The notes under the pieces: model-generated
Seen by the model: the letters and a program-made list of their open reading frames with translations, nothing else
The model's database searches: none
Told to the model about the DNA's origin: nothing
Made by a program: the position numbers and the translations under genes
Origin: Ferrovibrio sp. MS7
GTDB lineage: Bacteria; Pseudomonadota; Alphaproteobacteria; Ferrovibrionales; Ferrovibrionaceae
Assembly (NCBI RefSeq): GCF_038404985.1
Contig: NZ_JBBKBA010000001.1
Span: 648,001-712,000, forward strand
Direction: 5' to 3'
DNA length: 64,000 bases
Shown: positions 1 to 64,000 of the stretch, piece by piece
How positions within the stretch are numbered: the first letter of the stretch is position 1
Layout: the number at the start of each line of letters is the position of its first letter

Positions 1-724
1 CCGGCAGGCCGGGTGCCAGGCTGGTGCGCACCGAAACCGGATCACCCAGGGTATGGCGCAGCACGCTCGATATGCTGAGAATCAGTTCATTGGCATTCAG
101 CCGCTTGGCGCGCAGATTCTGCTGCCGGCCGAAAGCCAGCAGGCGCTGGGTCAGTTCGGCGCCGCGCGTGGTGCTGTGCAGTGCCTGGTCGATCAGGCGG
201 CGGCTGAAATCGTCGGACACCCGCATGTCCAGCAGTTCCAGATTGCCCATCACCACGGCCAGCAGATTGTTGAAGTCATGCGCGATGCCGCCGGTGAGCT
301 GGCCGATCGCTTCCATCTTCTGCGACTGGCGCAGCTGCTCGCGCATTTCCTCGGCGCGGCGACGCTCGGTGATATCGTGGATCACGCCGATATAGAGCGG
401 GCGGTCATCCAGGGTGGCTTCGGCCACCGCCAGCTCGAACGGGAATTCGCTGCCATCCTTGCGCCGGCCCAATACTTCGCGGCCGATGCCGATGATGCGC
501 TTCACGCCGGTTTCGCGGTAGTTGCGCACATAGCCATCATGCTCCTCGCGGTAGGGCGTGGGCATCAGCATCTTGACGTTCTGGCCCAGCACCTCCTCGG
601 GCGTATAACCGAACAGTTTCTGGCAGGCCTGGTTGTATAGCTGGATAATACCGCCATGATCGATCAGGATGACCCCGTCGATCATGGTGTCGATTACTGT
701 GCGCAGGACTTGTTCTGTTTGCAT
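1..724 (-). CDS. PAS-domain sensor histidine kinase, FixL-like (partial, runs off the left edge)
   Basis: Reading leftward from an ATG at 724, 241 codons are visible and the C-terminal ATPase domain lies outside the window. No membrane segment is seen, so the kinase is probably cytoplasmic. Residues 1-120 form a PAS domain whose second half closely follows the heme-PAS of rhizobial FixL: an EHDGYV motif places a His at residue 62 and an IIGIGR motif an Arg at residue 82, the positions of the FixL proximal heme ligand and the O2-sensing Arg (family knowledge). A DHp helix follows with GGIAHDFNN; the phosphoacceptor is His149. A divergent receiver-only protein starts 105 bp away and may be a partner. 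Heme binding is inferred; many PAS kinases share this signature without a proven cofactor. Confidence 0.85.
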   Translation of the reverse strand, partial: MQTEQVLRTVIDTMIDGVILIDHGGIIQLYNQACQKLFGYTPEEVLGQNVKMLMPTPYREEHDGYVRNYRETGVKRIIGIGREVLGRRKDGSEFPFELAVAEATLDDRPLYIGVIHDITERRRAEEMREQLRQSQKMEAIGQLTGGIAHDFNNLLAVVMGNLELLDMRVSDDFSRRLIDQALHSTTRGAELTQRLLAFGRQQNLRAKRLNANELILSISSVLRHTLGDPVSVRTSLAPGLP

Positions 725-760
725 GGTTGGTAGCTTACAGCCTTTGCTAGGTGCAATTCT

Positions 761-772
761 CCTAAAATTAGG
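761..772. promoter_or_regulatory. short palindrome between divergent kinase and response regulator
   Basis: CCTAA-AA-TTAGG is a 5-2-5 inverted repeat in the 105-bp divergent gap. A GTGCAA at 751-756 and a TTGCAC at 792-797 form a wider pair around it. It could be an operator for the divergent promoters, but no regulator is identified, so the assignment is tentative. Confidence 0.25.
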
Positions 773-835
773 CTAATATCACGACCATGAGTTGCACATA
801 AAGCGCCGTATCTGCACTTTTCATGGTGGGTGACC

Positions 836-1234
836 ATGGCTCGGATACTCGTCGTCGACGATTACGCGGACTTTCGTCTGCTGTTGCGCCGCATGCTGGA
901 GGCGGAAGGGCATAATGTGCGCGAAGCCAGTGACGGCCAAGCGGCGCTGGCTCTGCTGCAGCAGGAGCCCTTCGACCTGGTGATCACCGATGTGCTGATG
1001 CCGCAGAGCGACGGCATCGAGGTGCTGAACGCGCTGCGCCGCTCGGCCACGGGCATGCCGGTGATCGTCACGTCGGGCGGCGGCTCCACCATGAATGCCG
1101 AGATGGCGCTGGAATTGGGCGGCTTTCTCGGCGCCCATGCCATGCTGCGCAAGCCGGTGCGGCGGCAGGAATTGCTCACCGCCGTGGCCGCCGCGCTGGC
1201 GACAGCCAAGCCGGGCGCCGCCAAATCGGACTGA
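836..1234 (+). CDS. single-domain response regulator (receiver only)
   Basis: A stand-alone CheY-like receiver of 132 residues with no output domain. The acidic pair DD sits in ILVVDDY, the phosphoacceptor Asp in DLVITDVLMP, and the conserved Lys in MLRKPV. Such proteins usually relay phosphate within a pathway or act by protein contact. The ATG at 836 is chosen because GGTGGG lies 5 bp upstream; a GTG at 830 in the same frame would add two residues. It is divergent from the FixL-like kinase, so a kinase/regulator pairing is plausible but inferred. A short Ala/Lys-rich tail follows the receiver fold. Confidence 0.9.
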   Translation: MARILVVDDYADFRLLLRRMLEAEGHNVREASDGQAALALLQQEPFDLVITDVLMPQSDGIEVLNALRRSATGMPVIVTSGGGSTMNAEMALELGGFLGAHAMLRKPVRRQELLTAVAAALATAKPGAAKSD

Positions 1235-1241
1235 AAAGCCA

Positions 1242-2840
1242 TCAAGCTGCCTGGCGGATCGCCTCGGCGGCTTTCTCGGCGATCATGATGGTCGGCGCAT
1301 TGGTGTTGCCGCCGATCAGGCCGGGCATCACCGAGGCATCCGCCACATAGAGGCCATCCAGGCCGCGCAGCTTCAGCTGCGGATCCACCACCGCTTGGCG
1401 GTCCTCGGCCTTGCCCATGCGGCAGGTGCCGACCGGGTGATAGATCGTATCGGCGCGGGCGCGGATCGCAGTTTCCAGTTCGGCATCGCTTTCGGGCAGC
1501 GGATAGAGCGGGCGCGGGCCATGCGCCTTCAGGCTCGGCGCCTGCAGGATCCGCCGCATCATCCAGGCGCCGCGTTTCAAGGTCTCGGCATCGCGGCAAT
1601 CGGTGAGGAAACGCGGGTCGATGCGCGGCGCCGCGAAGGGATCGGCGGAGCTGAGCCCGACCTCGCCCCGGCTATAGGGTCGGAGCACGCAGACATGGCA
1701 GGAATAGCCATGGCCCCAATGCTGCTTGCGGGCATGGTCATCCACCATGGCAACGACGAAGTGAAGCTGCACATCCGGGCGCTCCAGCCCCGGCTCGGTT
1801 TTCAGGAAGGCACCGCTTTCGGCGAAATTCGAGGTCAGCATGCCGCTGCGTTCGCGCTGCCATTGCCGCCAGGCCTTCAGCATCACCGGCAACGATTTCA
1901 GCGAATGGCCAAACAATTCGGCGGAATCGACGCGGTAATGCTCGAGGTAATCGAGATGATCCTGCAGGTTCTGGCCAACGCCGGGCAACTCATGCTGCAC
2001 AGCGATGCCATGGCGCTGCATTTCCGCCGCAGGTCCGATGCCGGAAAGCAGCAGCAGATGCGGCGAGCCGAAGGCGCCGGCGGAAAGCACCACGGCGCGG
2101 CCGGCCCGGGCTTCGAGATCGAGGCCGCGCAGGCGGTAGCGCACCCCCGTGGCGCGGCGGTTTTCCAGCAGCACGCGCGTCGCCTGCGCGCCGGTGACGA
2201 TGCTGAGGTTGGGCCGCGCCCGCACGTCTGGCGGCAGGTAGGCCTTGGCTGCCGAGCAGCGTTCGCCATTCTCCTGCGTCACCTGGAACCAGCCTGCACC
2301 TTCCTGCTCGGGGCCGTTGAAATCAACATTGCGGGGGATTTGCGTCTCGTCGCAGGCTTTGAGGAAATCGCCGGCAAAACGGTTCGGGCTGCGGATATCG
2401 GAAACCGCCAGCGGGCCATCACGGCCATGCAGAGCGGCAGCGCCACCGGCATCGATATCGGGGCGCAGGTTGCGCTCGGCGCGGCGGAAATAGGGCAGCA
2501 CGTCCTCCCAGCCCCAGCCCGGCAGGCCCCATTCATCGTAATCGCGGCGATGGCCACGGATATAGATCATGGCGTTGATGCCGCTGGAGCCGCCGAGCAT
2601 CTTGCCGCGCGGCTGATAGCCCTGGCGGCCATCCAGCATCGCCTGCGGCACGGTCTTGAAGGCCCAGTTGCGCCACGGTCCCGGCATGAACAGGGCAGCG
2701 CCGATCGGCAATTGGCAGGCGACGATATCGTCCGGCGGCCCGGCTTCCAGCAGACAGACTTTGCTGCGGCCATCGTCGCTCAAACGCCGCGCCAGCACGC
2801 AGCCGGCCGAGCCGCCGCCAACAATCACGTAATCGTACAT
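1242..2840 (-). CDS. GMC-family FAD-dependent alcohol/choline dehydrogenase
   Basis: A 532-residue glucose-methanol-choline oxidoreductase. The N-terminus carries the Rossmann FAD motif VGGGSAG, followed near residue 85 by the GMC signature [14 protein letters not shown]. Near residue 467, [10 protein letters not shown] supplies the catalytic His, and a second active-site residue lies in GGNTNAP close to the C-terminus. It resembles AlkJ/BetA-type dehydrogenases that oxidise primary alcohols to aldehydes. GGGAGGGGG directly precedes the ATG. The alkyl-sulfatase gene ends only 25 bp upstream on the same strand, so the pair is probably co-transcribed. A fatty alcohol released by the sulfatase is therefore a likely substrate (inference); choline is an alternative that sequence alone cannot exclude. 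Confidence 0.92.
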
Positions 2841-2865
2841 CGCCCCCTCCCGGATTTTGTTTTGG

Positions 2866-4848
2866 TTACGGCGTCACGATATTGAAACGCTCGCCCGGTG
2901 GCTCGATCTGGCGCATCAGGTCGAGGAAGGCGAGCGGATTGCCCGACAGTTTTACATCGCCGGTAAGCAAAGCCACTGGCAGGCTGAGATCGCGCAAGGC
3001 GATGCGGTTCCAAGTGGCGCGGGTCATGCTCACGGTGGCATTGGCATCCGCTGCCTGCACGCCCTTGCGGTGATTGAGCACGCTGTTCTTGAGGAACATG
3101 TGGAATTGCTCATCGGTATCGGTGAAGCGCCAGTTGACCGAAATGTCCTTGCCCTCCACCTTCTCCGGGTCGATGCGCACGGCGAGGAAATCGAACATCA
3201 GATCGGTGCCGAGCGAGGCGATGATATCCGGGCTGGCGGTGCTGCCCTGGGGCAGCTTGGCCAGGCCGTTGCGCAATTCCTGGGCGCCGAGCAGGTAGAG
3301 ATTGCGCCACACGCCGGATTCGGCCTGATAGCCAAGCTGTTCCAGGGCATCGGCCTGCAGGTTGCGCGCCGCCATGTTCTGTGGCTCGGCGAAAACCAGG
3401 TGGGTCAGCACTTCCGCCACGAAGCGGTATTCGCCGCGCGCATAGAAATCCTCGGCCTTCTTGAGCAAGGCGGCGCCACCACCCATGAATTCGACGTAAT
3501 GCCTGGCGCCCTGCTCCGGCGGCAGCGGATCGAGACGGGCCGGGTGGCCGTCATACCAGCCGAGATAGCGCTGATACACCGCCTTGGCATTGTGCTTCAG
3601 CGTGCCGTAATAGCCCCGGTTATGCCAGGATTGCTCCAGCGCCTTGGGCAGCTTGATGTTTTCCGCGATTTCCGCCGGGGTTTGGCCCTGGTTGGCCAGC
3701 CGCACCGACTGGTCATGGATGAATTTGTAGAGGTCGCGGGTCTTTTCCATCACATCCGCAATGCGTGCCTCGCCCCAGCGCGGCCAGTGATGGCTGGCGA
3801 AGGCAACATCGGCGCGGCCCTGGAACAGCCGCATCGCCTCGTCGATGTAATAGGCCCAGGCGCGGCCGTCGCGCACCAGGGCGCCGCGCAGGGTGTAGAG
3901 ATTATGCATCGTGCCGGTGACATTTTCCGCCAGGCAGAGCGCGCGCAGATCCGGGAACAGGATGTTCATTTCGGCCGGCGCCTCGGTTTCCGGCGTCATC
4001 TGGAATTCCATTTGCACGCCATCGATGGTCAGCGTCTGGCCGGTGCGCTCGATCAGGTCGGTGGGTGCGATCAGGCTGTAGGTGCCGCCGGCGGAAACCG
4101 ATTTGCCCAGGCCGGTATCGACCTGGCCCTGCGGCCCACGCGCCAGCGCGATGCCGAACTGGTATTCGGCACGCCGCGTCATCGCGGTGCCGAGCAGCAC
4201 ATTCTCGCTCACCGCATGTTCCATGAAATGCAGCGGCGCGATCACCCGCACCTTGCCGGCCTTCACATCCGCCTCGTCGATCAGGCCGCGCACGCCGCCG
4301 AAATGATCGATATGCGGGTGGGTGTAGACCACCGCCAGGATCGGCTTTTTCGGCCGGTGCTTGTAGAGCAGTTCAAGCCCGGCCTTGGCAGCTTCCGCGA
4401 TCAGCAGCGTGTCGATCACGATATAGCCGTTCGGCGTTTCGACAAACGTCATGTTGGCGATATCGTAGCCGCGCACCTGATAGATGCCGGGCTTGACCTC
4501 GAACAGGCCATGCAGATTGTTGAGTTGCGCCTGGCGCCATAGCGAGGGATTGACCGTATCCGGTGCCGCCGCGCTGGCATCGATGAAATCATAGGATTTG
4601 CGCGAGAAGGCGACCGCTGCGGTCTTGCCCGGGATCTCGGTATTTTCCAGCGCGGCGATGAAACCACGCTTGGCTTCCTCGAAATCGCGCTGGTCGGAGA
4701 ACGGCAAGCCTGCTGCCATCGCCTTGTTACGCTGCAGCGTCTGCTCGCTGGCCGGCTTCGGGCGTTCCGCTTGTTGCGGCTGTGCCAGCAGATCATGACC
4801 AAGACCGACCAGACTCAGCACCGCAACACAGAATGCTGCCTTGCGCAT
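2866..4848 (-). CDS. secreted alkyl-sulfatase, metallo-beta-lactamase fold (SdsA1/BDS1 type)
   Basis: About 660 residues, the usual length of SdsA1-type sulfatases that hydrolyse primary alkyl sulfates such as SDS to fatty alcohol and sulfate. A signal peptide ([22 protein letters not shown]) predicts export. The zinc-binding motif THPHIDH lies near residue 176, with further family motifs ([29 protein letters not shown]) downstream. The C-terminal third has the dimerisation and SCP2-like domains of the family. The ATG at 4848 is preferred to upstream in-frame codons because it begins the signal peptide and follows GGGAGGGG. An 18-bp perfect palindrome lies just upstream. The downstream GMC dehydrogenase would take the alcohol product. 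Confidence 0.92.
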
Positions 4849-4863
4849 CACCCCACCCCTCCC

Positions 4864-4890
4864 GTTATATGATGTAGTCATTTGACTACA
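4864..4890 (-). promoter_or_regulatory. TetR-type operator palindrome with overlapping promoter before the alkyl-sulfatase
   Basis: TGTAGTCA-TT-TGACTACA (4873-4890) is a perfect 8-2-8 inverted repeat. A -10-like TATAAC (4864-4869, minus strand) lies between it and the sulfatase start. Size and symmetry fit a TetR-family operator, and a TetR gene ends 50 bp further upstream. Binding by that regulator is inferred. Confidence 0.65.
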
Positions 4891-4940
4891 CTTTGCCCCA
4901 GTATAGCCGGGGCGGGATACCCGGCAAGCGGTAACTGCAT

Positions 4941-5531
4941 TCAGGCGCGGCGCTCCGCCAGGGCCCCGAGACGGCGGGCGAAGGCGCGCGGCAGCATGCT
5001 GCGCGGCTGTTTCTCGAAGCCGGCGGCGGCACGCAGGAAGGGTTCGAATACCAGGAAGCCGAGGCCGGCTGCCGCCAGCACCACCACGTCCAGCGCCGCT
5101 TCGTTGCGCTTCTGGCCGCCAGCGACACGGTGTTCGATGATGCGGCGCAGCGTGGGAAAATCGCTCTGCAATTCGCGCGGATCGGCCCCATCCAGCAATT
5201 GCCGCGCCAGGATTCGCCAATAGGCATCGCCCTGCACAGCCGCCGCGAACACGGCCTCGGTGAGGCTGCCATGGGCCGCACCGCGCGCAATGCCCTGGCC
5301 AGCGGCCTGCGCCAGGGTATCGGCCTGGTGCTGCATCACGGCGCGCAGCAGGCCTTCCTTGCTGCCGAAATGGCGATGCACCAGGCCATGGTTGACCTTG
5401 GCCGCCAGCGCAATATCGCGCACCGATACGCCGCTGAAGCCGCGCCGGGCGAACAGCCTTGTCGCCGCCGCCAGCAGCGCCCGCTTCGGGTCCTTCTGGC
5501 GCGGTGCGGCGCGCTTCGGTTTCGCCGCCAT
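4941..5531 (-). CDS. TetR-family transcriptional regulator
   Basis: A 196-residue repressor with a Lys/Arg-rich leader, then an N-terminal TetR helix-turn-helix (ALLAAATRLFARRGFSGVSV and AAKVNHGLVHRHFGSKEGLL, roughly residues 18-65) and an all-helical ligand domain. The ATG at 5531 is chosen because the longer frame merely reads through the MAPEG gene in another frame. It starts 2 bp after the MAPEG stop codon, so the two are translationally linked. The alkyl-sulfatase starts 92 bp downstream, behind a palindromic operator that this protein may bind. The inducer is unknown; an alkyl sulfate or fatty alcohol would fit the context. Confidence 0.9.
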   Translation of the reverse strand: MAAKPKRAAPRQKDPKRALLAAATRLFARRGFSGVSVRDIALAAKVNHGLVHRHFGSKEGLLRAVMQHQADTLAQAAGQGIARGAAHGSLTEAVFAAAVQGDAYWRILARQLLDGADPRELQSDFPTLRRIIEHRVAGGQKRNEAALDVVVLAAAGLGFLVFEPFLRAAAGFEKQPRSMLPRAFARRLGALAERRA

Positions 5532-5533
5532 GG

Positions 5534-5926
5534 TCAGAGGCTGATCACCAGCAGCCAGATGCTGGTGATCAGCAGGCAGGCGATGGTGAGCACGATGCCC
5601 ACGGCGCGACCGAACGAGGTTTTCTCGCTGCCCATCAGGCCCCAGGCATGCAGCAGCCGGCCCGCCAGCAGGCCACCGCCCAGGCCATGCAGCGCCCAGG
5701 CCGGAATGCCGCGATATTCCAGCATCGCCAGCAGGATCAGCACCAGCGGCACATATTCGATGAAATTGGCATGGGCCCGGCAGGCCCGCGCCAGCGCCGG
5801 ATGGCCGCCATCGCCGATGCCGACCTTGAATTTCCCGCGCAGCCGGATCACCGCGAAGGTGAGGGCTACCAGCAACAGGCCGAGCAGGCCGCCATAGATC
5901 GGCGTGATGGCGAAAGTATGTGGCAT
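5534..5926 (-). CDS. MAPEG-family membrane protein
   Basis: A 130-residue integral membrane protein with four hydrophobic segments and the MAPEG signature region GDGGHPALARACRAHANFIEYVPLVLIL (residues about 38-65), including the RAHANFxE core. The family includes microsomal glutathione transferases and eicosanoid-metabolising enzymes, and bacterial members are mostly uncharacterised. AGGGAGG precedes the ATG at 5926. It is the first gene of a run MAPEG, TetR, alkyl-sulfatase, GMC dehydrogenase on one strand, so a detoxification or membrane role connected with surfactant exposure is possible, although this is only an inference from position. Confidence 0.88.
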   Translation of the reverse strand: MPHTFAITPIYGGLLGLLLVALTFAVIRLRGKFKVGIGDGGHPALARACRAHANFIEYVPLVLILLAMLEYRGIPAWALHGLGGGLLAGRLLHAWGLMGSEKTSFGRAVGIVLTIACLLITSIWLLVISL

Positions 5927-6105
5927 GGGCGGCCTCCCTTCTGGTTGTAAACGCCACCGCAAGCACGGCGACTTGGTGGAATGACATAGCACAAACCTCC
6001 ATGGCCGCGCAGCAGCATCGTTTTTCCTTTGCGTCGCGCCGGCAAAGGCACTAATCGCTGGGACCGGGGGGGATCGCAGGCGCAGTTCTAGGAAGCAAAA
6101 AACTC

Positions 6106-6432
6106 ATGCGTCCGGTCTGGTTATTGATTGTCTTTATGGCGCTTGTGCCGTTGCTGGCGCTGGCGGGCAATGCCGTGTTGCCGAAAGCACCGACGGCTGT
6201 CCGCGACGGGGCAGCATCGCACCGGCTGCTGGTGCTGTTTCCGCCGCATCTCGATTCAACCGCCGCGATGACACGCATCGCCGGCCATGGCCGGCCGCTT
6301 GCCGAAGGCCGCGCCGGTTCCTGGTTGGTGGCGGGCGATGACGGCCTGGCCGCCGCGCTCTACCGCAGCGGCGCCTGGCTGGTGCTCGATGCCGAAAGCT
6401 GGCTGGCCGGTTGCTTCACCCGATCTTCGTAA
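6106..6432 (+). CDS. small predicted membrane-anchored or exported protein of unknown function
   Basis: A 108-residue protein that I do not recognise. An N-terminal hydrophobic stretch (WLLIVFMALVPLLALAG) looks like a signal peptide or membrane anchor. The remainder has alternating hydrophobic segments ending in GAWLVLDAESWLAGC, a compact alpha/beta-like pattern. It is followed after 28 bp by a chemoreceptor gene on the same strand, so co-transcription is likely. The coding pattern (codon bias, gene-like spacing) supports a real gene, but no function can be assigned. Confidence 0.65.
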   Translation: MRPVWLLIVFMALVPLLALAGNAVLPKAPTAVRDGAASHRLLVLFPPHLDSTAAMTRIAGHGRPLAEGRAGSWLVAGDDGLAAALYRSGAWLVLDAESWLAGCFTRSS

Positions 6433-6460
6433 TTGATTCCATTGCCATAAGGATACCGCC

Positions 6461-8146
6461 ATGGTCGCTTCCCTTCTTGCTATTGATGCCGTGGATGACC
6501 TGCGCCGCCGCGCCAGCAAGCTTTTCGTGATCTGGCTGTGGCTGCATGTGCCGCTGCTGGGGCTGCTTGGCTGGTTCAACAGTACCGGCGTGATCGTGCA
6601 TACCGTGCTGGCCGCCTTGCTGGCAATAGCGGCGACGCTGCTTGCAGCCCGCGATCCGCTGGCGCCGGCCACGCGCTACGTGGTTGCCACCGCCTTCGTC
6701 GGCATGGTGTCGCTGCTGGTCAATGCCGCCGCGGGGCCGTGGCAGATCGACGTGCATATGTATTACTTCGCCGCCTTCGCCATCCTCACCGCCTATTGCG
6801 ACTGGCGCGTGGTGCTGCTGGCCGCCACGCTCACTGCCGTGCATCACCTGGGTCTCAACCTGCTGCTGCCAAGCGCGGTGTTTCCCGGCGGCGGCAATAT
6901 CCTGCGCGTGCTGCTGCATGCCGTGATCGTGGTGGTGGAATGCAGCGTGCTGATCTGGCTGTGCATGGTGCTGGATGGCCTGTTCAGCCGCAGCCAGGCA
7001 GCTTTGGATGAAGCCCAGAACAATCTCGCCGAACGCAACCGCATGGAGGAGGAGGCTGCCCGCACGCGTGAGCGTTTTGCCACGCAGCAGGCCGAGCGCG
7101 AAGCAAAGTTCGAAGCCGCCATCGGTCAGGTAGTGGCCGCCGCCGCCGAGGGCGATCTGGCGCAGCGCGTCGAGACGGCACAGCTTGATGGCATGATCGG
7201 GCGTTTCGGCACGGCGCTTAACCGCCTGCTGACACGCACCGACGAGGTGATGAATGCAGTAACAGCCATGACTGCCGCCCTGGCCAAGGGCGATCTGAGG
7301 CACCGCATCGACGGCAAGTTCGGCGGCCGCTTTGGCACTATCGTAGAGGACCTGAATGCCACCGGCGGCGTGTTGCGCGATTTCGCCCAGCGCCTGGCGC
7401 ATAGCGCCGAAGCGGTGCGCAGCGCCGCCGCCGAGATTTCGGAAGGCAGCCAGGACCTGGCGCAGCGCACAGAATCACAAGCCGCCAGCATCGAGGAGAC
7501 GGCGGCGAGCATGCATGAGATCACCGCCACGGTGAAGCAGAATGCCGACAACGCACAGGCCGCCAACCAGCTCAGCCAGGCGGCGCGCGATACGGCGGAA
7601 GTTGGCGGCAGCGTGGTGAATGAGGCCGTGGCGGCGGTGACGCAGATCGAGGAAAGCGCGCGCAAGATTTCCGACATTGTTGGCCTGATCGACGAGATCG
7701 CGTTCCAGACCAACCTGCTGGCCCTGAATGCCAGCGTAGAAGCGGCCCGTGCCGGCGAAGCCGGCAAGGGCTTCGCTGTGGTGGCGCAGGAAGTGCGTGC
7801 GCTCGCCCAGCGTTCCGCCAATGCCTCGAAGGACATCAAGGCGCTGATCAACGCCTCCAACGCCCAGGTGAAAACCGGCGCCACGTTGGTCAATCAGACC
7901 GGCGCCCGGCTTGGCGAGATCGTGTCGGCAATCAAGAAGGTGTCGGATATCGTCGCCGAGATCGCCGCTGCCAGCCGCGAGCAGGCAACGGGTCTTGAGC
8001 AAGTCAATACCGCCGTCGGCGGCATGGACGAGATGACACAGCGCAACGGTGCGCTGGTCGAGCAGACCAACGCCTCCGCGCAGCAGCTATCGGGCCAGGC
8101 CAACGAGCTGTCACAGCTCGTCGGCTTCTTCCAGGTCAGTCGCTGA
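6461..8146 (+). CDS. methyl-accepting chemotaxis protein with polytopic membrane sensor region
   Basis: A 561-residue chemoreceptor. Residues about 22-180 contain five or six hydrophobic segments rather than the usual two flanking a periplasmic domain, so sensing may occur within the membrane. HAMP-like segments follow (AAAEGDLAQRVE and ALAKGDLRHRID, roughly residues 225-320). The cytoplasmic signalling hairpin has its conserved tip in EIAFQTNLLALNASVEAARA (about residues 410-430). No CheR-docking pentapeptide is visible at the C-terminus. It would signal to CheA/CheW; no other chemotaxis genes are in the window. A small exported protein precedes it by 28 bp. Confidence 0.93.
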   Translation: MVASLLAIDAVDDLRRRASKLFVIWLWLHVPLLGLLGWFNSTGVIVHTVLAALLAIAATLLAARDPLAPATRYVVATAFVGMVSLLVNAAAGPWQIDVHMYYFAAFAILTAYCDWRVVLLAATLTAVHHLGLNLLLPSAVFPGGGNILRVLLHAVIVVVECSVLIWLCMVLDGLFSRSQAALDEAQNNLAERNRMEEEAARTRERFATQQAEREAKFEAAIGQVVAAAAEGDLAQRVETAQLDGMIGRFGTALNRLLTRTDEVMNAVTAMTAALAKGDLRHRIDGKFGGRFGTIVEDLNATGGVLRDFAQRLAHSAEAVRSAAAEISEGSQDLAQRTESQAASIEETAASMHEITATVKQNADNAQAANQLSQAARDTAEVGGSVVNEAVAAVTQIEESARKISDIVGLIDEIAFQTNLLALNASVEAARAGEAGKGFAVVAQEVRALAQRSANASKDIKALINASNAQVKTGATLVNQTGARLGEIVSAIKKVSDIVAEIAAASREQATGLEQVNTAVGGMDEMTQRNGALVEQTNASAQQLSGQANELSQLVGFFQVSR

Positions 8147-8163
8147 TACTTAACTCGGTACCC

Positions 8164-8559
8164 TTAGCCCAGCACCTTGTGCAGCGTCAGGCGGCGTTCC
8201 TCGCCGTCTGCGCCGCGCCAGGCGATGCTCTGGCCTTCGGCAAGGCCGATCAGGGCCGCGCCGACTGGCGTGGCGATGCTGATGCGGCCGAGCGCAATAT
8301 CGGCTTCCGCCGGATAGACCAGCATGCCGCTCTGCGCCTGGCGCTGGTCGCCATAGCCGAACAGCAGCGGCCGGTGCATGGCAGCTACCTGGCGGCCAAG
8401 CTGCGCCTGCGGCTGCAACTGGGCGCGCTCCAGCTCATCCAGCAGCATGCCGCCGAGTGCCGGCTGCACGCCTTCCAATGCCTCGGCCAGCGGCAGCAGG
8501 CGGTTATAGTCTTCATCGCCAATGGTGATCGGCGGCAGCGGATTGAGGAAGTTCATCAT
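8164..8559 (-). CDS. rnk: Rnk-like nucleoside diphosphate kinase regulator (GreA/GreB C-terminal domain)
   Basis: A 131-residue protein of the Rnk group. The C-terminal half carries the GreA/GreB FKBP-like fold: PAEADIALGRISIATPVGAALIGLAEGQSIAW, typical of Rnk. Rnk proteins bind RNA polymerase near the secondary channel but lack the long coiled coil of Gre factors. The N-terminal LPPITIGDEDYNRLLPLAEAL is the short Rnk lead-in. GGAGA precedes the double ATG at 8559/8556. It is convergent with the chemoreceptor and separated from the upstream methylmalonyl-CoA mutase gene by 271 bp. Confidence 0.88.
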   Translation of the reverse strand: MMNFLNPLPPITIGDEDYNRLLPLAEALEGVQPALGGMLLDELERAQLQPQAQLGRQVAAMHRPLLFGYGDQRQAQSGMLVYPAEADIALGRISIATPVGAALIGLAEGQSIAWRGADGEERRLTLHKVLG

Positions 8560-8830
8560 GGTCGTGTCTCCAAATACGGATCGACGCGCGCGAGCATGCC
8601 CAGCGGCGTCAGGATTGAGAAATTTTGGTTTGGTGTGTGGGAGGCCCCGGAGGGCGCGGGTTTTTTACGCGCGCGCCGCCGGGGCGGCATCGCCTGCATG
8701 CAGGCGGCCGGCGCGGGTGCTGTCAGCAATGCGGCGCGAAACGGTCATAGGATGAATATGGGGCGTGGAACCGCGCGGCGCAAGATGCACCCTGCCAAAG
8801 GAACGCTGGCCGCGCGGGAACTTTTCCGGC
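8560..8830. other. 271-bp intergenic gap, no gene supported
   Basis: This gap lies between the end of the mutase gene and the start of rnk, both on the minus strand. It is very GC-rich, with several short self-complementary GC blocks, but no hairpin followed by a T tract and no convincing coding pattern on either strand. It probably holds the rnk promoter. Confidence 0.5.
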
Positions 8831-10984
8831 TTATTCCGCCGCCTGGCCGCGCGCCTGGGCGCGGATCAGGCCGATGATTTCGGCGGCCGCGGCCGGGATA
8901 TTGGTGCCGGGACCGAAAATCGCTGCAACACCGGCCGCGCGCAGGAAATCATAATCCTGCGGCGGGATGACGCCGCCAGTGACGACGAGAATATCGCCCG
9001 CGCCCTGGTCCTGCAGCGCCTTGATCAATTGCGGCACCAGCGTCTTGTGGCCGGCGGCCTGGCTCGACACGCCGATGACATGCACGTCGTTGTCGATGGC
9101 ATCCTTGGCGGCTTCTTCCGGCGTCTGAAACAGCGGCCCGACATCGACGTCGAAGCCGAGATCGGCAAACGCCGTGGCGATCACCTTGGCGCCGCGGTCA
9201 TGGCCATCCTGGCCGAGCTTGACCACCAGGATACGCGGGCGGCGGCCTTCCTCTGCGGCGAAGGCCTCGATGTCCTGCTGGATCTTCATGAAGCCGGCAT
9301 CCCCCTCATAGGCGGCGCCATAGACGCCGGAGATCGAGCGCACCACCGCCTGATGCCGCGTGAACACGCGCTCCATGGCATCCGACATCTCGCCGACGGT
9401 GACACGGGCGCGGGCCGCCTTCACACAGAGGTCGAGCAGGTTGGCATTGCCGCGCGCGCCGTCTTCCAACTCTTGTATGGCGCGCTCAGCCGCGATCTTG
9501 TCGCGGGTGTTGCGGATGGTCTTGAGCCGGGCGACCTGGGATTCGCGCACGCGGGTATTGTCGACTTCCATGGTTTCCGGCTTCTCGTCCTTGGCCGGGC
9601 GGTACTTGTTGACACCGACGACGACTTCCTCGCCCTTGTCGATGCGCGCCTGGCGCCGCGCCGCGGCTTCCTCGATGCGCAGCTTCGGCATGCCGCTTTC
9701 CACCGCCTTGGTCATGCCGCCCATGCCTTCCACTTCCTGGATCAGCGCCCAGGCATGTTCGGCGAGAGAATGGGTCAGCGCCTCGACGTAGTAGGAGCCG
9801 GCGAGCGGATCCACCACCTGGGTGATGCCGGTCTCTTCCTGGATGATGAGCTGGGTGTTGCGGGCGATGCGGGCGGAGAATTCGGTCGGCAGCGCGATGG
9901 CTTCATCCAGCGCATTGGTATGCAGCGACTGGGTGCCGCCGAGCACGGCGGCCAGCGCCTCGATGGCAGTACGCACCACGTTGTTGTAGGGGTCCTGCTC
10001 GGTGAGCGAGACGCCCGAGGTCTGGCAATGGGTACGCAGCATCAGGCTGCCGGATTTCTTCGGCTTGAATTCCTTCATGATGCGATGCCACAGCAGGCGC
10101 GCGGCGCGCAGCTTGGCCACTTCCATGAAGAAGTTCATGCCGATGGCGAAGAAGAAGCTCAAGCGCCCGGCGAATTCATCCACGTTCATGCCGGCATTGA
10201 TCGCGGTGCGCACGTATTCCAGGCCATCGGCGAGCGTGAAGGCGAGTTCCTGCACCGCCGTGGCGCCGGCTTCCTGCATGTGGTAGCCGGAAATCGAGAT
10301 CGAGTTGAACTTCGGCATGTTCTTGGCGGTGTAGCCGATGATGTCCGCGATGATCCGCATGCTCGGCGCCGGCGGATAGATATACGTGTTGCGGACCATG
10401 AACTCCTTGAGGATGTCGTTCTGGATTGTGCCGGAGAGCTTCTCCGCCGGCACGCCCTGTTCCTCGGCGGCGACGATGTAGCAGGCCAGCACCGGCAGCA
10501 CGGCGCCATTCATGGTCATCGACACGCTCATCTTGTCTAGCGGGATACCGTCGAACAGGATCTTGGTGTCTTCCACGCTGTCGATGGCAACGCCGGCCTT
10601 GCCGACATCGCCGACCACGCGCGGATGGTCGGAGTCATAGCCGCGATGGGTGGCGAGGTCGAAGGCGACGCTGACGCCCTGCTGCCCGGCGGCGAGATTC
10701 TTGCGGTAGAAGGCATTGGATTCTTCCGCCGTGGAAAAACCCGCATACTGGCGGATCGTCCAGGGCCGGTTGGTATACATGGTGGCGCGCACGCCGCGGG
10801 TGAACGGCTCGACGCCGGGAAGCTGGGCAATCTCGAGCCCTTCCAGGTCGGCGGCGGTGTAGAGCGGCTTGACCTTGATGCCTTCCGGCGTGTCCCAGAT
10901 CAGGTCCGTTACCGGCTTGTCGCCGAGTTCGCGCGCCGCCAGCTTGGCCCAGGCTTCCGGAAAAGTGATCGTATTGTCGCCCAT
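8831..10984 (-). CDS. scpA: methylmalonyl-CoA mutase, large single-chain form
   Basis: A 717-residue adenosylcobalamin enzyme that interconverts (R)-methylmalonyl-CoA and succinyl-CoA, the last step of propionyl-CoA assimilation. The TIM-barrel catalytic domain occupies the first 550 residues ([40 protein letters not shown]). The C-terminal B12 domain follows, with the base-off motif [11 protein letters not shown] supplying the cobalt-ligating His near residue 595, and [12 protein letters not shown]. Length matches catalytically complete homologues. The ATG at 10984 is preferred; a GTG at 11002 would add six residues. A perfect 6-1-6 palindrome lies about 50 bp upstream. No epimerase, MeaB chaperone or carboxylase gene is adjacent. 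Confidence 0.96.
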
Positions 10985-11033
10985 GGTCTCGGCCCCGCCC
11001 ACCGTCTTAGCGTTGTATTGGTCTTGGCATCAT

Positions 11034-11046
11034 ATTGCACTGCAAT
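11034..11046. promoter_or_regulatory. operator-like palindrome upstream of methylmalonyl-CoA mutase
   Basis: ATTGCA-C-TGCAAT is a perfect 6-1-6 inverted repeat, 50 bp upstream of the mutase ATG. Its TTGCA/TGCAA halves recall the TTTGCAAA-type sites of PccR/RamB-family short-chain acyl-CoA regulators. The resemblance is partial, and no such regulator lies in the window. Confidence 0.45.
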
Positions 11047-11195
11047 GACGCAGTATGCCGGGGAAAAACCCGCTGTCAAATGGGTGTTAGAATTTTACCT
11101 TTTTGCGCGAACAAGTAGCGAACATGGGATCGCGCTCATTGGCTCTGCGCTCGGTTGGCTTCCACCGCCTTGGCCGTGCCGCTAGACTTCCCCCC

Positions 11196-11579
11196 ATGCC
11201 GACCAAGAAAGCCCCTGCTTCCCCGGTGAAGCTGCGCATCGTGCTGGACGAGGAAGCCTTCCTCGGGCCGGGCAAGGCCGACCTGCTGCAGGGCATCGCC
11301 GAGACCGGGTCGATCGCCGCTGCCGGGCGGCGGCTGGGCATGAGCTACAAGCGCGCCTGGCTCCTGGCCGAGACGCTCAACGGCTATTTCCAAGAACCGC
11401 TGGTGACAGCCGCGACCGGCGGCAAGGCGGGCGGCGGCGCGACGCTGACCACGCTGGGCCAGGATGTGCTGGTGCGCTACCGCCGCATGGTGGCGGCGAG
11501 CGAAGCCGCCTGCGCCGAGGATGTTGCCGCCCTGAACAAGCTGCGTGGGCGCAAGCTGCGCGGCAAATCGGCGAAATAA
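11196..11579 (+). CDS. ModE-like winged-helix regulator lacking the molybdate-binding domain
   Basis: A 127-residue protein matching only the N-terminal DNA-binding half of ModE (LysR-type winged helix): LLQGIAETGSIAAAGRRLGMSYKRAWLLAETLN spans the helix-turn-helix. The two C-terminal MOP/TOBE molybdate-binding domains of full ModE (about 260 residues) are absent. Such short forms are common in proteobacteria near molybdate genes. It lies 93 bp upstream of modA on the same strand, with a ModE-box match between them. How it would sense molybdate without TOBE domains is unclear. No good ribosome site precedes the ATG at 11196, so a start slightly upstream is possible. Confidence 0.88.
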   Translation: MPTKKAPASPVKLRIVLDEEAFLGPGKADLLQGIAETGSIAAAGRRLGMSYKRAWLLAETLNGYFQEPLVTAATGGKAGGGATLTTLGQDVLVRYRRMVAASEAACAEDVAALNKLRGRKLRGKSAK

Positions 11580-11617
11580 ACCGCGAGATAAGCGAAATTT
11601 CCGTCCGGCTATAGCGC

Positions 11618-11662
11618 TTGAGTTGGCGCGCCGCACCGCGTTATAGTTCTTCGGACATAACG
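11618..11662 (+). promoter_or_regulatory. modA promoter with overlapping ModE box
   Basis: CGTTATA (11639-11645) and CATAACG (11656-11662) form an inverted repeat with a 10-bp spacer. This is the same arm sequence and spacing as I recall for the E. coli modA operator. A -35-like TTGAGT (11618-11623) and -10-like TATAGT (11642-11647) with an 18-bp spacer overlap it, so binding would block RNA polymerase. The modA ATG is 10 bp downstream of the box. Confidence 0.75.
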
Positions 11663-11672
11663 AAGGGACGCC

Positions 11673-12455
11673 ATGATGCGCTTTCTTGCCGCCCTGCTAC
11701 TCAGTCTTGGTCTGCTGCTGAATACCTCATTTCTCGCTAAGCAGGCCCGCGCCCAGGACCTGCTGGTTTTCGCCGCCGCCTCGCTGAAGAATGCGCTGGA
11801 CGAGATCAACCAGGGTCAGGCGGGCGTGAAGGTCTCCTACGCCGCGTCCTCGGCGCTGGCCCGCCAGGTGGAAGCCGGCGCGCCGGCGGATGTGTTCATT
11901 GCCGCCGATCTCGACTGGATGGATTACCTGCAGCAGCGCAATCTGGTGCGCAACGCCACGCGCACCAACCTGCTCGGCAACCGCCTCGCGCTGATCGCGC
12001 CGGCCGACAGCAAGGCGGCGATCACGCTGGGCAGCAATGCCAATCTGGCCGCACTGCTCGGGCCCGATGGCCGCTTGGCCATGGGCGACGTGAACGCGGT
12101 GCCGGCCGGCAAATATGGCAAGGCGGCGCTGGAAGCCCTGAGTATCTGGCCACAGGTGGCAAGCCGCGTGGCACAGGCCGAGAATGTGCGCGCCGCCCTG
12201 GCCCTGGTGGCGCGCGGCGAGGCGCCGCTCGGCATCGTTTACCGCACCGACGCCGCGAGCGAGCCGAAGGTGCGCGTGGTGACCGACTTCCCGGAAAATA
12301 CCCATCCGCCGATCATCTATCCCGCCGCCGTATTGGCCGGCAGCAAGCATGACGCCGCCGCCGCCTATCTCGCCCGGCTGCGCACCAGCCAGGCAGCGGC
12401 GATTTTCGCCAAGCATGGTTTCGCGGTACTGCCGGCGGATGCCAAGATCAACTAG
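11673..12455 (+). CDS. modA: molybdate ABC transporter, periplasmic binding protein
   Basis: A 260-residue periplasmic molybdate-binding protein. The signal peptide MMRFLAALLLSLGLLLNTSF...ARAQ is followed by the ModA start LLVFAAASLKNALDEI. VSYAASSALARQVEAGAPADVFIAADLDWMDYL carries the Ser residues that typically bind the oxyanion, and MGDVNAVPAGKYGKAALE and GIVYRTDA are standard family motifs. AAGGGA precedes tandem ATG codons at 11673/11676. It heads modABC, with modB starting 10 bp after its stop. Expression is probably repressed under molybdate sufficiency through the upstream ModE box. Confidence 0.95.
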   Translation: MMRFLAALLLSLGLLLNTSFLAKQARAQDLLVFAAASLKNALDEINQGQAGVKVSYAASSALARQVEAGAPADVFIAADLDWMDYLQQRNLVRNATRTNLLGNRLALIAPADSKAAITLGSNANLAALLGPDGRLAMGDVNAVPAGKYGKAALEALSIWPQVASRVAQAENVRAALALVARGEAPLGIVYRTDAASEPKVRVVTDFPENTHPPIIYPAAVLAGSKHDAAAAYLARLRTSQAAAIFAKHGFAVLPADAKIN

Positions 12456-12464
12456 TATCGATTT

Positions 12465-13157
12465 GTGACACTCACACCGGAAGAAACCACTGCGCTGCTG
12501 TTGAGTCTCAAGGTGGCGGGCACCGCCACCTTGCTCAGCATGCCGTTCGGGCTGTTCTTCGCCTGGCTGCTGGCGCGGCGCGACTTTCCCGGCAAGGCAT
12601 TGCTGGATGCGGTGATCCACCTGCCGCTGATCCTGCCGCCTGTCGTCACCGGCTATCTTCTTCTGCTGCTGTTTGGCCGCCGCGGCCTGATCGGCGCCTG
12701 GCTGGCGGAAAATCTCGGCATCGTGTTTGCCTTCCGCTGGACCGGCGCGGCACTGGCCTGCGCCGTGATGGGCTTTCCGCTGATGGTGCGCGCCATGCGG
12801 CTGTCATTGGAAGCTGTTGACCAGAAGCTTGAGCAGGCGGCCGGCACGCTCGGCGCCAATGCCGCCCTGGTGTTTATCACCGTCACCCTGCCGCTGATGC
12901 TGCCGGGCCTGCTGGCTGGCGTGGTGTTAAGTTTCGCCCGCGCGCTGGGCGAGTTCGGCGCCACGATCACTTTTGTTTCCAACATTCCGGGCGAAACCCA
13001 GACCTTGCCCACCGCGCTCTACAGCTTCACCCAGGTACCCGGCGGCGACGGCCCGGCTTTGCGCCTGACTCTGATTTCCATTGCGCTGGCGGTGGTGTCG
13101 TTGATCGCCAGCGAGATCCTGTCGCGCCGCGCCACTCGGCTGGTGAGCGGCCAATGA
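12465..13157 (+). CDS. modB: molybdate ABC transporter permease
   Basis: A 230-residue inner-membrane permease with about five hydrophobic helices and the ABC-permease EAA loop (EQAAGTLGANAALVFITVTLPLMLPG, around residues 125-150) that contacts the ATPase. FARALGEFGATITFVSNIPGETQTLP is a ModB signature. The start is a GTG at 12465, 10 bp after modA. modC begins 11 bp downstream, making a compact modABC operon. Length and motif order are normal for the family. Confidence 0.95.
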   Translation: MTLTPEETTALLLSLKVAGTATLLSMPFGLFFAWLLARRDFPGKALLDAVIHLPLILPPVVTGYLLLLLFGRRGLIGAWLAENLGIVFAFRWTGAALACAVMGFPLMVRAMRLSLEAVDQKLEQAAGTLGANAALVFITVTLPLMLPGLLAGVVLSFARALGEFGATITFVSNIPGETQTLPTALYSFTQVPGGDGPALRLTLISIALAVVSLIASEILSRRATRLVSGQ

Positions 13158-13167
13158 GTACGCCATC

Positions 13168-14298
13168 GTGAGCCTGGACGTCGATATCCGCCACAGCCAG
13201 GGCGACTTCACGCTCGCCGCGCGCTTTCAATGCGGCCCCGGCGTCACGGCGCTGTTCGGTCGCTCCGGCGCCGGCAAGACCACCCTGGTCAACCTGATCG
13301 CCGGCTTGATCAAACCGCGCGAGGGCCGCATCGCCGTTGCTGGCCGCGTGCTGGTGGATACGCGCGAAGGCATCTTCCTGCCGCCGCATAAGCGCCGCAT
13401 CGGCTATGTGTTCCAGGATGCACGGTTGCTGCCGCATCTGGATGTGACGCGCAACCTGCTTTATGGCCGCTGGCTGGCCGATGGATTCTTCGGGATGCGC
13501 CGGGATGGCTTCGAGCATACGGTTGCTTTGCTCGGGCTTGAACATTTACTGACGCGCCGCCCGGGCACGCTGTCGGGTGGCGAGAAACAGCGTGTCGCCA
13601 TCGGTCGCGCCTTGCTGACACGGCCCGCCCTGCTGCTGCTGGACGAGCCGCTGGCTTCGCTTGATGCAGCACGCAAGGAAGAAATCCTGCCCTACCTGGA
13701 ACGGCTGCGCGATGAATTACGTATCCCCATCGTGCATGTCAGCCACGCGCTGCCGGAAGTGACGCGGCTCGCCACCAATGTGGTGCTGCTCTCCCAGGGC
13801 CGCGTCGAGGCGGTGGGCAGCATGGCTGAACTGGCCGCGCGGCTCGATCTCTATCCGATCACCGGGCGCTACGAAGCCGGCGCGGTGCTGGCCTGCTGCA
13901 TTGCCGCGCATGATGCGGCCCATGGCCTGACGCAACTGACAAGCCCGGCCGGGGCGCTCTGGGTGCCGCAGCTTGAGCTGGCCATCGGCGCCAGCGTGAA
14001 TATCCGCATCCGTGCCCGCGACGTGACGCTGTTCCTGGAGCCGCCGCAGGGTTCGAGCGCGCTGAACATCCTGCGCGGGTGCGTGCGCGAAATCGTGCGG
14101 CGCGAAGGCGCGGCGGTAGATGTGAAGCTGGATTGCAGCCTGGAACCGGGCAAGGCGGGTGCGGATGTGATCGCGCGCATCACCCGGCTTTCCGCCGAGC
14201 GGCTGAACCTGGCGCCGGGCCAGGTGCTGTATGCGGCGATCAAGACCGTGGCAATGGACCGCCGTGGCATCACCGGCCTGGGGCCGCCTGCCGCATAG
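13168..14298 (+). CDS. modC: molybdate ABC transporter ATP-binding protein
   Basis: A 376-residue ATPase that energises molybdate uptake. Walker A is GRSGAGKT (about residue 31), the ABC signature LSGGEKQR (about 136), and Walker B LLLLDEPLASLD (about 156), followed by the H-loop VSHALPEV. A C-terminal TOBE/MOP domain (from about residue 295: SALNILRGCVREIV) may bind molybdate for regulation. The GTG at 13168 is used as start, giving MSLDVDIRHSQGDF. It is the last mod gene and is convergent with the PAS_5 gene, whose stop lies 12 bp away. Confidence 0.95.
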   Translation: MSLDVDIRHSQGDFTLAARFQCGPGVTALFGRSGAGKTTLVNLIAGLIKPREGRIAVAGRVLVDTREGIFLPPHKRRIGYVFQDARLLPHLDVTRNLLYGRWLADGFFGMRRDGFEHTVALLGLEHLLTRRPGTLSGGEKQRVAIGRALLTRPALLLLDEPLASLDAARKEEILPYLERLRDELRIPIVHVSHALPEVTRLATNVVLLSQGRVEAVGSMAELAARLDLYPITGRYEAGAVLACCIAAHDAAHGLTQLTSPAGALWVPQLELAIGASVNIRIRARDVTLFLEPPQGSSALNILRGCVREIVRREGAAVDVKLDCSLEPGKAGADVIARITRLSAERLNLAPGQVLYAAIKTVAMDRRGITGLGPPAA

Positions 14299-14309
14299 CC
14301 ACCGGCTGC

Positions 14310-14819
14310 TTAGCTTAGCATCTCGCGACCCTGTTCATCGAAGAACACGGTAAGGCCGAGCACCACATCGACGGTTTCGCCATCGTCGGCCATCGGCAGG
14401 AAGATGCGCTCCAGCGCATGCAGTTCGCGGTCATGCGGCATATAGGCCGGGCCGCGATACCAAGCCGGGCGGCGCTGCTCGGCTAGTTGATGCAATTCGC
14501 GCAGCGGCAACGCATCGGGTGGCAATAGGTTTTCGATGAAATCGCCGGGTGCGGCAAGGATGCCGAAGCGCCGCATCGCGCCACCAACCAGGCGCATGCG
14601 GAAACGCGGGCCCGGGTTTGGCGATAGGGAGCGGGGCAAAACATCCACCAGCCACATGTATTCCAGCAGGCGCGGGATGCGCAGGGGATCAAGCGCACGC
14701 CGGCCCGGCAGGCGGCCCGGTGCCGGCGCGCATTCCTGCCAATAGGCATAAATCATGCGGAGCATGGCATGCGCATCGGCAGGCAAAGCGAAAGGTGCTT
14801 GCGGCGGTGAATATTCCAA
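14310..14819 (-). CDS. PAS_5-family (DUF1457-like) protein
   Basis: A single-domain PAS-like protein of the alphaproteobacterial PAS_5 group. Typical features are an aromatic lead MIYAYWQECAP, then LDPLRIPRLLEYMWLVDVL, the core FRMRLVGGAMRRFG, and the conserved tail LERIFLPMADDGETVDVVLGLTVFF. Function in this group is unknown; sensory or flagellar-placement roles have been suggested for relatives. The start is uncertain: a TTG at 14819 gives a usual-length N-terminus, while ATG 14765 would be 18 residues shorter. An upstream GTG at 14915 adds a Cys/Trp-rich stretch that does not look coding. No clear ribosome site marks any of them. It is divergent from the thioesterase gene. Confidence 0.78.
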   Translation of the reverse strand: MEYSPPQAPFALPADAHAMLRMIYAYWQECAPAPGRLPGRRALDPLRIPRLLEYMWLVDVLPRSLSPNPGPRFRMRLVGGAMRRFGILAAPGDFIENLLPPDALPLRELHQLAEQRRPAWYRGPAYMPHDRELHALERIFLPMADDGETVDVVLGLTVFFDEQGREMLS

Positions 14820-14959
14820 GGCGATACCGAAACGGCGAGACGGGCACAATCTACAGCAGAATTGTGCAGGATAGAACCGCCAGCATGCACCAGCCGGGAC
14901 TTTCCGCGCCGCCACCGGCAGCTTAGAATTCTTGCCCGGATTACTGGAGTAGTCGCGTC

Positions 14960-15396
14960 ATGGCCGCCGCGCCGCTGATTGATGCCTCGCTGGAGGCCTG
15001 GAAAGTCACCGCCGCGCGCCGGCTGATCGAGACCGTGCCATTCCACCTCTGGGCAGGGTTAACCCTGTTGGAACTGTCGCCTGGGCTGTGCCGGCTCAGC
15101 TTTCCCGCCAGCGGCGATGTCCTTGTTGTCGGCGGCTACGTGCATGGCGGGATCCTGAACGGTCTGCTGGAGCCTGCCGCCTATGGCGCGCTGATTACCG
15201 GGCTCAATGAGAGCGACCATGCCGTCACCGTGGATATCCATGTGCAGCATCTGCGCTCGATCCAGCAGGGCGCCGAGGTGGAACTGACCGGCAGGGTCGT
15301 CCGCCGCGCCCGCGCGCTCGCCTTCCTGGAAGCCGAGGCCCGCGTCGATGGCCTGCTGCATACCCAGGCCCGCATTACCAAAGCCATATCGCGGTC

Positions 15397-15400
<4 letters not shown>
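14960..15400 (+). CDS. PaaI-type hotdog-fold thioesterase
   Basis: A 146-residue hotdog-domain protein. VGGYVHGGILNGLLEPAAYGAL contains the HGG(I)L active-site loop of PaaI/4HBT-like thioesterases; VTVDIHVQHLRSIQQGAEVELTGRVVRRAR is the following strand region. Members hydrolyse acyl-CoA thioesters, and substrate specificity cannot be read from sequence. The stop overlaps the start of the downstream helicase gene by 4 bp (ATGA), so the two are translationally coupled, although a functional connection is not obvious. Confidence 0.88.
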
Positions 15401-18294
<2,894 letters not shown>

Positions 18295-18338
18295 AGCACT
18301 GCAGGGGCCAAGCTCGGACAGGGGCCCTCCTTTTAACC

Positions 18339-18414
18339 CGTCATGCCCGCGCAGGCGGGCATCCCATTTTCTTTTTCGGCCAGAGATGCCCGAAGGGCTG
18401 GCCGGGGCATGACG
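18339..18414. repeat. REP/BIME-like palindromic element 1
   Basis: Begins CGTCATGCCCGC and ends GGGGCATGACG, with inner GC palindromes (GCCCGCGCAGGCGGGC). The two ends are inverted relative to each other, as in a bipartite REP unit. Similar ends recur at 31976, 54023, 54111, 56206 and 56449. It lies between the helicase gene and tRNA-Arg. Confidence 0.75.
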
Positions 18415-18473
18415 AAACCGGGGAGCGCCGCCGCATTGCCTCAAACGCGCCCACGCGGTAGTTTCCGCCCAAC

Positions 18474-18550
18474 GTCTCCGTAGCTCAGCTGGATAGAGCG
18501 GCTGCGTCCTAAGCAGCGGGTCGGGAGTTCGAATCTCTCCGGGGACGCCA
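18474..18550 (+). tRNA. tRNA-Arg (anticodon CCU)
   Basis: A 77-nt cloverleaf: acceptor GTCTCCG pairs with CGGGGAC (one G-U), the D-stem is GCTC/GAGC, the anticodon stem GCTGC/GCAGC encloses the loop GTCCTAA with anticodon CCT, and the T-arm is GGGAG-TTCGAAT-CTCTC. CCA is encoded (18548-18550). It reads AGG codons. Confidence 0.96.
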
Positions 18551-18554
18551 TTCC

Positions 18555-19247
18555 TTACTTGTTCAGCGCCATCTCCAGTGCGGTGTCGCAATGCACCAGC
18601 GTCGTGTCGAACACCGGCACGCGCACATTGCCCTGATGGAGCAGCATGCCGACTTCGGTGCAGCCGAGGATCAGGCTGTCGGCGCCGCGCGCCACCAGGC
18701 GTTCAGCAATCGCGATATAGGCGGCCTGGCTCTCGGCCGTCACGATATCGCGGCAGAGTTCATCGTAGATGATGCGGTGCGTCTCGGCGCGGTCGGCGGC
18801 TTCCGGGAGCAGCGGCGTGAGGCCGGCGGCAATGAGGCGGCCGGTGTAGAATTCCTGCTCCATGGTGAAGGCAGTGGCCATCAGCCCTGGGCGGCGCAGG
18901 CCGGCTTCGCGGATACGGGCGGCGGTAGCATCCGCGATATGCAGCAGCGGGATTGAGACGCCCTGCATCATCTGGTCGGCCAGCTTGTGCATGGTGTTGG
19001 TGGCGAGCAGCAGGAAATCCGCGCCGCCGCGCTGCAAGGCTTTTGCTTCCCGGTTCAGGATCGCGCCGGCCTGCTGCCATTCGCCGGCCATCTGCAACGT
19101 TTCGATCACCGCGAAATCCAGCGAGCGGATCAGCAATTCCGGCGAATGCAGGCCGCCCAGGCGTTCACGCGTGCGATTGCAGAGTTCACGGTAGTAGATC
19201 TGCGTCGAGGCGGCGGACATGCCGCCGAGGATGCCGATGGTTCTCAT
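18555..19247 (-). CDS. aspartate/glutamate racemase family protein (YgeA-like)
   Basis: A 230-residue PLP-independent amino-acid racemase. The N-terminal MRTIGILGGMSAASTQIYY is the family start. The two catalytic positions are Thr83 (in LLATNTMHK) and Cys196 (in LILGCTE). This Thr/Cys pair, rather than Cys/Cys, is the one reported for E. coli YgeA (L-Asp/Glu-specific racemase, Thr83/Cys197). The product may supply D-amino acids for the cell wall or signalling. It lies 45 bp downstream of the OmpR-type regulator gene on the same strand, so it may be the last gene of the kinase-array transcription unit. It is convergent with tRNA-Arg, 4 bp apart. Confidence 0.9.
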   Translation of the reverse strand: MRTIGILGGMSAASTQIYYRELCNRTRERLGGLHSPELLIRSLDFAVIETLQMAGEWQQAGAILNREAKALQRGGADFLLLATNTMHKLADQMMQGVSIPLLHIADATAARIREAGLRRPGLMATAFTMEQEFYTGRLIAAGLTPLLPEAADRAETHRIIYDELCRDIVTAESQAAYIAIAERLVARGADSLILGCTEVGMLLHQGNVRVPVFDTTLVHCDTALEMALNK

Positions 19248-19292
19248 CGATGGCGGGTTTTCATCTATCCGACAGGCCGCGTTGCAGTGGCC

Positions 19293-20060
19293 TCAGCCTT
19301 CCTTTACCGCCACGGGGGCGGAGAAGCTGTAGCCGATGCCGTAGACCATCTTGATCGGGGCTTCGCCGCCCGAGGCTTCCTCGATCTTGCGGCGCAGGCG
19401 ACGCACCAGGGCATCGATCGAGCGGTCTTCGGCGCGCAGGCTGGGCCGCGACAGCACGCGGGCGATTTCATCGCGCGGGCAAGCCTTGCCGGCGCGCTCG
19501 ATCAGCGCCGAGAGGAAGGCGACTTCGCTGCCGGTCAGCCGCACGCTGGCGGCATTGGGGGCGGTGAGCTGCCATTGCATCGGCTGGAACTGCCAGCCGG
19601 CTTCGCCATGGGCGGCTGCCTCGCCGGCCTCGCCGGCGCCACCTTCAGCGCTGGCGCGGGTCTGTTCCAGGCGGCGCAGCACCGAGCGGATCGTCGCCTC
19701 GATCTCGCGCAAGCTGGCATGCTTCACCAGATAGGCATCGGCGCCGCTTTCCAGGCCCTCGACGCGATCATCGGCACTGGAGCGCATGGTGAGCATCACG
19801 ATGCCGCAATCGGAATCCTGGCGCAGTTCGCGCGCCAGATCGAAACCGTTGCCATCGGGCAGGTTGACGTCGAGCAGCACCAGATCAGGCACACCGTGCC
19901 AGGCGATATGGTTGCGGAAACCGGTGGCATCGCCGATGCCGGTGACGCTGTAGCCATGCGCCAGCAGGAAGTCCACCAGATCGACGCGCAGCGACGGTTC
20001 GTCTTCGACGACGACGACGCGGGTCTGGGGGGGGGAAGCGGCTTCGACGCGGGTAACCAT
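19293..20060 (-). CDS. OmpR-family response regulator
   Basis: A 255-residue two-domain regulator. The receiver has the acidic pair in VVVEDE (E19, D20), phosphoacceptor Asp64 (VLLDVNLPDG), a Thr in MLTMRS and a Lys in YLVKHAS. An Ala/Glu/Gly-rich linker (about 135-155) joins a winged-helix DNA-binding domain (LTGSEVAFLSALIERAGKACPRDEI; SIDALVRRLRRKIEE; VYGIGYSF). It would bind DNA as a dimer after phosphorylation by a kinase. It is transcribed in the same direction as the five-kinase array, with only the pentapeptide-repeat gene between them, so it is the best candidate cognate regulator. That pairing is inferred. Confidence 0.92.
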   Translation of the reverse strand: MVTRVEAASPPQTRVVVVEDEPSLRVDLVDFLLAHGYSVTGIGDATGFRNHIAWHGVPDLVLLDVNLPDGNGFDLARELRQDSDCGIVMLTMRSSADDRVEGLESGADAYLVKHASLREIEATIRSVLRRLEQTRASAEGGAGEAGEAAAHGEAGWQFQPMQWQLTAPNAASVRLTGSEVAFLSALIERAGKACPRDEIARVLSRPSLRAEDRSIDALVRRLRRKIEEASGGEAPIKMVYGIGYSFSAPVAVKEG

Positions 20061-20225
20061 GTCCGCAGTATATGTAATTTTGTCCTCCCGTCGACTACCT
20101 GCGGCGGTACCGCGAAGCGGCGCCTACTCTTGCGGAGAAGTTGCATTTTATGATGGGCAAATCACCCTGCCTTGGTCCGTTCGGCGCCGCCTTTGCGGCT
20201 TTCCCAGGCAACATGTCCATGGCGG

Positions 20226-21455
20226 CTAGATGTCCGAGCCGGTGGTGTTGGCGCCCGCCAGCATCATGCCTTCACGGCGGGCATCGCCGAAGCGGCAGCC
20301 GCGCAGGTCGGCCTCGCTGAAATTGGCCCGGCTCAGGTTGGCCGGCCAGTTGCGGCCCGTCGGCCGGCCGGCGGGATCGCGCAGCGGCACCGCCAGGAAG
20401 CGGGTGCCGCGCGCCTTGACCTTGGTCAGCACCGAGCCGGCCAGGTTGGCGCCATCCAGCACCGCGCCATCCAGGTTGGCGCCATTCAGGTTGGCTTCCG
20501 AAATATCGGCCAGCGTCAGGTCGGCTTCGGCGAGCTGCACATTATGCAGGTCGGCGCCGCGCAGCATGGCGGCGCGCAGATCGAAGGCGGAGAGATCGAG
20601 GCCGATCAGCGAGCGGCCGCCGAGATCGAGCCGGGTACCGCTGGCGCCGTTGGTGTTGATCCACACACTATGGGCATCGATCAGCGGCTGCAGCCAGTCG
20701 GGCAATTCGCTGTTCGGGCGGCGGCGCACCGCGCCGGAAAGATCGGCGCCGTCGAGGTTGCATTTCGAGAGATCGACATTGCGCAGGTTGGCGCCGGAAA
20801 GATCGGCGCCGGTGAATTTCGCCCCCACCACCTGGGCACCGACCAGATTGGCCTCGCGCAGCTTGGCGCCGGAGAAATCCGCGCCTGAGAGATCGGCACC
20901 GGCGAGATTGGCGGCGAAGAGATTGGAGCGCGGGAAGGTAGCGTTGCCGGCGGATGACAGTTTGAGCAGCGCACCGGAAAGATCGGCGCCGGAAAAATCG
21001 GCGCGCTCGATCTGGGTGTTGCTCATGTTGGTCGGCCGTTCCTCTGATTCCTCGCGGCCATTCACCAGGCGCAGGATCTTGCCCGGGCGCAGATCGGCAT
21101 CGCGCAGGATGGCATCGTTGAGCCGGGCATTGCTGAGGTTGACGCCGCGCATGTCGGTGCGCACGAAGCTGCAACCGGAGAGATCGGCGCGGCTGAAATC
21201 GACGCCCTGCAGATTGGCGGCATCGCAGCGCGAGCCGCGCAGCATGGCATCGGTGAGGGTGCAGCCGGTGAGGATGGCGCTGCGCAGATCGAGGTTAAGC
21301 CCAGAGAGGCCGGAAAGATCGATCATGCGCATGACGATGCGCTGGCCGGCCGGCAGATTGGAGGTGAAGCGCGCATGCGCCGCCGCCGCCTTCAGGAAGG
21401 AGCGGATATTCGGATTCTGATTCTGGGCAGCATTGCCCGCCGGTTCTAACGCCAT
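20226..21455 (-). CDS. pentapeptide-repeat protein
   Basis: A 409-residue protein dominated by A(D/N)LxX repeats, which fold as a right-handed quadrilateral beta-helix. At least three blocks are visible: about residues 45-130, 150-240 (for example ADLSGADFSGAKLREANLVGA) and 270-340 (ADLHNVQLAEADLTLADISEANLNGANLDGA). Non-repeat insertions separate them, and a final short block ends the protein. No signal peptide or membrane segment is seen, so it is probably cytoplasmic. Some family members mimic DNA and inhibit gyrase; others are scaffolds. It lies between the kinase array and the OmpR-type regulator on the same strand, so a scaffold role in that pathway is possible but unproven. Confidence 0.9.
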   Translation of the reverse strand: MALEPAGNAAQNQNPNIRSFLKAAAAHARFTSNLPAGQRIVMRMIDLSGLSGLNLDLRSAILTGCTLTDAMLRGSRCDAANLQGVDFSRADLSGCSFVRTDMRGVNLSNARLNDAILRDADLRPGKILRLVNGREESEERPTNMSNTQIERADFSGADLSGALLKLSSAGNATFPRSNLFAANLAGADLSGADFSGAKLREANLVGAQVVGAKFTGADLSGANLRNVDLSKCNLDGADLSGAVRRRPNSELPDWLQPLIDAHSVWINTNGASGTRLDLGGRSLIGLDLSAFDLRAAMLRGADLHNVQLAEADLTLADISEANLNGANLDGAVLDGANLAGSVLTKVKARGTRFLAVPLRDPAGRPTGRNWPANLSRANFSEADLRGCRFGDARREGMMLAGANTTGSDI

Positions 21456-21480
21456 CGCCCTTCACGCCTACCCAAACAGC

Positions 21481-21527
21481 GACCGGCAACACCGCCGGTC
21501 CGCCGGGGGCATGGCTGCTCATGCCCC
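21481..21527 (-). other. two adjacent hairpins in the leader of the pentapeptide-repeat gene
   Basis: GACCGG(8-nt loop)CCGGTC at 21481-21500 and GGGGCATG(6-nt loop)CATGCCCC at 21506-21527 are perfect inverted repeats in the 238-bp gap between the fifth kinase and the pentapeptide gene. No T tract follows on the transcribed strand, so an intrinsic terminator is not supported. They could protect or process a polycistronic message. Confidence 0.4.
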
Positions 21528-21693
21528 ACTGGGTTGAATATCGAGAATCACCCTGCTGGTCACAAGAATTATTGCAGTCGACAAAGGTATAAAATTCACA
21601 GGTTTTATGCGGCCATGGCAATTCGTGGCGATTGGTCGTATTTCGTCATATTGATCAGCTTCCATGCTGTCTCGCATTCTCATGCGGACGGTA

Positions 21694-23115
21694 TCAGGCA
21701 ACGGGTAGCGTTATCTCGGCAAAGGTGCCCTGGCCTGGCTTGCTCTGCAACCTCAGTTCGCCATTTTGTGCTTCGAGCAGGCGTCGCACCGCATGCAGGC
21801 CCAAACCGGTGCCGCGTGCCTTACCAGCATTGGAACCTCGAAAGAAGCGTTCACCAAGCTGTGCCAGGTCGTCGGCCGGAATGCCGATGCCCCGGTCGGC
21901 GATGCCGATAATGGCCACGCCGCCCTGCCGCCCCAGGCTGAGCGCCACCGGCTGCCCGGCGGCAGAGTATTTCAGGGCATTGTCGATCAGGTTGGCGCAG
22001 ATGGTGGCGATCCAGTCCGGGTCGCCGAGTGCCGCCAGGTCATCCTCGCCCGGCGCCACGCTCAAGCTCAGGCGTTCGGCATTGCCGGCGCCGACATCGC
22101 GGCAAAGCTCCTGCAGCAGGGGTTTGAGCTGCACCGGTATGCGCCGACCGGCACTGAGGCCGCCTTCCAACTGCTCATTGGCCAAGAAGGTATCCATCAG
22201 CCGCCGCAGCCGCCGCCCGGCGCCTCGGATCGCCTCCAGCCGCTGCAGCACGCCCTGACCGGCCTGGGGCAGCAGGTTTTCCAGCATCTCGGCGGCGCGG
22301 TCGATCACCGCCACCGGGGTGCGGAAATCATGCCCCACCATGTCGATGAACAGGCGCTGCTCGCGGCGCAGATCGCCCTCCTTTTCCAGCGCCGCGCTGA
22401 GCTGCGCCTGCAATTGCCGCCGCGTCTCCACCTCGTTCGCCAAGGCCTCGTTGCGCCGGGTGAGTTCATCCAGCAGCCGGCTGCCGACCAGCGCCACCAG
22501 GGCGATGAAATGCAGCCCGGCATAGATGATGGTGCTCAGCACCCACAGCACCTGCTCCGGCTCCAATTGCCAGGAGGCATCCGGCGGGCGCAAGAACTGG
22601 GCATGGAAGGCACGCAGCAGCGAGGTGCCGCCATGCGCCAGGTTCAGCGTCACCAGCGCCCAGCGCAGGGCCGGCCGGATATTCGTGGCCGGAATCATGT
22701 TCAGGGCGGTGACGATGGTGATGATGCCGATGAAGCCGGTAAGCGCGACAATGCGGATGGAAACATTCCCGGGCACCAGCAGCAGCAGCAGTGGCCAGGT
22801 GATGGCGGTGACGCTGACCATGAGCCAGGCGAACCAGCGCAGCGAGGGCCGCCCAACCAGTTGCATCATGCCGACCATCACCGTGGCATAAGCGATGATG
22901 ATCATCAGGTTGGCGGCGCAGATGATCAGGAAGCCGGGCGAGACTTCGCGCACGGCATGCAGGATTGCCCCAAGCGCTGCAGCAGCAGAGCCGAGCATGA
23001 TGTTGCGCACGCCCGGCATGTCGCGCACGCCACGGCGCAGCGCGAACCAGCCGGCGGCCTGAACCACAAGCTGCACCAGCAGCACCAGGTTCATGGTCAG
23101 CAGATCGATCTTCAT
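21694..23115 (-). CDS. array kinase 5: complete membrane histidine kinase
   Basis: A 473-residue paralogue and the last of the five. About seven hydrophobic segments span residues 5-210, followed by a short coiled coil with the REQRLF motif. The phosphoacceptor is canonical: VGHDFRTPVAVIDRA, with His262. The ATPase domain is complete: N box NLIDNALKYS, G1 box DRGIGIP, F box ERFFRGSN, G2 box GTGLGL. It is therefore the only array member with every catalytic motif. The gene starts 33 bp after kinase 4, whereas the other junctions overlap. It could autophosphorylate alone or be phosphorylated in trans by its His-less paralogues. A divergent origin for the C-terminal half is suggested by AVRRLLEAQNGEL instead of the SAARLIQ seen in kinases 1-3. 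Confidence 0.95.
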   Translation of the reverse strand: MKIDLLTMNLVLLVQLVVQAAGWFALRRGVRDMPGVRNIMLGSAAAALGAILHAVREVSPGFLIICAANLMIIIAYATVMVGMMQLVGRPSLRWFAWLMVSVTAITWPLLLLLVPGNVSIRIVALTGFIGIITIVTALNMIPATNIRPALRWALVTLNLAHGGTSLLRAFHAQFLRPPDASWQLEPEQVLWVLSTIIYAGLHFIALVALVGSRLLDELTRRNEALANEVETRRQLQAQLSAALEKEGDLRREQRLFIDMVGHDFRTPVAVIDRAAEMLENLLPQAGQGVLQRLEAIRGAGRRLRRLMDTFLANEQLEGGLSAGRRIPVQLKPLLQELCRDVGAGNAERLSLSVAPGEDDLAALGDPDWIATICANLIDNALKYSAAGQPVALSLGRQGGVAIIGIADRGIGIPADDLAQLGERFFRGSNAGKARGTGLGLHAVRRLLEAQNGELRLQSKPGQGTFAEITLPVA

Positions 23116-23148
23116 TCCCGGCTCATTTTTTTGTTTTCGTTTACGCCC

Positions 23149-24540
23149 TTAGCCGGTCTGTTCCGGTACCCGGCAGGGCAGCCGCAGCACGGCAAGGCGG
23201 CCCGGCCCGGCAGCGGTACCGCTGAGCAATTCGCCGCCTTGTGCTTCCAGCAGCCGGCGCGCGGTGATCTCGCTTAAAGATTCGCCATCGGTTGCCGGGG
23301 CATTGCCTTCGAGGATCAGTTCAGCCGTCGTCTCGCCCGCCGCTGTCACGCTCTGGTGCAGCACCAGCTTGAGCGGCACCGCCTGCGGCCCGACGCCATG
23401 CAAAGCCGCATCCACCAGACTGGCAATGGCAATGCGGGTGAGATCGGGATCGCCCTGCACCAGGCAATGCTGCGGCAGGTCGAGATCGATCCGGGCGGCC
23501 TGCTGCTCGTCCAGGCCGACATGCCATTCATCAAGCTGATCGGCGAGATCGAAGCTTTCGCGGCGCGGTTCGCCGAGCCCGCTTTGCAGCCTTTCCTGCG
23601 CCAGGAAGGCATCGATCATCAGCCGCAGACGCTGGCCCTCGTTGCGCATCGCCGCCACTTCGCCAAGCTGCGGCGCCGCTTCCGGCTTGGCCGACAGTGT
23701 GATGCCGATCATCTCGGCGGCGCGGTCCATGATCGCCAGCGGCGTGCGGAATTCATGGCTCACCATGTCAAGGAAATGCCGCTGCTCGCGCCGCGCCGCA
23801 CTTTCCTCGGCCAAGGCAGCGGCCAGTTCCGCCTGCAACTGCCGGCGCTGGTCGGCCTCGCGCAGTAGCATCTCGTTCTGCTGCACCAGGGCATAGGCCA
23901 GGCGACTGCCGAGCAGGGCGACGATGCCGATGAAGAAGAAGGCGGCGTAGAGGATGAATTCCAGGTAGAAGACGCTGCGGATGCCGGCCGGCACCAGGCT
24001 GCTGCCGGTGAGGATTTCCTCCAGGCCATCGATGAAGCGGAAGGCGGAGAAGGCGGCATGGAACAGGTTGAGCGCCGCGATCAGGCCGCGTATCACCTTC
24101 GGCGCCTGCTGCGCACCCCAGGCCTCCCGCGCACAGGCCAGCGCGATACCCATGCCCAGCACGGCACCGATGGCGCCGATCCAGCCCACATGGCCCGGCA
24201 CAAGCAGGGCATAGAGCGGCCAGGCGACCAGGTTGATCGCATAAAGCCCGACGCCGATACGCCAGGGCCGCGGCCGGTCGGCCATATCGGCAACCGCGAA
24301 CAGCGTCAGCACCAGGCCGCCGACGCCGAGATAATTCGCCAGCACATCGCTGAGCCAGACACTGACCTCGCCGCGCAGGCTGAGCAGCAGCAGGCCGGGC
24401 ACGAACAGCAGCGAGGAGATGAAGGAGATTTTCACCCCCGGCGTATGCGGCTGGTTGCGCCAGATCAGCAGCCAGCCGATGCCCTGCAGCAGCAGCACCG
24501 CCGCCAGCACCACCGCGAGCGTCTTTTGATCAAGCAGCAT
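23149..24540 (-). CDS. array kinase 4: keeps the phosphoacceptor His, ATP-binding domain degenerate
   Basis: A 463-residue paralogue with the same seven-segment membrane region and DHp helix. The H box is canonical: VSHEFRTPLAIMDRAAEMI, His262. The C-terminal domain is still alignable (GDPDLTRIAIASLVDAALHG; ARRLLEAQGGELL), but DNALKY has become DAALHG, so the Mg-binding Asn is gone. The G1 motif DRGIGIP is missing, and the F and G2 boxes are deleted in frame. It cannot be expected to bind ATP normally and would need phosphorylation in trans, or act as a phosphotransfer or phosphatase subunit. The ATG at 24540 overlaps kinase 3 by 11 bp and aligns with the starts of its paralogues. The reading frame is intact, so it is not an obvious pseudogene. 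Confidence 0.93.
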   Translation of the reverse strand: MLLDQKTLAVVLAAVLLLQGIGWLLIWRNQPHTPGVKISFISSLLFVPGLLLLSLRGEVSVWLSDVLANYLGVGGLVLTLFAVADMADRPRPWRIGVGLYAINLVAWPLYALLVPGHVGWIGAIGAVLGMGIALACAREAWGAQQAPKVIRGLIAALNLFHAAFSAFRFIDGLEEILTGSSLVPAGIRSVFYLEFILYAAFFFIGIVALLGSRLAYALVQQNEMLLREADQRRQLQAELAAALAEESAARREQRHFLDMVSHEFRTPLAIMDRAAEMIGITLSAKPEAAPQLGEVAAMRNEGQRLRLMIDAFLAQERLQSGLGEPRRESFDLADQLDEWHVGLDEQQAARIDLDLPQHCLVQGDPDLTRIAIASLVDAALHGVGPQAVPLKLVLHQSVTAAGETTAELILEGNAPATDGESLSEITARRLLEAQGGELLSGTAAGPGRLAVLRLPCRVPEQTG

Positions 24541-25990
24541 GGTTTCCGCTCCTGTGCAGATCCGCGGCCTGGGCTTCATCGCGAGCACCTGGCAGCGGCA
24601 GATAGACCGTGAAGATGGTGCCCTGGCCGGGCTGGCTGTGTACCGTGAAACGCCCGCCATACCACTGGATCAGGCGCGCGGCGCTGAACAGGCCGAGTCC
24701 CGTGCCGGGAATGGTGGCGGCATTGCCGGCACGGAAGAAACGCGTGCCGATGCCGTGCAGATCCTGCGCCGGAATGCCGATGCCGCGATCGGCGACGCGG
24801 ATTTCGGCTTCCTCGCCGCTGATCGAAAGGCTGAGCGCCACCGGCTGATCCAGGGGAGAGTATTTCAGCGCGTTGTCGATCAGATTGGCCAGCGCCAATG
24901 ACAGCATCGCGGCATTGGCCTGCACCTGTACCGGGGTTTCCGGCAGGCGCAGATGGATGCGGCCCGGACGATCCGGCGGCTGGCGCTGTTCAGCAAGGTC
25001 GCTGAGCAGGGTGCCAAGCTCGACTTCGCCCTGCGGCTGCTGCGCCAGATGTTCGCTGACTTGGCGGTCAAGCAGGAAAGTGTCGATCAGGGTGCGCAGG
25101 CGCTGCGCCGCCGTGACAATGGCATGGGCGCGGTTGGCAATCGCCGGGTTCTGTGTCAGCGCCTCGGCGCGGTCGATCACATGCAGCAGCGGATTGCGGA
25201 AATCATTGGCGATACGGGCGATGAAGCCATGCTGTTCGCGCCGCAACGCCGTTTCCTGCGCCAGTGCGGCATCGAGCTGGCGCTGGATATCGGCGCGCTG
25301 CTGCAATTCGCTGACCAACTGGTCGTTACGCTGGCGCACATTCCTGTGCAACTGCAATCCGAGCAGCACACCGAAGGTGATGCTGGCGGCGATGGTGGCA
25401 ACGATATTCTCGCAGGCCCAGACCAGGCGGCTGAGCGAGGGATCCATGACACCTTCATGCACCGTGTCGCCGATGCCGGTAAGGCCGCGCCCGAGGCTGA
25501 AGAAGCCATGCAACGCCCAGGCGCTGACGAAAACCGCACGCATATTCTGCGGCAGGTTGGACTGCCACAAGGTCAGCGACATGCCAAAGGCCAGGATGGC
25601 GAGCAAGGGCGTGTTCAGCAGGGTGCGGTAGCCGCGCTCATCGGGCCAGAAGCCGAGCAGCACCGGCCATACCAGCACCACTACCGCGACACTGACATAG
25701 ACCAGCCTGGTCTGGCGCGGGCGGTGCAGCAGATCGGCATGGGCGAACTGCATCAGCCCGGCAGAGTAGATGAAGATGACATTGGCGACATAGCTGGAAA
25801 GCCATGGCGAGACCGCGTCGCGCAGCACCAGCAGCACCACGCCGATACCGTTGAGCACGATCGAGGCGGTCCACACCGCCAGGCCCGGCTGCTTCGGCTG
25901 CACCCGCCATACGATCGCCCAGGCAACGCCATGGATCAGCATCAGCGCCGCTTGCACGATCAACAGGGTGCGCAGATCCAGCGTCATCAT
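24530..25990 (-). CDS. array kinase 3: phosphoacceptor His replaced by Asn, ATP-binding domain intact
   Basis: A 486-residue paralogue. The N-terminal seven-segment membrane domain runs to about residue 210. At the H box, RIANDFRNPLLHVIDRAEAL has Asn262 (codon at 25205-25207) where His is required; its neighbours are typical. The ATPase domain is complete: NLIDNALKYS, DRGIGIP, TRFFRAGN, GTGLGLFSAARLIQ. It could thus bind ATP but not autophosphorylate on His, and may donate phosphate to a partner subunit in trans. The ATG at 25990 overlaps kinase 2 by 4 bp; a second ATG at 25987 would place the H-box position at 261, exactly as in kinases 1 and 2. Confidence 0.95.
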   Translation of the reverse strand: MMTLDLRTLLIVQAALMLIHGVAWAIVWRVQPKQPGLAVWTASIVLNGIGVVLLVLRDAVSPWLSSYVANVIFIYSAGLMQFAHADLLHRPRQTRLVYVSVAVVVLVWPVLLGFWPDERGYRTLLNTPLLAILAFGMSLTLWQSNLPQNMRAVFVSAWALHGFFSLGRGLTGIGDTVHEGVMDPSLSRLVWACENIVATIAASITFGVLLGLQLHRNVRQRNDQLVSELQQRADIQRQLDAALAQETALRREQHGFIARIANDFRNPLLHVIDRAEALTQNPAIANRAHAIVTAAQRLRTLIDTFLLDRQVSEHLAQQPQGEVELGTLLSDLAEQRQPPDRPGRIHLRLPETPVQVQANAAMLSLALANLIDNALKYSPLDQPVALSLSISGEEAEIRVADRGIGIPAQDLHGIGTRFFRAGNAATIPGTGLGLFSAARLIQWYGGRFTVHSQPGQGTIFTVYLPLPGARDEAQAADLHRSGNHAA

Positions 25991-27423
25991 GCCCCCTGCT
26001 GCAACGGCAGATGCACGGTGACCTGCGTGCCCTTGTCAGGCTCGGAGGAAACCAGGAAACGGCCGCCATGGAACTGGATCAGCCGCGCCGCGCTGAACAG
26101 CCCCAGGCCCGTGCCCTGCACCTTGGCGGCATTGCCGGCGCGATAGAAACGCTGGCCGATGGCGGCAAGGTCGCTGGCCGGGATGCCGATGCCGCGATCC
26201 TGCACCGTCACCACCGCCTCGTCACGCTCGCGGTGCAGGCGCACATCCACCGCTGCATCGGCGGCCGAGTATTTCAGCGCATTATCCACCAGGTTGCCGA
26301 ACACGATGGCCAGCATGGCGGCATCGCCATGGGCCATCACCGGCAGCTCGGGCGCTGCGAAGCGCAGCCGCTGCTCGGCATTGGGCCGCCCGCCGGGCCG
26401 GCTATGATCGCGCAGCAGGTCATGCAGCAGCACTTTCAGGTCCACGGCATCGTGGCGCATCTCGGCAATGCCGCTGCGGATACGGCGCTCGAGCAGGAAG
26501 GTACGGATCAGCAGCTTAAGCCGCGCATTGGCGCCGCCGATGGCATCGAGGCGCGGCATGATACGCTCGCGGAATTCTGCCGGTGCCGCGCGCAAAGCCT
26601 CGGCATGGCCGGCGATGGCGCGCAGCGGGCGGTCCAATTCCTGCCCCATGCGGGTGACGAATTGCTGCTGCTCGCGCCGCATGCTGGCTTCGCGGCTCAA
26701 GGCACCGCGCAACTGCACCTGCAGCATGCGCTGGGTGGCGATGATCTCGGTCAGTGCCTGATTCTGGTTCTGCTGGTCCCGGGTCAGGCGGATGCCGAAC
26801 AGCATCGCGAACACCACCGAATAGACGAACAGCGCGATGGTATGCTCAAACGACCAGAATACGTTGAAGAAATTGCCGATCAGGTAGGAGGTGCCGTCCG
26901 GCGTCAGGGCGCCATAGACGCCGCGTATTGCCAGCGCTATCGCATGGAGCACCGCCAGCACCAGCACCGGGCCGCGCGCGCGCCACCCAAAGCTGGTATC
27001 AACCAGGATCAGCCAGGCGACGCACAGAAACTGAACGCCGGCGAACAGCGCGTAGAACACGATGCGGATGCCGATATCGTCGGGTCGCGTGATCCAGAGA
27101 AACGACCATAGCAGCAGGGTCAGCAGCGACAGGCCATAGAGCAGCAGGCGCGGCCTGGGCTGGCGCAGCAGGTCGGCAATGGCGAAGATGGTGAAGCTCT
27201 GGCCCAGGATCACCAGCGTGTTGGCCAGCACCACGGAGAGCCAATCGCTGATCATGCCGCGCAACGCCACCAGCACCAGGCCGGCGGCGATCAGCACGAT
27301 GCCGCCGGTCCAGGGCCGCAGGCCAGGCAGCCTTGGATGCGCCAGCCATATCATCACCCAGGACAGGCTGGCAGCCGCGGCCAGCAGGCTGGTGACGAAT
27401 AATATGGTGCGGGTATCCAGCAT
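25987..27423 (-). CDS. array kinase 2: phosphoacceptor His replaced by Gln, ATP-binding domain intact
   Basis: A 478-residue paralogue, most similar by eye to kinase 1. Seven hydrophobic segments precede a linker helix (REQQQFVTRM). The H box reads MGQELDRPLRAIAGHAEAL: Gln261 replaces His (codon at 26641-26643), and the usual RTP has become DRP. The ATP-binding boxes are all present: NLVDNALKYS, DRGIGIP, QRFYRAGN, GTGLGLFSAARLIQFHGGRF. It shares one base with kinase 1 (TGATG) and four with kinase 3, so translation is coupled. Catalytic ATP binding without a His suggests donation to another subunit or a purely allosteric role. Confidence 0.95.
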   Translation of the reverse strand: MLDTRTILFVTSLLAAAASLSWVMIWLAHPRLPGLRPWTGGIVLIAAGLVLVALRGMISDWLSVVLANTLVILGQSFTIFAIADLLRQPRPRLLLYGLSLLTLLLWSFLWITRPDDIGIRIVFYALFAGVQFLCVAWLILVDTSFGWRARGPVLVLAVLHAIALAIRGVYGALTPDGTSYLIGNFFNVFWSFEHTIALFVYSVVFAMLFGIRLTRDQQNQNQALTEIIATQRMLQVQLRGALSREASMRREQQQFVTRMGQELDRPLRAIAGHAEALRAAPAEFRERIMPRLDAIGGANARLKLLIRTFLLERRIRSGIAEMRHDAVDLKVLLHDLLRDHSRPGGRPNAEQRLRFAAPELPVMAHGDAAMLAIVFGNLVDNALKYSAADAAVDVRLHRERDEAVVTVQDRGIGIPASDLAAIGQRFYRAGNAAKVQGTGLGLFSAARLIQFHGGRFLVSSEPDKGTQVTVHLPLQQGA

Positions 27424-28871
27424 CAGGCTGCCACCGCGGTGGCGTCGTGCAGCGGCAGATGCACGGTGATGCGCGTGCCCTGTTCGGGCACGGAATCGAC
27501 CAGAAAACGACCGCCATGGAACTGGATCAGCCGCGCCGCGCTGAACAACCCGAGGCCGGTGCCGGGCACATTGGCGGTGTTGCCGGCGCGGAAGAAGCGC
27601 CGCCCGATGGCGCCGAGATCGCGTTCGGGAATGCCGATGCCGCGATCCTGCACGATCACCACGGCTTCGTCATGATCGCGGCTGAGGCTGACCTCCACCA
27701 CCGCATCGGCGGGAGAGTATTTCAGCGCATTGTCGATCAGGTTGCCGAACACCACCGCCAGCATGGCGGCATCGCCGCGCGCCGTCACCGCGCCATCGGG
27801 CAGTGCCAGCTTCAGCCGCCATTCCGCGCCGGGCCGCCCGCCGGGCCGGCCATGTTCGCGCAGCAGATCGGTGAGCAGGACGCCCAGATCCACCGGATCG
27901 CGGCGCATGTCGCCCATGCCGCCCTGAATGCGGTGGTCGAGCAGAAAGGTGTCGATCAGCATGCGCAGCCGCCGCGCCGCGCTGCCAATGGCCTCGAGGC
28001 GAGGGGCAATGGTCGCCTGCAGCGGCTGCGGCACATCGCCGAGCCGTTCGGCATTGCGCACAATGCCACGCAGCGGCTCGTCGAAATCCTGGCTGACGCG
28101 GGTGATGAAACGCTGCTGCTCGCGGCGCAGGCCGGCCTCGGTATCCAGCGCCGAGCGGAGCTGACCCTGCAGGCCGCGCTGGGCATCTATCTCTTCGGCC
28201 AGGACCAGATTGCGGCGCTGCAGGTCGGCGGTGAGGCGGGCACCAAGCAGCACCGCAAAGCTGACGGTAAAGGCGATCACCGAGATGGTATTCTCGAACG
28301 CCCAGAAGATATTGATGGCCGTGCCGCGCAGATAATCGGCGCCCTGGCTGAGCAGTGCCCCGCTGATGCCATGCAGCAGCAGCACGCAGGCATGGAAAAT
28401 CGCATAGGCGATACCGGGCAGGCGCTGCAGATAGGGCAGCGTGCGGTCGCGCAGCAGCATCCATGCCATGGCGCAGTAGATCGTCAGCACCAACAGGGCA
28501 TAAATCGCCTGGCGCAGGCCCAGTTCGTCCGGCCAGCCGAACCACAGGATCGGCCACAGCACCACCACGATGCCGGTGATACTATAGCCGAGGCGCAACG
28601 GACGCGGCCGGCCAAGCACATCGGCGAAGGCGAAAATCATCAGCACCTGGCCATGCACCGCCAGTACATTGCCGACAATCACCGACAACCAGCCATCGAC
28701 CACGCCGCGCAAGGCCAGCAGCACCAGGCCGACGCCGGCACAGACCGTGGTCAGCAACCAGGTACGCACACCCGGCAAATGCCGTTGTCCCAACCAGACC
28801 GGCAGCCAGGCAAGGCAAACGCCGATGGCGAGGACAAAGGTAGTGAAAATCAGGGTGCGGACATCAAGCAT
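27423..28871 (-). CDS. array kinase 1: phosphoacceptor His replaced by Gln, ATP-binding domain intact
   Basis: The first gene of the array, 482 residues from the ATG at 28871, chosen because MLDVRTLIF aligns with the other four N-termini; a GTG at 28889 would add six. The membrane domain has about seven segments, with the shared pattern LPGVRTW and LLALRGVVDGWLSVIVGN. That pattern also recurs, as I recall it, at the N-terminus of some GGDEF proteins. The H box is RVSQDFDEPLRGIVRNAERL: Gln261 instead of His (codon at 28089-28091). N, G1, F and G2 boxes are intact (NLIDNALKYS, DRGIGIP, RRFFRAGN, GTGLGLFSAARLIQ). It ends with a 1-bp overlap on kinase 2. The enoyl-CoA hydratase gene ends 86 bp upstream. 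Confidence 0.95.
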   Translation of the reverse strand: MLDVRTLIFTTFVLAIGVCLAWLPVWLGQRHLPGVRTWLLTTVCAGVGLVLLALRGVVDGWLSVIVGNVLAVHGQVLMIFAFADVLGRPRPLRLGYSITGIVVVLWPILWFGWPDELGLRQAIYALLVLTIYCAMAWMLLRDRTLPYLQRLPGIAYAIFHACVLLLHGISGALLSQGADYLRGTAINIFWAFENTISVIAFTVSFAVLLGARLTADLQRRNLVLAEEIDAQRGLQGQLRSALDTEAGLRREQQRFITRVSQDFDEPLRGIVRNAERLGDVPQPLQATIAPRLEAIGSAARRLRMLIDTFLLDHRIQGGMGDMRRDPVDLGVLLTDLLREHGRPGGRPGAEWRLKLALPDGAVTARGDAAMLAVVFGNLIDNALKYSPADAVVEVSLSRDHDEAVVIVQDRGIGIPERDLGAIGRRFFRAGNTANVPGTGLGLFSAARLIQFHGGRFLVDSVPEQGTRITVHLPLHDATAVAA

Positions 28872-28957
28872 CGCCCGCAGATATAGCACAGATTTCCGCC
28901 CGAACAGTTACCGGGGTTGTGGCCGGCAGGGCTGTCGGGCGGGTCGTGTAGCGCCCC

Positions 28958-29770
28958 CTACAGGGGGGCGATGCGGCTGAAGGCCGGGGCGCGTTTCTCG
29001 CGGTGCGAGGCCAGGCCCTCACGGGCATCCGGACCGCCGAAGCCGAGCATTTCCAGCGCCAGCGAGGCATCGAAGCTCGGCCCGGCCATGCGCAGCCAGT
29101 TGTTCAGGGCATATTTGGTCCAGCGCACGGCGGTCGGCGAGCCGGCGGCCAGCTTCTGCGCCACCTCCAGCGCCTTCGGGTAGAGTTCGGCTTCGTCGAC
29201 ACAGAGCGACACCAGGCCGATCCGCTCGGCCTCTTCGCCGCTCACCGGTTCGCAGAGCAGCAGATGATACTTGGCCTTGGCCATGCCGCAGAGCAACGGC
29301 CAGACGATGGCGGCATGGTCGCCGGCGGCGACGCCAAGCCTGGTATGGCCATCAATGATGCGGGCATTCTTCGCCGCGATCGAGATATCGGCCAGCAGGC
29401 CGGCGACCAGTCCGGCGCCCACCGCCGGGCCATGCATGGCGGAAACGATGGGCTTGGAGCAGTTGATGACGTTGTAGACCAGGTCGCGGGCTTCCTTCCA
29501 GGTCCGCGTCACGGTGTCGAAATCCCGCGTCATCTGCTCCACCATGGCGAAATCGCCGCCAGCCGAAAAGCCGCGCCCCTCGCCGCGCAGGATCACCGCC
29601 GCCACATCCGGGTCGGCATCCACCACGCGCCAGATTTCGGCCAGTTCGCGATGCATCACCGCATCGGCGGTGGGCAGCTTGCCGTCCTTGGCGATCATGG
29701 TGATATCGAGCACCCGGTCGGCCGGGCGGCCGATGCGGAGGCTGCTGAATTCGGCGTAACGATCACTCAT
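28958..29770 (-). CDS. enoyl-CoA hydratase/isomerase family protein
   Basis: A 270-residue crotonase-fold protein. The oxyanion-hole segments are recognisable: [21 protein letters not shown] and [34 protein letters not shown]. The next active-site region reads [22 protein letters not shown], where an Asp rather than Glu occupies one likely catalytic position, so the exact reaction (hydration, isomerisation or other) is open. The ATG at 29770 follows AGGAAAGG and lies 1 bp after the stop of the carboxymuconolactone-decarboxylase-like gene, so the two form an operon. This hints at acyl-CoA catabolism with a peroxidase-like partner. Confidence 0.9.
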
Positions 29771-29771
29771 T

Positions 29772-30137
29772 TTACTTGGCCTTTCCTGCCTTATGCGCCT
29801 GGTATTCGGCCACTGCGTCCATGGCGCGGGCGGAATAGACCATGGCGGCGCCGGCATTGATCGAAATCGCCACGCCAAGCGTTTCGGCGATCTCGGCCTC
29901 GGTCGCCCCGGCCTTCAGCGCGGCGGCAGTATGCACGGCGATGCAGCCGTCGCAGCGCAGCGAGATGGCGGCGGACAGGGCGATCAGCTCGCGCATCTTG
30001 TCGCCCAGGCCGCCGACCTGCTTGCCGGCGCCGCTCATGGCGCGGTAGCCGGCCACCATGTCGGGGTTGAGCTGCGCGATCGTGCCGACAGCCCCCGCGA
30101 GCTGTTTGCGATACTCGTTCCAGTCCATCATGCTCAT
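29772..30137 (-). CDS. carboxymuconolactone decarboxylase / AhpD-like protein
   Basis: A 121-residue CMD-domain protein. The segment [38 protein letters not shown] contains the CxxC-xxx-H motif (RCDGCIAVH) of AhpD-like alkylhydroperoxidases, so redox activity is more likely than lactone decarboxylation. GGGAG precedes the ATG at 30137; the longer frame upstream does not look coding. It is the first gene of a two-gene unit with the enoyl-CoA hydratase homologue. Confidence 0.9.
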
Positions 30138-30261
30138 GGCGCTTCTCCCGTTTCCGTGTTGTGACAGCATCTTGACCAAGCAGGCGGCCCTGGTCCAGAG
30201 GCCGGGCTTTAGGTATTCTCAGCCAGGTTTCCCCCGTATTTCAGGCTCAGGAACAGGCACC

Positions 30262-30759
30262 ATGGAACATCTGTTGGAGAAGGCGATTTTCGGCAGCCGC
30301 TGGCTGATGGCGCCGTTCTATCTCGGCCTCTCCTTTTGCCTGGTGCTGCTGCTGATCAAGTTCGGGCAGGAATTGCTGCATGTCACCCCGGCGGTTCTGA
30401 GCATGACCGAGTCCGAAGTGGTGCTGTCGATCCTGGCGCTGATCGACCTCTCGCTGGCCGGCAACCTGCTGCTGCTGGTGATCTTCTCCGGCTACGAGAA
30501 TTTCGTCTCCAAGATCGATGTCGCCGACCACAAGGACCGCCCGGAATGGATGGGCAAGGTGGATTTCTCCGGCCTCAAGCTTAAGCTGCTGGCCTCCATC
30601 GTGGCGATCTCGGCGATCCAGCTGCTGCGCGCCTTCATGAACATCAATTCCATCGACCAGGTGCACCTGGCCTGGCTGGTCGGCATTCACATGGCCTTCG
30701 TGGTTTCCGGCGTGCTGCTGGCCTGGATGGACCGCCTGACCGAGTCCAACAAACACTAG
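30262..30759 (+). CDS. UPF0114 (YqhA-like) membrane protein
   Basis: A 165-residue inner-membrane protein matching the UPF0114/TIGR00645 family in length and motifs: ERAIFGSRWLMAPFYLGL-type start (here EKAIFGSRWLMAPFYLGLS), LIDLSLAGNLLLLVIFSGYENFVS in the middle and WLVGIHMAFVVSGVLLAWMD near the end. Four hydrophobic helices are predicted. The function of the family is not established. It lies 11 bp before the lipoprotein gene on the same strand, so the two are probably co-transcribed. Confidence 0.93.
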   Translation: MEHLLEKAIFGSRWLMAPFYLGLSFCLVLLLIKFGQELLHVTPAVLSMTESEVVLSILALIDLSLAGNLLLLVIFSGYENFVSKIDVADHKDRPEWMGKVDFSGLKLKLLASIVAISAIQLLRAFMNINSIDQVHLAWLVGIHMAFVVSGVLLAWMDRLTESNKH

Positions 30760-30770
30760 GACAACCCCTC

Positions 30771-31958
30771 ATGCGGCGGCGATATGTATTATTGCTGCCG
30801 CTGCTAATGCTCGCGGCCTGCGCCGATAGCGCACCGCCGCCGGCCCCCGCGCCCGATCTGTGGCGCGAGATGAAGGATGCCGGCTTCGCGCAGCATCGCG
30901 GCGGCGTGCCGCATACCGACCGCCTCGGCCTGTCGCGCCAGAGCCTCGACCCGGCGCGTTCGCTGCTTCCGCTGGTGCTGGACAACGCCATGGTGGATTA
31001 CCAGCGCGGGGTGCGTTTCGGCTTCGCCAATGCCGCCGCCGCCGGCTTCAATGCCGTGGCGCCCTGGGTGCAGCAGCCGCGTGAGGCAGTGCTGCAGGCC
31101 GCCGCCGGTTCGCGGCTGCTGGCGGTGATGCCGCGCGCCCGCCCAGGCGAAACCGATGCCATCGAAATCGACGACATCGCCTGGTTTGATCCGGCCAATA
31201 TCGACCTGGTGCGACTGATGCCGTTTCGCAGCAACAGCGCGCCCAGCCTCGGCGGCAGGGAGGGCCTTGCCGCATTGCGCGGGCGCGTGGCGGCGGAAAG
31301 CGCGAAAGCCCGGCCGCTGCCGGTCTGGGCGGTGCTGCAGGCTTTCGCCATGCCGAGTGACCAGCGCCGCCTGCCGACGCCGCAGGAAGCCCGCGCGCTG
31401 GCCTATGGCGCCTTGGCGGAAGGCGCCAGCGGTCTGGTCTGGTTCGCCGAGGACAGCTACGCCAGCCGCAGCATCGGCGCGCTTGGTATCGCGGCCGGGC
31501 CGCCACTGGATTACGGCATCCAGGTTTTCGACGAAACCAGCGCCAAGCCGCTGAAGCCGACACCCAGCGAGGTTGCTGCTGCCGGCAGCCTGTGGCAGGC
31601 GATCAGCCGCATGAACCGCGAGCTTGAGCGCCTGACGCCGGCTTTGCTGAGCCCGACGGCACCGTTCGATTACCGCGTGCGGCTGCTGCCGCTGGATGCC
31701 GGCGTGCCGGCCGATGCGATGCCATCAGAAGGCCCGCCGCTGCGGCTGCTGCTGAAAAGCTTCGATGGCCGCTACACGCTGCTGGCCGCCAATATCACTG
31801 ACCGGCCATGGAAGCTGAACCTGCTGCTGCCGCAGCCGATGCGCCGCATCGAGCGCTGGTTCGATACCGATCCACCGCCAGCCCTGCAGCGCGGCGGCAC
31901 CGAGATCGAGGAAGACTTCCCGCCCTATGCCGTGCGGGTCTACCGGCTGTCGCCTTGA
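30771..31958 (+). CDS. lipoprotein with glycoside-hydrolase-like domain
   Basis: A 395-residue predicted lipoprotein: signal peptide MRRRYVLLLPLLMLAAC with lipobox LAAC and acylated Cys17. The middle portion resembles a TIM-barrel glycosidase scaffold: GFNAVAPWVQQP early, LPVWAVLQAFAMP, and EARALAYGALAEGASGLVWFAEDSY, a pattern of GH-like proteins. An all-beta C-terminal segment (LLLKSFDGRYTLLAANITDRPWKLNLLLP) follows. Catalytic acids cannot be assigned with confidence, so it may be a carbohydrate-binding or inactive relative. It is convergent with dnaQ, with a REP element between. Confidence 0.7.
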   Translation: MRRRYVLLLPLLMLAACADSAPPPAPAPDLWREMKDAGFAQHRGGVPHTDRLGLSRQSLDPARSLLPLVLDNAMVDYQRGVRFGFANAAAAGFNAVAPWVQQPREAVLQAAAGSRLLAVMPRARPGETDAIEIDDIAWFDPANIDLVRLMPFRSNSAPSLGGREGLAALRGRVAAESAKARPLPVWAVLQAFAMPSDQRRLPTPQEARALAYGALAEGASGLVWFAEDSYASRSIGALGIAAGPPLDYGIQVFDETSAKPLKPTPSEVAAAGSLWQAISRMNRELERLTPALLSPTAPFDYRVRLLPLDAGVPADAMPSEGPPLRLLLKSFDGRYTLLAANITDRPWKLNLLLPQPMRRIERWFDTDPPPALQRGGTEIEEDFPPYAVRVYRLSP

Positions 31959-31975
31959 ATGCAATTACAACGCGT

Positions 31976-32018
31976 CGTCATGCCCGCACAGGCCCGAAGG
32001 GCCTCGGCGGGCATGACG
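31976..32018. repeat. REP-like palindrome 2, possible bidirectional terminator
   Basis: CGTCATGCCCGC and GCGGGCATGACG form a perfect 12-bp stem around a 19-nt GC-rich loop. It lies exactly between the convergent lipoprotein and dnaQ genes. The ends match REP element 1. Confidence 0.75.
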
Positions 32019-32024
32019 ATGTTT

Positions 32025-32714
32025 TCAATCCGCTTTGAGCCAGATCGGCTCCTTGAGCTTGGCGATGAACTTGGCATGGGCTGCCAGTTCTTCCTCGCTG
32101 GCGGCATGGGGGCGCACGGGCCGCGCCGGGCCGCGCGGCGCCGCGACAGGGGCCAGCGCCATCGGATCGTTGTCGAGCCCGGCAAGGCTCAAGCCCTGCT
32201 GGCGGCCGCCGACCAGTTCGAGATAGACCTCGGCGAGCAATTCGGCATCGAGCAGCGCGCCGTGTTTGACGCGGCCGGAATTGTCGATGTTGAAGCGGCG
32301 GCAAAGCGCATCGAGCGATACCTGGGCGCCGGGAAATTTGCTGCGCGCGATCCGCACCGTGTCGATGCTGCGCGCCAGGCCGATGGCTTCCCGGCCCAGC
32401 CGCTTCAACTCGGCATCGAGGAAGCCGATATCGAAGGCGGCATTGTGGATCACCAGCGGCGCATCGCCGATGAAGTCGATGAACTCATCGACAATGGCTG
32501 AGAAAAGCGGCTTGTCGCGCAGGAATTCTTCCGAGAGGCCATGCACGCGGAAGGCTTCTTCCGGCATGTCGCGTTCGGGATTGACGTATTTATGGAAGGT
32601 CTTGCCCGTCGGCAGATGATTGATCAGCTCCAGGCAGCCGATTTCCACCACGCGGTCACCTTCTTCCGGCCGGATGCCGGTGGTTTCGGTATCGAGCACG
32701 ATTTCGCGTGACAT
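32025..32714 (-). CDS. dnaQ: DNA polymerase III epsilon subunit (3'-5' proofreading exonuclease)
   Basis: A 229-residue DEDDh exonuclease. ExoI is VLDTETTGIRPEEGDRVVEIGC, ExoII is VIHNAAFDIGFLDAEL, and ExoIII includes HGALLDAELLAEVYLEL, supplying the four acidic residues and the general-base His. The C-terminal region, which binds the polymerase alpha subunit, is basic. It is the last gene of the origin-proximal run ppsR-maf-aroE-(toxin-antitoxin)-coaE-dnaQ, starting 3 bp after coaE. Order and strand match the Caulobacter origin region as I know it. Confidence 0.96.
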   Translation of the reverse strand: MSREIVLDTETTGIRPEEGDRVVEIGCLELINHLPTGKTFHKYVNPERDMPEEAFRVHGLSEEFLRDKPLFSAIVDEFIDFIGDAPLVIHNAAFDIGFLDAELKRLGREAIGLARSIDTVRIARSKFPGAQVSLDALCRRFNIDNSGRVKHGALLDAELLAEVYLELVGGRQQGLSLAGLDNDPMALAPVAAPRGPARPVRPHAASEEELAAHAKFIAKLKEPIWLKAD

Positions 32715-32717
32715 GGT

Positions 32718-33332
32718 TCAAGCCTTTCCGGTCAGCCGCGCCACCAGGGCGCGCACCTGTGCTTCCGTGCTGGCGATGTCGGTGCCGGTATCGATCACCG
32801 TATCGGCCAGCCGCCGCTTTTCCGCATCCGGCACCTGCTTGGACAGAATCGCGGCGAATTTCTCTTCCGTCATGCCTGGCCGCGCCAGCACGCGGAGACG
32901 CTGCTGTTCCGCTGGCGCGCTCACCACCGCCACATGGTCGATGCCGGCCTGCGCTGCGCTATGGCCGCGTGCCTTGAGGCCCTCGAACAACAACGGGATA
33001 TCCAGCACCACCAGTTTTTCAGCCCGCGTCTCGGCGGCTTCGAGGAAATCCTGCCGCACCTGGCCGACCAGCGGATGCACGATTGACTCGATCTGTTTCA
33101 GGCAGGCCGGATCGCGGATCACCTCTGCTGCCAGCACGCTGCGGTCGATGCCGCCGTCTTTCAGTGCTGCGGGAAAGGCTGCCGCCATCGGCGCTACAGC
33201 TGCACCACCCGGAGCATAGAGTTCATGCACTGCCGCATCGGCATCGAACAGCGGAATGTTCAACTTGCGGAACATGGCGCCGACCGTGGATTTGCCCATG
33301 CCGATGGAGCCGGTGAGGCCGAGCCGGATCAT
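32718..33332 (-). CDS. coaE: dephospho-CoA kinase
   Basis: A 204-residue enzyme that phosphorylates dephospho-CoA in the last step of coenzyme A synthesis. The P-loop is GLTGSIGMGKST (residues 5-16), with VLDIPLLFE and VVSAPAEQQRLRVLAR typical of the family. The ATG at 33332 overlaps the stop of the upstream toxin gene by 4 bp, so its translation now follows that of the inserted toxin. In related genomes coaE directly follows aroE. Confidence 0.96.
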   Translation of the reverse strand: MIRLGLTGSIGMGKSTVGAMFRKLNIPLFDADAAVHELYAPGGAAVAPMAAAFPAALKDGGIDRSVLAAEVIRDPACLKQIESIVHPLVGQVRQDFLEAAETRAEKLVVLDIPLLFEGLKARGHSAAQAGIDHVAVVSAPAEQQRLRVLARPGMTEEKFAAILSKQVPDAEKRRLADTVIDTGTDIASTEAQVRALVARLTGKA

Positions 33333-33700
33333 GCGTTCATCACTTTCACATCGTAGCGCATCATGTTGGCGTCGCGGGTCACCAGGGTCAGCCTTTCCAC
33401 CCGCGCCTGCGCCACCAGCATGCGGTCGAAGGGATCGCGGTGCAGCAGCGGCAGATTGGCATATTCGTTGATATGGGCACGCTCTAAGGAAAGCGTGGTG
33501 ATATCGAGATTGCGCAATTCGGCGTCTATATCACCCGGCACCGTGAGCTTGCCCAGGGCTGATTTGATGGTCATCTCCCACAAGGAGATCAAGCTCACCA
33601 CCAATTCGTTGTCACGGTTGGAGAGAATATCCGCCGCTGGTGGCGACAGACGATCCTCCATGCTGTGGATGAGGATGTTTGTATCCAGCAGATAGCGCAT
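33329..33700 (-). CDS. PIN-domain ribonuclease toxin (VapC-like)
   Basis: A 123-residue PIN domain: MRYLLDTNILIHSM gives the first catalytic Asp (residue 6), SLISLWEMTIKSALGKL the conserved Glu, and HRDPFDRMLVAQA with LVTRDANM the later acidic residues. PIN toxins cleave RNA, often tRNA or rRNA. It shares 1 bp with the upstream antitoxin gene and 4 bp with coaE downstream, so it is tightly coupled with an essential gene. All catalytic residues look present, suggesting an active toxin. Confidence 0.93.
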   Translation of the reverse strand: MRYLLDTNILIHSMEDRLSPPAADILSNRDNELVVSLISLWEMTIKSALGKLTVPGDIDAELRNLDITTLSLERAHINEYANLPLLHRDPFDRMLVAQARVERLTLVTRDANMMRYDVKVMNA

Positions 33701-33969
33701 CAGACATCGCCGTCCGGGAATATCTTGCTTTCCAGGAAATCACGCTCGATTTCGGCATCTGCCTGGTCATAGTCAGGCGCATACCAGACCTTGCCACGCC
33801 AAGCACCGAACTGGCGCCGCTTCGGCTTCTCCACAGCTTCCGGCACCGGCACCAGCCGCACTTCCGGCAGGCCGGCGCGGGCGATGATCACCTCTTCGCC
33901 ATCCTTGGCCGCCTGGATCAGCTTCGACAGATTGGTCTTGGCTTCGTGGATGTTGACCTTGATCGTCAT
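33700..33969 (-). CDS. Phd/YefM-family antitoxin
   Basis: An 89-residue antitoxin. MTIKVNIHEAKTNLSKLIQAAKDGEEVIIARAGLPEVRLVPV is the Phd/YefM DNA-binding fold. The C-terminal tail (WYAPDYDQADAEIERDFLESKIF) is the usual toxin-wrapping segment for PIN partners. Antitoxin precedes toxin with a 1-bp overlap. The complex probably represses its own promoter through the 45-bp palindrome just upstream. Confidence 0.93.
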   Translation of the reverse strand: MTIKVNIHEAKTNLSKLIQAAKDGEEVIIARAGLPEVRLVPVPEAVEKPKRRQFGAWRGKVWYAPDYDQADAEIERDFLESKIFPDGDV

Positions 33970-33978
33970 GCCGGCATG

Positions 33979-34023
33979 TTAGCTAACTTAGCTGAGCTAG
34001 TCTAGCTTAGCTAAGTTAGCTAA
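33979..34023. promoter_or_regulatory. 45-bp near-perfect palindrome, likely operator of the toxin-antitoxin unit
   Basis: Outer arms TTAGCTAACTTAGCT (33979-33993) and AGCTAAGTTAGCTAA (34009-34023) are exact complements. The inner AGCTAG-T-CTAGCT (33995-34007) is also symmetric. Of 22 pairs only 33994/34008 (G/T) fails. It is built from repeated AGCT units, AT-rich against its surroundings, and fills the gap between aroE and the antitoxin ATG. Autoregulatory operator is the likeliest role. Confidence 0.7.
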
Positions 34024-34033
34024 GCCTGGCAGG

Positions 34034-34900
34034 TCAGTCCGCCAGCACCGCCTCGCGCAGGCCGGGGGTGACTTCCGGCGCCACCCCGAACCAGGATTCG
34101 AAGCCCGGCCGACCCTGGTGCAGCAGCATGCCAAGGCCGTCCACTGTGGCCAGGCCACGGCCCCGCGCCTGGGCCAGAAGCCCAGTCTCCAGAGGCACAT
34201 AGACGATATCGTTGACCACCGCCGAGGCCGGCAGGGGGGCAAGATCGAGTTCCAGCGGCGGCTGCCCGGCCATGCCTAAGCTGGTGGTATTGACCAGCAG
34301 GCCGGCACCTTCCAGGGCCAGGGGTGCCGCCGCCCAGTTGGCCACCGAGATCGGACCTCCAATCGCTTCAGCCAAAGCCTCGGCGCGGTCCACCGAGCGG
34401 TTGACCAGGGTGATGCCCGGCACGCCTTCATCCAGCAGCGCGATGCAGATGGCCCGCGCCGAGCCGCCTGCACCGAGCACCACCGCCGGAGCGGCCTTGG
34501 GCTGCCAGGAAGAGGCGCCGCTTTTCAGATTCTCGATGAAGCCGAAAGCATCGGTGTTCCGCCCATGCAGGCTGCCATCGGGGCGCAGCGTGATGGTGTT
34601 CACCGCGCCGATGCGGCGGGCGCCGGGATCGATCTCGTCCAGGAATGGCATCACCGCTTCCTTGTGCGGAATGGTGACGTTGACACCGCGAAAACCTTCC
34701 GCCCAGCCGGCACGCAAAGCCGCCATGAATTCGGTCAGACCCTCAGGCGGCACCGGCAGGCGGTCGTAACGGCCTTCCAGGCCATAATGCTTCAGCCAGT
34801 AGCCATGCAGTTTCGGCGAACGCGAATGCGCCACCGGCCAGCCGATGACGCCGGCACGCGGCACAGCCTTATCGCTGCTGATGGGCGGTTCACTGCTCAT
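34034..34900 (-). CDS. aroE: shikimate dehydrogenase
   Basis: A 288-residue NADP-dependent enzyme reducing 3-dehydroshikimate to shikimate in aromatic amino-acid synthesis. VIGWPVAHSRSPKLHGYWL binds shikimate, GVNVTIPHKEAVMPFLDEID contains the catalytic Lys, GRNTDAFGF the catalytic Asp, and VLGAGGSARAICIAL the nucleotide-binding loop. The start overlaps the maf stop by 4 bp (ATGA). The toxin-antitoxin unit begins 64 bp downstream, where coaE is normally found. Confidence 0.96.
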   Translation of the reverse strand: MSSEPPISSDKAVPRAGVIGWPVAHSRSPKLHGYWLKHYGLEGRYDRLPVPPEGLTEFMAALRAGWAEGFRGVNVTIPHKEAVMPFLDEIDPGARRIGAVNTITLRPDGSLHGRNTDAFGFIENLKSGASSWQPKAAPAVVLGAGGSARAICIALLDEGVPGITLVNRSVDRAEALAEAIGGPISVANWAAAPLALEGAGLLVNTTSLGMAGQPPLELDLAPLPASAVVNDIVYVPLETGLLAQARGRGLATVDGLGMLLHQGRPGFESWFGVAPEVTPGLREAVLAD

Positions 34901-35502
34901 GAGCGGACAATCCCGTTATCGCGCAGGAACACCAGCAGCGGCAGCAAGGGCAGGCCGAGGATGGTGAAATAATCGCCCTGGATGCGGCTGAACAACTGCA
35001 CGCCGAGACCTTCGAGCTGATAGGCGCCGACCGAGCCAAGCACGGCTTCGCCGGCCTGCGCCAGATAGGCATCGAGGAAGCCATCGGAAAAATCCCGCAT
35101 GGTGAGCGTGGCGCTGTCGATATGCCGCCACACGATGCCGCCCGCGCGCGCCACCACCACCGCCGAGATGAGTTGATGCGGCTTGGCCCGCAGGCTCTGC
35201 AATTGCCGCTTTGCCGCCGCCATGTCAGCGGGCTTGTCGTACCATTGCTCTTCACAGACCAGCATCTGATCGGCGGCGATGATGAAGCGCTGATCGCCTT
35301 CGAGCTGCGGCAGCCGCGCCACGCGCTGCGCTTTCAATTCGGCCAGGGCTTCCGCCACCTGGCGTGCCGGCGCCTGCTCGGCTTTCAGCGCCAACTTGAT
35401 TTCCTCTTCATCGATCCGCGCTGGCAGCGCCTCGATCTCGAGGCCGGCCTGGCGCAGCATCGCGACGCGCGCCTGACTGGCGGAGGCAAGAATCAAACTC
35501 AC
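34897..35502 (-). CDS. maf: Maf-family nucleotide pyrophosphatase
   Basis: A 201-residue house-cleaning nucleoside triphosphate pyrophosphatase. SLILASASQARVAMLRQAGLEIEALPARIDEEEIK is the family N-terminus, and FIIAADQMLV supplies the catalytic Asp; the usual Q/D variation suggests the Maf-2 or YceF-like subgroup rather than dTTP-specific Maf. The GTG at 35502 is chosen because GGAGT lies 7 bp upstream and because upstream codons read as unrelated Ser-rich sequence. It sits 13 bp after ppsR and overlaps aroE by 4 bp. Confidence 0.93.
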   Translation of the reverse strand: MSLILASASQARVAMLRQAGLEIEALPARIDEEEIKLALKAEQAPARQVAEALAELKAQRVARLPQLEGDQRFIIAADQMLVCEEQWYDKPADMAAAKRQLQSLRAKPHQLISAVVVARAGGIVWRHIDSATLTMRDFSDGFLDAYLAQAGEAVLGSVGAYQLEGLGVQLFSRIQGDYFTILGLPLLPLLVFLRDNGIVRS

Positions 35503-35515
35503 GGCAGATACTCCG

Positions 35516-36388
35516 TTAGAGGCAATCGCCGCCGGATTGCTGCTCTTTGAGCTGCTCCTGGCGCTTGGCATAGAGATTGAGGATCGCGGCAGCGGTTTCC
35601 TCAATCGAACGGCGCGTCACGTCGATCACCGGCCAATTGTATTTGCCGCAGATTTTCCGCGCCTCGGCGACTTCGGCGCGTACCTGCTCGATATCGACAT
35701 AATCGGTTTCGGCCTGCTGGTTCATGGCAATAAGGCGATTACGCCGCACCATCACCAGGCGGTCGGGCGAGGTTGTAAGCCCAACCACGAAAGGCTGGCA
35801 GGAGCCATGCAATTCACCGGGCAAAGACAAGCCAGGCACGATCGGCACATTGGCGGTCTTGTAGCCGCGGTTGGCAAGATAGATCGAGGTCGGGGTTTTT
35901 GATGTGCGTGACACGCCGACCAGCACGATATCGGCCTTGTCGATATCCTCGGTATGCTGGCCATCATCATGGGCGATGGTGAAATGCATGGCATCGATGC
36001 GGGCGAAATATTCGGCATCGAGTTCATGCTGGCGGCCGGGCAGGTTGCGTGCCTTTTCGCCGAAATACTTGCCCATGGCATGGATCACCGGATCCAGCAC
36101 GGCGATATAGCCGATGCGGTGCTTGGCGCAGCCCTTCACCAGGGCATCGCGCAATTGCGGATCGACCAGGGTGAACAGCACCAGGCCACCGGTCTTGGCA
36201 ATGGCATCCACCGTGCGCTGCATCTGCGCCGCCGTGCGCACCAGCGACCAGCTATGGATCTCGACTTCTTCCTGGGATTTCTGGAACTGCACCAGGCCAG
36301 CGGTGGCGACCGATTTCAGGGTCTCACCGGTGGAGTCGGACACCAGGTGAATATGCGGTCTGCGCTGGGCGACGGTATCCGGCGACAA
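35516..36388 (-). CDS. ppsR: pyruvate (water/phosphate) dikinase regulatory kinase/pyrophosphorylase, DUF299
   Basis: A 290-residue bifunctional enzyme that inactivates PEP synthase or pyruvate phosphate dikinase by ADP-dependent phosphorylation and reactivates it by Pi-dependent dephosphorylation. HIHLVSDSTGETLKSVATAGLVQF is the N-terminal signature and VLVGVSRTSKTPTSIYLANRGYKTANVPIVPG holds the P-loop. The start appears to be TTG at 36388, with GGAG about 8 bp upstream. It is the gene immediately left of the predicted origin, like the DUF299 gene that is the first gene of Caulobacter (RP001 family). Whether the target is PEP synthase or the dikinase cannot be told here. Confidence 0.95.
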   Translation of the reverse strand: MSPDTVAQRRPHIHLVSDSTGETLKSVATAGLVQFQKSQEEVEIHSWSLVRTAAQMQRTVDAIAKTGGLVLFTLVDPQLRDALVKGCAKHRIGYIAVLDPVIHAMGKYFGEKARNLPGRQHELDAEYFARIDAMHFTIAHDDGQHTEDIDKADIVLVGVSRTSKTPTSIYLANRGYKTANVPIVPGLSLPGELHGSCQPFVVGLTTSPDRLVMVRRNRLIAMNQQAETDYVDIEQVRAEVAEARKICGKYNWPVIDVTRRSIEETAAAILNLYAKRQEQLKEQQSGGDCL

Positions 36389-36784
36389 GATTGCAGCTCC
36401 GTATCCGGCCTGTTGATAAACGGTATAACGGGGATAAGCCGGGGGTTATCCACGCCGTGACCTTTTTCATGCCCGCTTAGGTCAAATTCTGCAAGCAACG
36501 CCCCCGCTGCCGGCTGAATCCTTTACCCCCCTGTGGATAGCGGGGGAATGCCACCAAATCGTCACCCTGCTGTCGTTATCCAAGTTATCCCCGGCTTTAA
36601 CCCGCTGGAATCCTTGGGAGTCGCACAAGTTACTGCAGCAATTTGGCTTTTCACCACATTTAGGCAACGGCTCCGGGATGGAATCCGGCATAGGTGACGG
36701 GTGACAAGGAATTCCCGTTATTCACCGGACCCACCACATCTCCAACTCTTTCTTTTTAAAATTAAATAGGAAAGGAATAAGGCC
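36389..36784. other. predicted chromosomal replication origin (oriC)
   Basis: A 396-bp gene-free gap between ppsR and hemE, the position of Cori in Caulobacter and of the Rickettsia origin. DnaA-box-like 9-mers (consensus TTATCCACA): 36411-36419 (-) TTATCAACA; 36429-36437 (-) TTATCCCCG; 36446-36454 (+) TTATCCACG; 36532-36540 (-) CTATCCACA; 36576-36584 (+) TTATCCAAG; 36585-36593 (+) TTATCCCCG. Four GANTC sites (CcrM methylation) occur at 36516, 36608, 36618 and 36681. An AT-rich tract at 36747-36780 next to hemE may be the unwinding element. Genes on both sides read away from the gap. Confidence 0.82.
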
Positions 36785-37846
36785 ATGAACACGGCCCTTC
36801 CCCCAAGTCCCAAGCCCTTTCTCCGCGCCCTGAACGGCGAGCCCCAGGCCCGGCCACCGATCTGGCTGATGCGTCAGGCTGGCCGCTACCTGCCGGAATA
36901 CCGCGCCACCCGCGCCCAGGCCGGCAGCTTCCTGGACCTCTGCTACAATCCCGACCTTGCCACCGAAGTCACGCTGCAGCCGATCCGCCGCTTCGGCTTC
37001 GATGCCGCGATCCTGTTCGCCGATATCCTGCTGCTGCCGCATGCGCTGGGCCAGGGCCTGACCTTCAAGGAAGGCGAGGGGCCGCTGCTGGAGGCCATCC
37101 GCACCGAGGGCGAGTTGGTGAAGCTGAACCCGGGCAACATCCACCAGCGGCTGGCCCCGGTCTATGAAGCCGTGGCACGGATCAAGGCGGCCCTGCCGCC
37201 CGAGACGACGCTGATCGGCTTTGCCGGCGCGCCCTGGACGGTGGCGACCTACATGCTGGAAGGCCGTGGCGGCAACGACCAGGCGGCGGCCAAGATGTGG
37301 GCCTATGGCAACCCGAAGGGCCTCGACCGCCTGCTGGCCCTGCTCGCCGATGCCACCGTCGAGTATCTCGACCGGCAAATCCAGGCTGGTGCCGAGGTCG
37401 TACAATTATTCGATACCTGGGCTGGTGTGCTGCCCGATGAACCGTTCCAGCGCTGCTGCGTGGTACCCGTGAAATCGATCATCAGCCGGCTCAAGGCGAA
37501 GCATCCGGGCGTCAAGGTGATTGCCTTCCCGCGCGGCGCGGGGGTGAATTACGCCGGTTTCCAGACCGCCACCGGTGCCGATGCGCTGGGCATCGACTAC
37601 ACCCTGCCGCTCGGCTGGGCCCGCGACCATCTGTGGAGCCGCGGCACCGTGGTGCAGGGCAATCTCGATCCCCGCCTGCTGCTGGCCGGCGGCAGCCTGC
37701 TGGCCGAGGCGGTGCAACGGTTACTCACCACCTTCCAGGGCCGCAATTACGTTTTCAATCTCGGCCATGGCATCCTGCCGGAAACCCCGGTGGCGCATGT
37801 CGAGCAACTGCTGGCCCTGGTGCGCGGCGCCCATGCGGCGGCGTGA
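36785..37846 (+). CDS. hemE: uroporphyrinogen decarboxylase
   Basis: A 353-residue enzyme converting uroporphyrinogen III to coproporphyrinogen III in heme synthesis. The signature RPPIWLMRQAGRYLPEYR near residue 22 includes the catalytic Arg residues. FGFDAAILFADILLLPHALGQGL contains the substrate-binding Asp, and GFAGAPWTVATYMLEG the second family motif. AGGAAAGG lies upstream of the ATG. It is the first gene right of the predicted origin and heads hemE-hemH-hemJ. Confidence 0.97.
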   Translation: MNTALPPSPKPFLRALNGEPQARPPIWLMRQAGRYLPEYRATRAQAGSFLDLCYNPDLATEVTLQPIRRFGFDAAILFADILLLPHALGQGLTFKEGEGPLLEAIRTEGELVKLNPGNIHQRLAPVYEAVARIKAALPPETTLIGFAGAPWTVATYMLEGRGGNDQAAAKMWAYGNPKGLDRLLALLADATVEYLDRQIQAGAEVVQLFDTWAGVLPDEPFQRCCVVPVKSIISRLKAKHPGVKVIAFPRGAGVNYAGFQTATGADALGIDYTLPLGWARDHLWSRGTVVQGNLDPRLLLAGGSLLAEAVQRLLTTFQGRNYVFNLGHGILPETPVAHVEQLLALVRGAHAAA

Positions 37847-37869
37847 CCTGCCATGAAACCTGAGCAACC

Positions 37870-38886
37870 ATGAAAACCGCCGTCATCCTGTTCAATCTTG
37901 GTGGCCCGGACAGTCCGGCGGCCGTGCAGCCGTTTCTGTTCAACCTGTTCAATGATCCGGCGATCATCCGGCTGCCCGGTTTGCCGCGCTGGCTGCTGGC
38001 CAAGCTGATCTCGCGCCGCCGCGCGCCAGTGGCACGGGAAATCTATGCCAAGCTGGGGGGGCGATCGCCGATCCTGCCGGAAACCGAAGCGCAGGCGCGA
38101 GCGCTGGAAGCTGCCATGGGCCCGGATTACCGCTGCTTCATTGCCATGCGCTACTGGAAGCCTTTCGCCGCCGATGCCGCGAAGGCCGCGAAGGACTGGG
38201 GTGCCGAGCGTCTCCTGCTGCTGCCGCTCTACCCGCAATTCTCCACCACCACCTCGGCCTCCAGCCTGCTCGACTGGAAACGCGCCGCTGCCGCTGCTGG
38301 CCTCGAGCTGCCGACCGCGACGATTGGCTGCTACCCCACCGAAGCAGGCTTCATCGCTGCGCAGGCGTCATTGATCCGCGACAAGCTGGCACAAGCCGGC
38401 GGTCAGCCATACCGGCTGCTGTTTTCAGCCCATGGCCTGCCGAAGAAGATCATCACCGCCGGCGATCCCTATCAGTGGCAGGTGGAGCAGACGGCGGCAG
38501 CGATTGTCGCGGCACTCGGTATCCCTGATCTCGATTGGCAGGTTTGCTACCAGAGCCGGGTCGGGCCATTGGAATGGATCGGCCCGGCCACCGATGCCGA
38601 GATCGAGCGCGCCGGCCGCGATGGCAAGGCCATCGTGCTGGCGCCCATCGCCTTTGTCTCGGAGCATTCCGAAACCCTGGTGGAACTGGACATCGAGTAT
38701 GGCGAGCTGGCCCATGAAAAAGGCGTGCCGGCCTATCATCGCGTTGCCACCGTGGGCATTGCCCCGGATTTCATTCAAGGTCTGGCCCGGCTGGCGCGCG
38801 GCGCGGTGTATGATGGCTCGGTCTGCAGCCAGGAAAGCCGCCGGCTTTGTCCGACAAATTTCAGCGGCTGCGCCTGCCGGTCGTGA
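37870..38886 (+). CDS. hemH: ferrochelatase, probably [2Fe-2S]-containing
   Basis: A 338-residue enzyme inserting Fe2+ into protoporphyrin IX. LFNLGGPDSPAAVQPFLFNLF is the family N-terminus; LLFSAHGLPKKII carries the catalytic His and VLAPIAFVSEHSETLVELDIEY the conserved Glu region. The C-terminus has Cys327, Cys334 and Cys336 (C-x6-C-x-C), and Cys154 lies internally (IGCYPTE). This is the ligand arrangement reported for [2Fe-2S] ferrochelatases of Mycobacterium and some alphaproteobacteria. It lies 23 bp after hemE. Confidence 0.95.
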   Translation: MKTAVILFNLGGPDSPAAVQPFLFNLFNDPAIIRLPGLPRWLLAKLISRRRAPVAREIYAKLGGRSPILPETEAQARALEAAMGPDYRCFIAMRYWKPFAADAAKAAKDWGAERLLLLPLYPQFSTTTSASSLLDWKRAAAAAGLELPTATIGCYPTEAGFIAAQASLIRDKLAQAGGQPYRLLFSAHGLPKKIITAGDPYQWQVEQTAAAIVAALGIPDLDWQVCYQSRVGPLEWIGPATDAEIERAGRDGKAIVLAPIAFVSEHSETLVELDIEYGELAHEKGVPAYHRVATVGIAPDFIQGLARLARGAVYDGSVCSQESRRLCPTNFSGCACRS

Positions 38887-38916
38887 GAGTAAAAGCTTTG
38901 AGAGGTAAGGATTCCC

Positions 38917-39342
38917 ATGCTCTATGACTGGCTTAAGGCGCTGCATGTGATCAGCGTGATCGCCTGGATGGCGGGCATGCTCTATCTGCCCCGGCTTTAC
39001 GTTTACCATGTCGATGCCGAGACCAGCTCGAAGCAATCTGAAACCTTCAAGGTAATGGAGCGCCGGCTGCTGCGCGCCATCATCAACCCGGCAATGCTTT
39101 CGGCTTGGATTTTCGGGCTTTTATTGGCCTGGCAGGGCAATCACTGGTCGTCCGGCTGGTTTCACGGCAAGCTTTTGCTGCTGCTCGGCATGCAGTTGAT
39201 CCATGCCGGCTATGCCCGCTGGCGCCGGCATTTCGCTGAAGATGCAAATATTCACACGGCGCGTTTCTACCGGGTGATGAATGAAGTCCCCACCTTGCTG
39301 ATGATCGGCATTGTGATACTGGTCATAGTGAAACCTTTTTAA
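38917..39342 (+). CDS. hemJ: protoporphyrinogen IX oxidase HemJ
   Basis: A 141-residue inner-membrane protein with four hydrophobic helices. LYDWLKALHVISVIAWMAGMLYLPRLYVYHV includes the conserved His needed for heme-dependent protoporphyrinogen oxidation, and VMERRLLRAIINPAM and ARFYRVMNEVPTLLMI are family motifs. AAGGA precedes the ATG at 38917. Together with hemE and hemH it covers three late heme steps. In many alphaproteobacteria the next gene is rho; here an efflux operon follows instead. Confidence 0.95.
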   Translation: MLYDWLKALHVISVIAWMAGMLYLPRLYVYHVDAETSSKQSETFKVMERRLLRAIINPAMLSAWIFGLLLAWQGNHWSSGWFHGKLLLLLGMQLIHAGYARWRRHFAEDANIHTARFYRVMNEVPTLLMIGIVILVIVKPF

Positions 39343-39366
39343 ACCCAAGTATGAGCGATTAAACCA

Positions 39367-39382
39367 ATTCGCACTTGCGAAT
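39367..39382. promoter_or_regulatory. perfect palindrome upstream of the RND efflux operon
   Basis: ATTCGCA-CT-TGCGAAT is a perfect 7-2-7 inverted repeat in the 67-bp gap between hemJ and the efflux adaptor gene, 27 bp before the adaptor ATG. It resembles an operator, but no regulator is encoded nearby and its binder is unknown. Confidence 0.55.
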
Positions 39383-39409
39383 GAACCGCGCCGCCCTATT
39401 AATGGCGCC

Positions 39410-40630
39410 ATGCAAAATCATACTTCTCCCCGCTCCGCCATCGCCGCCGCCCTGGCGCTGATTGCTTCCCTTGGCTTTACCTCGACGGCCCTGGCCCAGA
39501 TGGGGCCGGGCGGCCCGCCGCCGGTGACGGTGGCAAAGCCGGTGGTCAAGGATATCGTCGAGATGGACGAATATACCGGCCGCTTCGAAGCCTCGGCGAG
39601 CGTGGACGTGCGGGCACGGGTGAACGGCTTCATCGACAGCATGCCGTTCAAGGAAGGCGCCCAGGTCAAGGAAGGCGAGCTGCTGGTGGTGATCGACCGC
39701 CGGCCGTATCAGGCCAGCCTGAACCAGGCCCAGGCCAGCCTCAACGCGGTGCAGACCCGTGTCGACCTGGCCAAGCTGGAATTCGAACGCTATGAGCGCC
39801 TGGCGCGCAGCGGCACCGCCGCCGAGGCCCAGCTCGACCAGCGCCGCCAGGCCCTGCTCTCGGCCCAGGCCGATCTTGCCGGCGCCCGCGCCGCGGTGGA
39901 AACCACCCGCCTGAACCTGAGCTTCACCGAGATCCGCGCGCCCATCGCCGGCCGCATCAGCCGCAAGCTGGTGACCGAAGGCAACCTGGTGCGCGAGAAC
40001 GAGACCCTGCTGACCACCATCGTGGCGCAGGATCCGATCTACTTCTATTTCGACATCGATGAGCGGTCCTTCCTGGCCTATCAGCGCCTGGCCCGCGAGG
40101 GTGCGCCGAGCAGCAACGGCAATGGCGGGCGTTCCTTGGAAATCGCCATCGCTTTGGCCGACGAGAAGGGCTTCCCGCATAAGGGCAACCTCACCTTCAC
40201 CGATAACCGCCTGGATGCCGCCACCGGCACCATGCGGCTGCGCGCCACGCTGGAAAACAAGGACCTGTTCCTCACCCCTGGCCTGTTCGGCCGCATCGCC
40301 GTGCCGGGCAGCCCGAAATACCGTGGCGTGCTGGTGCCGGATGAAGCCATCCTCACCGATCTCGGCCGCCGCTTCGTCTATGTGGTGGAAGCCGATGGCA
40401 GCGTGCGCCAGCAGCCGGTAAAGCTCGGTTCGCGTACCGACAATTACCGCATCGTCCGCGAAGGCCTGAAGGGTGAAGAGACCGTGGTGATCAATGGCCT
40501 GCAGCGCGTGCGCATGGGCGGCGGCAAGGTGACGCCGATGCCGGTGCAACTGCCCGAGACCTGGGCCGGCCTGATGGCCCTGCCGCAGCCTAAGCCTCCT
40601 GGCGGCGGCGCCGCGCCGGCGAAGCAGTAA
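39410..40630 (+). CDS. RND efflux periplasmic adaptor subunit (MFP)
   Basis: A 406-residue adaptor bridging the inner-membrane pump and an outer-membrane channel. The signal peptide (AIAAALALIASLGFTSTALAQ) is followed by the biotinyl-lipoyl half-motifs (GFIDSMPFKEGAQVKEGELLVVIDRRPYQ and LNLSFTEIRAPIAGRISRKLVTEGNLV). A coiled-coil hairpin lies between them (about residues 100-160), and beta-barrel and membrane-proximal domains complete it. The RND pump gene follows 11 bp downstream. No TolC-like channel is in the operon. Substrates cannot be predicted. Confidence 0.94.
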   Translation: MQNHTSPRSAIAAALALIASLGFTSTALAQMGPGGPPPVTVAKPVVKDIVEMDEYTGRFEASASVDVRARVNGFIDSMPFKEGAQVKEGELLVVIDRRPYQASLNQAQASLNAVQTRVDLAKLEFERYERLARSGTAAEAQLDQRRQALLSAQADLAGARAAVETTRLNLSFTEIRAPIAGRISRKLVTEGNLVRENETLLTTIVAQDPIYFYFDIDERSFLAYQRLAREGAPSSNGNGGRSLEIAIALADEKGFPHKGNLTFTDNRLDAATGTMRLRATLENKDLFLTPGLFGRIAVPGSPKYRGVLVPDEAILTDLGRRFVYVVEADGSVRQQPVKLGSRTDNYRIVREGLKGEETVVINGLQRVRMGGGKVTPMPVQLPETWAGLMALPQPKPPGGGAAPAKQ

Positions 40631-40641
40631 GGCAGGCAGCC

Positions 40642-43600
40642 ATGAAATTCGGTCATTTCTTCGTCGACCGCCCGATCTTCGCGGCGGTCGTCTCCATCGT
40701 CACTGTCATCCTCGGTGTCATCGCCTTCCGTTTCCTCCCCGTCACGGAGTATCCGGAAATCGCGCCGCCGCAGATCAACGTCACTGCCGCCTATCCCGGT
40801 GCCGATGCCGAGACCGTGGCCCGCACCGTGGCGACGCCGATCGAGCAGGAGATCAACGGCGTCGAGAACATGCTCTACATGTCGTCGTATTCGACGGCCA
40901 ACGGCGTGATGCAGCTCACCATCACCTTCCGCCCGGGCACCAACCTGGATACCGCCCAGGTGCAGGTGCAGAACCGCGTCTCGATTGCCGAGCCGCGCCT
41001 GCCGGAAGAAGTGCGCCGCCAGGGCATCACCACCAACAAGCAGGCCGGCGACTTCATCATGGTCGTGCATCTGCTCTCGCCCGATAAGCGCTACGACGAG
41101 CTTTACATCGCCAACTACATGCAGATGCGCATCCGCGAGCAGCTGCTGCGGCTGAACGGCGTCGGCAATGTCATCGTGTTCGGCGGCAGTGAATACTCGA
41201 TCCGCATCTGGCTCGATCCGGACCGGCTGTCGTCCTACGGCCTTGCCGCCACCGACGTGGTGCAGGCGTTGCAGGCGCAGAATGTGCAGGTCTCGGGCGG
41301 TACGCTCGGCCAGCAGCCGGCGCCCGACAACAACGCGCTGCAGGCCATCGTCACCACGCAGGGCCGCTTCGAGGATGTGCGCCAGTTCCGCGAGGTGATC
41401 ATCAAGTCCGGCAGCGGCGGCCGCCTGGTGCGGCTGCGCGATGTCGCCCGCGTCGAACTTGGCGCCAAGGATTACAACAGCCGTTCCTATCTCGACGGCC
41501 AGACGGCAGTGGCGCTTGGCATCTTCCAGCGCCCCGGCACCAACGCGCTGGAAACCGCCCAGAGCGTCATTAACCGGATGAACGAGCTGAAGCAGGATTT
41601 CCCGCCGGGCCTGGAATACACCATCGTCTATAACCCGACCGAGTTCATCGCCCAGTCGGTGGACGAAGTGTACAAGACGCTGATCGAAGCCATCATCCTG
41701 GTCGCCCTGGTGGTGCTGGTGTTCCTGCAGAACTGGCGCGCGGCACTGATTCCGATCCTGGCGATTCCCGTGTCGCTGATCGGCACCTTCGCGCTGATGC
41801 TGGCCTTCGGCTTCACGCTGAACGTGCTGAGCCTGTTCGGCCTGGTGCTGGCCATCGGCATCGTGGTCGACGACGCCATCGTGGTGGTGGAGAATATCGA
41901 GCGCAACATTGCCGAGGGCCTAAGCCCACGCGATGCCGCGCATGAGACCATGGATGAAGTGGGTACGGCGGTGATCGCCATCGCCGTGGTGCTCTCGGCG
42001 GTGTTCATCCCCACCGCCTTCATCCCCGGCATCTCCGGCCAGTTTTACAAGCAGTTCGCGCTTACCATTGCCGGCGCCACCATCCTCTCGGCGTTCAACT
42101 CGCTCACGCTGTCACCCGCCTTGGGTGCCATTCTGCTCAAGGCGCATGCCAAGCGCGATGCCGGCTACAAGCCCGGTTTCTTCGGCCGGCTGGCCGGCGG
42201 GTTCAATACCGGCTTCGAGAAGATGAGCAATTCCTATGCGCGCGGCATCAACGGCATCGTCAAGCGCCGCCTGCTGATGCTCGGCTTCTACGGTGTCCTG
42301 GTGGCGGCGACGGTATTCCTGTTCCGCACCGTGCCGCAGGGCTTCATTCCGCCGCTGGATCGTGGCTATGCCATCGTGGTGATCCAGTTGCCCGATGGTG
42401 CTTCGCTCAGCCGCACCGACGAGGTGACGCAGAAGGCAACCAAGCTGATCGAAGGCACGCCGGGTGTGGCCAACGTGGTGGCGATTCCGGGCTTCAACGG
42501 CGCCACCTTCACCAATGCGTCGAACGCCTCGGTGATCTTCACGCCGTTCACCAAGTTCGAGGAACGCCTGCCGCAGGGCCTTACCGCCGATGTCATCATC
42601 GGCCAGATGATCGGCAAGCTGATGCCGATCGAGGAAGCCTTTGTCATCGCCATCCCGCCGCCGGCCGTGCCGGGTATCGGTTCGGGTGGCGGTTTCAAGA
42701 TGCAGTTGCAGAACCGGACCTCGGATGACGTGCGGCCGCTGCTCGCCGCTGCCTATCAGATGATGGGCCGGGCGCAGCAGACACCGGGCGTCACCGGCGT
42801 GTTCACCACCTTCTCGGCTTCCTCGCCGCAGGTCTTCCTCGAGATCGACCGCACCAAGGCGCAGATGCTGAATGTGCCGCTAAGCAGTGTATTCCAGACC
42901 CTGCAGGTCAATCTCGGCTCGGCCTATGTGAACGACTTCAACGCCTTCGGCCGTATCTTCCAGGTGCGTGCCCAGGCCGACCAGCAGTTCCGCCTCGACC
43001 AGGACCACATCCTGAATCTCAAGGTGCGCTCGGCCAGCGGCGATCTGGTGCCGCTGGGCAGCATTATCGAGATCAAGGAATCCTCCGGCCCCGACCTGAT
43101 CCAGCGCTACAACATGTATGTGTCTGTGCCGCTGCAGGGCAACACGCCGCCCGGCGTCTCCACCGGCCAGTCGCTCAGCGTGATGGAGAATCTGGCGGCC
43201 AGCGTGCTGGAGCCGGGCCAGGGTTTCGAGTGGACCGAAATCGCCCTGCAGGAACGCATGACCGGCAACACCGCGCTGTTCGTGTTCGCGCTGGCCATCG
43301 TGTTCGTGTTCCTGGCGCTGGCGGCCCAGTATGAAAGCTGGGTGCTGCCGCTGGCGATCATGCTGATCGTGCCGATGAGCATGCTGTTCGCGCTCGCCGG
43401 TGTGAAATTCACCGGGCTCGACAACAACGTGCTGGTACAGATCGGCCTGGTGGTGCTGATCGGTCTGGCGGCGAAGAACGCCATCCTGATCGTGGAATTC
43501 GCCCGCCAGCTCGAACATCAGGGCAAGAATACGGTAGAGGCGGTGGTGGAAGCTTGCCGCCTGCGCCTGCGCCCGATCCTGATGACCGCTTTGGCCTTCA

Positions 43601-43806
43601 TCCTCGGCGTGCTGCCGCTGGTGACGGCGTCGGGTGCCGGCGCCGAAATGCGCCGCTCGCTCGGCACCGCGGTGTTCTACGGCATGATCGGCGTCACCCT
43701 GGTGGGCCTGTTCCTCACCCCGGTCTTCTACGTGGTGCTGCGCCGCTTCACCAGCGCACGCAAGGTGCAGAACGCCGCCGTGACCCATCCCGGCCCGGCG
43801 GAATAA
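40642..43806 (+). CDS. RND multidrug efflux permease (AcrB-like, HAE1 family)
   Basis: A 1054-residue inner-membrane proton/drug antiporter with twelve transmembrane segments and two large periplasmic loops. FGHFFVDRPIFAAVVSIVTVILG is the typical start. Helix 4 carries the proton-relay pair in GIVVDDAIVVVENIER and helix 10 the partner Lys in GLAAKNAILIVEFARQLE. AGGCAGG precedes the ATG. A strong terminator follows 28 bp after the stop. Length and motif order are those of functional AcrB/MexB pumps. Confidence 0.96.
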   Translation: MKFGHFFVDRPIFAAVVSIVTVILGVIAFRFLPVTEYPEIAPPQINVTAAYPGADAETVARTVATPIEQEINGVENMLYMSSYSTANGVMQLTITFRPGTNLDTAQVQVQNRVSIAEPRLPEEVRRQGITTNKQAGDFIMVVHLLSPDKRYDELYIANYMQMRIREQLLRLNGVGNVIVFGGSEYSIRIWLDPDRLSSYGLAATDVVQALQAQNVQVSGGTLGQQPAPDNNALQAIVTTQGRFEDVRQFREVIIKSGSGGRLVRLRDVARVELGAKDYNSRSYLDGQTAVALGIFQRPGTNALETAQSVINRMNELKQDFPPGLEYTIVYNPTEFIAQSVDEVYKTLIEAIILVALVVLVFLQNWRAALIPILAIPVSLIGTFALMLAFGFTLNVLSLFGLVLAIGIVVDDAIVVVENIERNIAEGLSPRDAAHETMDEVGTAVIAIAVVLSAVFIPTAFIPGISGQFYKQFALTIAGATILSAFNSLTLSPALGAILLKAHAKRDAGYKPGFFGRLAGGFNTGFEKMSNSYARGINGIVKRRLLMLGFYGVLVAATVFLFRTVPQGFIPPLDRGYAIVVIQLPDGASLSRTDEVTQKATKLIEGTPGVANVVAIPGFNGATFTNASNASVIFTPFTKFEERLPQGLTADVIIGQMIGKLMPIEEAFVIAIPPPAVPGIGSGGGFKMQLQNRTSDDVRPLLAAAYQMMGRAQQTPGVTGVFTTFSASSPQVFLEIDRTKAQMLNVPLSSVFQTLQVNLGSAYVNDFNAFGRIFQVRAQADQQFRLDQDHILNLKVRSASGDLVPLGSIIEIKESSGPDLIQRYNMYVSVPLQGNTPPGVSTGQSLSVMENLAASVLEPGQGFEWTEIALQERMTGNTALFVFALAIVFVFLALAAQYESWVLPLAIMLIVPMSMLFALAGVKFTGLDNNVLVQIGLVVLIGLAAKNAILIVEFARQLEHQGKNTVEAVVEACRLRLRPILMTALAFILGVLPLVTASGAGAEMRRSLGTAVFYGMIGVTLVGLFLTPVFYVVLRRFTSARKVQNAAVTHPGPAE

Positions 43807-43833
43807 GCCGTAAAGCCTTAAGCCAAACGAAAC

Positions 43834-43862
43834 AGCCGGCGGGTCAAACCGCCGGCTTTTTT
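43834..43862 (+). terminator. intrinsic terminator of the RND efflux operon
   Basis: AGCCGGCGG and CCGCCGGCT form a perfect 9-bp stem with a GTCAAA loop, followed by a run of six T. It lies between the convergent efflux and acyltransferase genes and may also serve the minus strand. Confidence 0.9.
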
Positions 43863-43869
43863 CATGCCG

Positions 43870-45036
43870 TCACCGCTTCGGCCCCAGGCCCAGCAGCAGG
43901 CGCGTGACCGGGTTGCTATCGGCGGCGTTACTCAAGCCGTAAGAAATTGCGCCGGCAGTGATCATCACCACCAGGAATTTCAGCGGCCACCAGGCGGCCC
44001 AGGAGAGCAGCCACCAGCCGAGCAGGATGATCACGGTCTGATGGAAGATGTAGAAGGCATAGGAATAGCGGCTGAAATCGCCGAGCCAGCGCAGCGGCAG
44101 GTTCAATTTCAGCGCCCCCCAGCCCAGCAGCATGAAGAGCCAGCCGACCTCCCCGATCAGCCGCAGCAGGCGCGGCCAGGGTTGCGGCAGAATGATCTGG
44201 CGGTCGAGGGCGGCCAGCCAGAGCAAAGTACAGGCGGCAGCCACCAGGGCGGCCTGACGCAGCAGGCCATGGATCGCCTGTTCCAGCCGGGGATGGGCGG
44301 CGATCAGCCAGCCGAGCAGTACCAGATAGAAGTAATGCGCGTGGTTGGCCCAGTCGGTGGCCAGATCATGGGTGCTGGGGAAGAGCGGCCGCAGCAGCCA
44401 TTCCCCCAGCACCACCGGCAGGCCGAGCAGGAAGGGGCGATAGCCCTCGGCAAACCAGGCGGCGAGCTTTTCCCCCCGGCCCTTGTTCAGGGCCGCGATC
44501 AGCGGCAAGGCGAGCAGGGAATAGAACAGCAGATAAGCGACGAACCAAAGATGGTGCCAGGAGAAATTCCCCGCCGGATAGCAGCATTGGGTGATATGGG
44601 GCAGGAAATCCCAATAGCTGCCGTCGAAATTCAGCGGGCTCTGGCGGTTCGGGATCTGCGGCGAAATCCGCTCGACATAGACTTGCGGCGGCACGATCAC
44701 CAGCATGCCGAAAGCCAGCGGCAGCAGCAGGCGCTTAAGCCGTTCCATGGCGATCTGGCGCTTCGAGCGTTTCGCCAGGGCATAGGCCAGACTCATGCCG
44801 GCGAGCAGGAAAAGTATCGGCATATGCCACTGGTTCAGCGCCCGCACGATGGTATCGGCCACCGCTGTGTATTGCGGGTCCTTGATATGCCACGGCTCGA
44901 TGTTGAAAAGCCGAGCGGTGTGAAACACCAGCAGCAGCAAAACCGCCAGGCTGCGCAGATTGTCGATATCGAGGCGGCGTTCTGAAGCCGGCGGGGCTGA
45001 AGCAGGGGCTGCGTTCGGCGGTTGGGGGACAAGCAT
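43870..45036 (-). CDS. acyltransferase-3 family integral membrane protein
   Basis: A 388-residue membrane protein of the acyltransferase-3/OpgC type, which moves acyl groups onto glycans or other envelope molecules. RRLDIDNLRSLAVLLLLVFHTARLF includes the catalytic His, and WHMPILFLLAGMSLAYALAKRSKRQIAMERLKRLLLPL the conserved Arg-rich loop. About ten hydrophobic helices follow. NFSWHHLWFVAYLLFY and YSYAFYIFHQTVIILLGW are family motifs. The ATG at 45036 starts a Pro/Ala-rich cytoplasmic leader; upstream codons run into tRNA-Leu and are not coding. It is divergent from the tRNA. Confidence 0.9.
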   Translation of the reverse strand: MLVPQPPNAAPASAPPASERRLDIDNLRSLAVLLLLVFHTARLFNIEPWHIKDPQYTAVADTIVRALNQWHMPILFLLAGMSLAYALAKRSKRQIAMERLKRLLLPLAFGMLVIVPPQVYVERISPQIPNRQSPLNFDGSYWDFLPHITQCCYPAGNFSWHHLWFVAYLLFYSLLALPLIAALNKGRGEKLAAWFAEGYRPFLLGLPVVLGEWLLRPLFPSTHDLATDWANHAHYFYLVLLGWLIAAHPRLEQAIHGLLRQAALVAAACTLLWLAALDRQIILPQPWPRLLRLIGEVGWLFMLLGWGALKLNLPLRWLGDFSRYSYAFYIFHQTVIILLGWWLLSWAAWWPLKFLVVMITAGAISYGLSNAADSNPVTRLLLGLGPKR

Positions 45037-45115
45037 GGCTTTTGATATCCGGTTGCGGATTTCTCTCCAGGGTCCGGTATGATAAACTATTGGCGTAGCT
45101 TCAAGGTTGGTTTTC

Positions 45116-45199
45116 GCGGGCGTGGCGAAATAGGTATACGCAAGGGTCTTAAAAACCCTCGCCTCTGGCATACGGGTTCGAGTCCCGTCGTCCGCACCA
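45116..45199 (+). tRNA. tRNA-Leu (anticodon UAA)
   Basis: An 84-nt class II tRNA: acceptor GCGGGCG pairs with CGTCCGC (one G-U), the anticodon stem AGGGT/ACCCT encloses CTTAAAA with anticodon TAA, a long variable arm follows, and the T-arm is CGGG-TTCGAGT-CCCG. CCA is encoded at 45197-45199. It reads UUA, a rare codon in such GC-rich genomes. Confidence 0.94.
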
Positions 45200-45218
45200 T
45201 TCCAGCGGTTATAGGCAT

Positions 45219-45899
45219 ATGGCAGATACTTGGCTTTCTGCGCCGATTTGGCGCGAATGGGCGGCATTGACGCGGCTGCAATGGGGCGGGCGTATTGCCT
45301 TCCGGGAGGAAGTGGCGCGCGCTGAGCGTATGATGGCTGGCGGCGAGACAAGCATAGCCGAGGCGGATTCGGGCGGTGAGTACACCACGTCATTACTCCG
45401 GCATCGCGAGGCGATGGCCGATACAGACCTGTTCTGGACGCTTATTTTCCTACGATCTTTCGCTCTGCTGGAGACACATGCGAAGCTGGTTTCACATATC
45501 GTTGAAACCCGGCGATGGGATTTGCTCTCTGGAAAACTGAGCGAGGCAGAGCTTCAGCATGTCAATTCCCGGCGACTCGAGGGCGGGATTGATGCCTGGA
45601 TGACACAAGTGTTGCGCGGCTGCGGCCAGGACTGGTCCATGGTTTACCAGGGGGTGGCCGGCATGGTGGAGGTCGCCCAGGTGCGGAATGCGATCGCTCA
45701 CGGGGTTCTGCACTGTACGGAAACCCAGCGCGAGAAGGCCCGGCGCTTGGCCTATGGCTGGCCGTTCGAGGTCGGCGAGCCGCTCCAGATAAGCTTTGGC
45801 CTGTTGCATGAGTATCGTGGCCGGATACGTTCCACCTGCCGCATTACCTGTGACGGGATTTACCACATGTATCGTGGCAGCCACCGCAATCCAGTTTGA
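45219..45899 (+). CDS. HEPN-like protein of unknown function next to tRNA-Leu
   Basis: A 226-residue mostly helical protein that I do not recognise as a named family. It contains EVAQVRNAIAHGVLHC near residue 155; the R-N-x-x-x-H core is the Rx4-6H signature of HEPN domains, many of which are RNases in toxin or defence systems. Base composition is noticeably less GC-rich than neighbouring genes, and codon use looks less biased. It starts 20 bp after the CCA end of tRNA-Leu. Two 16-bp direct repeats follow its stop. A small genomic-island remnant is a reasonable interpretation. No obvious partner nucleotidyltransferase (MNT) is adjacent. Confidence 0.6.
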   Translation: MADTWLSAPIWREWAALTRLQWGGRIAFREEVARAERMMAGGETSIAEADSGGEYTTSLLRHREAMADTDLFWTLIFLRSFALLETHAKLVSHIVETRRWDLLSGKLSEAELQHVNSRRLEGGIDAWMTQVLRGCGQDWSMVYQGVAGMVEVAQVRNAIAHGVLHCTETQREKARRLAYGWPFEVGEPLQISFGLLHEYRGRIRSTCRITCDGIYHMYRGSHRNPV

Positions 45900-45933
45900 A
45901 TATAACGAGGTTACTAAAATATAACGAAGTTAC
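45899..45933. repeat. pair of 16-bp direct repeats after the HEPN-like gene
   Basis: AATATAACGAGGTTAC (45899-45914) and AATATAACGAAGTTAC (45918-45933) differ at one base and are spaced 19 bp start to start. They overlap the 3' ends of the two convergent genes. Origin is unknown; a recombination scar or protein-binding pair is possible. Confidence 0.7.
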
Positions 45934-46706
45934 GGCTTTATCCCATCGAGCCAGGTGGTGATGGCCTTCACCACATCGCCATCCATGCCCCAGAAGCCGT
46001 GGTAATGTGCTGCTTCGCAGGGGTCGCCCTTAGGTGCCGCGCCACCGCTGATAACCTCGATATCGACGCGCGGCGCATTGATCAGCAAAGCCTTGTAGCG
46101 CGGGCCATCGCTCGGCGGGGTGACGGCGCAGGCATCGTCGCGGTGGTGCAGCAGCAATACCGGCACGCGGATCTGGCTCGGGCCGAGCGTGTCGGCAGCC
46201 GGAATCTTCTGGCTGATCAGCATGCCCGAGGTGATAACAGCGCTATCGGGCCGCTCCGGCCGGGTGGCGTTGAACAGCGCCGCCACCGAGACGGCGCCGC
46301 GGCTGGTGCCGACAGCATGCACCGGCAGGCCGAGTTTCCGCGCTTCCGCCACCACCAGGGCCATGTCGCTGGCGAATTCCGGCTTGTAGCGATAGCCGTT
46401 CTGGCCTTTCAGGTCGCTGGCTATATCGGGCGCCAGATAGGCATAGCCGGCAGCGACGTAGGCTTGCCGGCTGCGGATCAACTGGTTGCCGCCAAGCCCG
46501 CCGATTTTGCCTTCGGGTGAGAGATCGAGGATGCCGTTGCCGCCGGCGAGCAGGATCACGGTGCCTTTTGCAGCAGCTGCCGGCTGGTCGGCGAGCAGGC
46601 GCAGCACGGCGCCGGGGCGCGGGGTAAGGTCGATGACGCGCTCGACGGCCTGGGCTGCCGGTGCCAGCAGCAAAACCGATAACAGTGTTACCAGCTTTAT
46701 TCCCAT
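45930..46706 (-). CDS. exported alpha/beta-hydrolase
   Basis: A 258-residue alpha/beta-hydrolase with signal peptide (KLVTLLSVLLLAPAAQA). The nucleophile elbow is GTSRGAVS (Ser), the acid is in LHHRDDACAV, and the His is in AAHYHGFWGMDG, so the triad looks complete. GGNGILDLS near residue 55 probably forms the oxyanion hole. The substrate is unknown. Its start overlaps the TetR gene by 10 bp, so it is the last gene of a ccdA-ccdB-tetR-hydrolase run. Confidence 0.85.
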   Translation of the reverse strand: MGIKLVTLLSVLLLAPAAQAVERVIDLTPRPGAVLRLLADQPAAAAKGTVILLAGGNGILDLSPEGKIGGLGGNQLIRSRQAYVAAGYAYLAPDIASDLKGQNGYRYKPEFASDMALVVAEARKLGLPVHAVGTSRGAVSVAALFNATRPERPDSAVITSGMLISQKIPAADTLGPSQIRVPVLLLHHRDDACAVTPPSDGPRYKALLINAPRVDIEVISGGAAPKGDPCEAAHYHGFWGMDGDVVKAITTWLDGIKP

Positions 46707-47341
46707 TGCAGCCGCGCGATCAGCGCATCGAGATGGTGGTCCAGCAAAGCCGGCGCTTCCTGGCCGAGCGGCTTCAGCCGCCCGGTATGATGCGCGGTGA
46801 GCAGCCCGAGCAGATGCGCGAACAGGCTGGCGGTCTCGATCTCGGTCAGGCTGTCGGAAAGCTGGCCCAGTCGGCGCAGGCAGGCGGCGAAGCCTTCCAG
46901 GCTCTGGCGCAGGCGGTCGTTCAGCTCGCGGTCGATATCGCGGCCCAATCCCTGGCGGGCCAGGCCAGGGCGGCTGTCGGAGCGGAAAAGGTAGAGCCCG
47001 AGCGACACTTCCGCCGGCCTGGCGGCGTAATAGTCGAACCAGGCATGGGCGGCGGCTTTCAGCTTCTCGCCATCCTGGCGCACCTGGGCCAGGCTGCTGA
47101 GCACCGCGGCCTCGACATTCTCCAGGGATTCCCGCAGCAAGGCGGCGTAGATTTCTTCCTTGGCCGGAAACAGCGGATAGATCGCGCCAGTGGTGCAGCC
47201 GGCGGCGGCGGCGATCTCGCGCATGGTGGCGGCTTCCAGGCCATGCTCGGCAAAAATGCGCTTGGCGGCGTCCAGGATCTGGCGGCGCTTCAGGTCGCGC
47301 AATTGCGCGCGGTTCTCGGTCTTCGTGTCCGGGGTGGCCAT
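46697..47341 (-). CDS. TetR-family transcriptional regulator
   Basis: A 214-residue regulator with a standard TetR helix-turn-helix near the N-terminus (RRQILDAAKRIFAEHGLEAATMREIAAAAGCTTGAIYPLFPAKEEIYAALL). The ligand domain is helical and unassigned. The ATG at 47341 shares one base with the ccdB stop, and a TTG at 47344 adds one residue. Lying inside a toxin-antitoxin/hydrolase transcription unit is unusual; it may control that unit or a distant target. Confidence 0.92.
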   Translation of the reverse strand: MATPDTKTENRAQLRDLKRRQILDAAKRIFAEHGLEAATMREIAAAAGCTTGAIYPLFPAKEEIYAALLRESLENVEAAVLSSLAQVRQDGEKLKAAAHAWFDYYAARPAEVSLGLYLFRSDSRPGLARQGLGRDIDRELNDRLRQSLEGFAACLRRLGQLSDSLTEIETASLFAHLLGLLTAHHTGRLKPLGQEAPALLDHHLDALIARLQWE

Positions 47342-47649
47342 CAATACCCGATGATCAGCAAGTCCAGCGCCCCCAGGATGGCATCCCGCTCGGCTTTAAG
47401 CGAGGCCAAAGGCGGCGCCAGCATGGTTTTCGGCACCGAGGTCGCCTCTTGGGTCACCAGCACATAACGGCTGCCGCCGATGCTGAAAGCCGGGTTCAGC
47501 CGCGCCATCGGCTCGCCATAGAGGCGCTCCGGGACCAGCGGGATCACAAGGCGGCTGGCCAGCAGGTCGAGATGGTCGCTCTGTACATCCAGCAGCAGGC
47601 GGCCCGGCACGCGCGGCGAGGGCAGCTTGTGGACATCAAATTGCGCCAT
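47341..47649 (-). CDS. ccdB: CcdB-family toxin
   Basis: A 102-residue gyrase-poisoning toxin: MAQFDVHKLPSPRVPGRLLLDVQSDHLDLLASRLVIPLVPE is the CcdB N-terminal fold. The C-terminal helix ends LGALDLLIIGY, where plasmid F CcdB ends in a Trp-Gly-Ile needed for gyrase killing. Here Ile-Gly-Tyr replaces it, so toxicity is uncertain. It overlaps ccdA by 1 bp and tetR by 1 bp. Confidence 0.9.
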   Translation of the reverse strand: MAQFDVHKLPSPRVPGRLLLDVQSDHLDLLASRLVIPLVPERLYGEPMARLNPAFSIGGSRYVLVTQEATSVPKTMLAPPLASLKAERDAILGALDLLIIGY

Positions 47650-47894
47650 CAGAGCTGGCGCAGGTCGTCGTTGAACATGCCGTGTTCAGCCACCTTGGCG
47701 TTATAGGCCTCGATGGCCTGGCGGTTCTCGGCCAGCCAGGCTTCCGCCTTGGCCTGGCGCACGGCTTCGGCCAGCGCCCGCTCGGCGATCTGCGACACGC
47801 TGAGGCCCAGCGCCTTGGCCTCGGCAACCAGGTCGGTCGGCAGCGAGAGATTGGTGGCTTTGCGGCGGGCCGGGATGCGGGGTGGCGCGTTCAT
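47649..47894 (-). CDS. ccdA: CcdA-family antitoxin
   Basis: An 81-residue antitoxin. The N-terminal RKATNLSLPTDLVAEAKALGLSVSQIAERALAEAV is a ribbon-helix-helix DNA-binding domain; the C-terminal WLAENRQAIEAYNAKVAEHGMFNDDLRQL is the CcdB-binding tail, very typical of CcdA. The ATG at 47894 is used; ATG 47900 would add two residues. The start lies within an array of TATGCGCAT-type repeats that the RHH domain probably binds. Confidence 0.92.
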   Translation of the reverse strand: MNAPPRIPARRKATNLSLPTDLVAEAKALGLSVSQIAERALAEAVRQAKAEAWLAENRQAIEAYNAKVAEHGMFNDDLRQL

Positions 47895-47926
47895 GCGCAT
47901 AGACTATGCGCATAACTCATGCGCGT
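47892..47926. promoter_or_regulatory. ccdAB operator: three 13-bp-phased ATGCGCAT repeats
   Basis: CATGCGCAT at 47892, TATGCGCAT at 47905 and CATGCGCGT at 47918 repeat every 13 bp. The first two also form a perfect 9-3-9 inverted repeat (47893-47913). They overlap the ccdA start codons, as expected for ribbon-helix-helix autoregulation. Confidence 0.75.
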
Positions 47927-47937
47927 CGAGCCGGAAT

Positions 47938-50034
47938 TTAGTGAATCTCCCGCGTCGCCCGCAGCTGCGCCACCAGTTCATCGGCGAGCGTCACTGGCAG
48001 GCCGCAGGTCTGGCCGACGCAGACATAGGCGGTGGGCAGGTTGCCGATTTGCGTCTTGCCATGGGCCGGGTGGCTTTCCGGCAGCGGCTTGGCCGGATCG
48101 GCCACCAGCAGCACGCGGTTCGGCAGCGACAGCGAATAGGCGACATCGATCAGTTTTTCGGTAGCAGGTTCGCCGCGATGACCGAGGATGGTGACCTGCA
48201 CCGCATGGGCATAGAGGTCGGCGCCATTGAGGAAGCTGGCGAGCGGGAAGAAGTTGCGCGTCGCTTCGCCGGAGAAGGCGCCGAGCTGGGTTTCGCAGGC
48301 CTCGCGCCAGGCGACGTCGCCGGTGAGATACCACAGCCGCGCGAAGATCCCGACCAGCAGGCCATTGCCCGACGGCGTGGCGTTATCGGCGATCACGCGG
48401 CTGCGCGCCACCAGGGTTTCGGCATCGCGGGCGGTGAGGAAGAAGCCGCCATGCACGGCATCGGCATAATCCGCCTGCAGCGTGCCGAGCCAGCGTTTCG
48501 CCTGTTCGAGATAGGCCGGGTTGCCGGTGGCTTCATAGAGCGCCAAGGCCGCCTTGGTCATGGCGGCATAATCGTCGAGCATGCCGGGATAGATCAGTTG
48601 GTCCTGGCGCCAGGAATGGCCGAGCCGGTTATCGCCCACCGCCATCGTGGTGGTGACGAAACCCCAGGCGCGTTCCGCCAGGGCCAGCCAGTCGGGCCGC
48701 TTGTATTGCCGCGACAGCGCGGCGAGCGACGCAATCATCAGGCCGTTCCAGTCGGCCAGCACCTTGTCGTCCCAACCCGGCTTGATGCGCTGCTCGCGCG
48801 CGGCGAAGAGTTTCTCGCGGCAATTTTTCAGCCGTGCTTCGCCGGCTGCATCGAGCAGGTCGGGCTTGAGCGAGCGGCGCAGGATCACCTTGTGCTCCCA
48901 GTTGCCCGCATCCTCGACATCGTAATGTTCGTTGAAGAAGGCCGCGTCAGGCCCAAGCAGCGCGTCGATCTCGGCCTTCTGCCAGACGTAGAACTTGCCT
49001 TCCTCGCCTTCCGAATCCGCATCCTGGGTGGCAGCAAAACCACCGCCTTCCGCGATCATTTCGCGTTCGAGCCACTGCACCGTTTCCTCGATGCGCTGGC
49101 GCAGCAGCGGATCATGGGTCTCGGCCTCGATCAGCGCGAAATGCTCGATGAGCTGCGCATTGTCGTAGAGCATCTTCTCGAAATGCGGTGCCAGCCATTC
49201 CGCATCCACGGAATAGCGCGCGAAGCCGCCGCCCAGGTGATCGTAGATGCCGCCCTGCGCCATGCGCACGGCGGTGGTGATCACGGCCGCCGAATAATCC
49301 GGCCGCGCGCTGCGCAGGTAAGCGCGCCAGATCGCCTCGAAGATGCCGCTCTGCGGAAATTTCGGCGCGCCGCCCAGGCCGCCCTGCACTGGATCGACAT
49401 GGCTCAGCAACTGCTCGGCCACCTGATCGAGAATGGCGCCGTCGATGCCGATGCTTTCCATCGCCTGCGGCCGCGCCATCTGGCGCAGGCCCTGCACCAG
49501 CATGGTCTTGTTCTTGGCAATGGCATCAGGCTTGGTGTGATAGGCTTCCGAGACGCGGCGCAGCACATCCGGGAAACCGGCACGGCCATAGCGCGGTTCG
49601 GGCGGAAAATACGTGCCGCCCCAGAAGGGTTCGGCTTCCGGCGTGAGAAACATGGTGAGCGGCCAGCCGCCATGCTCGCCGAGCAGATGCAGCGCGTTCA
49701 TGTACAGCGTGTCGATATCCGGCCGTTCCTCGCGGTCGACCTTGATATTGACGTAGAGCTGATTCATCAGCGCGGCGATGTCGGGATTCTCGAAACTCTC
49801 ATGCGCCATGACATGGCACCAATGGCAGGCGGCATAGCCCACGCTGAGCAGGATCGGCTTGTTCTGCGCCCGCGCCGCCGCCAGCGCCGCCGGACCCCAG
49901 GGCTGCCAGTGGACCGGATTGTCCTTATGCTGCTGCAGATAGGGCGAGGCGGCGCGGTCGAGGTTGTTGCGGCTGGCCAGCAGCACCGCATCACTACTCG
50001 ACAGCGGGTCACCTGACAACGGGGCATCGGTCAT
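47938..50034 (-). CDS. DUF255 thioredoxin-domain protein (YyaL/SPATA20 family)
   Basis: A 698-residue protein. The N-terminal thioredoxin-like domain (DUF255) has [39 protein letters not shown] (CxxC) and [13 protein letters not shown], the hallmark sequence of this family. An (alpha/alpha)6 glycosidase-like barrel follows. Length is normal. Biochemical function is not established. It is divergent from the small DUF6489 gene 62 bp away and lies 38 bp upstream of the ccdAB operator on the same strand. Confidence 0.94.
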
Positions 50035-50096
50035 GCTAGGTATGCCTCTGTTATGCCTTTGGCCGGGTTGATGTTCTTGCAGCAGAGGAGAGCCGG

Positions 50097-50351
50097 ATGA
50101 AGATAACAGTGAACGTGGACTGCACGCCAGAGGAAGCCCGTGCCTTCCTGGGCCTGCCCGATGTGCAGCCGCTGCAGGAGGCGGTGATGGCGCAGATGCA
50201 GGAACGGGTGATGAATTCGCTCAATGCCATGGACCCCAACGAGCTGCTCAAGACCTGGGCGCCGCTCGGGTTGCAGAGCATGGAGCAGATCCAGCGTTTC
50301 TTCCTGTCACAATTCACCACCGCCACGACGCCCAGCAACGGCAAGAAGTAA
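50097..50351 (+). CDS. DUF6489-type small protein
   Basis: An 84-residue cytoplasmic protein, MKITVNVDCTPEEARAFLGLPDVQPLQEAVMAQMQERV, followed by MDPNELLKTWAPLGLQSMEQIQRFFLSQF. This pattern is a conserved alphaproteobacterial family without known function, related in the middle to phasin-like helices. GGAG precedes the ATG. It heads the rightward run that leads into the ferredoxin-like gene and mnmE. Confidence 0.85.
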   Translation: MKITVNVDCTPEEARAFLGLPDVQPLQEAVMAQMQERVMNSLNAMDPNELLKTWAPLGLQSMEQIQRFFLSQFTTATTPSNGKK

Positions 50352-50391
50352 CCCGCCGGCGACGGCAAGATTTAATAGCGAGTCCAACGGC

Positions 50392-50769
50392 ATGACCCAG
50401 CTTCCCGGCGATCCGGCGGCATTTTTCCGCGCCCATATTTTCGTCTGCACCAACGAGCGGCCGGAGAACCATCCGCGTGGTTCCTGCGGCCGCAAGGGCT
50501 CGGAAAAGCTGCGCAACTACATGAAGGCGCGGGCCAAGGAGATGGGCCTGGACCTGGCGGACGGGGTGCGGGTGAACAATGCCGGCTGCCTGGAACGCTG
50601 CGAGGTCGGCCCCACCGTGGTGATCTATCCCGAAGGCATCTGGTACCGCGCCGAGACTTTCGCCGATATCGACGAAATCCTGGAGGTGCATGTGCGCCAG
50701 GGTGGCCGGGTCGCGCGCCTGATGCTGCGGCCGGAAGACGGCCCGGACCACACGGCCAAGAAGAAATAA
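50392..50769 (+). CDS. (2Fe-2S) ferredoxin-domain protein, thioredoxin-like fold
   Basis: A 125-residue protein. AHIFVCTNERPENHPRGSCGRKGSEKLRNYMK provides the first two Cys and NNAGCLERCEVGPTVVIYPEGIWY the second pair, the usual pattern of the thioredoxin-like [2Fe-2S] family. It is probably a cytoplasmic electron carrier; the partner is unknown. It lies 40 bp after the DUF6489 gene and shortly before mnmE. A Lys-rich tail ends the protein. Confidence 0.92.
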   Translation: MTQLPGDPAAFFRAHIFVCTNERPENHPRGSCGRKGSEKLRNYMKARAKEMGLDLADGVRVNNAGCLERCEVGPTVVIYPEGIWYRAETFADIDEILEVHVRQGGRVARLMLRPEDGPDHTAKKK

Positions 50770-50811
50770 CGCCCCACCATGGCAGGCCCCGGCCCCGCTT
50801 CCGGCCCGGCG

Positions 50812-52167
50812 ATGGCCGATACGATCTACGCCCTTTCCAGCGCCCCCGGGCGGGCGGGGGTGGCGGTGGTGCGGCTCTCCGGCCCCGGCGCCGGCCCGGC
50901 GCTCGAGGCCCTGGCCGGCAGATTGCCGCCGCCGCGCCAGGCCGCCCGCGCCCTGCTGCGGGGCGCTCCCTCGGATAATGGGGCGGGCGAAATCCTGGAC
51001 GACGCCCTGGTGCTGTGGTTCCCCGGCCCGGCCAGCTTCACCGGCGAGGATGTCGCCGAGTTCCATATCCATGGCGGCCGCGCCGTGCTGGCGGCTCTGT
51101 TCGCTTCCCTCCGCGCCCGGCCTGGCCTGCGGCTGGCCGAGCCCGGCGAATTCAGCCGCCGCGCCTTCGCTAACGCTAAGCTCGACCTCACCCAGGCCGA
51201 GGCCATCGCCGACCTGATCGATGCCGAGACCGAAGCCCAGCGCCGCCAGGGCCTGGCCCAGATGCAGGGCGAGTTGGGCCGGCTTTACGAGACTTGGCGC
51301 CAGGATCTGCTGCGCGCGCTGGCGCATCTCGAAGCCGATATCGATTTCCCCGAGGAAGACCTGCCCGAAGGCGTCACCGCAGCCGTGGCACCGCAGATGC
51401 GCGCGCTGCAGGCCGCGATCGGCGCGCATCTCGCCGACAACCGGCGCGGCGAACGGCTGCGCGACGGCATCGGCGTCGTCATTCTCGGCGCGCCGAATGT
51501 CGGCAAGTCGAGCCTGCTGAATGCCCTGGCACGGCGCGAGGCGGCCATCGTCTCCGACATCGCCGGCACCACGCGCGACATCGTCGAAGTGCATCTCGAT
51601 CTCGGCGGCTATCCGGTGGTGCTGGCCGATACGGCGGGCCTGCGCGAAACCGCCGACCGCATCGAGAGCGAAGGCGTGCGCCGCGCCCTGGCGCGGGCCG
51701 AAAGCGCCGACCTGAAACTGCTGGTGATCGACGCGGCCAGCTGGCCCACGCTGCCGCCAGCCACGGCTGCTTTGCTCGATGCCGACACGCTGCTGATCGC
51801 CAACAAGATCGATGCCGCGCCGCTGCCCCCAGGCGCCCGCTACCAGGGCCGGCCTGTGCTGCCGCTCTCGGTGGCGACGGGCGCCGGCCTGGATGAGCTG
51901 CTCAAATCTCTCGGCGCCGAGATCGCCGCGCGTTACGGACGGCAGCATGGTCAGGGGGGCAATGCCACCCTGACCCGCGCGCGCCACCGCGAGGCGTTGG
52001 AACATTGCCATGCGTCGCTGGCGCGCTTCCTGGCCAACAACGGCGATGCCGAACTCGCCGCCGAGGATCTGCGCCTCGCTGCCCGCGCCCTGGGCCGCAT
52101 CACCGGCAGCGTCGGCGTCGAGGACATCCTCGACATCGTGTTCCGGGATTTCTGCATCGGGAAGTGA
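50812..52167 (+). CDS. mnmE: tRNA modification GTPase MnmE
   Basis: A 451-residue GTPase that, with MnmG, installs the cmnm5 or nm5 group on wobble uridines. The N-terminal tetrahydrofolate-binding domain starts DTIYALSSAPGRAGVAVVRLSG. The G domain lies between helical halves: G1 GAPNVGKSS (about residue 226), G2 GTTRD, G3 DTAGLRE, G4 NKID. The invariant C-terminal CIGK is present. The ATG at 50812 aligns with known starts; ATG 50779 would add 11 Gly/Pro-rich residues. The partner gene mnmG lies 2.1 kb downstream, separated by three genes and parS/REP DNA. Confidence 0.96.
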   Translation: MADTIYALSSAPGRAGVAVVRLSGPGAGPALEALAGRLPPPRQAARALLRGAPSDNGAGEILDDALVLWFPGPASFTGEDVAEFHIHGGRAVLAALFASLRARPGLRLAEPGEFSRRAFANAKLDLTQAEAIADLIDAETEAQRRQGLAQMQGELGRLYETWRQDLLRALAHLEADIDFPEEDLPEGVTAAVAPQMRALQAAIGAHLADNRRGERLRDGIGVVILGAPNVGKSSLLNALARREAAIVSDIAGTTRDIVEVHLDLGGYPVVLADTAGLRETADRIESEGVRRALARAESADLKLLVIDAASWPTLPPATAALLDADTLLIANKIDAAPLPPGARYQGRPVLPLSVATGAGLDELLKSLGAEIAARYGRQHGQGGNATLTRARHREALEHCHASLARFLANNGDAELAAEDLRLAARALGRITGSVGVEDILDIVFRDFCIGK

Positions 52168-52182
52168 TACTGCTTGTCAGCC

Positions 52183-52725
52183 ATGGATAGCGACTACCCC
52201 CATCTCGATACGGCGCGGCTGAGCCTGCGGGCGTTCAAGCCTGATGACCTGGCTTATCTGCAAAGCTTCGCGCTGCGCCCTGCCTTCTGGCGCTACCTGC
52301 CGGGGCCGGAGCCCGTGGCGGAATTGATCGAGGCCTATCTCGAGGCGCGGCTGCAGGCGCAGGCCATGACTGATACCGCCGACTGGCATTTCGCCATCGA
52401 GGCCCGCGACACTGGTTTGCTGATCGGCACCGCGCGGCTCAGCATCCAGAGCCGCGAGCATGCCAATGCCTCGCTGGCGGTGTCGCTGGACAGCGACCAT
52501 TGGCGCCAGGGCTTCGCCAAGGAGGCGCTGGCGGCGCTGGTCGATTTCGGTTTCGACGCGCTGGGCCTGCATCGCCTGAGCGCGCTGATCGATGCCGAGA
52601 ACAAGGCCGGCATCGCGCTGGCGGAAGCCGGCGGCTTCGCGCGCGAAGGTATCTTGAAGGAAAATCTGCGGCTGCGCGGCCAGTGGCGCGACAGCGCCGT
52701 CTATGCTCGGCTTAGTGCCGGCTGA
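52183..52725 (+). CDS. GNAT-family N-acetyltransferase (RimJ/RimL-like)
   Basis: A 180-residue acetyltransferase. DYPHLDTARLSLRAFKPDDLAYL is a RimJ/RimL-type start, GLLIGTARLSI and AVSLDSDHWRQGFAKEALAALVDFGF contain the acetyl-CoA pyrophosphate loop, and HRLSALIDAENKAGIALAEAGGFAREG the C-terminal motif. The ATG at 52183 is listed; a TTG at 52174 has a better-placed GGAAG and would add three residues. The acceptor substrate is unknown. Confidence 0.9.
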   Translation: MDSDYPHLDTARLSLRAFKPDDLAYLQSFALRPAFWRYLPGPEPVAELIEAYLEARLQAQAMTDTADWHFAIEARDTGLLIGTARLSIQSREHANASLAVSLDSDHWRQGFAKEALAALVDFGFDALGLHRLSALIDAENKAGIALAEAGGFAREGILKENLRLRGQWRDSAVYARLSAG

Positions 52726-52986
52726 TCAGATCTCGAAATCCTTTAACAGCGCGAAGGGCTCGCCGCAGCAAGGGCAGGCCATGTCGCGCAGATTCGACAG
52801 CACATTGTTGCCGGCAAGCTGTACATCCTTTTTCAGCCGCAGCATGTCCGCCGCCACCGCCTCATGCAGCGCGGCGCAGGCCGCAGCGGTTTCCGGCAGC
52901 AGCAGCGCAGTGCCGCCGATGCCGACAGCCGTGCCGATTGTGGTGCCGGCGGAAGCGGTGAGGAAGGCGCGGCGGGAAAGGCGCAT
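52726..52986 (-). CDS. small Tat-exported protein with CPCC motif
   Basis: An 86-residue protein with a twin-arginine signal (MRLSRRAFLTASAGTTIGTAVGIGGTALLL). Helical sequence follows, then LSNLRDMACPCCGEPFALLKDFEI with a C-x-C-C cluster. Export in folded form suggests cofactor or metal binding, perhaps a small Fe-S, Cu or heme-related protein. GGAGA precedes the ATG at 52986. I do not recognise a family. It is convergent with the acetyltransferase gene, the stops being adjacent, and lies downstream of the MOSC gene on the same strand. Confidence 0.75.
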   Translation of the reverse strand: MRLSRRAFLTASAGTTIGTAVGIGGTALLLPETAAACAALHEAVAADMLRLKKDVQLAGNNVLSNLRDMACPCCGEPFALLKDFEI

Positions 52987-53070
52987 GGGATGGTCTCCGG
53001 CGAAAGTTGCCGCAGCATGGCGCCGCGCCGGGCCGCGCCGCAAGGGGCTTTACCGAAGCTTTATATGCGC

Positions 53071-53838
53071 CTAGCGCAGGCTGACGGCGTCGCCGACGCG
53101 GATCGTGCCGCCCGCCACTACCTTGGCATAGAGGCCGCAATCCTGGTGGCCGTATTCACGGTTGAGGATGTCGAGGGTGGGCAGGTTGCGCGCGCCGTTC
53201 AGCGGATCGAGCGTGGTGGCGGGGCAGCGGCCGATGATCTCGACTATCTCCAATTCGGCTTCGCCGACACGGATGCGTTTGCCGACCCAGTCCATCTCAG
53301 CCCAGGGCGCAACGCCATCGAGCAGCAGGTTGCCGCGCATGCGGCGCTGGTCGAAGGCCATGCCGGCAAAGCTGCCGATGGCATCCAGGCTGGCGCGGTT
53401 CTGGATCGAGAGGAATTTCGGCTCGACATCGCTGAAAGAAACCCCGGGCGCTTCCGCGACGGTGAGTTTGCCGCGCGATTCCTGCGGCAGTCTTTTCAGC
53501 AGCACATCGCAAAGCGCGGCGCGGCCGGCCTCCGTGGTGAGATCGGCGTCGCGTAGCAGCTCAGCGCCATTCTCGCTCAGGGACACGACATGGCCGTTGT
53601 CGGCATAGCGCGCGCGGATCGCGGCAATCGCCGGCGTGCGCGCCCAATTGAGGAAATGCGCCTTCTTCTGCCAGCCGGGCTGCGCCGCGTCATAAGCCGA
53701 GGCGCCATGGGCAATGGCGAAGCGGCGGTCGCCGGGCAGGGCGGCGCCGACGCTCAAGTCGGCGGCTTCAAGGCTCTGCTCGTCGAGGCCCTTCACCGGA
53801 TAGCGGCTGATATGGGCGAGGCGGATGCTGTCGGTCAT
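53071..53838 (-). CDS. MOSC-domain protein
   Basis: A 255-residue protein with an N-terminal MOSC_N beta-barrel (IRLAHISRYPVKGLDEQSLEAADLSVGAALPGDRRFAIAHG) and a C-terminal MOSC domain. The domain is the one found in molybdenum-cofactor sulfurases, and bacterial members such as YiiM or YcbX handle N-hydroxylated compounds via Moco. ARNLPTLDILNREYGHQDCGLYAKVVAGGTIRVGD includes the conserved Cys. The ATG at 53838 begins the family start. Together with modABC it shows that the cell uses molybdoenzymes. Confidence 0.9.
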   Translation of the reverse strand: MTDSIRLAHISRYPVKGLDEQSLEAADLSVGAALPGDRRFAIAHGASAYDAAQPGWQKKAHFLNWARTPAIAAIRARYADNGHVVSLSENGAELLRDADLTTEAGRAALCDVLLKRLPQESRGKLTVAEAPGVSFSDVEPKFLSIQNRASLDAIGSFAGMAFDQRRMRGNLLLDGVAPWAEMDWVGKRIRVGEAELEIVEIIGRCPATTLDPLNGARNLPTLDILNREYGHQDCGLYAKVVAGGTIRVGDAVSLR

Positions 53839-53980
53839 GGCGAACGGTCCCGGCGGTAGTGGCTGGGCGCGACCATGCCCGCGCTCGCCAATTTTCGTCA
53901 ATCGGAGATATGTATGGGTGCAAGTAAGAACAAAAGACGAATTAATACTATTTGTTCATTATATGTACCGAAATGGGGTG

Positions 53981-53996
53981 TGTTTCACGTGAAACA
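53981..53996. other. parS site 1 (perfect)
   Basis: TGTTTCACGTGAAACA, the full 16-bp ParB-binding palindrome, in the gap between the MOSC and mnmG genes. Confidence 0.95.
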
Positions 53997-54022
53997 GAGG
54001 CAGACAGCTTACTTCACCACGT

Positions 54023-54095
54023 CGTCACCCCCGCGAAGGCGGGGGTCCCATTTCAGTGTCTGCAAAATGGGATTCCCGCTTGCGCGGGAATGACG
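54023..54095. repeat. REP/BIME-like element 3
   Basis: Two palindromes in opposite orientation: CGTCACCCCCGCGAAGGCGG and its partner ending CGCGGGAATGACG, joined by a short linker with CCCATT/AATGGG ends. It lies 27 bp after parS site 1. Confidence 0.85.
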
Positions 54096-54110
54096 CCCTC
54101 TAGAGTACAT

Positions 54111-54188
54111 CGTCACCCCCGGGCTTGACCCGGGGGTCTCTTGCAGAACCTTCCCTATGAGATGCCCGGATCAAGTCCGGGCATGACG
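54111..54188. repeat. REP/BIME-like element 4 (second type)
   Basis: CGTCACCCCCGGGCTTGACC at one end and GTCCGGGCATGACG at the other, each with an inner CCCGG palindrome around a TTGA/TCAA core. It is distinct from element 3 but like element 6. It ends 12 bp before parS site 2. Confidence 0.85.
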
Positions 54189-54200
54189 ACATGAGAATGC

Positions 54201-54216
54201 TGTTTCACGTGAAACA
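54201..54216. other. parS site 2 (perfect)
   Basis: TGTTTCACGTGAAACA, 47 bp before the mnmG start codon and possibly within its promoter or leader. Confidence 0.95.
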
Positions 54217-54263
54217 CCGATTCCTTTTGACGGGGGATAAAGCGGGGGATAGAACCCGCGCCC

Positions 54264-56162
54264 ATGAGCGAGTCTTATGATGTCATCGTGATCGGCGGCG
54301 GCCATGCCGGCTGCGAGGCGGCTGCCGCCTCGGCCCGCCTGGGCGCCCGCACCCTGCTGCTGACCCACAAGCTGGAGACCATCGGCGAGATGTCCTGCAA
54401 CCCGGCCATTGGCGGCCTGGCGAAGGGGCATCTGGTGCGGGAAATCGACGCTTTGGACGGCGTGATGGGCCGGGCCGCCGACCGCGCCGGCATCCAGTTC
54501 CGGCTGCTCAACCGCTCCAAGGGCCCCGCCGTGCGCGGCCCGCGCACCCAGGCCGACCGCAAGCTCTATCGCCAGGCGATGCAGGCGATCCTGGCCGAGC
54601 AGCCGAATCTCGAGTGCCGCGCCGCTGCTGTGGAAGACCTCTGCATCGAGGATGGCGAGCTGAAGGGCGTTTTCACGGGACCAGGTTTCACGGGAAAGGG
54701 TCAGTTCATCGCCGCGCCTCGGGTGATCCTCACCACCGGGACATTTCTTTCCGGCCTGATCCATATTGGCGAGGAGAAAATCCCCGCCGGCCGGGTAGGG
54801 GAGGCGCCGTCGCTGGGCCTGTCCAAGACCCTGGCGCGGCTCGGCTTCCCGCTGGGCCGGCTGAAAACCGGCACGCCGCCGCGCCTCGATGGCCGCACCA
54901 TCGACTGGTCCGGCCTGGAAATGCAGGCCGCTGACGATCCGCCGGTGCCGTTCAGCTTCCTCACCGATAAGATCACCGTGCCGCAGATCGAATGCGGCAT
55001 CACCTATACCTCGGAAGCCGGCCACGAGCTGATCCGGGCCAATCTGCACCGGGCGCCGATGTATTCCGGCCAGATCGAGGGCACCGGGCCGCGCTATTGC
55101 CCGTCCATCGAGGACAAGGTGGTGCGGTTTCACGAGAAACAGCGCCATCAGATCTTCCTGGAGCCGGAAGGCCTGGACGACCCGACCATCTACCCGAACG
55201 GCATTTCCACCTCGCTGCCGCGCGATGTGCAGCTTGGCCTGCTGAAAACCATTCCGGGCCTGGAAAACGCCGTGATGCTGCGGCCGGGCTATGCCATCGA
55301 GTATGATTTCGTCGATCCGCGCGAATTGCTGCCCTCGCTCGAGACCAAGCGCCAGAAGGGGCTCTATTTCGCCGGCCAGATCAACGGCACCACCGGTTAT
55401 GAGGAAGCGGCCGCCCAGGGCCTGATCGCCGGCCTGAACGCGGCCCTGTCTGCTGGTAAAATGGGGGCCGCAGGTGGTGCCCCTGAACCCTTCATCCTCG
55501 ACCGCGCCGACGCCTATATCGGCGTGCTGGTTGACGACCTGGTGACGCTTGGCACCCGCGAGCCCTACCGCATGTTCACCAGCCGGGCGGAATACCGCCT
55601 GTCGCTTCGCGCCGATAATGCCGACCAGCGCCTGACCCCGCTGGGCCTGGCCATCGGCTGCATCGGTGTTTCACGTGAAACGGCCTTCACCGCCAAGGCC
55701 GAAGCGCTTTCGGCAGCCCGTCACCTGGTCAACAGCCTGAAAATGACCCCGGCGGCGCTGAACAAGCACGGAATCCCGGTAAACCAGGACGGCCAGCCGC
55801 GTTCGGTGCTGCAATTGCTCGGCTATCCCGGCATCGACATGCCGCGCCTGGCCGCTGTCTGGCCGGAATTGGCTGGGCTTTCGCCCCATATCGTCGAGCA
55901 GATCGAGATCGATGCCCGCTATGCCGGCTATATGGAGCGCCAGGAGGCCGATATCCTGGCCTTCCGCAAGGATGAAAGCCTCTCCCTGCCGGTGGACCTG
56001 GATTACGACGCCATCGGCGGCCTCTCCGCCGAAGTCCGCCTGAAGCTGAAAGCCGCCCGCCCGGCCACGCTCGGCCAGGCCGGTCGCATCTCCGGCGTGA
56101 CGCCGGCCGCCCTCATCACCCTGCTGGGCCATGTGAAGAAGCGCGCCCGCCGCGTGGCGTAA
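54264..56162 (+). CDS. mnmG: tRNA uridine-5-carboxymethylaminomethyl modification enzyme MnmG
   Basis: A 632-residue FAD/NADH enzyme, partner of MnmE in wobble-uridine modification. [24 protein letters not shown] binds [26 protein letters not shown] and [20 protein letters not shown] are GidA signatures, and the C-terminal helical domain ([34 protein letters not shown]) binds MnmE and tRNA. A parS sequence is embedded in the gene at 55667-55682, encoding GVSRET, and a weaker match lies at 55126-55141. Length is typical. rsmG follows after a 416-bp gap full of parS and REP elements. Confidence 0.97.
55667..55682. other. parS site 3, inside mnmG (15/16 match)
   Basis: TGTTTCACGTGAAACG differs from the consensus only at the last base. 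It lies within mnmG codons for G-V-S-R-E-T, so the coding sequence tolerates a ParB site. GGTTTCACGAGAAACA at 55126-55141 is a 14/16 match in the same gene. Confidence 0.85.
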
Positions 56163-56205
56163 GGGTTTCAGGGCCGGTTGCGGTCTTTCTCTTAGCCACT
56201 TCCTT

Positions 56206-56326
56206 GTCATTTCCGCGCCAGCCCTTCGGGCCTGTGCGCCCACGAACGCCGTTAGGCGTTCGCGCGCTTACAGGGAATCCCATTTCCAATAAGACAAATG
56301 GGACCCCCGCCTGCGCGGGGGTGACG
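56206..56326. repeat. REP/BIME-like element 5
   Basis: A longer variant: it starts GTCATTTCCGCGCCAGCCC, has internal hairpins (CGAACGCCGTTAGGCGTTCG at 56242-56261), then CCCATTT...AAATGGG, and ends with the CCCCCGC/GCGGGGG palindrome and GTGACG shared with element 3. Confidence 0.8.
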
Positions 56327-56355
56327 AAAGGGAGAAGGGGGCGGCCGCTCCTGGC

Positions 56356-56371
56356 TGTTTCACGTGAAACA
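56356..56371. other. parS site 4 (perfect)
   Basis: TGTTTCACGTGAAACA in the mnmG-rsmG gap, 57 bp from site 5. Confidence 0.95.
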
Positions 56372-56412
56372 GCGGTTTCGGCAGCGAAGTCCCGGCCCAG
56401 AAACAGCTTTCC

Positions 56413-56428
56413 TGTTTCACGTGAAACA
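56413..56428. other. parS site 5 (perfect)
   Basis: TGTTTCACGTGAAACA in the mnmG-rsmG gap. Flanking bases extend the palindrome with sites 1, 2 and 4. Confidence 0.95.
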
Positions 56429-56448
56429 GCGCCTCTCAATCCGATGTT

Positions 56449-56522
56449 CGTCACCCCCGGACTTGATCCGGGGGTCTCTCGCCACTTGGCCTGAGATCGC
56501 CGGGTCAAGCCCGGCGATGACG
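56449..56522. repeat. REP/BIME-like element 6 (second type)
   Basis: CGTCACCCCCGGACTTGATC at the left and GCCCGGCGATGACG at the right, each around a CCGG-TTGA/TCAA-CCGG core. It resembles element 4 closely. It starts 20 bp after parS site 5 and ends 56 bp before rsmG. Confidence 0.85.
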
Positions 56523-56578
56523 TGATCTATAAAGCAGCCCTTGACCCTACCGGCCTTGCCCGCGTCTATATTGCTGCC

Positions 56579-57214
56579 ATGAGCCCCACCCATTTCCAGG
56601 CTGCTGAATTCCAGGCCGCCAGCGGCTGTAGCGATGCTGCCCTGGCCCGCCTTGAAATCTATGCCGCCCAGCTCGCCAAATGGCAGAAGGCGATCAACCT
56701 GGTGGCGCCGAACACGCTGCCGGATCTGTGGCGCCGGCATTTCCTCGATTCCGCGCAAGTGCTGCCGCTGGCCGAAGGGGCGGGCGGCACCTGGCTCGAT
56801 CTCGGCTCTGGCGCCGGCTTCCCCGGCCTGGTGGTGGCAGCTTTGGGCCGCGAGAACGTGATCCTGGTGGAAAGCGACACCCGCAAGGCGGTGTTCCTGC
56901 GCGAGACGGCGCGGCTGATGGATGTCAGCGTCACGGTGCGCAGTGAGCGTATCGAGGCGGTTCCACGGGAAACATTAGGCAGCGAGATCGGCGTCATCTC
57001 GGCCCGCGCGCTGGCGCCACTGGAGCAGCTTTTTGCCTGGGCCGCGCGTTTCGCCGGGCCGGAGACTGTGCTGCTGTTTCCCAAGGGCCGGCAGGCCGAG
57101 GATGAATTGACGCTTGCGCTCAAATCCTGGAAGGTATCTTTACAAGAGGCTTTCCCAAGCCAGAGCGACGGCGAGGGCAGGATACTCCGTTTCAGGGGCT
57201 TGGTGGCGCGATGA
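56579..57214 (+). CDS. rsmG: 16S rRNA (guanine-N7)-methyltransferase RsmG
   Basis: A 211-residue SAM-dependent enzyme methylating G527 of 16S rRNA. WQKAINLVAPNTLPDLWRRHFLDSAQVLPL is the family N-terminus and WLDLGSGAGFPGLVVAAL the SAM-binding motif. VISARALAPLEQLFAWAARF is also conserved. The ATG at 56579 is preferred to 56522, which would read through REP element 6. Its stop overlaps the parA start by 4 bp (ATGA). A 13/16 parS-like sequence (56959-56974) lies inside. Confidence 0.95.
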   Translation: MSPTHFQAAEFQAASGCSDAALARLEIYAAQLAKWQKAINLVAPNTLPDLWRRHFLDSAQVLPLAEGAGGTWLDLGSGAGFPGLVVAALGRENVILVESDTRKAVFLRETARLMDVSVTVRSERIEAVPRETLGSEIGVISARALAPLEQLFAWAARFAGPETVLLFPKGRQAEDELTLALKSWKVSLQEAFPSQSDGEGRILRFRGLVAR

Positions 57215-58059
57215 GTACGGAACACGAACATACGCAGGAATATCCGCCCGAACTTACGGCCGGCATCCGTCATGCCCGCGTGCTCGCCATCGCCAACCAG
57301 AAGGGCGGCGTGGGTAAGACCACCACCGCCATCAACCTCGCCACCGCTTTGGCCGCCGTCGGCGAGCGCGTGCTGCTGATCGACAGCGACCCGCAGGGCA
57401 ACGCCTCCACCGGTCTGGGCCTGAGCCATGAGGAGCGCGGCGCCGGCACCTATCAGGTGCTGATGGGCGAGGCGACGCTGGAAGAAGCCGTGCACGAGAC
57501 CAAGGTGCCGAATCTTTTCATCGTGCCGGCGACCGTCGATCTGTCCGGCGCCGAACTGGAACTGATCGACCTCGACCGCCGCCAGCATCGCCTGGCCGAT
57601 GCGCTCGACGCCGCTGGTGATGCGCTCGATTACGACCATGTGCTGATCGACTGCCCGCCGTCTTTGACGCTGCTCACCGTCAATGCCATGGCGGCGGCGG
57701 ATGCAGTGCTGGTGCCGCTGCAATGCGAGTTCTTCGCGCTGGAAGGGCTGAGCCAGTTGCTGCGCACGGTCGAGCGCGTGCGTGGCGCGCTGAACCCGGC
57801 GCTGGAAGTGCAGGGCGTGGTGCTGACCATGTTCGACAAGCGCAACAATCTCTCCGAACAGGTCGCCGCCGATGTGCGCGGCTTCCTCGGCGAGAAGGTC
57901 TACGACACCGTGATCCCGCGCAATGTCCGCATCTCGGAAGCGCCGAGCTTTGGCGTGCCGGCGCTGATCTATGATTTCCGCTGCCCCGGCAGCACGGCTT
58001 ACATGAGCCTGGCGCGCGAAGTGATCCGCCGCGAACAGGCCCTGCGTGACGCTGCCTGA
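57211..58059 (+). CDS. parA: chromosome partitioning ATPase ParA
   Basis: A 282-residue deviant Walker ATPase that moves ParB-parS complexes. ANQKGGVGKTTTAINLATALA holds the deviant Walker A with the signature Lys (about residues 30-37), DSDPQGNASTGLG is motif A', and VLIDCPPSLTLLTVNAMAAAD is Walker B. About 28 residues precede the P-loop, a common alphaproteobacterial form. It is translationally coupled to rsmG, and parB starts 19 bp downstream. It acts on the five parS sites between 53.9 and 56.5 kb. Confidence 0.97.
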   Translation: MSTEHEHTQEYPPELTAGIRHARVLAIANQKGGVGKTTTAINLATALAAVGERVLLIDSDPQGNASTGLGLSHEERGAGTYQVLMGEATLEEAVHETKVPNLFIVPATVDLSGAELELIDLDRRQHRLADALDAAGDALDYDHVLIDCPPSLTLLTVNAMAAADAVLVPLQCEFFALEGLSQLLRTVERVRGALNPALEVQGVVLTMFDKRNNLSEQVAADVRGFLGEKVYDTVIPRNVRISEAPSFGVPALIYDFRCPGSTAYMSLAREVIRREQALRDAA

Positions 58060-58078
58060 CGCGGCGCCGGAGTAGAGT

Positions 58079-59041
58079 ATGATAGATGATCCGAAGAAGC
58101 GGCCGGCCGATGCGGCAGGGGCCGCCAAGCGTGGCTTAGGGCGTGGCCTCGCCGCGCTGATGGGCGATGGCGGCGCCACCGGCGCGCCGGCAGATGCAGC
58201 GCCGCGCGGCGGTTTGCGCGAGCTGCCGATCGAGCAGTTGATGCCGAACCCGTATCAGCCACGCATGATGTTCAATGCCGAGGCGCTGGCCTCGCTCGCC
58301 GCCTCGATCCGCGAGCGCGGCGTGCTGCAGCCTTTGGTGGTGCGGCGCTCCACGACCAAGGCCGGCATGTATGAGATCATCGCTGGCGAGCGGCGCTGGC
58401 GCGCCTCGCAGATGGCGCAGCTCCATCATGTGCCGGCGGTGGTCAAGGAGATCGACGACCGTCAGGCACTGGAAATCGGCATCATCGAGAATGTGCAGCG
58501 CCAGGACCTCAACCCCATGGAAGAGGCGCAGGCCTATCGCCGCCTCACCGATGAATTCGGCTACAGCGCCGAGGCAATCGCCGATGCCATCGGCAAGAGC
58601 CGGCCGCATGTCGCCAACACGCTGCGCCTGCTGAAGCTGCCGGAAAGCGTGATCAGACTGATCATCGACGGCAGGCTGACCGCCGGCCAGGCGCGGCCTT
58701 TGATTGAGCATCCGCAGGCCGCCGACCTGGCTCTGCAGATCGCGGACGGCAAACTCACCGCGCGCCAGGCCGAGAACATGGCGAAAATCGGCAAGGCGGT
58801 CGGTGGTGCTAGTGCCGCGCCGAAGCCGCCGAAGGCCGGCGGCAGTTCGTCGTCGTCTTCGCCCACTACGCCGAAAAAGAAGGATGCCGATACGCTCGCT
58901 TTCGAGCGCTCTCTGAGCCAAGCGCTCGGCCTCGTCGTCGAGGTCGAGGTCGGCGATGACAGCGAGAGCGGCCGCTTGATCATCAACTACCGCCGCCTCG
59001 AACAGCTCGACGACCTGGCGAAGAAGCTCAGCCGGAGATAA
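58079..59041 (+). CDS. parB: chromosome partitioning protein ParB
   Basis: A 320-residue CTPase that loads at parS and spreads. After RGLGRGLAALMGDGG comes the N-terminal domain with LREGLPIEQL-type sequence (here RELPIEQLMPNPYQPR), the CTP-binding GERRWRAS (about residue 103) and IIENVQRQDLNPMEEAQAY. A KorB-like helix-turn-helix (AIADAIGKSRPHVANTLRLLKLPESV) contacts parS. A Ser/Pro/Lys linker (about 240-265) leads to the C-terminal dimerisation domain. GGAG precedes the ATG. The stop TAA shares one base with the next gene's ATG. Confidence 0.97.
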   Translation: MIDDPKKRPADAAGAAKRGLGRGLAALMGDGGATGAPADAAPRGGLRELPIEQLMPNPYQPRMMFNAEALASLAASIRERGVLQPLVVRRSTTKAGMYEIIAGERRWRASQMAQLHHVPAVVKEIDDRQALEIGIIENVQRQDLNPMEEAQAYRRLTDEFGYSAEAIADAIGKSRPHVANTLRLLKLPESVIRLIIDGRLTAGQARPLIEHPQAADLALQIADGKLTARQAENMAKIGKAVGGASAAPKPPKAGGSSSSSSPTTPKKKDADTLAFERSLSQALGLVVEVEVGDDSESGRLIINYRRLEQLDDLAKKLSRR

Positions 59042-59664
59042 TGCTGCGCCGGCGCGAGATCGAGATCGATCCAGCCAAGGGCGAGATCCGCATCTATGAC
59101 AAGCGGCGCCGGCTGTGGGTCGAGTATGCGGTGATGCGGCTGATGACCTTCACTTCGCTCATCGCATATATCTTCCGTCTGGTCTCGGAAGATTGGATGG
59201 CCTTGTTGCCGCCCTACGAACGCCCGCTGCGTTCCCGTGCGCTGCATGGCCATGCGCAATGCCTGCGCCGCCGGCTGCGCGAGGGCGGCCCGGCGCTGGT
59301 GCTGTCGCGCACCGGCTTCGAGGACCGCAGCACCGGGCTGGGGCTGATCCCGTGGCAATATGTCGGTGCCTATCGCGGTGAATTGTTCCAGGTTGGGCGG
59401 CCGACCTTGTGCCTCTACCGCGACGGCATCATGGCCTGGATCGCTTTGGTGCCGGAAAATGCCTGGATGGCGGAAGCGGTGGAGTTGGATCTCGGCGATA
59501 TAGAGGATTACGGCCTGCCGATCATCCAGTCGGGCGATGACAGCCTGCCGCTCAGCATGGATGACCTGCTGTGGCTGATTGGCCGCCATGCCCAGGCCGA
59601 TGGCGTGCCGGATGGCTACCGCCCCAAGCATCTGGCGCTGATCGGCCTCAGCCCCAGGGCATAA
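59041..59664 (+). CDS. PH-like-domain protein of unknown function coupled to parB
   Basis: A 207-residue protein. The N-terminal IEIDPAKGEIRIYDKRRRLWVEYAVMRLMTFTSLIAYIF suggests a membrane-proximal amphipathic or single hydrophobic segment. LVLSRTGFEDRSTGLGLIPWQYVGAY is like the PH-type barrel of STM3941-family proteins. No enzymatic motif is seen. The ATG overlaps the parB TAA (TAATG), so it is probably translated with parB. A role in segregation is conceivable, but position alone does not establish it. Confidence 0.8.
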   Translation: MLRRREIEIDPAKGEIRIYDKRRRLWVEYAVMRLMTFTSLIAYIFRLVSEDWMALLPPYERPLRSRALHGHAQCLRRRLREGGPALVLSRTGFEDRSTGLGLIPWQYVGAYRGELFQVGRPTLCLYRDGIMAWIALVPENAWMAEAVELDLGDIEDYGLPIIQSGDDSLPLSMDDLLWLIGRHAQADGVPDGYRPKHLALIGLSPRA

Positions 59665-60042
59665 GTCCCCGGAGGCAGCTTCTGGCCGGAACCCCGGCCC
59701 GGCGAGGAAGCCAGGCCAGAAATTTGGCACGATTTCCACCCCTCCCGGCACCGACTCCGGCGCAGGCAGCGCCAAACAATCGCCATAATACCGCCTATTC
59801 CATTGGCATTTGCATGCTGAATGGCGTTATTTTAGGCACAGGCTCGTACCCCTGCCTGCAATGACAGCGTGATTCAGGGGCGAATCGACGCTGAATCCGG
59901 TTTTGTTGCATTGCGGCCAAGTGGCACGGTTCTTGTAAACCTGAATCCCGAGGCGCGTACCAGGGTGGGTCGGCCGGTCCGGAAGTTGTGCCGGGCGGCG
60001 ACCGGCAGGTGGTGCGGGTCACCAAGCAGGAGGTTATCGACA
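59665..60042. other. 378-bp intergenic region upstream of amtB
   Basis: No gene is supported. TTCTGGCC (59680-59687) and GGCCAGAA (59714-59721) can form an 8-bp stem after the previous gene, a weak terminator candidate. A sigma-54 promoter follows at 59922. A glnK gene, usual before amtB, is not present. Confidence 0.7.
59922..59936 (+). promoter_or_regulatory. sigma-54 (RpoN) promoter of amtB
   Basis: TGGCACG-GTTC-TTGT matches the -24/-12 consensus TGGCACG-N4-TTGC with one difference. It lies 107 bp upstream of the amtB ATG, consistent with NtrC-dependent nitrogen control. Confidence 0.72.
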
Positions 60043-61425
60043 ATGCCACGTCTTTCCGTAACGGCGATGCCCGCCGTCCCTCAGACTTACGGCCGCCAGC
60101 TCGGCTGGCTGCTGCTGGCGCTCGCCGCCATGTTTGCGCTGCTGCCGTTCCATGCTTTCGCCCAGGCCGCCGCGCCGGCCGCTGCCGAAGCTGCCGCCGC
60201 GCCGAAGCTTGATACCGGCGATACCGCCTGGATGCTCACCTCCACCGCCCTGGTGTTGCTGATGACCATCCCCGGCCTGGCGCTGTTCTACGGCGGCATG
60301 GTCCGCAAGATGAACGTGCTCACCATCATGATGCAGTCCTTCGCCATCACCTGCCTGGTGACCGTGCTGTGGATGATCATCGGCTACAGCCTGGCCTTCT
60401 CGCCGGGCAACGCCATCATCGGCGGCTTCGGCAACCTGTTCCTGTCCGGCATCGCCATCGACAGCGTCAACGATCTGGCCAAGACCATCCCGGAATCGGT
60501 GTTCCTCACCTTCCAGCTCACCTTCGCCATCATCACCCCGGCGCTGATCACCGGTGCTTTCGCCGACCGCATGAAGTTCTCGGCGATGCTGTGGTTCATC
60601 GGCCTGTGGCTGATCTTCGTCTATGCCCCGGTTGCCCATATGGTGTGGGGCGGCGGTCTGATGGGCGAAATGGGCGTGCTCGACTTCGCTGGCGGCACCG
60701 TGGTGCATATCAACGCTGGCATCGCCGGCCTGGTTGCCTGCTTGGTCATCGGCAAGCGCATGGGCCATGGCAAGTCCAGCCACGCGCCGCATAACCTGAC
60801 GCTGTCGATCATCGGCGCCAGCCTGCTGTGGGTTGGCTGGTTCGGCTTCAACGCCGGTTCCGCCGCCGGTGCCAACGTCAATGCCGGCATGGCCATGCTG
60901 GTCACCCAGATCGCCACCGCCGCTGCGGCGCTCGCCTGGATGTTCGCGGAGTGGATTGCCCGCGGCAAGCCCAGCGTGCTCGGCATCATCTCGGGTGCCG
61001 TTGCCGGCCTTGTTGCCATCACCCCGGCTGCCGGTTTCGTCGATCCGATGGGCTCGCTCATCATCGGCCTGATCTCCGGCGTGGTCTGCTTCGTCGCCGC
61101 CACCAGCATCAAGAACGCGCTGGGCTACGACGACAGCCTTGATGCCTTCGGCGTCCATGGTGTCGGCGGCATCGTCGGCGCGGTGCTCACCGGTGTGTTC
61201 GCCAAGGCGGCGATTGCCGGCAAGGACGCCCCGCTGGGCCTGCTGGACGGCAATGGCGGCCAGGTGCTCACCCAGATCTACGGTGTGGTCATCACCATCG
61301 TGTTCACCGCGGTTGTGACCCTGATCATCCTCAAGATCGTCGATTGGACCATCGGTCTGCGCGTCGACGAGGCCACCGAACGTGACGGCCTCGATCTCAA
61401 CTTGCACGGCGAGACGGTGCAATAA
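60043..61425 (+). CDS. amtB: ammonium transporter AmtB
   Basis: A 460-residue ammonium channel. A cleavable signal-like N-terminus (LGWLLLALAAMFALLPFHAFA) is followed by an Ala/Glu linker and eleven helices. DTAWMLTSTALVLLMTIPGLALFYGGMVR is the family start. The pore twin-His residues lie in GGTVVHINAGIAGLV and DAFGVHGVGGIVGAVLTG. AGGAGG about 8 bp upstream decides the ATG at 60043; upstream in-frame codons are in the leader. Control by sigma-54 is indicated, and GlnK must be encoded elsewhere. A terminator follows the stop. Confidence 0.95.
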   Translation: MPRLSVTAMPAVPQTYGRQLGWLLLALAAMFALLPFHAFAQAAAPAAAEAAAAPKLDTGDTAWMLTSTALVLLMTIPGLALFYGGMVRKMNVLTIMMQSFAITCLVTVLWMIIGYSLAFSPGNAIIGGFGNLFLSGIAIDSVNDLAKTIPESVFLTFQLTFAIITPALITGAFADRMKFSAMLWFIGLWLIFVYAPVAHMVWGGGLMGEMGVLDFAGGTVVHINAGIAGLVACLVIGKRMGHGKSSHAPHNLTLSIIGASLLWVGWFGFNAGSAAGANVNAGMAMLVTQIATAAAALAWMFAEWIARGKPSVLGIISGAVAGLVAITPAAGFVDPMGSLIIGLISGVVCFVAATSIKNALGYDDSLDAFGVHGVGGIVGAVLTGVFAKAAIAGKDAPLGLLDGNGGQVLTQIYGVVITIVFTAVVTLIILKIVDWTIGLRVDEATERDGLDLNLHGETVQ

Positions 61426-61438
61426 GACGCGCACACTT

Positions 61439-61486
61439 GCAGCCCGGACCGACACACCCACCCGTCGGCCCGGGCTGCATCTTTTT
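61439..61486 (+). terminator. intrinsic terminator of amtB
   Basis: GCAGCCCGG and CCGGGCTGC pair, then CCGAC and GTCGG continue the stem past one A/C mismatch, around a 10-nt loop. ATCTTTTTC follows. Confidence 0.9.
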
Positions 61487-61573
61487 CGCTTCCCCATGCG
61501 CGGTTTTTTACTTTCCGCCCTCAGGCCAATCCCCTACTCTGGTCGCCAGCAAATAGATTTCGGGGGATAAGCG

Positions 61574-63052
61574 ATGCCCGCTTTCGATGAAATGACCGAC
61601 GCCAGTGGCGCGGTCCGCATCCCCTACCAAGGCTATTCCCGGTGGCTCAAGAACGTGCCCGCCGATGTGCCGGCGAAGCGCCGCCACGAAGCCGACACGC
61701 TGTTCCGCCGCCTCGGCATCACCTTCGCGGTCTATGGCGAAGGCGGCGATACCGAACGCCTGATCCCCTTCGATATCGTGCCGCGCATCCTGGCTGCTTC
61801 CGAATGGGCGCGGCTGAAGCGCGGGCTTGAGCAGCGCGTCAAGGCGCTGAACGCCTTCCTGCACGATATCTACCATGAGCAGGAGATCATCCGGGCGGGC
61901 AAAATTCCGGCCGACCTGATCCTCGGCAACGAGCAGTTCACCGGTGCCATGGCCGGCTTCCGCGTGCCGCATGGCATCTACACCCATATCGCCGGCATCG
62001 ATGTGGTGCGCACCGGCGAAAACGATTTCTTCGTGCTGGAAGACAATGCCCGCACGCCCAGCGGCGTCAGCTACATGCTGGAAAACCGCGAGGCGATGAT
62101 GCGCCTCTTCCCCGATCTTTTCGCCCAGGTGCGCGTTGCACCGGTGGGCCATTACGCCGATGCGCTGCTGCAAACCCTGCGCGAATGCGCGCCGCCGAAC
62201 TGCAATGACGAACCCACCGTCGCGCTGCTCACGCCCGGCGTCTACAATTCAGCCTATTTCGAGCATGTCTTCCTCGCCGAGCAGATGGGCATCGAGCTGG
62301 TGGAAGGCTCGGATCTCGTGGTCAAGGACGGCATCGTCTACATGCGCATGGTCGGTGGCCTCAAGCGCGTCGACGTGCTTTACCGCCGCCTCGATGATTC
62401 CTTCCTCGATCCCCAGGCCTTCCGCAAGGATTCGATGATCGGCGTGCCGGGCCTGTTCGCCGCCTACAAGGCCGGCAACATCACCGTCACCAACGCGGTC
62501 GGCACCGGCGTCGCCGACGACAAGTCGGTCTATCCCTATGTGCCGGACATGGTGCGCTTTTACTTGGGCGAAGAACCGACTTTGGCCAATGTGCCGACCC
62601 ATATCCTGCGCCGGCCGGATGACCTGAAATACACGCTCGAGCATCTCGACGAGCTGGTGGTGAAGGAAGTGCATGGCTCCGGCGGCTACGGCATGCTGGT
62701 CGGCCCGCGCGCCACCAAGGCCGAGATCGAGGCCTTCCGCGCCAAGATCATCGCCAAGCCTGAAGCCTATATCGCGCAGCCGACCCTGGCGCTCTCCACC
62801 TGCCCGACTTTCGTCGAAAGCGGCCTGGCGCCGCGCCATGTCGATCTGCGGCCCTTCGTGCTGTCGGGCAACACCACGCGCATCGTGCCGGGCGGGCTGA
62901 CCCGCGTCGCCTTGCGCGAAGGCTCGCTGGTGGTGAATTCCAGCCAGGGCGGCGGCACCAAGGATACCTGGGTGCTGGAACCGCTGCCCGGCGAGGTGAT
63001 GCCCGAGGAACCGGGCCCGTCGCAATCACAGTCGCAGACAGCGGGGGCTTGA
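61574..63052 (+). CDS. circularly permuted ATP-grasp protein (DUF404/DUF407 type)
   Basis: A 492-residue predicted carboxylate-amine ligase. FDEMTDASGAVRIPYQGYSRWLK begins the family; RTGENDFFVLEDNARTPSGVSYMLENREAMMRLFPDLF and VKDGIVYMRMVGGLKRVDVLYRRLDDSFLDPQAF contain ATP/Mg-binding residues. LDELVVKEVHGSGGYGMLVGP is the permuted nucleotide-binding loop. GGGGGAT precedes the ATG. The alpha-E gene follows 3 bp after its stop. This pair, often with a transglutaminase-like gene and a proteasome-like peptidase, is thought to make or remove a peptide tag (published prediction; function unproven). Confidence 0.93.
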   Translation: MPAFDEMTDASGAVRIPYQGYSRWLKNVPADVPAKRRHEADTLFRRLGITFAVYGEGGDTERLIPFDIVPRILAASEWARLKRGLEQRVKALNAFLHDIYHEQEIIRAGKIPADLILGNEQFTGAMAGFRVPHGIYTHIAGIDVVRTGENDFFVLEDNARTPSGVSYMLENREAMMRLFPDLFAQVRVAPVGHYADALLQTLRECAPPNCNDEPTVALLTPGVYNSAYFEHVFLAEQMGIELVEGSDLVVKDGIVYMRMVGGLKRVDVLYRRLDDSFLDPQAFRKDSMIGVPGLFAAYKAGNITVTNAVGTGVADDKSVYPYVPDMVRFYLGEEPTLANVPTHILRRPDDLKYTLEHLDELVVKEVHGSGGYGMLVGPRATKAEIEAFRAKIIAKPEAYIAQPTLALSTCPTFVESGLAPRHVDLRPFVLSGNTTRIVPGGLTRVALREGSLVVNSSQGGGTKDTWVLEPLPGEVMPEEPGPSQSQSQTAGA

Positions 63053-63055
63053 GCC

Positions 63056-63997
63056 ATGCTGAGCCGCGCCGCCGACAATCTCTACTGGATGATGCGCTAC
63101 GTCGAGCGCGCCGAGAACATGGCGCGCCTGCTCGATGTGACACACCGCATGTCGCTGATGGGTGCCGATACCGGCATGAACCAGTGGGATGCGGCGCTGA
63201 TCATCGCCGGCGCCGACAAGCCCTTTGCGCTGCGCGGCGGCACCGCCACGCCGCGCGCGGTGATCGACTTCCTGGCCTTCGCGCCGGACAACCCCTCCTC
63301 CATCGCCGCCTGCCTCAAGGGCGCGCGCGAGAATGCCCGCGCCATGCGGGCGCAGATCACCAACGAAGCCTGGGAAAGCATCAACGCCGCCTGGCTGGAA
63401 ATGCGCACGCTGACGCTCGACAAGGTGGAGGCCGACGGCCTGCGTGGCTTCTTCGACTGGGTGCGCGACCGCTCGCATCTCTTCCGTGGCGTCGCCGAAG
63501 GCACCATGCAGCGCGGCGATGCGTATCGTTTCATGCGCTTGGGCACGCTGATTGAGCGCGCGGATTCGACGGCGCGTATTCTCGATGTGAAATACCACAT
63601 CCTGCTGCCCAGCCCGCGCGATGTCGGCGGCGCGGTGGATTACTATCAGTGGGGCGCCCTGCTGCGCTCGGTATCGTCCTTCCGCATCTACCGCCAGATC
63701 TACCGCGACAGCATCACGCCGTTGCGCGTCGCCGAATTGCTGATCCTGCGCGACGACATGCCGCGCAGCCTGCATAACTGCTTCTCAGAAATCGTCGAGA
63801 TCATGCAGCATCTGCGCGTGCATTACCGGCGCGACTACGAATCCGTGCGGCTGGCCGAACGCCTGCTGATGAAGCTGCGCTATGGCACGATTGATGAAAT
63901 CGTCGCCAAGGGCCTGCACGAATATCTCACCGAGGCAATCGACCAGAATATCGAACTCGGCAGCATGATCGCCCAGGATTTCATGCACACGGCGTGA
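63056..63997 (+). CDS. alpha-E domain protein (DUF403)
   Basis: A 313-residue all-helical protein. MLSRAADNLYWMMRYVERAENMARLLDVTHRM is the family start, and the repeated helical E-rich pattern (FLRLGTLIERADSTARILDVKYH-like, here FMRLGTLIERADSTARILDVKYH) is the alpha-E signature. It probably acts with the ATP-grasp protein encoded 3 bp upstream. The stop is just inside the window; transglutaminase and peptidase partners, if present, lie beyond it. Confidence 0.93.
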   Translation: MLSRAADNLYWMMRYVERAENMARLLDVTHRMSLMGADTGMNQWDAALIIAGADKPFALRGGTATPRAVIDFLAFAPDNPSSIAACLKGARENARAMRAQITNEAWESINAAWLEMRTLTLDKVEADGLRGFFDWVRDRSHLFRGVAEGTMQRGDAYRFMRLGTLIERADSTARILDVKYHILLPSPRDVGGAVDYYQWGALLRSVSSFRIYRQIYRDSITPLRVAELLILRDDMPRSLHNCFSEIVEIMQHLRVHYRRDYESVRLAERLLMKLRYGTIDEIVAKGLHEYLTEAIDQNIELGSMIAQDFMHTA

Positions 63998-64000
63998 GCT

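Follow-up and report, generated by a model that had tools for sequence, protein, structure and literature searches.

Complementary catalytic losses in a tandem array of Ferrovibrio membrane histidine kinases suggest a multi-input split histidine kinase

Histidine kinases usually act as homodimers that are insulated from each other. A 64,000-nucleotide stretch of the genome of Ferrovibrio sp. MS7 (contig NZ_JBBKBA010000001.1, positions 648,001 to 712,000; hereafter the window) encodes five adjacent membrane kinases, HK1 to HK5, only the last of which has all its catalytic parts, and this raises the question of whether the defective members work together as complementary subunits, tune the remaining kinase, or are decaying copies. 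A preliminary description of the window had reported five paralogous same-strand kinases of 463-486 residues, and their open reading frames were confirmed. A pentapeptide-repeat protein and an OmpR-type response regulator, both identified by Pfam, lie downstream on the same strand. The features are as follows, in window positions:

27423-28871, minus strand: HK1, 482 residues; seven transmembrane (7-TM) helices, DHp domain with Gln261 (codon 28091-28089) as phosphoacceptor-site residue, CA domain intact
25987-27423, minus strand: HK2, 478 residues; Gln261 (codon 26643-26641), CA domain intact
24530-25990, minus strand: HK3, 486 residues; Asn262 (codon 25207-25205), CA domain intact
23149-24540, minus strand: HK4, 463 residues; His262 (codon 23757-23755), H-box HEFRTP intact, ATP-binding boxes lost
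21694-23115, minus strand: HK5, 473 residues; complete kinase, His262 (codon 22332-22330)
20226-21455, minus strand: pentapeptide-repeat protein, between array and regulator in 4/4 array genomes
19293-20060, minus strand: OmpR-type response regulator, likely the common output of the array

Transcription runs from HK1 to HK5. The start of HK2 overlaps the stop of HK1 by 1 nt, HK2 and HK3 overlap by 4 nt and HK3 and HK4 by 11 nt, and HK5 begins 33 nt after HK4, an arrangement like that of a single operon. Promoter and terminator scans gave no more matches than in shuffled sequence.

Alignment of the five proteins confirmed the succession Gln, Gln, Asn, His, His in the phosphoacceptor column (Q261, Q261, N262, H262 and H262). 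A misaligned H-box was rejected as the source of this pattern, as the PDB alignment sets the Asn of HK3 opposite the His of the solved kinase KdpD (6lgq). The Q/Q/N residues lie at the phosphoacceptor site, a point on which the original proposal depended. The Pfam domain HATPase_c was found in HK1, HK2, HK3 and HK5 (E 5e-24 to 4e-27); Pfam detected none in HK4, in which HisKA is present (E 7e-8). HisKA stays below the curated cut-off in HK1-3 and reaches it only in HK4 and HK5, and HK5 alone has both domains (PF00512/PF02518) at the cut-off. HK1-3 and HK5 retain the N, G1, F and G2 boxes of the ATPase unbroken, and HK4 has lost them. Both Pfam and the motifs bear out the division first described, namely three members with ATPase boxes but without His, a fourth with His but without the boxes, and a complete fifth.

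AlphaFold2 monomer models of HK5 and HK4 (mean pLDDT 84.8 and 88.0) have seven transmembrane helices, the last of which runs into the first DHp helix; in the HK4 model the CA remnant is reduced. A simple hydropathy scan gave 7, 7, 5, 6 and 5 segments in HK1 to HK5. The 7-TM sensor matched no Pfam family, and among the best 50 of 903 Foldseek matches to the HK5 model, which were kinase or phytochrome-kinase entries, none stood out for this sensor. The same sensor is found outside the genus, where it accompanies single complete kinases (L093-L095) and also GGDEF domains.

How unusual such losses are was gauged in the 4.58 Mb host genome (G000). A search with HK5 returned 49 matches, 6 of the array family and 43 others. 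The H-box His, followed by Asp or Glu, is kept in all 43 others (33 by a first pattern, 10 read by eye after a looser pattern). The comparison of 3/6 His-less members in the family with 0/43 gives a Fisher p of 0.001; given the apparent common origin of the three His-less genes, this value overstates the contrast. Seven of the 43 escaped a crude G2 pattern. An HK4-like protein alone is not rare, since 1556 of the 42417 HisKA proteins counted in SMART lack HATPase, 711 of them with HE/DxxN/T, according to the survey in PMC3591291. What stands out is the pairing of an ATPase-less kinase with His-less paralogues in one conserved locus.

The genus search covered ten genomes: that of the window, a second genome of its species (G061, 72% complete) and eight others. 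The array is present in four (G000, G003, G006 and G007), which, two of them being very close, represent about three independent lineages. In G003 and G007 (83% and 87% complete) it consists of three genes, one His-less (Ala), one with His but with the ATP site lost, and one complete; in G006 it consists of two, one His-less (Arg) and one with His and a lost ATP site, with the regulator still present. Two upstream flanking genes, labelled CMD and ECH here, are followed by the array, the pentapeptide protein and the regulator in the same order in G003, G006 and G007. In G061, searched only with the regulator and the flanking genes, close copies of the regulator, the pentapeptide protein and the ECH gene were all absent, and the array stretch may be missing from its assembly.

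The four array genomes thus carry 3, 1, 1 and 1 His-less members, with A, A and R at the phosphoacceptor site outside the window. All four ATP boxes are intact in 6/6 His-less proteins, HE/DFRTP is present in 7/7 array proteins with His, and HEFRT (HExxT) in 4/4 ATPase-less proteins; Pfam was run on the window proteins and on five array proteins of other genomes. Neither the precise succession Q/Q/N/H/H nor the count of His-less genes is conserved. What is kept are the His-less and ATPase-less classes, the former marked by the absence of His, with Q, N, A or R in its place. Around the homology start of the His-less G006 gene none of the start codons ATG, GTG and TTG occurs, only a CTG after GGAGG. 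The G006 locus contains no ambiguous base (N). A tblastn search of the 331-nt gap in G006 for a remnant of HK5 gave a single 10-residue match on the opposite strand (E 0.43), which was taken as chance, and so yielded no convincing remnant. If the single losses predate the split of these genomes, the complete class would be absent from G006 by loss.

G000, G006, G001, G002, G004 and G005 have single complete kinases, each next to a regulator. In another genus, three genomes (G151, G251 and G332) have single kinases with an H-box and core match and a regulator, one of them with Pfam support. The ancestral form, we infer, was a complete kinase encoded singly. A further array of this kind was found neither in 385 genomes of the class, with at most seven candidates scored per genome so that distant arrays may escape, nor in a set of 61 genomes that includes the window's. 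For matches outside the genus, loci from 9 of the 16 matched genomes were inspected, the other seven having one match each. In a contig scan with one peptide pattern, which covered 29 loci, by score only L032 and L033 were arrays of the array family; their DNA is that of G007 and G003.

In a tree of 22 proteins the His-less, ATPase-less, complete and single groups are each recovered with support of 100/100, while the three outgroup kinases form no firm group (52/1). An artefact of the catalytic losses, which might draw branches together, was considered; a tree of sensor and coil, without DHp and CA, gives the same four groups with support of 100/98 or better. Because each class is monophyletic in both trees, the losses are old and have been kept. 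The preliminary description had set conservation of the pattern at homologous loci against random decay, and the outcome is conservation, the complementary losses being kept as clades in four genomes. The order of the groups differs: the sensor tree separates the array from the single and outgroup kinases (94/93), and in the tree of whole proteins these kinases group with the His-less class (93/86). The trees are midpoint-rooted, with a long-branch warning for HK3, HK2 and both G006 genes. On the simplest reading, the His and the ATP site were each lost once, prior to the divergence of the four genomes. HK1 and HK2 appear to have been copied recently (support 89-92); HK3 branches earlier (support 83-91) and could represent an older copy that the other genomes have lost. 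A tree of 19 proteins likewise separates the classes, with support of 100/98 or better, and none of the 19 proteins has an internal stop.

Selection on the array was estimated by the Nei-Gojobori method with a codon bootstrap in one species pair, the closest (G007/G003), with domain borders chosen by us. Whole-gene dN/dS of the three array genes is 0.15, 0.19 and 0.14, and in this pair they are under purifying selection. The CA domain of the His-less gene has a value of 0.16 and the CA remnant of the ATPase-less gene 0.28 (CI 0.14-0.52), which is below 1; the DHp values are 0.13 (ATPase-less), 0.02 (complete) and 0.21 (His-less, CI 0-0.84), and these domain-wise estimates are too imprecise to show a contrast between domains. 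In this pair the genes next to the array have lower values and evolve more slowly (regulator 0.11, pentapeptide protein 0.08, ECH 0.04); pairs of single kinases gave 0.11, 0.32 and 0.41.

The two kinds of loss leave complementary traces in the remaining domains. Mean identity to nine single and outgroup kinases was calculated with the same author-chosen borders, omitting the His column for the first DHp helix, which is the regulator-docking helix. For this helix it is 0.29-0.38 in His-less (n=6), 0.61-0.69 in ATPase-less (n=4) and 0.52-0.55 in complete (n=3) proteins; for the CA domain the respective values are 0.40-0.44, 0.22-0.29 and 0.42-0.47. The sensors of all 13 array proteins are equally distant from the references (0.22-0.27). 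ATPase-less proteins thus retain the His-bearing helix and His-less proteins the ATP site, which in sequence terms fits a division of labour and is not proof of phosphate transfer. Identity among the five window paralogues is 0.35-0.59 in the coil before DHp, compared with 0.19-0.42 in the sensors; this similarity would allow mixed coils and is equally expected of any family.

The geometry of the DHp domain is the main risk to a model of hetero-oligomers, since the length of its loop resembles that of a cis kinase: in the array family profile the loop is within about one residue of that of HK853, a cis kinase. Between the His and the FL of helix 2, a stretch that includes the loop, 12/12 single, outgroup and complete kinases have 48 residues; the stretch is longer in all four ATPase-less proteins (50, 52, 52 and 52) and measures 48, 48, 43, 48, 48 and 47 in the His-less ones. 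Loop handedness is described as setting cis or trans mode (PMC6798134; PMC5956149), and for the cis kinase MtrB, His-dead and ATP-dead mutants are reported not to have complemented each other (PMC5956149). The longer stretch in the ATPase-less proteins is a possible sign of a change of mode and not evidence of handedness.

The regulator at 19293-20060 is likely the shared output of the array. The main reason to take it as such is that the kinase family and a regulator are also paired elsewhere in the host genome: a sixth family member on another contig (L004), complete and with His, shares 4 nt at its stop with the start of an adjacent regulator gene, whose product has 44% identity to the window regulator. 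The stretch EDEPxLRxDLV, which we take to lie next to the kinase-docking helix, is conserved in 13/13 regulators compared. G006 has a separate single kinase (L024) that is complete and, as the stretch is common to all 13 regulators, could phosphorylate the G006 array regulator.

On the features encoded here, the locus is probably a multi-input split histidine kinase, in which His-less sensors would phosphorylate HK4, and HK5 as well, within hetero-oligomers that act on a shared regulator. A 7-TM kinase and its OmpR-type regulator would have been duplicated and the copies would have lost complementary halves. HK1-3, having kept ATP binding, would act as catalytic subunits; HK4 would retain the phosphoacceptor helix and the regulator-docking face but no ATP site; HK5 would be capable of both catalysis and phosphoacceptance. 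In mixed dimers or oligomers a His-less sensor would phosphorylate the His of HK4 and probably that of HK5, from which phosphate would pass to the regulator. HK4 without a partner may, with its HExxT motif, serve as a phosphatase. For this model speak the same division of labour at one syntenic place in four genomes, the G006 array, which pairs a His-less with an ATPase-less kinase and has no complete one, and the fact that split kinases work elsewhere; purifying selection in the one pair and the longer His-to-FL stretch of the ATPase-less proteins also count in its favour. Against it, the residue that substitutes the lost His is not conserved, the array genes evolve faster than those beside them, and only 4/10 genus genomes carry the array. 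The hetero-oligomer reading first put forward is thus strengthened by the conserved losses and the two-gene version and weakened by the cis-like loop length.

The same description knew of no system of this form, which was too strong: CheA3/CheA4 and FasB/FasC are functional precedents. By sequence, the array agrees with split histidine kinases as defined by Amin, Porter and Soyer, with ATP binding and phosphoacceptor on separate polypeptides, and HEFRT in the four ATPase-less proteins agrees with the HE/DxxN/T acceptor motif (PMC3591291). In CheA3/CheA4 of Rhodobacter sphaeroides, as described there, catalysis with ATP is likewise the task of one protein and the phosphoacceptor is part of the other; on its own neither autophosphorylates, and the acceptor is also a phosphatase (PMC3591291). 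They are however chemotaxis kinases, CheA4 without P1 and CheA3 without P3 and P4, while the array has HisKA and HATPase_c on a 7-TM sensor, that is, membrane HisKA-type kinases with sensors of their own. FasB/FasC/FasA of Streptococcus pyogenes comprises two adjacent multi-TM kinases and one regulator; judged by arrangement and motifs only, the array is alike in having neighbouring membrane kinases close to a single regulator, with one kinase lacking a functional kinase domain. In the model of its authors FasC provides the His (H246), its own kinase domain being dispensable, and FasB the catalysis, with heterodimers supported by two-hybrid assays (PMC12675982). According to that report a catalytic domain is still predicted in FasC, and FasB itself contains candidate His residues (PMC12675982); there is one donor against three in the window.

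Other kinases act on a partner by contact instead. In GacS/RetS of Pseudomonas, sensor kinases heterodimerise to integrate signals and RetS regulates the other kinase through interaction; to our knowledge these are not adjacent paralogues with complementary losses, nor do we know DivL of Caulobacter to be part of a tandem set. Like the His-less array members, DivL is of the HisKA type and has another residue in place of the His while retaining all other boxes; it acts on another kinase, CckA (PMC4211667). ChrS/HrrS of Corynebacterium glutamicum resembles the array in that an ATPase-dead kinase heterodimerises with its paralogue, but this pseudokinase arose by a frameshift in laboratory evolution and is described as such, not as a conserved gene class (PMC9491836). 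HK1-3 might by analogy be allosteric pseudokinases that heterodimerise with HK5 and HK4 and tune them by conformation without donating phosphate, HK5 being the only kinase, an explanation that we consider unlikely but worth weighing. RetS and DivL offer models for it, DivL as a His-less kinase whose role can be purely regulatory, and are among the best 50 of 903 Foldseek matches to HK5, the cis-type loop length of the family agrees with it, and CA boxes can persist without activity, as the case of DivL suggests. DivL, however, as characterised in PMC4211667, mostly has Tyr at the site (one homologue has Ala, as in two array members), keeps regulator docking and binds ATP weakly. None of the His-less array members has Tyr, and their first DHp helix has diverged relative to that of the His-bearing members (0.52-0.69), while their CA domain is conserved about as well as in complete kinases. 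In this respect the array is opposite to DivL, a point in favour of catalysis rather than of regulator sensing. The G006 array, moreover, has no HK5-type kinase to tune, although its separate single kinase could substitute.

It is improbable that HK4 is a dedicated phosphatase of the regulator, with phosphate coming from HK5 or a single kinase elsewhere and HK1-3 as modulators: HExxT, present in all four HK4-type proteins, is the motif by which split kinases that may be bifunctional were counted (PMC3591291), but the intact ATP boxes of the six His-less members and the HK5-less array of G006 would be left unexplained, and a phosphatase role of HK4 belongs to the split-kinase model as well. Neutral decay of redundant copies, kept open by chance, would suit the varying residue at the lost site, the absence of the array from 6/10 genus genomes and the faster evolution of its genes, but was rejected as very improbable in view of the low whole-gene dN/dS in the pair tested, the old classes with complementary conservation and the lack of internal stops.

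Returning to the split-kinase model, a more specific form of it is put forward tentatively: the array might be a combinatorial membrane receptor, whose His-less kinases are interchangeable, competing ATP donors for one ATPase-less acceptor, so that the output would be a logic function of several signals; the changed acceptor loop might mark the switch from cis to trans, and in G006 the receptor might be reduced to its minimum, two subunits that are both obligate. The literature searched, in which few subscription journals were covered, contained no comparable tandem set, nor any paper on a Ferrovibrio kinase. The novelty lies in the three His-less sensors per acceptor, in the fixation of both losses at the sequence level, and in a conservation that persists although copy number changes. 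It seems that complementary loss has turned a gene family into mixed kinases, and single complete kinases and two-, three- and five-gene arrays all survive in one genus. If the model is true, the locus would be a natural system in which to study the change from cis to trans kinases, the evolution of heterodimer specificity after duplication, and the addition of sensory inputs to one regulator through added catalytic subunits.

The His-less kinase of the two-gene array in G006, another Ferrovibrio-group genome, was located at L023:6120-7571. No ATG, GTG or TTG codon was found within the 60 codons upstream of the start of homology; a CTG codon at position 6120 is preceded by GGAGG.

Outside Ferrovibrio, tandem runs of 3-4 membrane proteins, all built on the 7-TM sensor family of the array kinases, were identified in another alphaproteobacterial genus:

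L090:4240-8289, tandem run of 7-TM sensor-family membrane proteins
L091:1678-6524, tandem run of 7-TM sensor-family membrane proteins
L092:4284-7656, tandem run of 7-TM sensor-family membrane proteins

Pfam searches of six proteins from these runs detected GGDEF in four, and no output domain in two of the four L090 proteins; one of these two has a stop inside its reading frame. The window's own genome encodes a GGDEF protein carrying a distant copy of this sensor (L031:2676-3878).

Relatives of the window's pentapeptide-repeat protein at 20226-21455 form one five-member tandem run in each of two Ferrovibrio genomes, in which the kinase array was searched for and not found:

G005:C1:1118195-1124704, five-member pentapeptide-repeat run
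G001:C5:13459-19960, five-member pentapeptide-repeat run

On another contig of the window's genome, a complete paralogous kinase and a regulator are encoded by genes overlapping by 4 nt (L004:767-2910). Because this regulator and the array regulator have the stretch EDEPxLRxDLV in common, crosstalk is possible.
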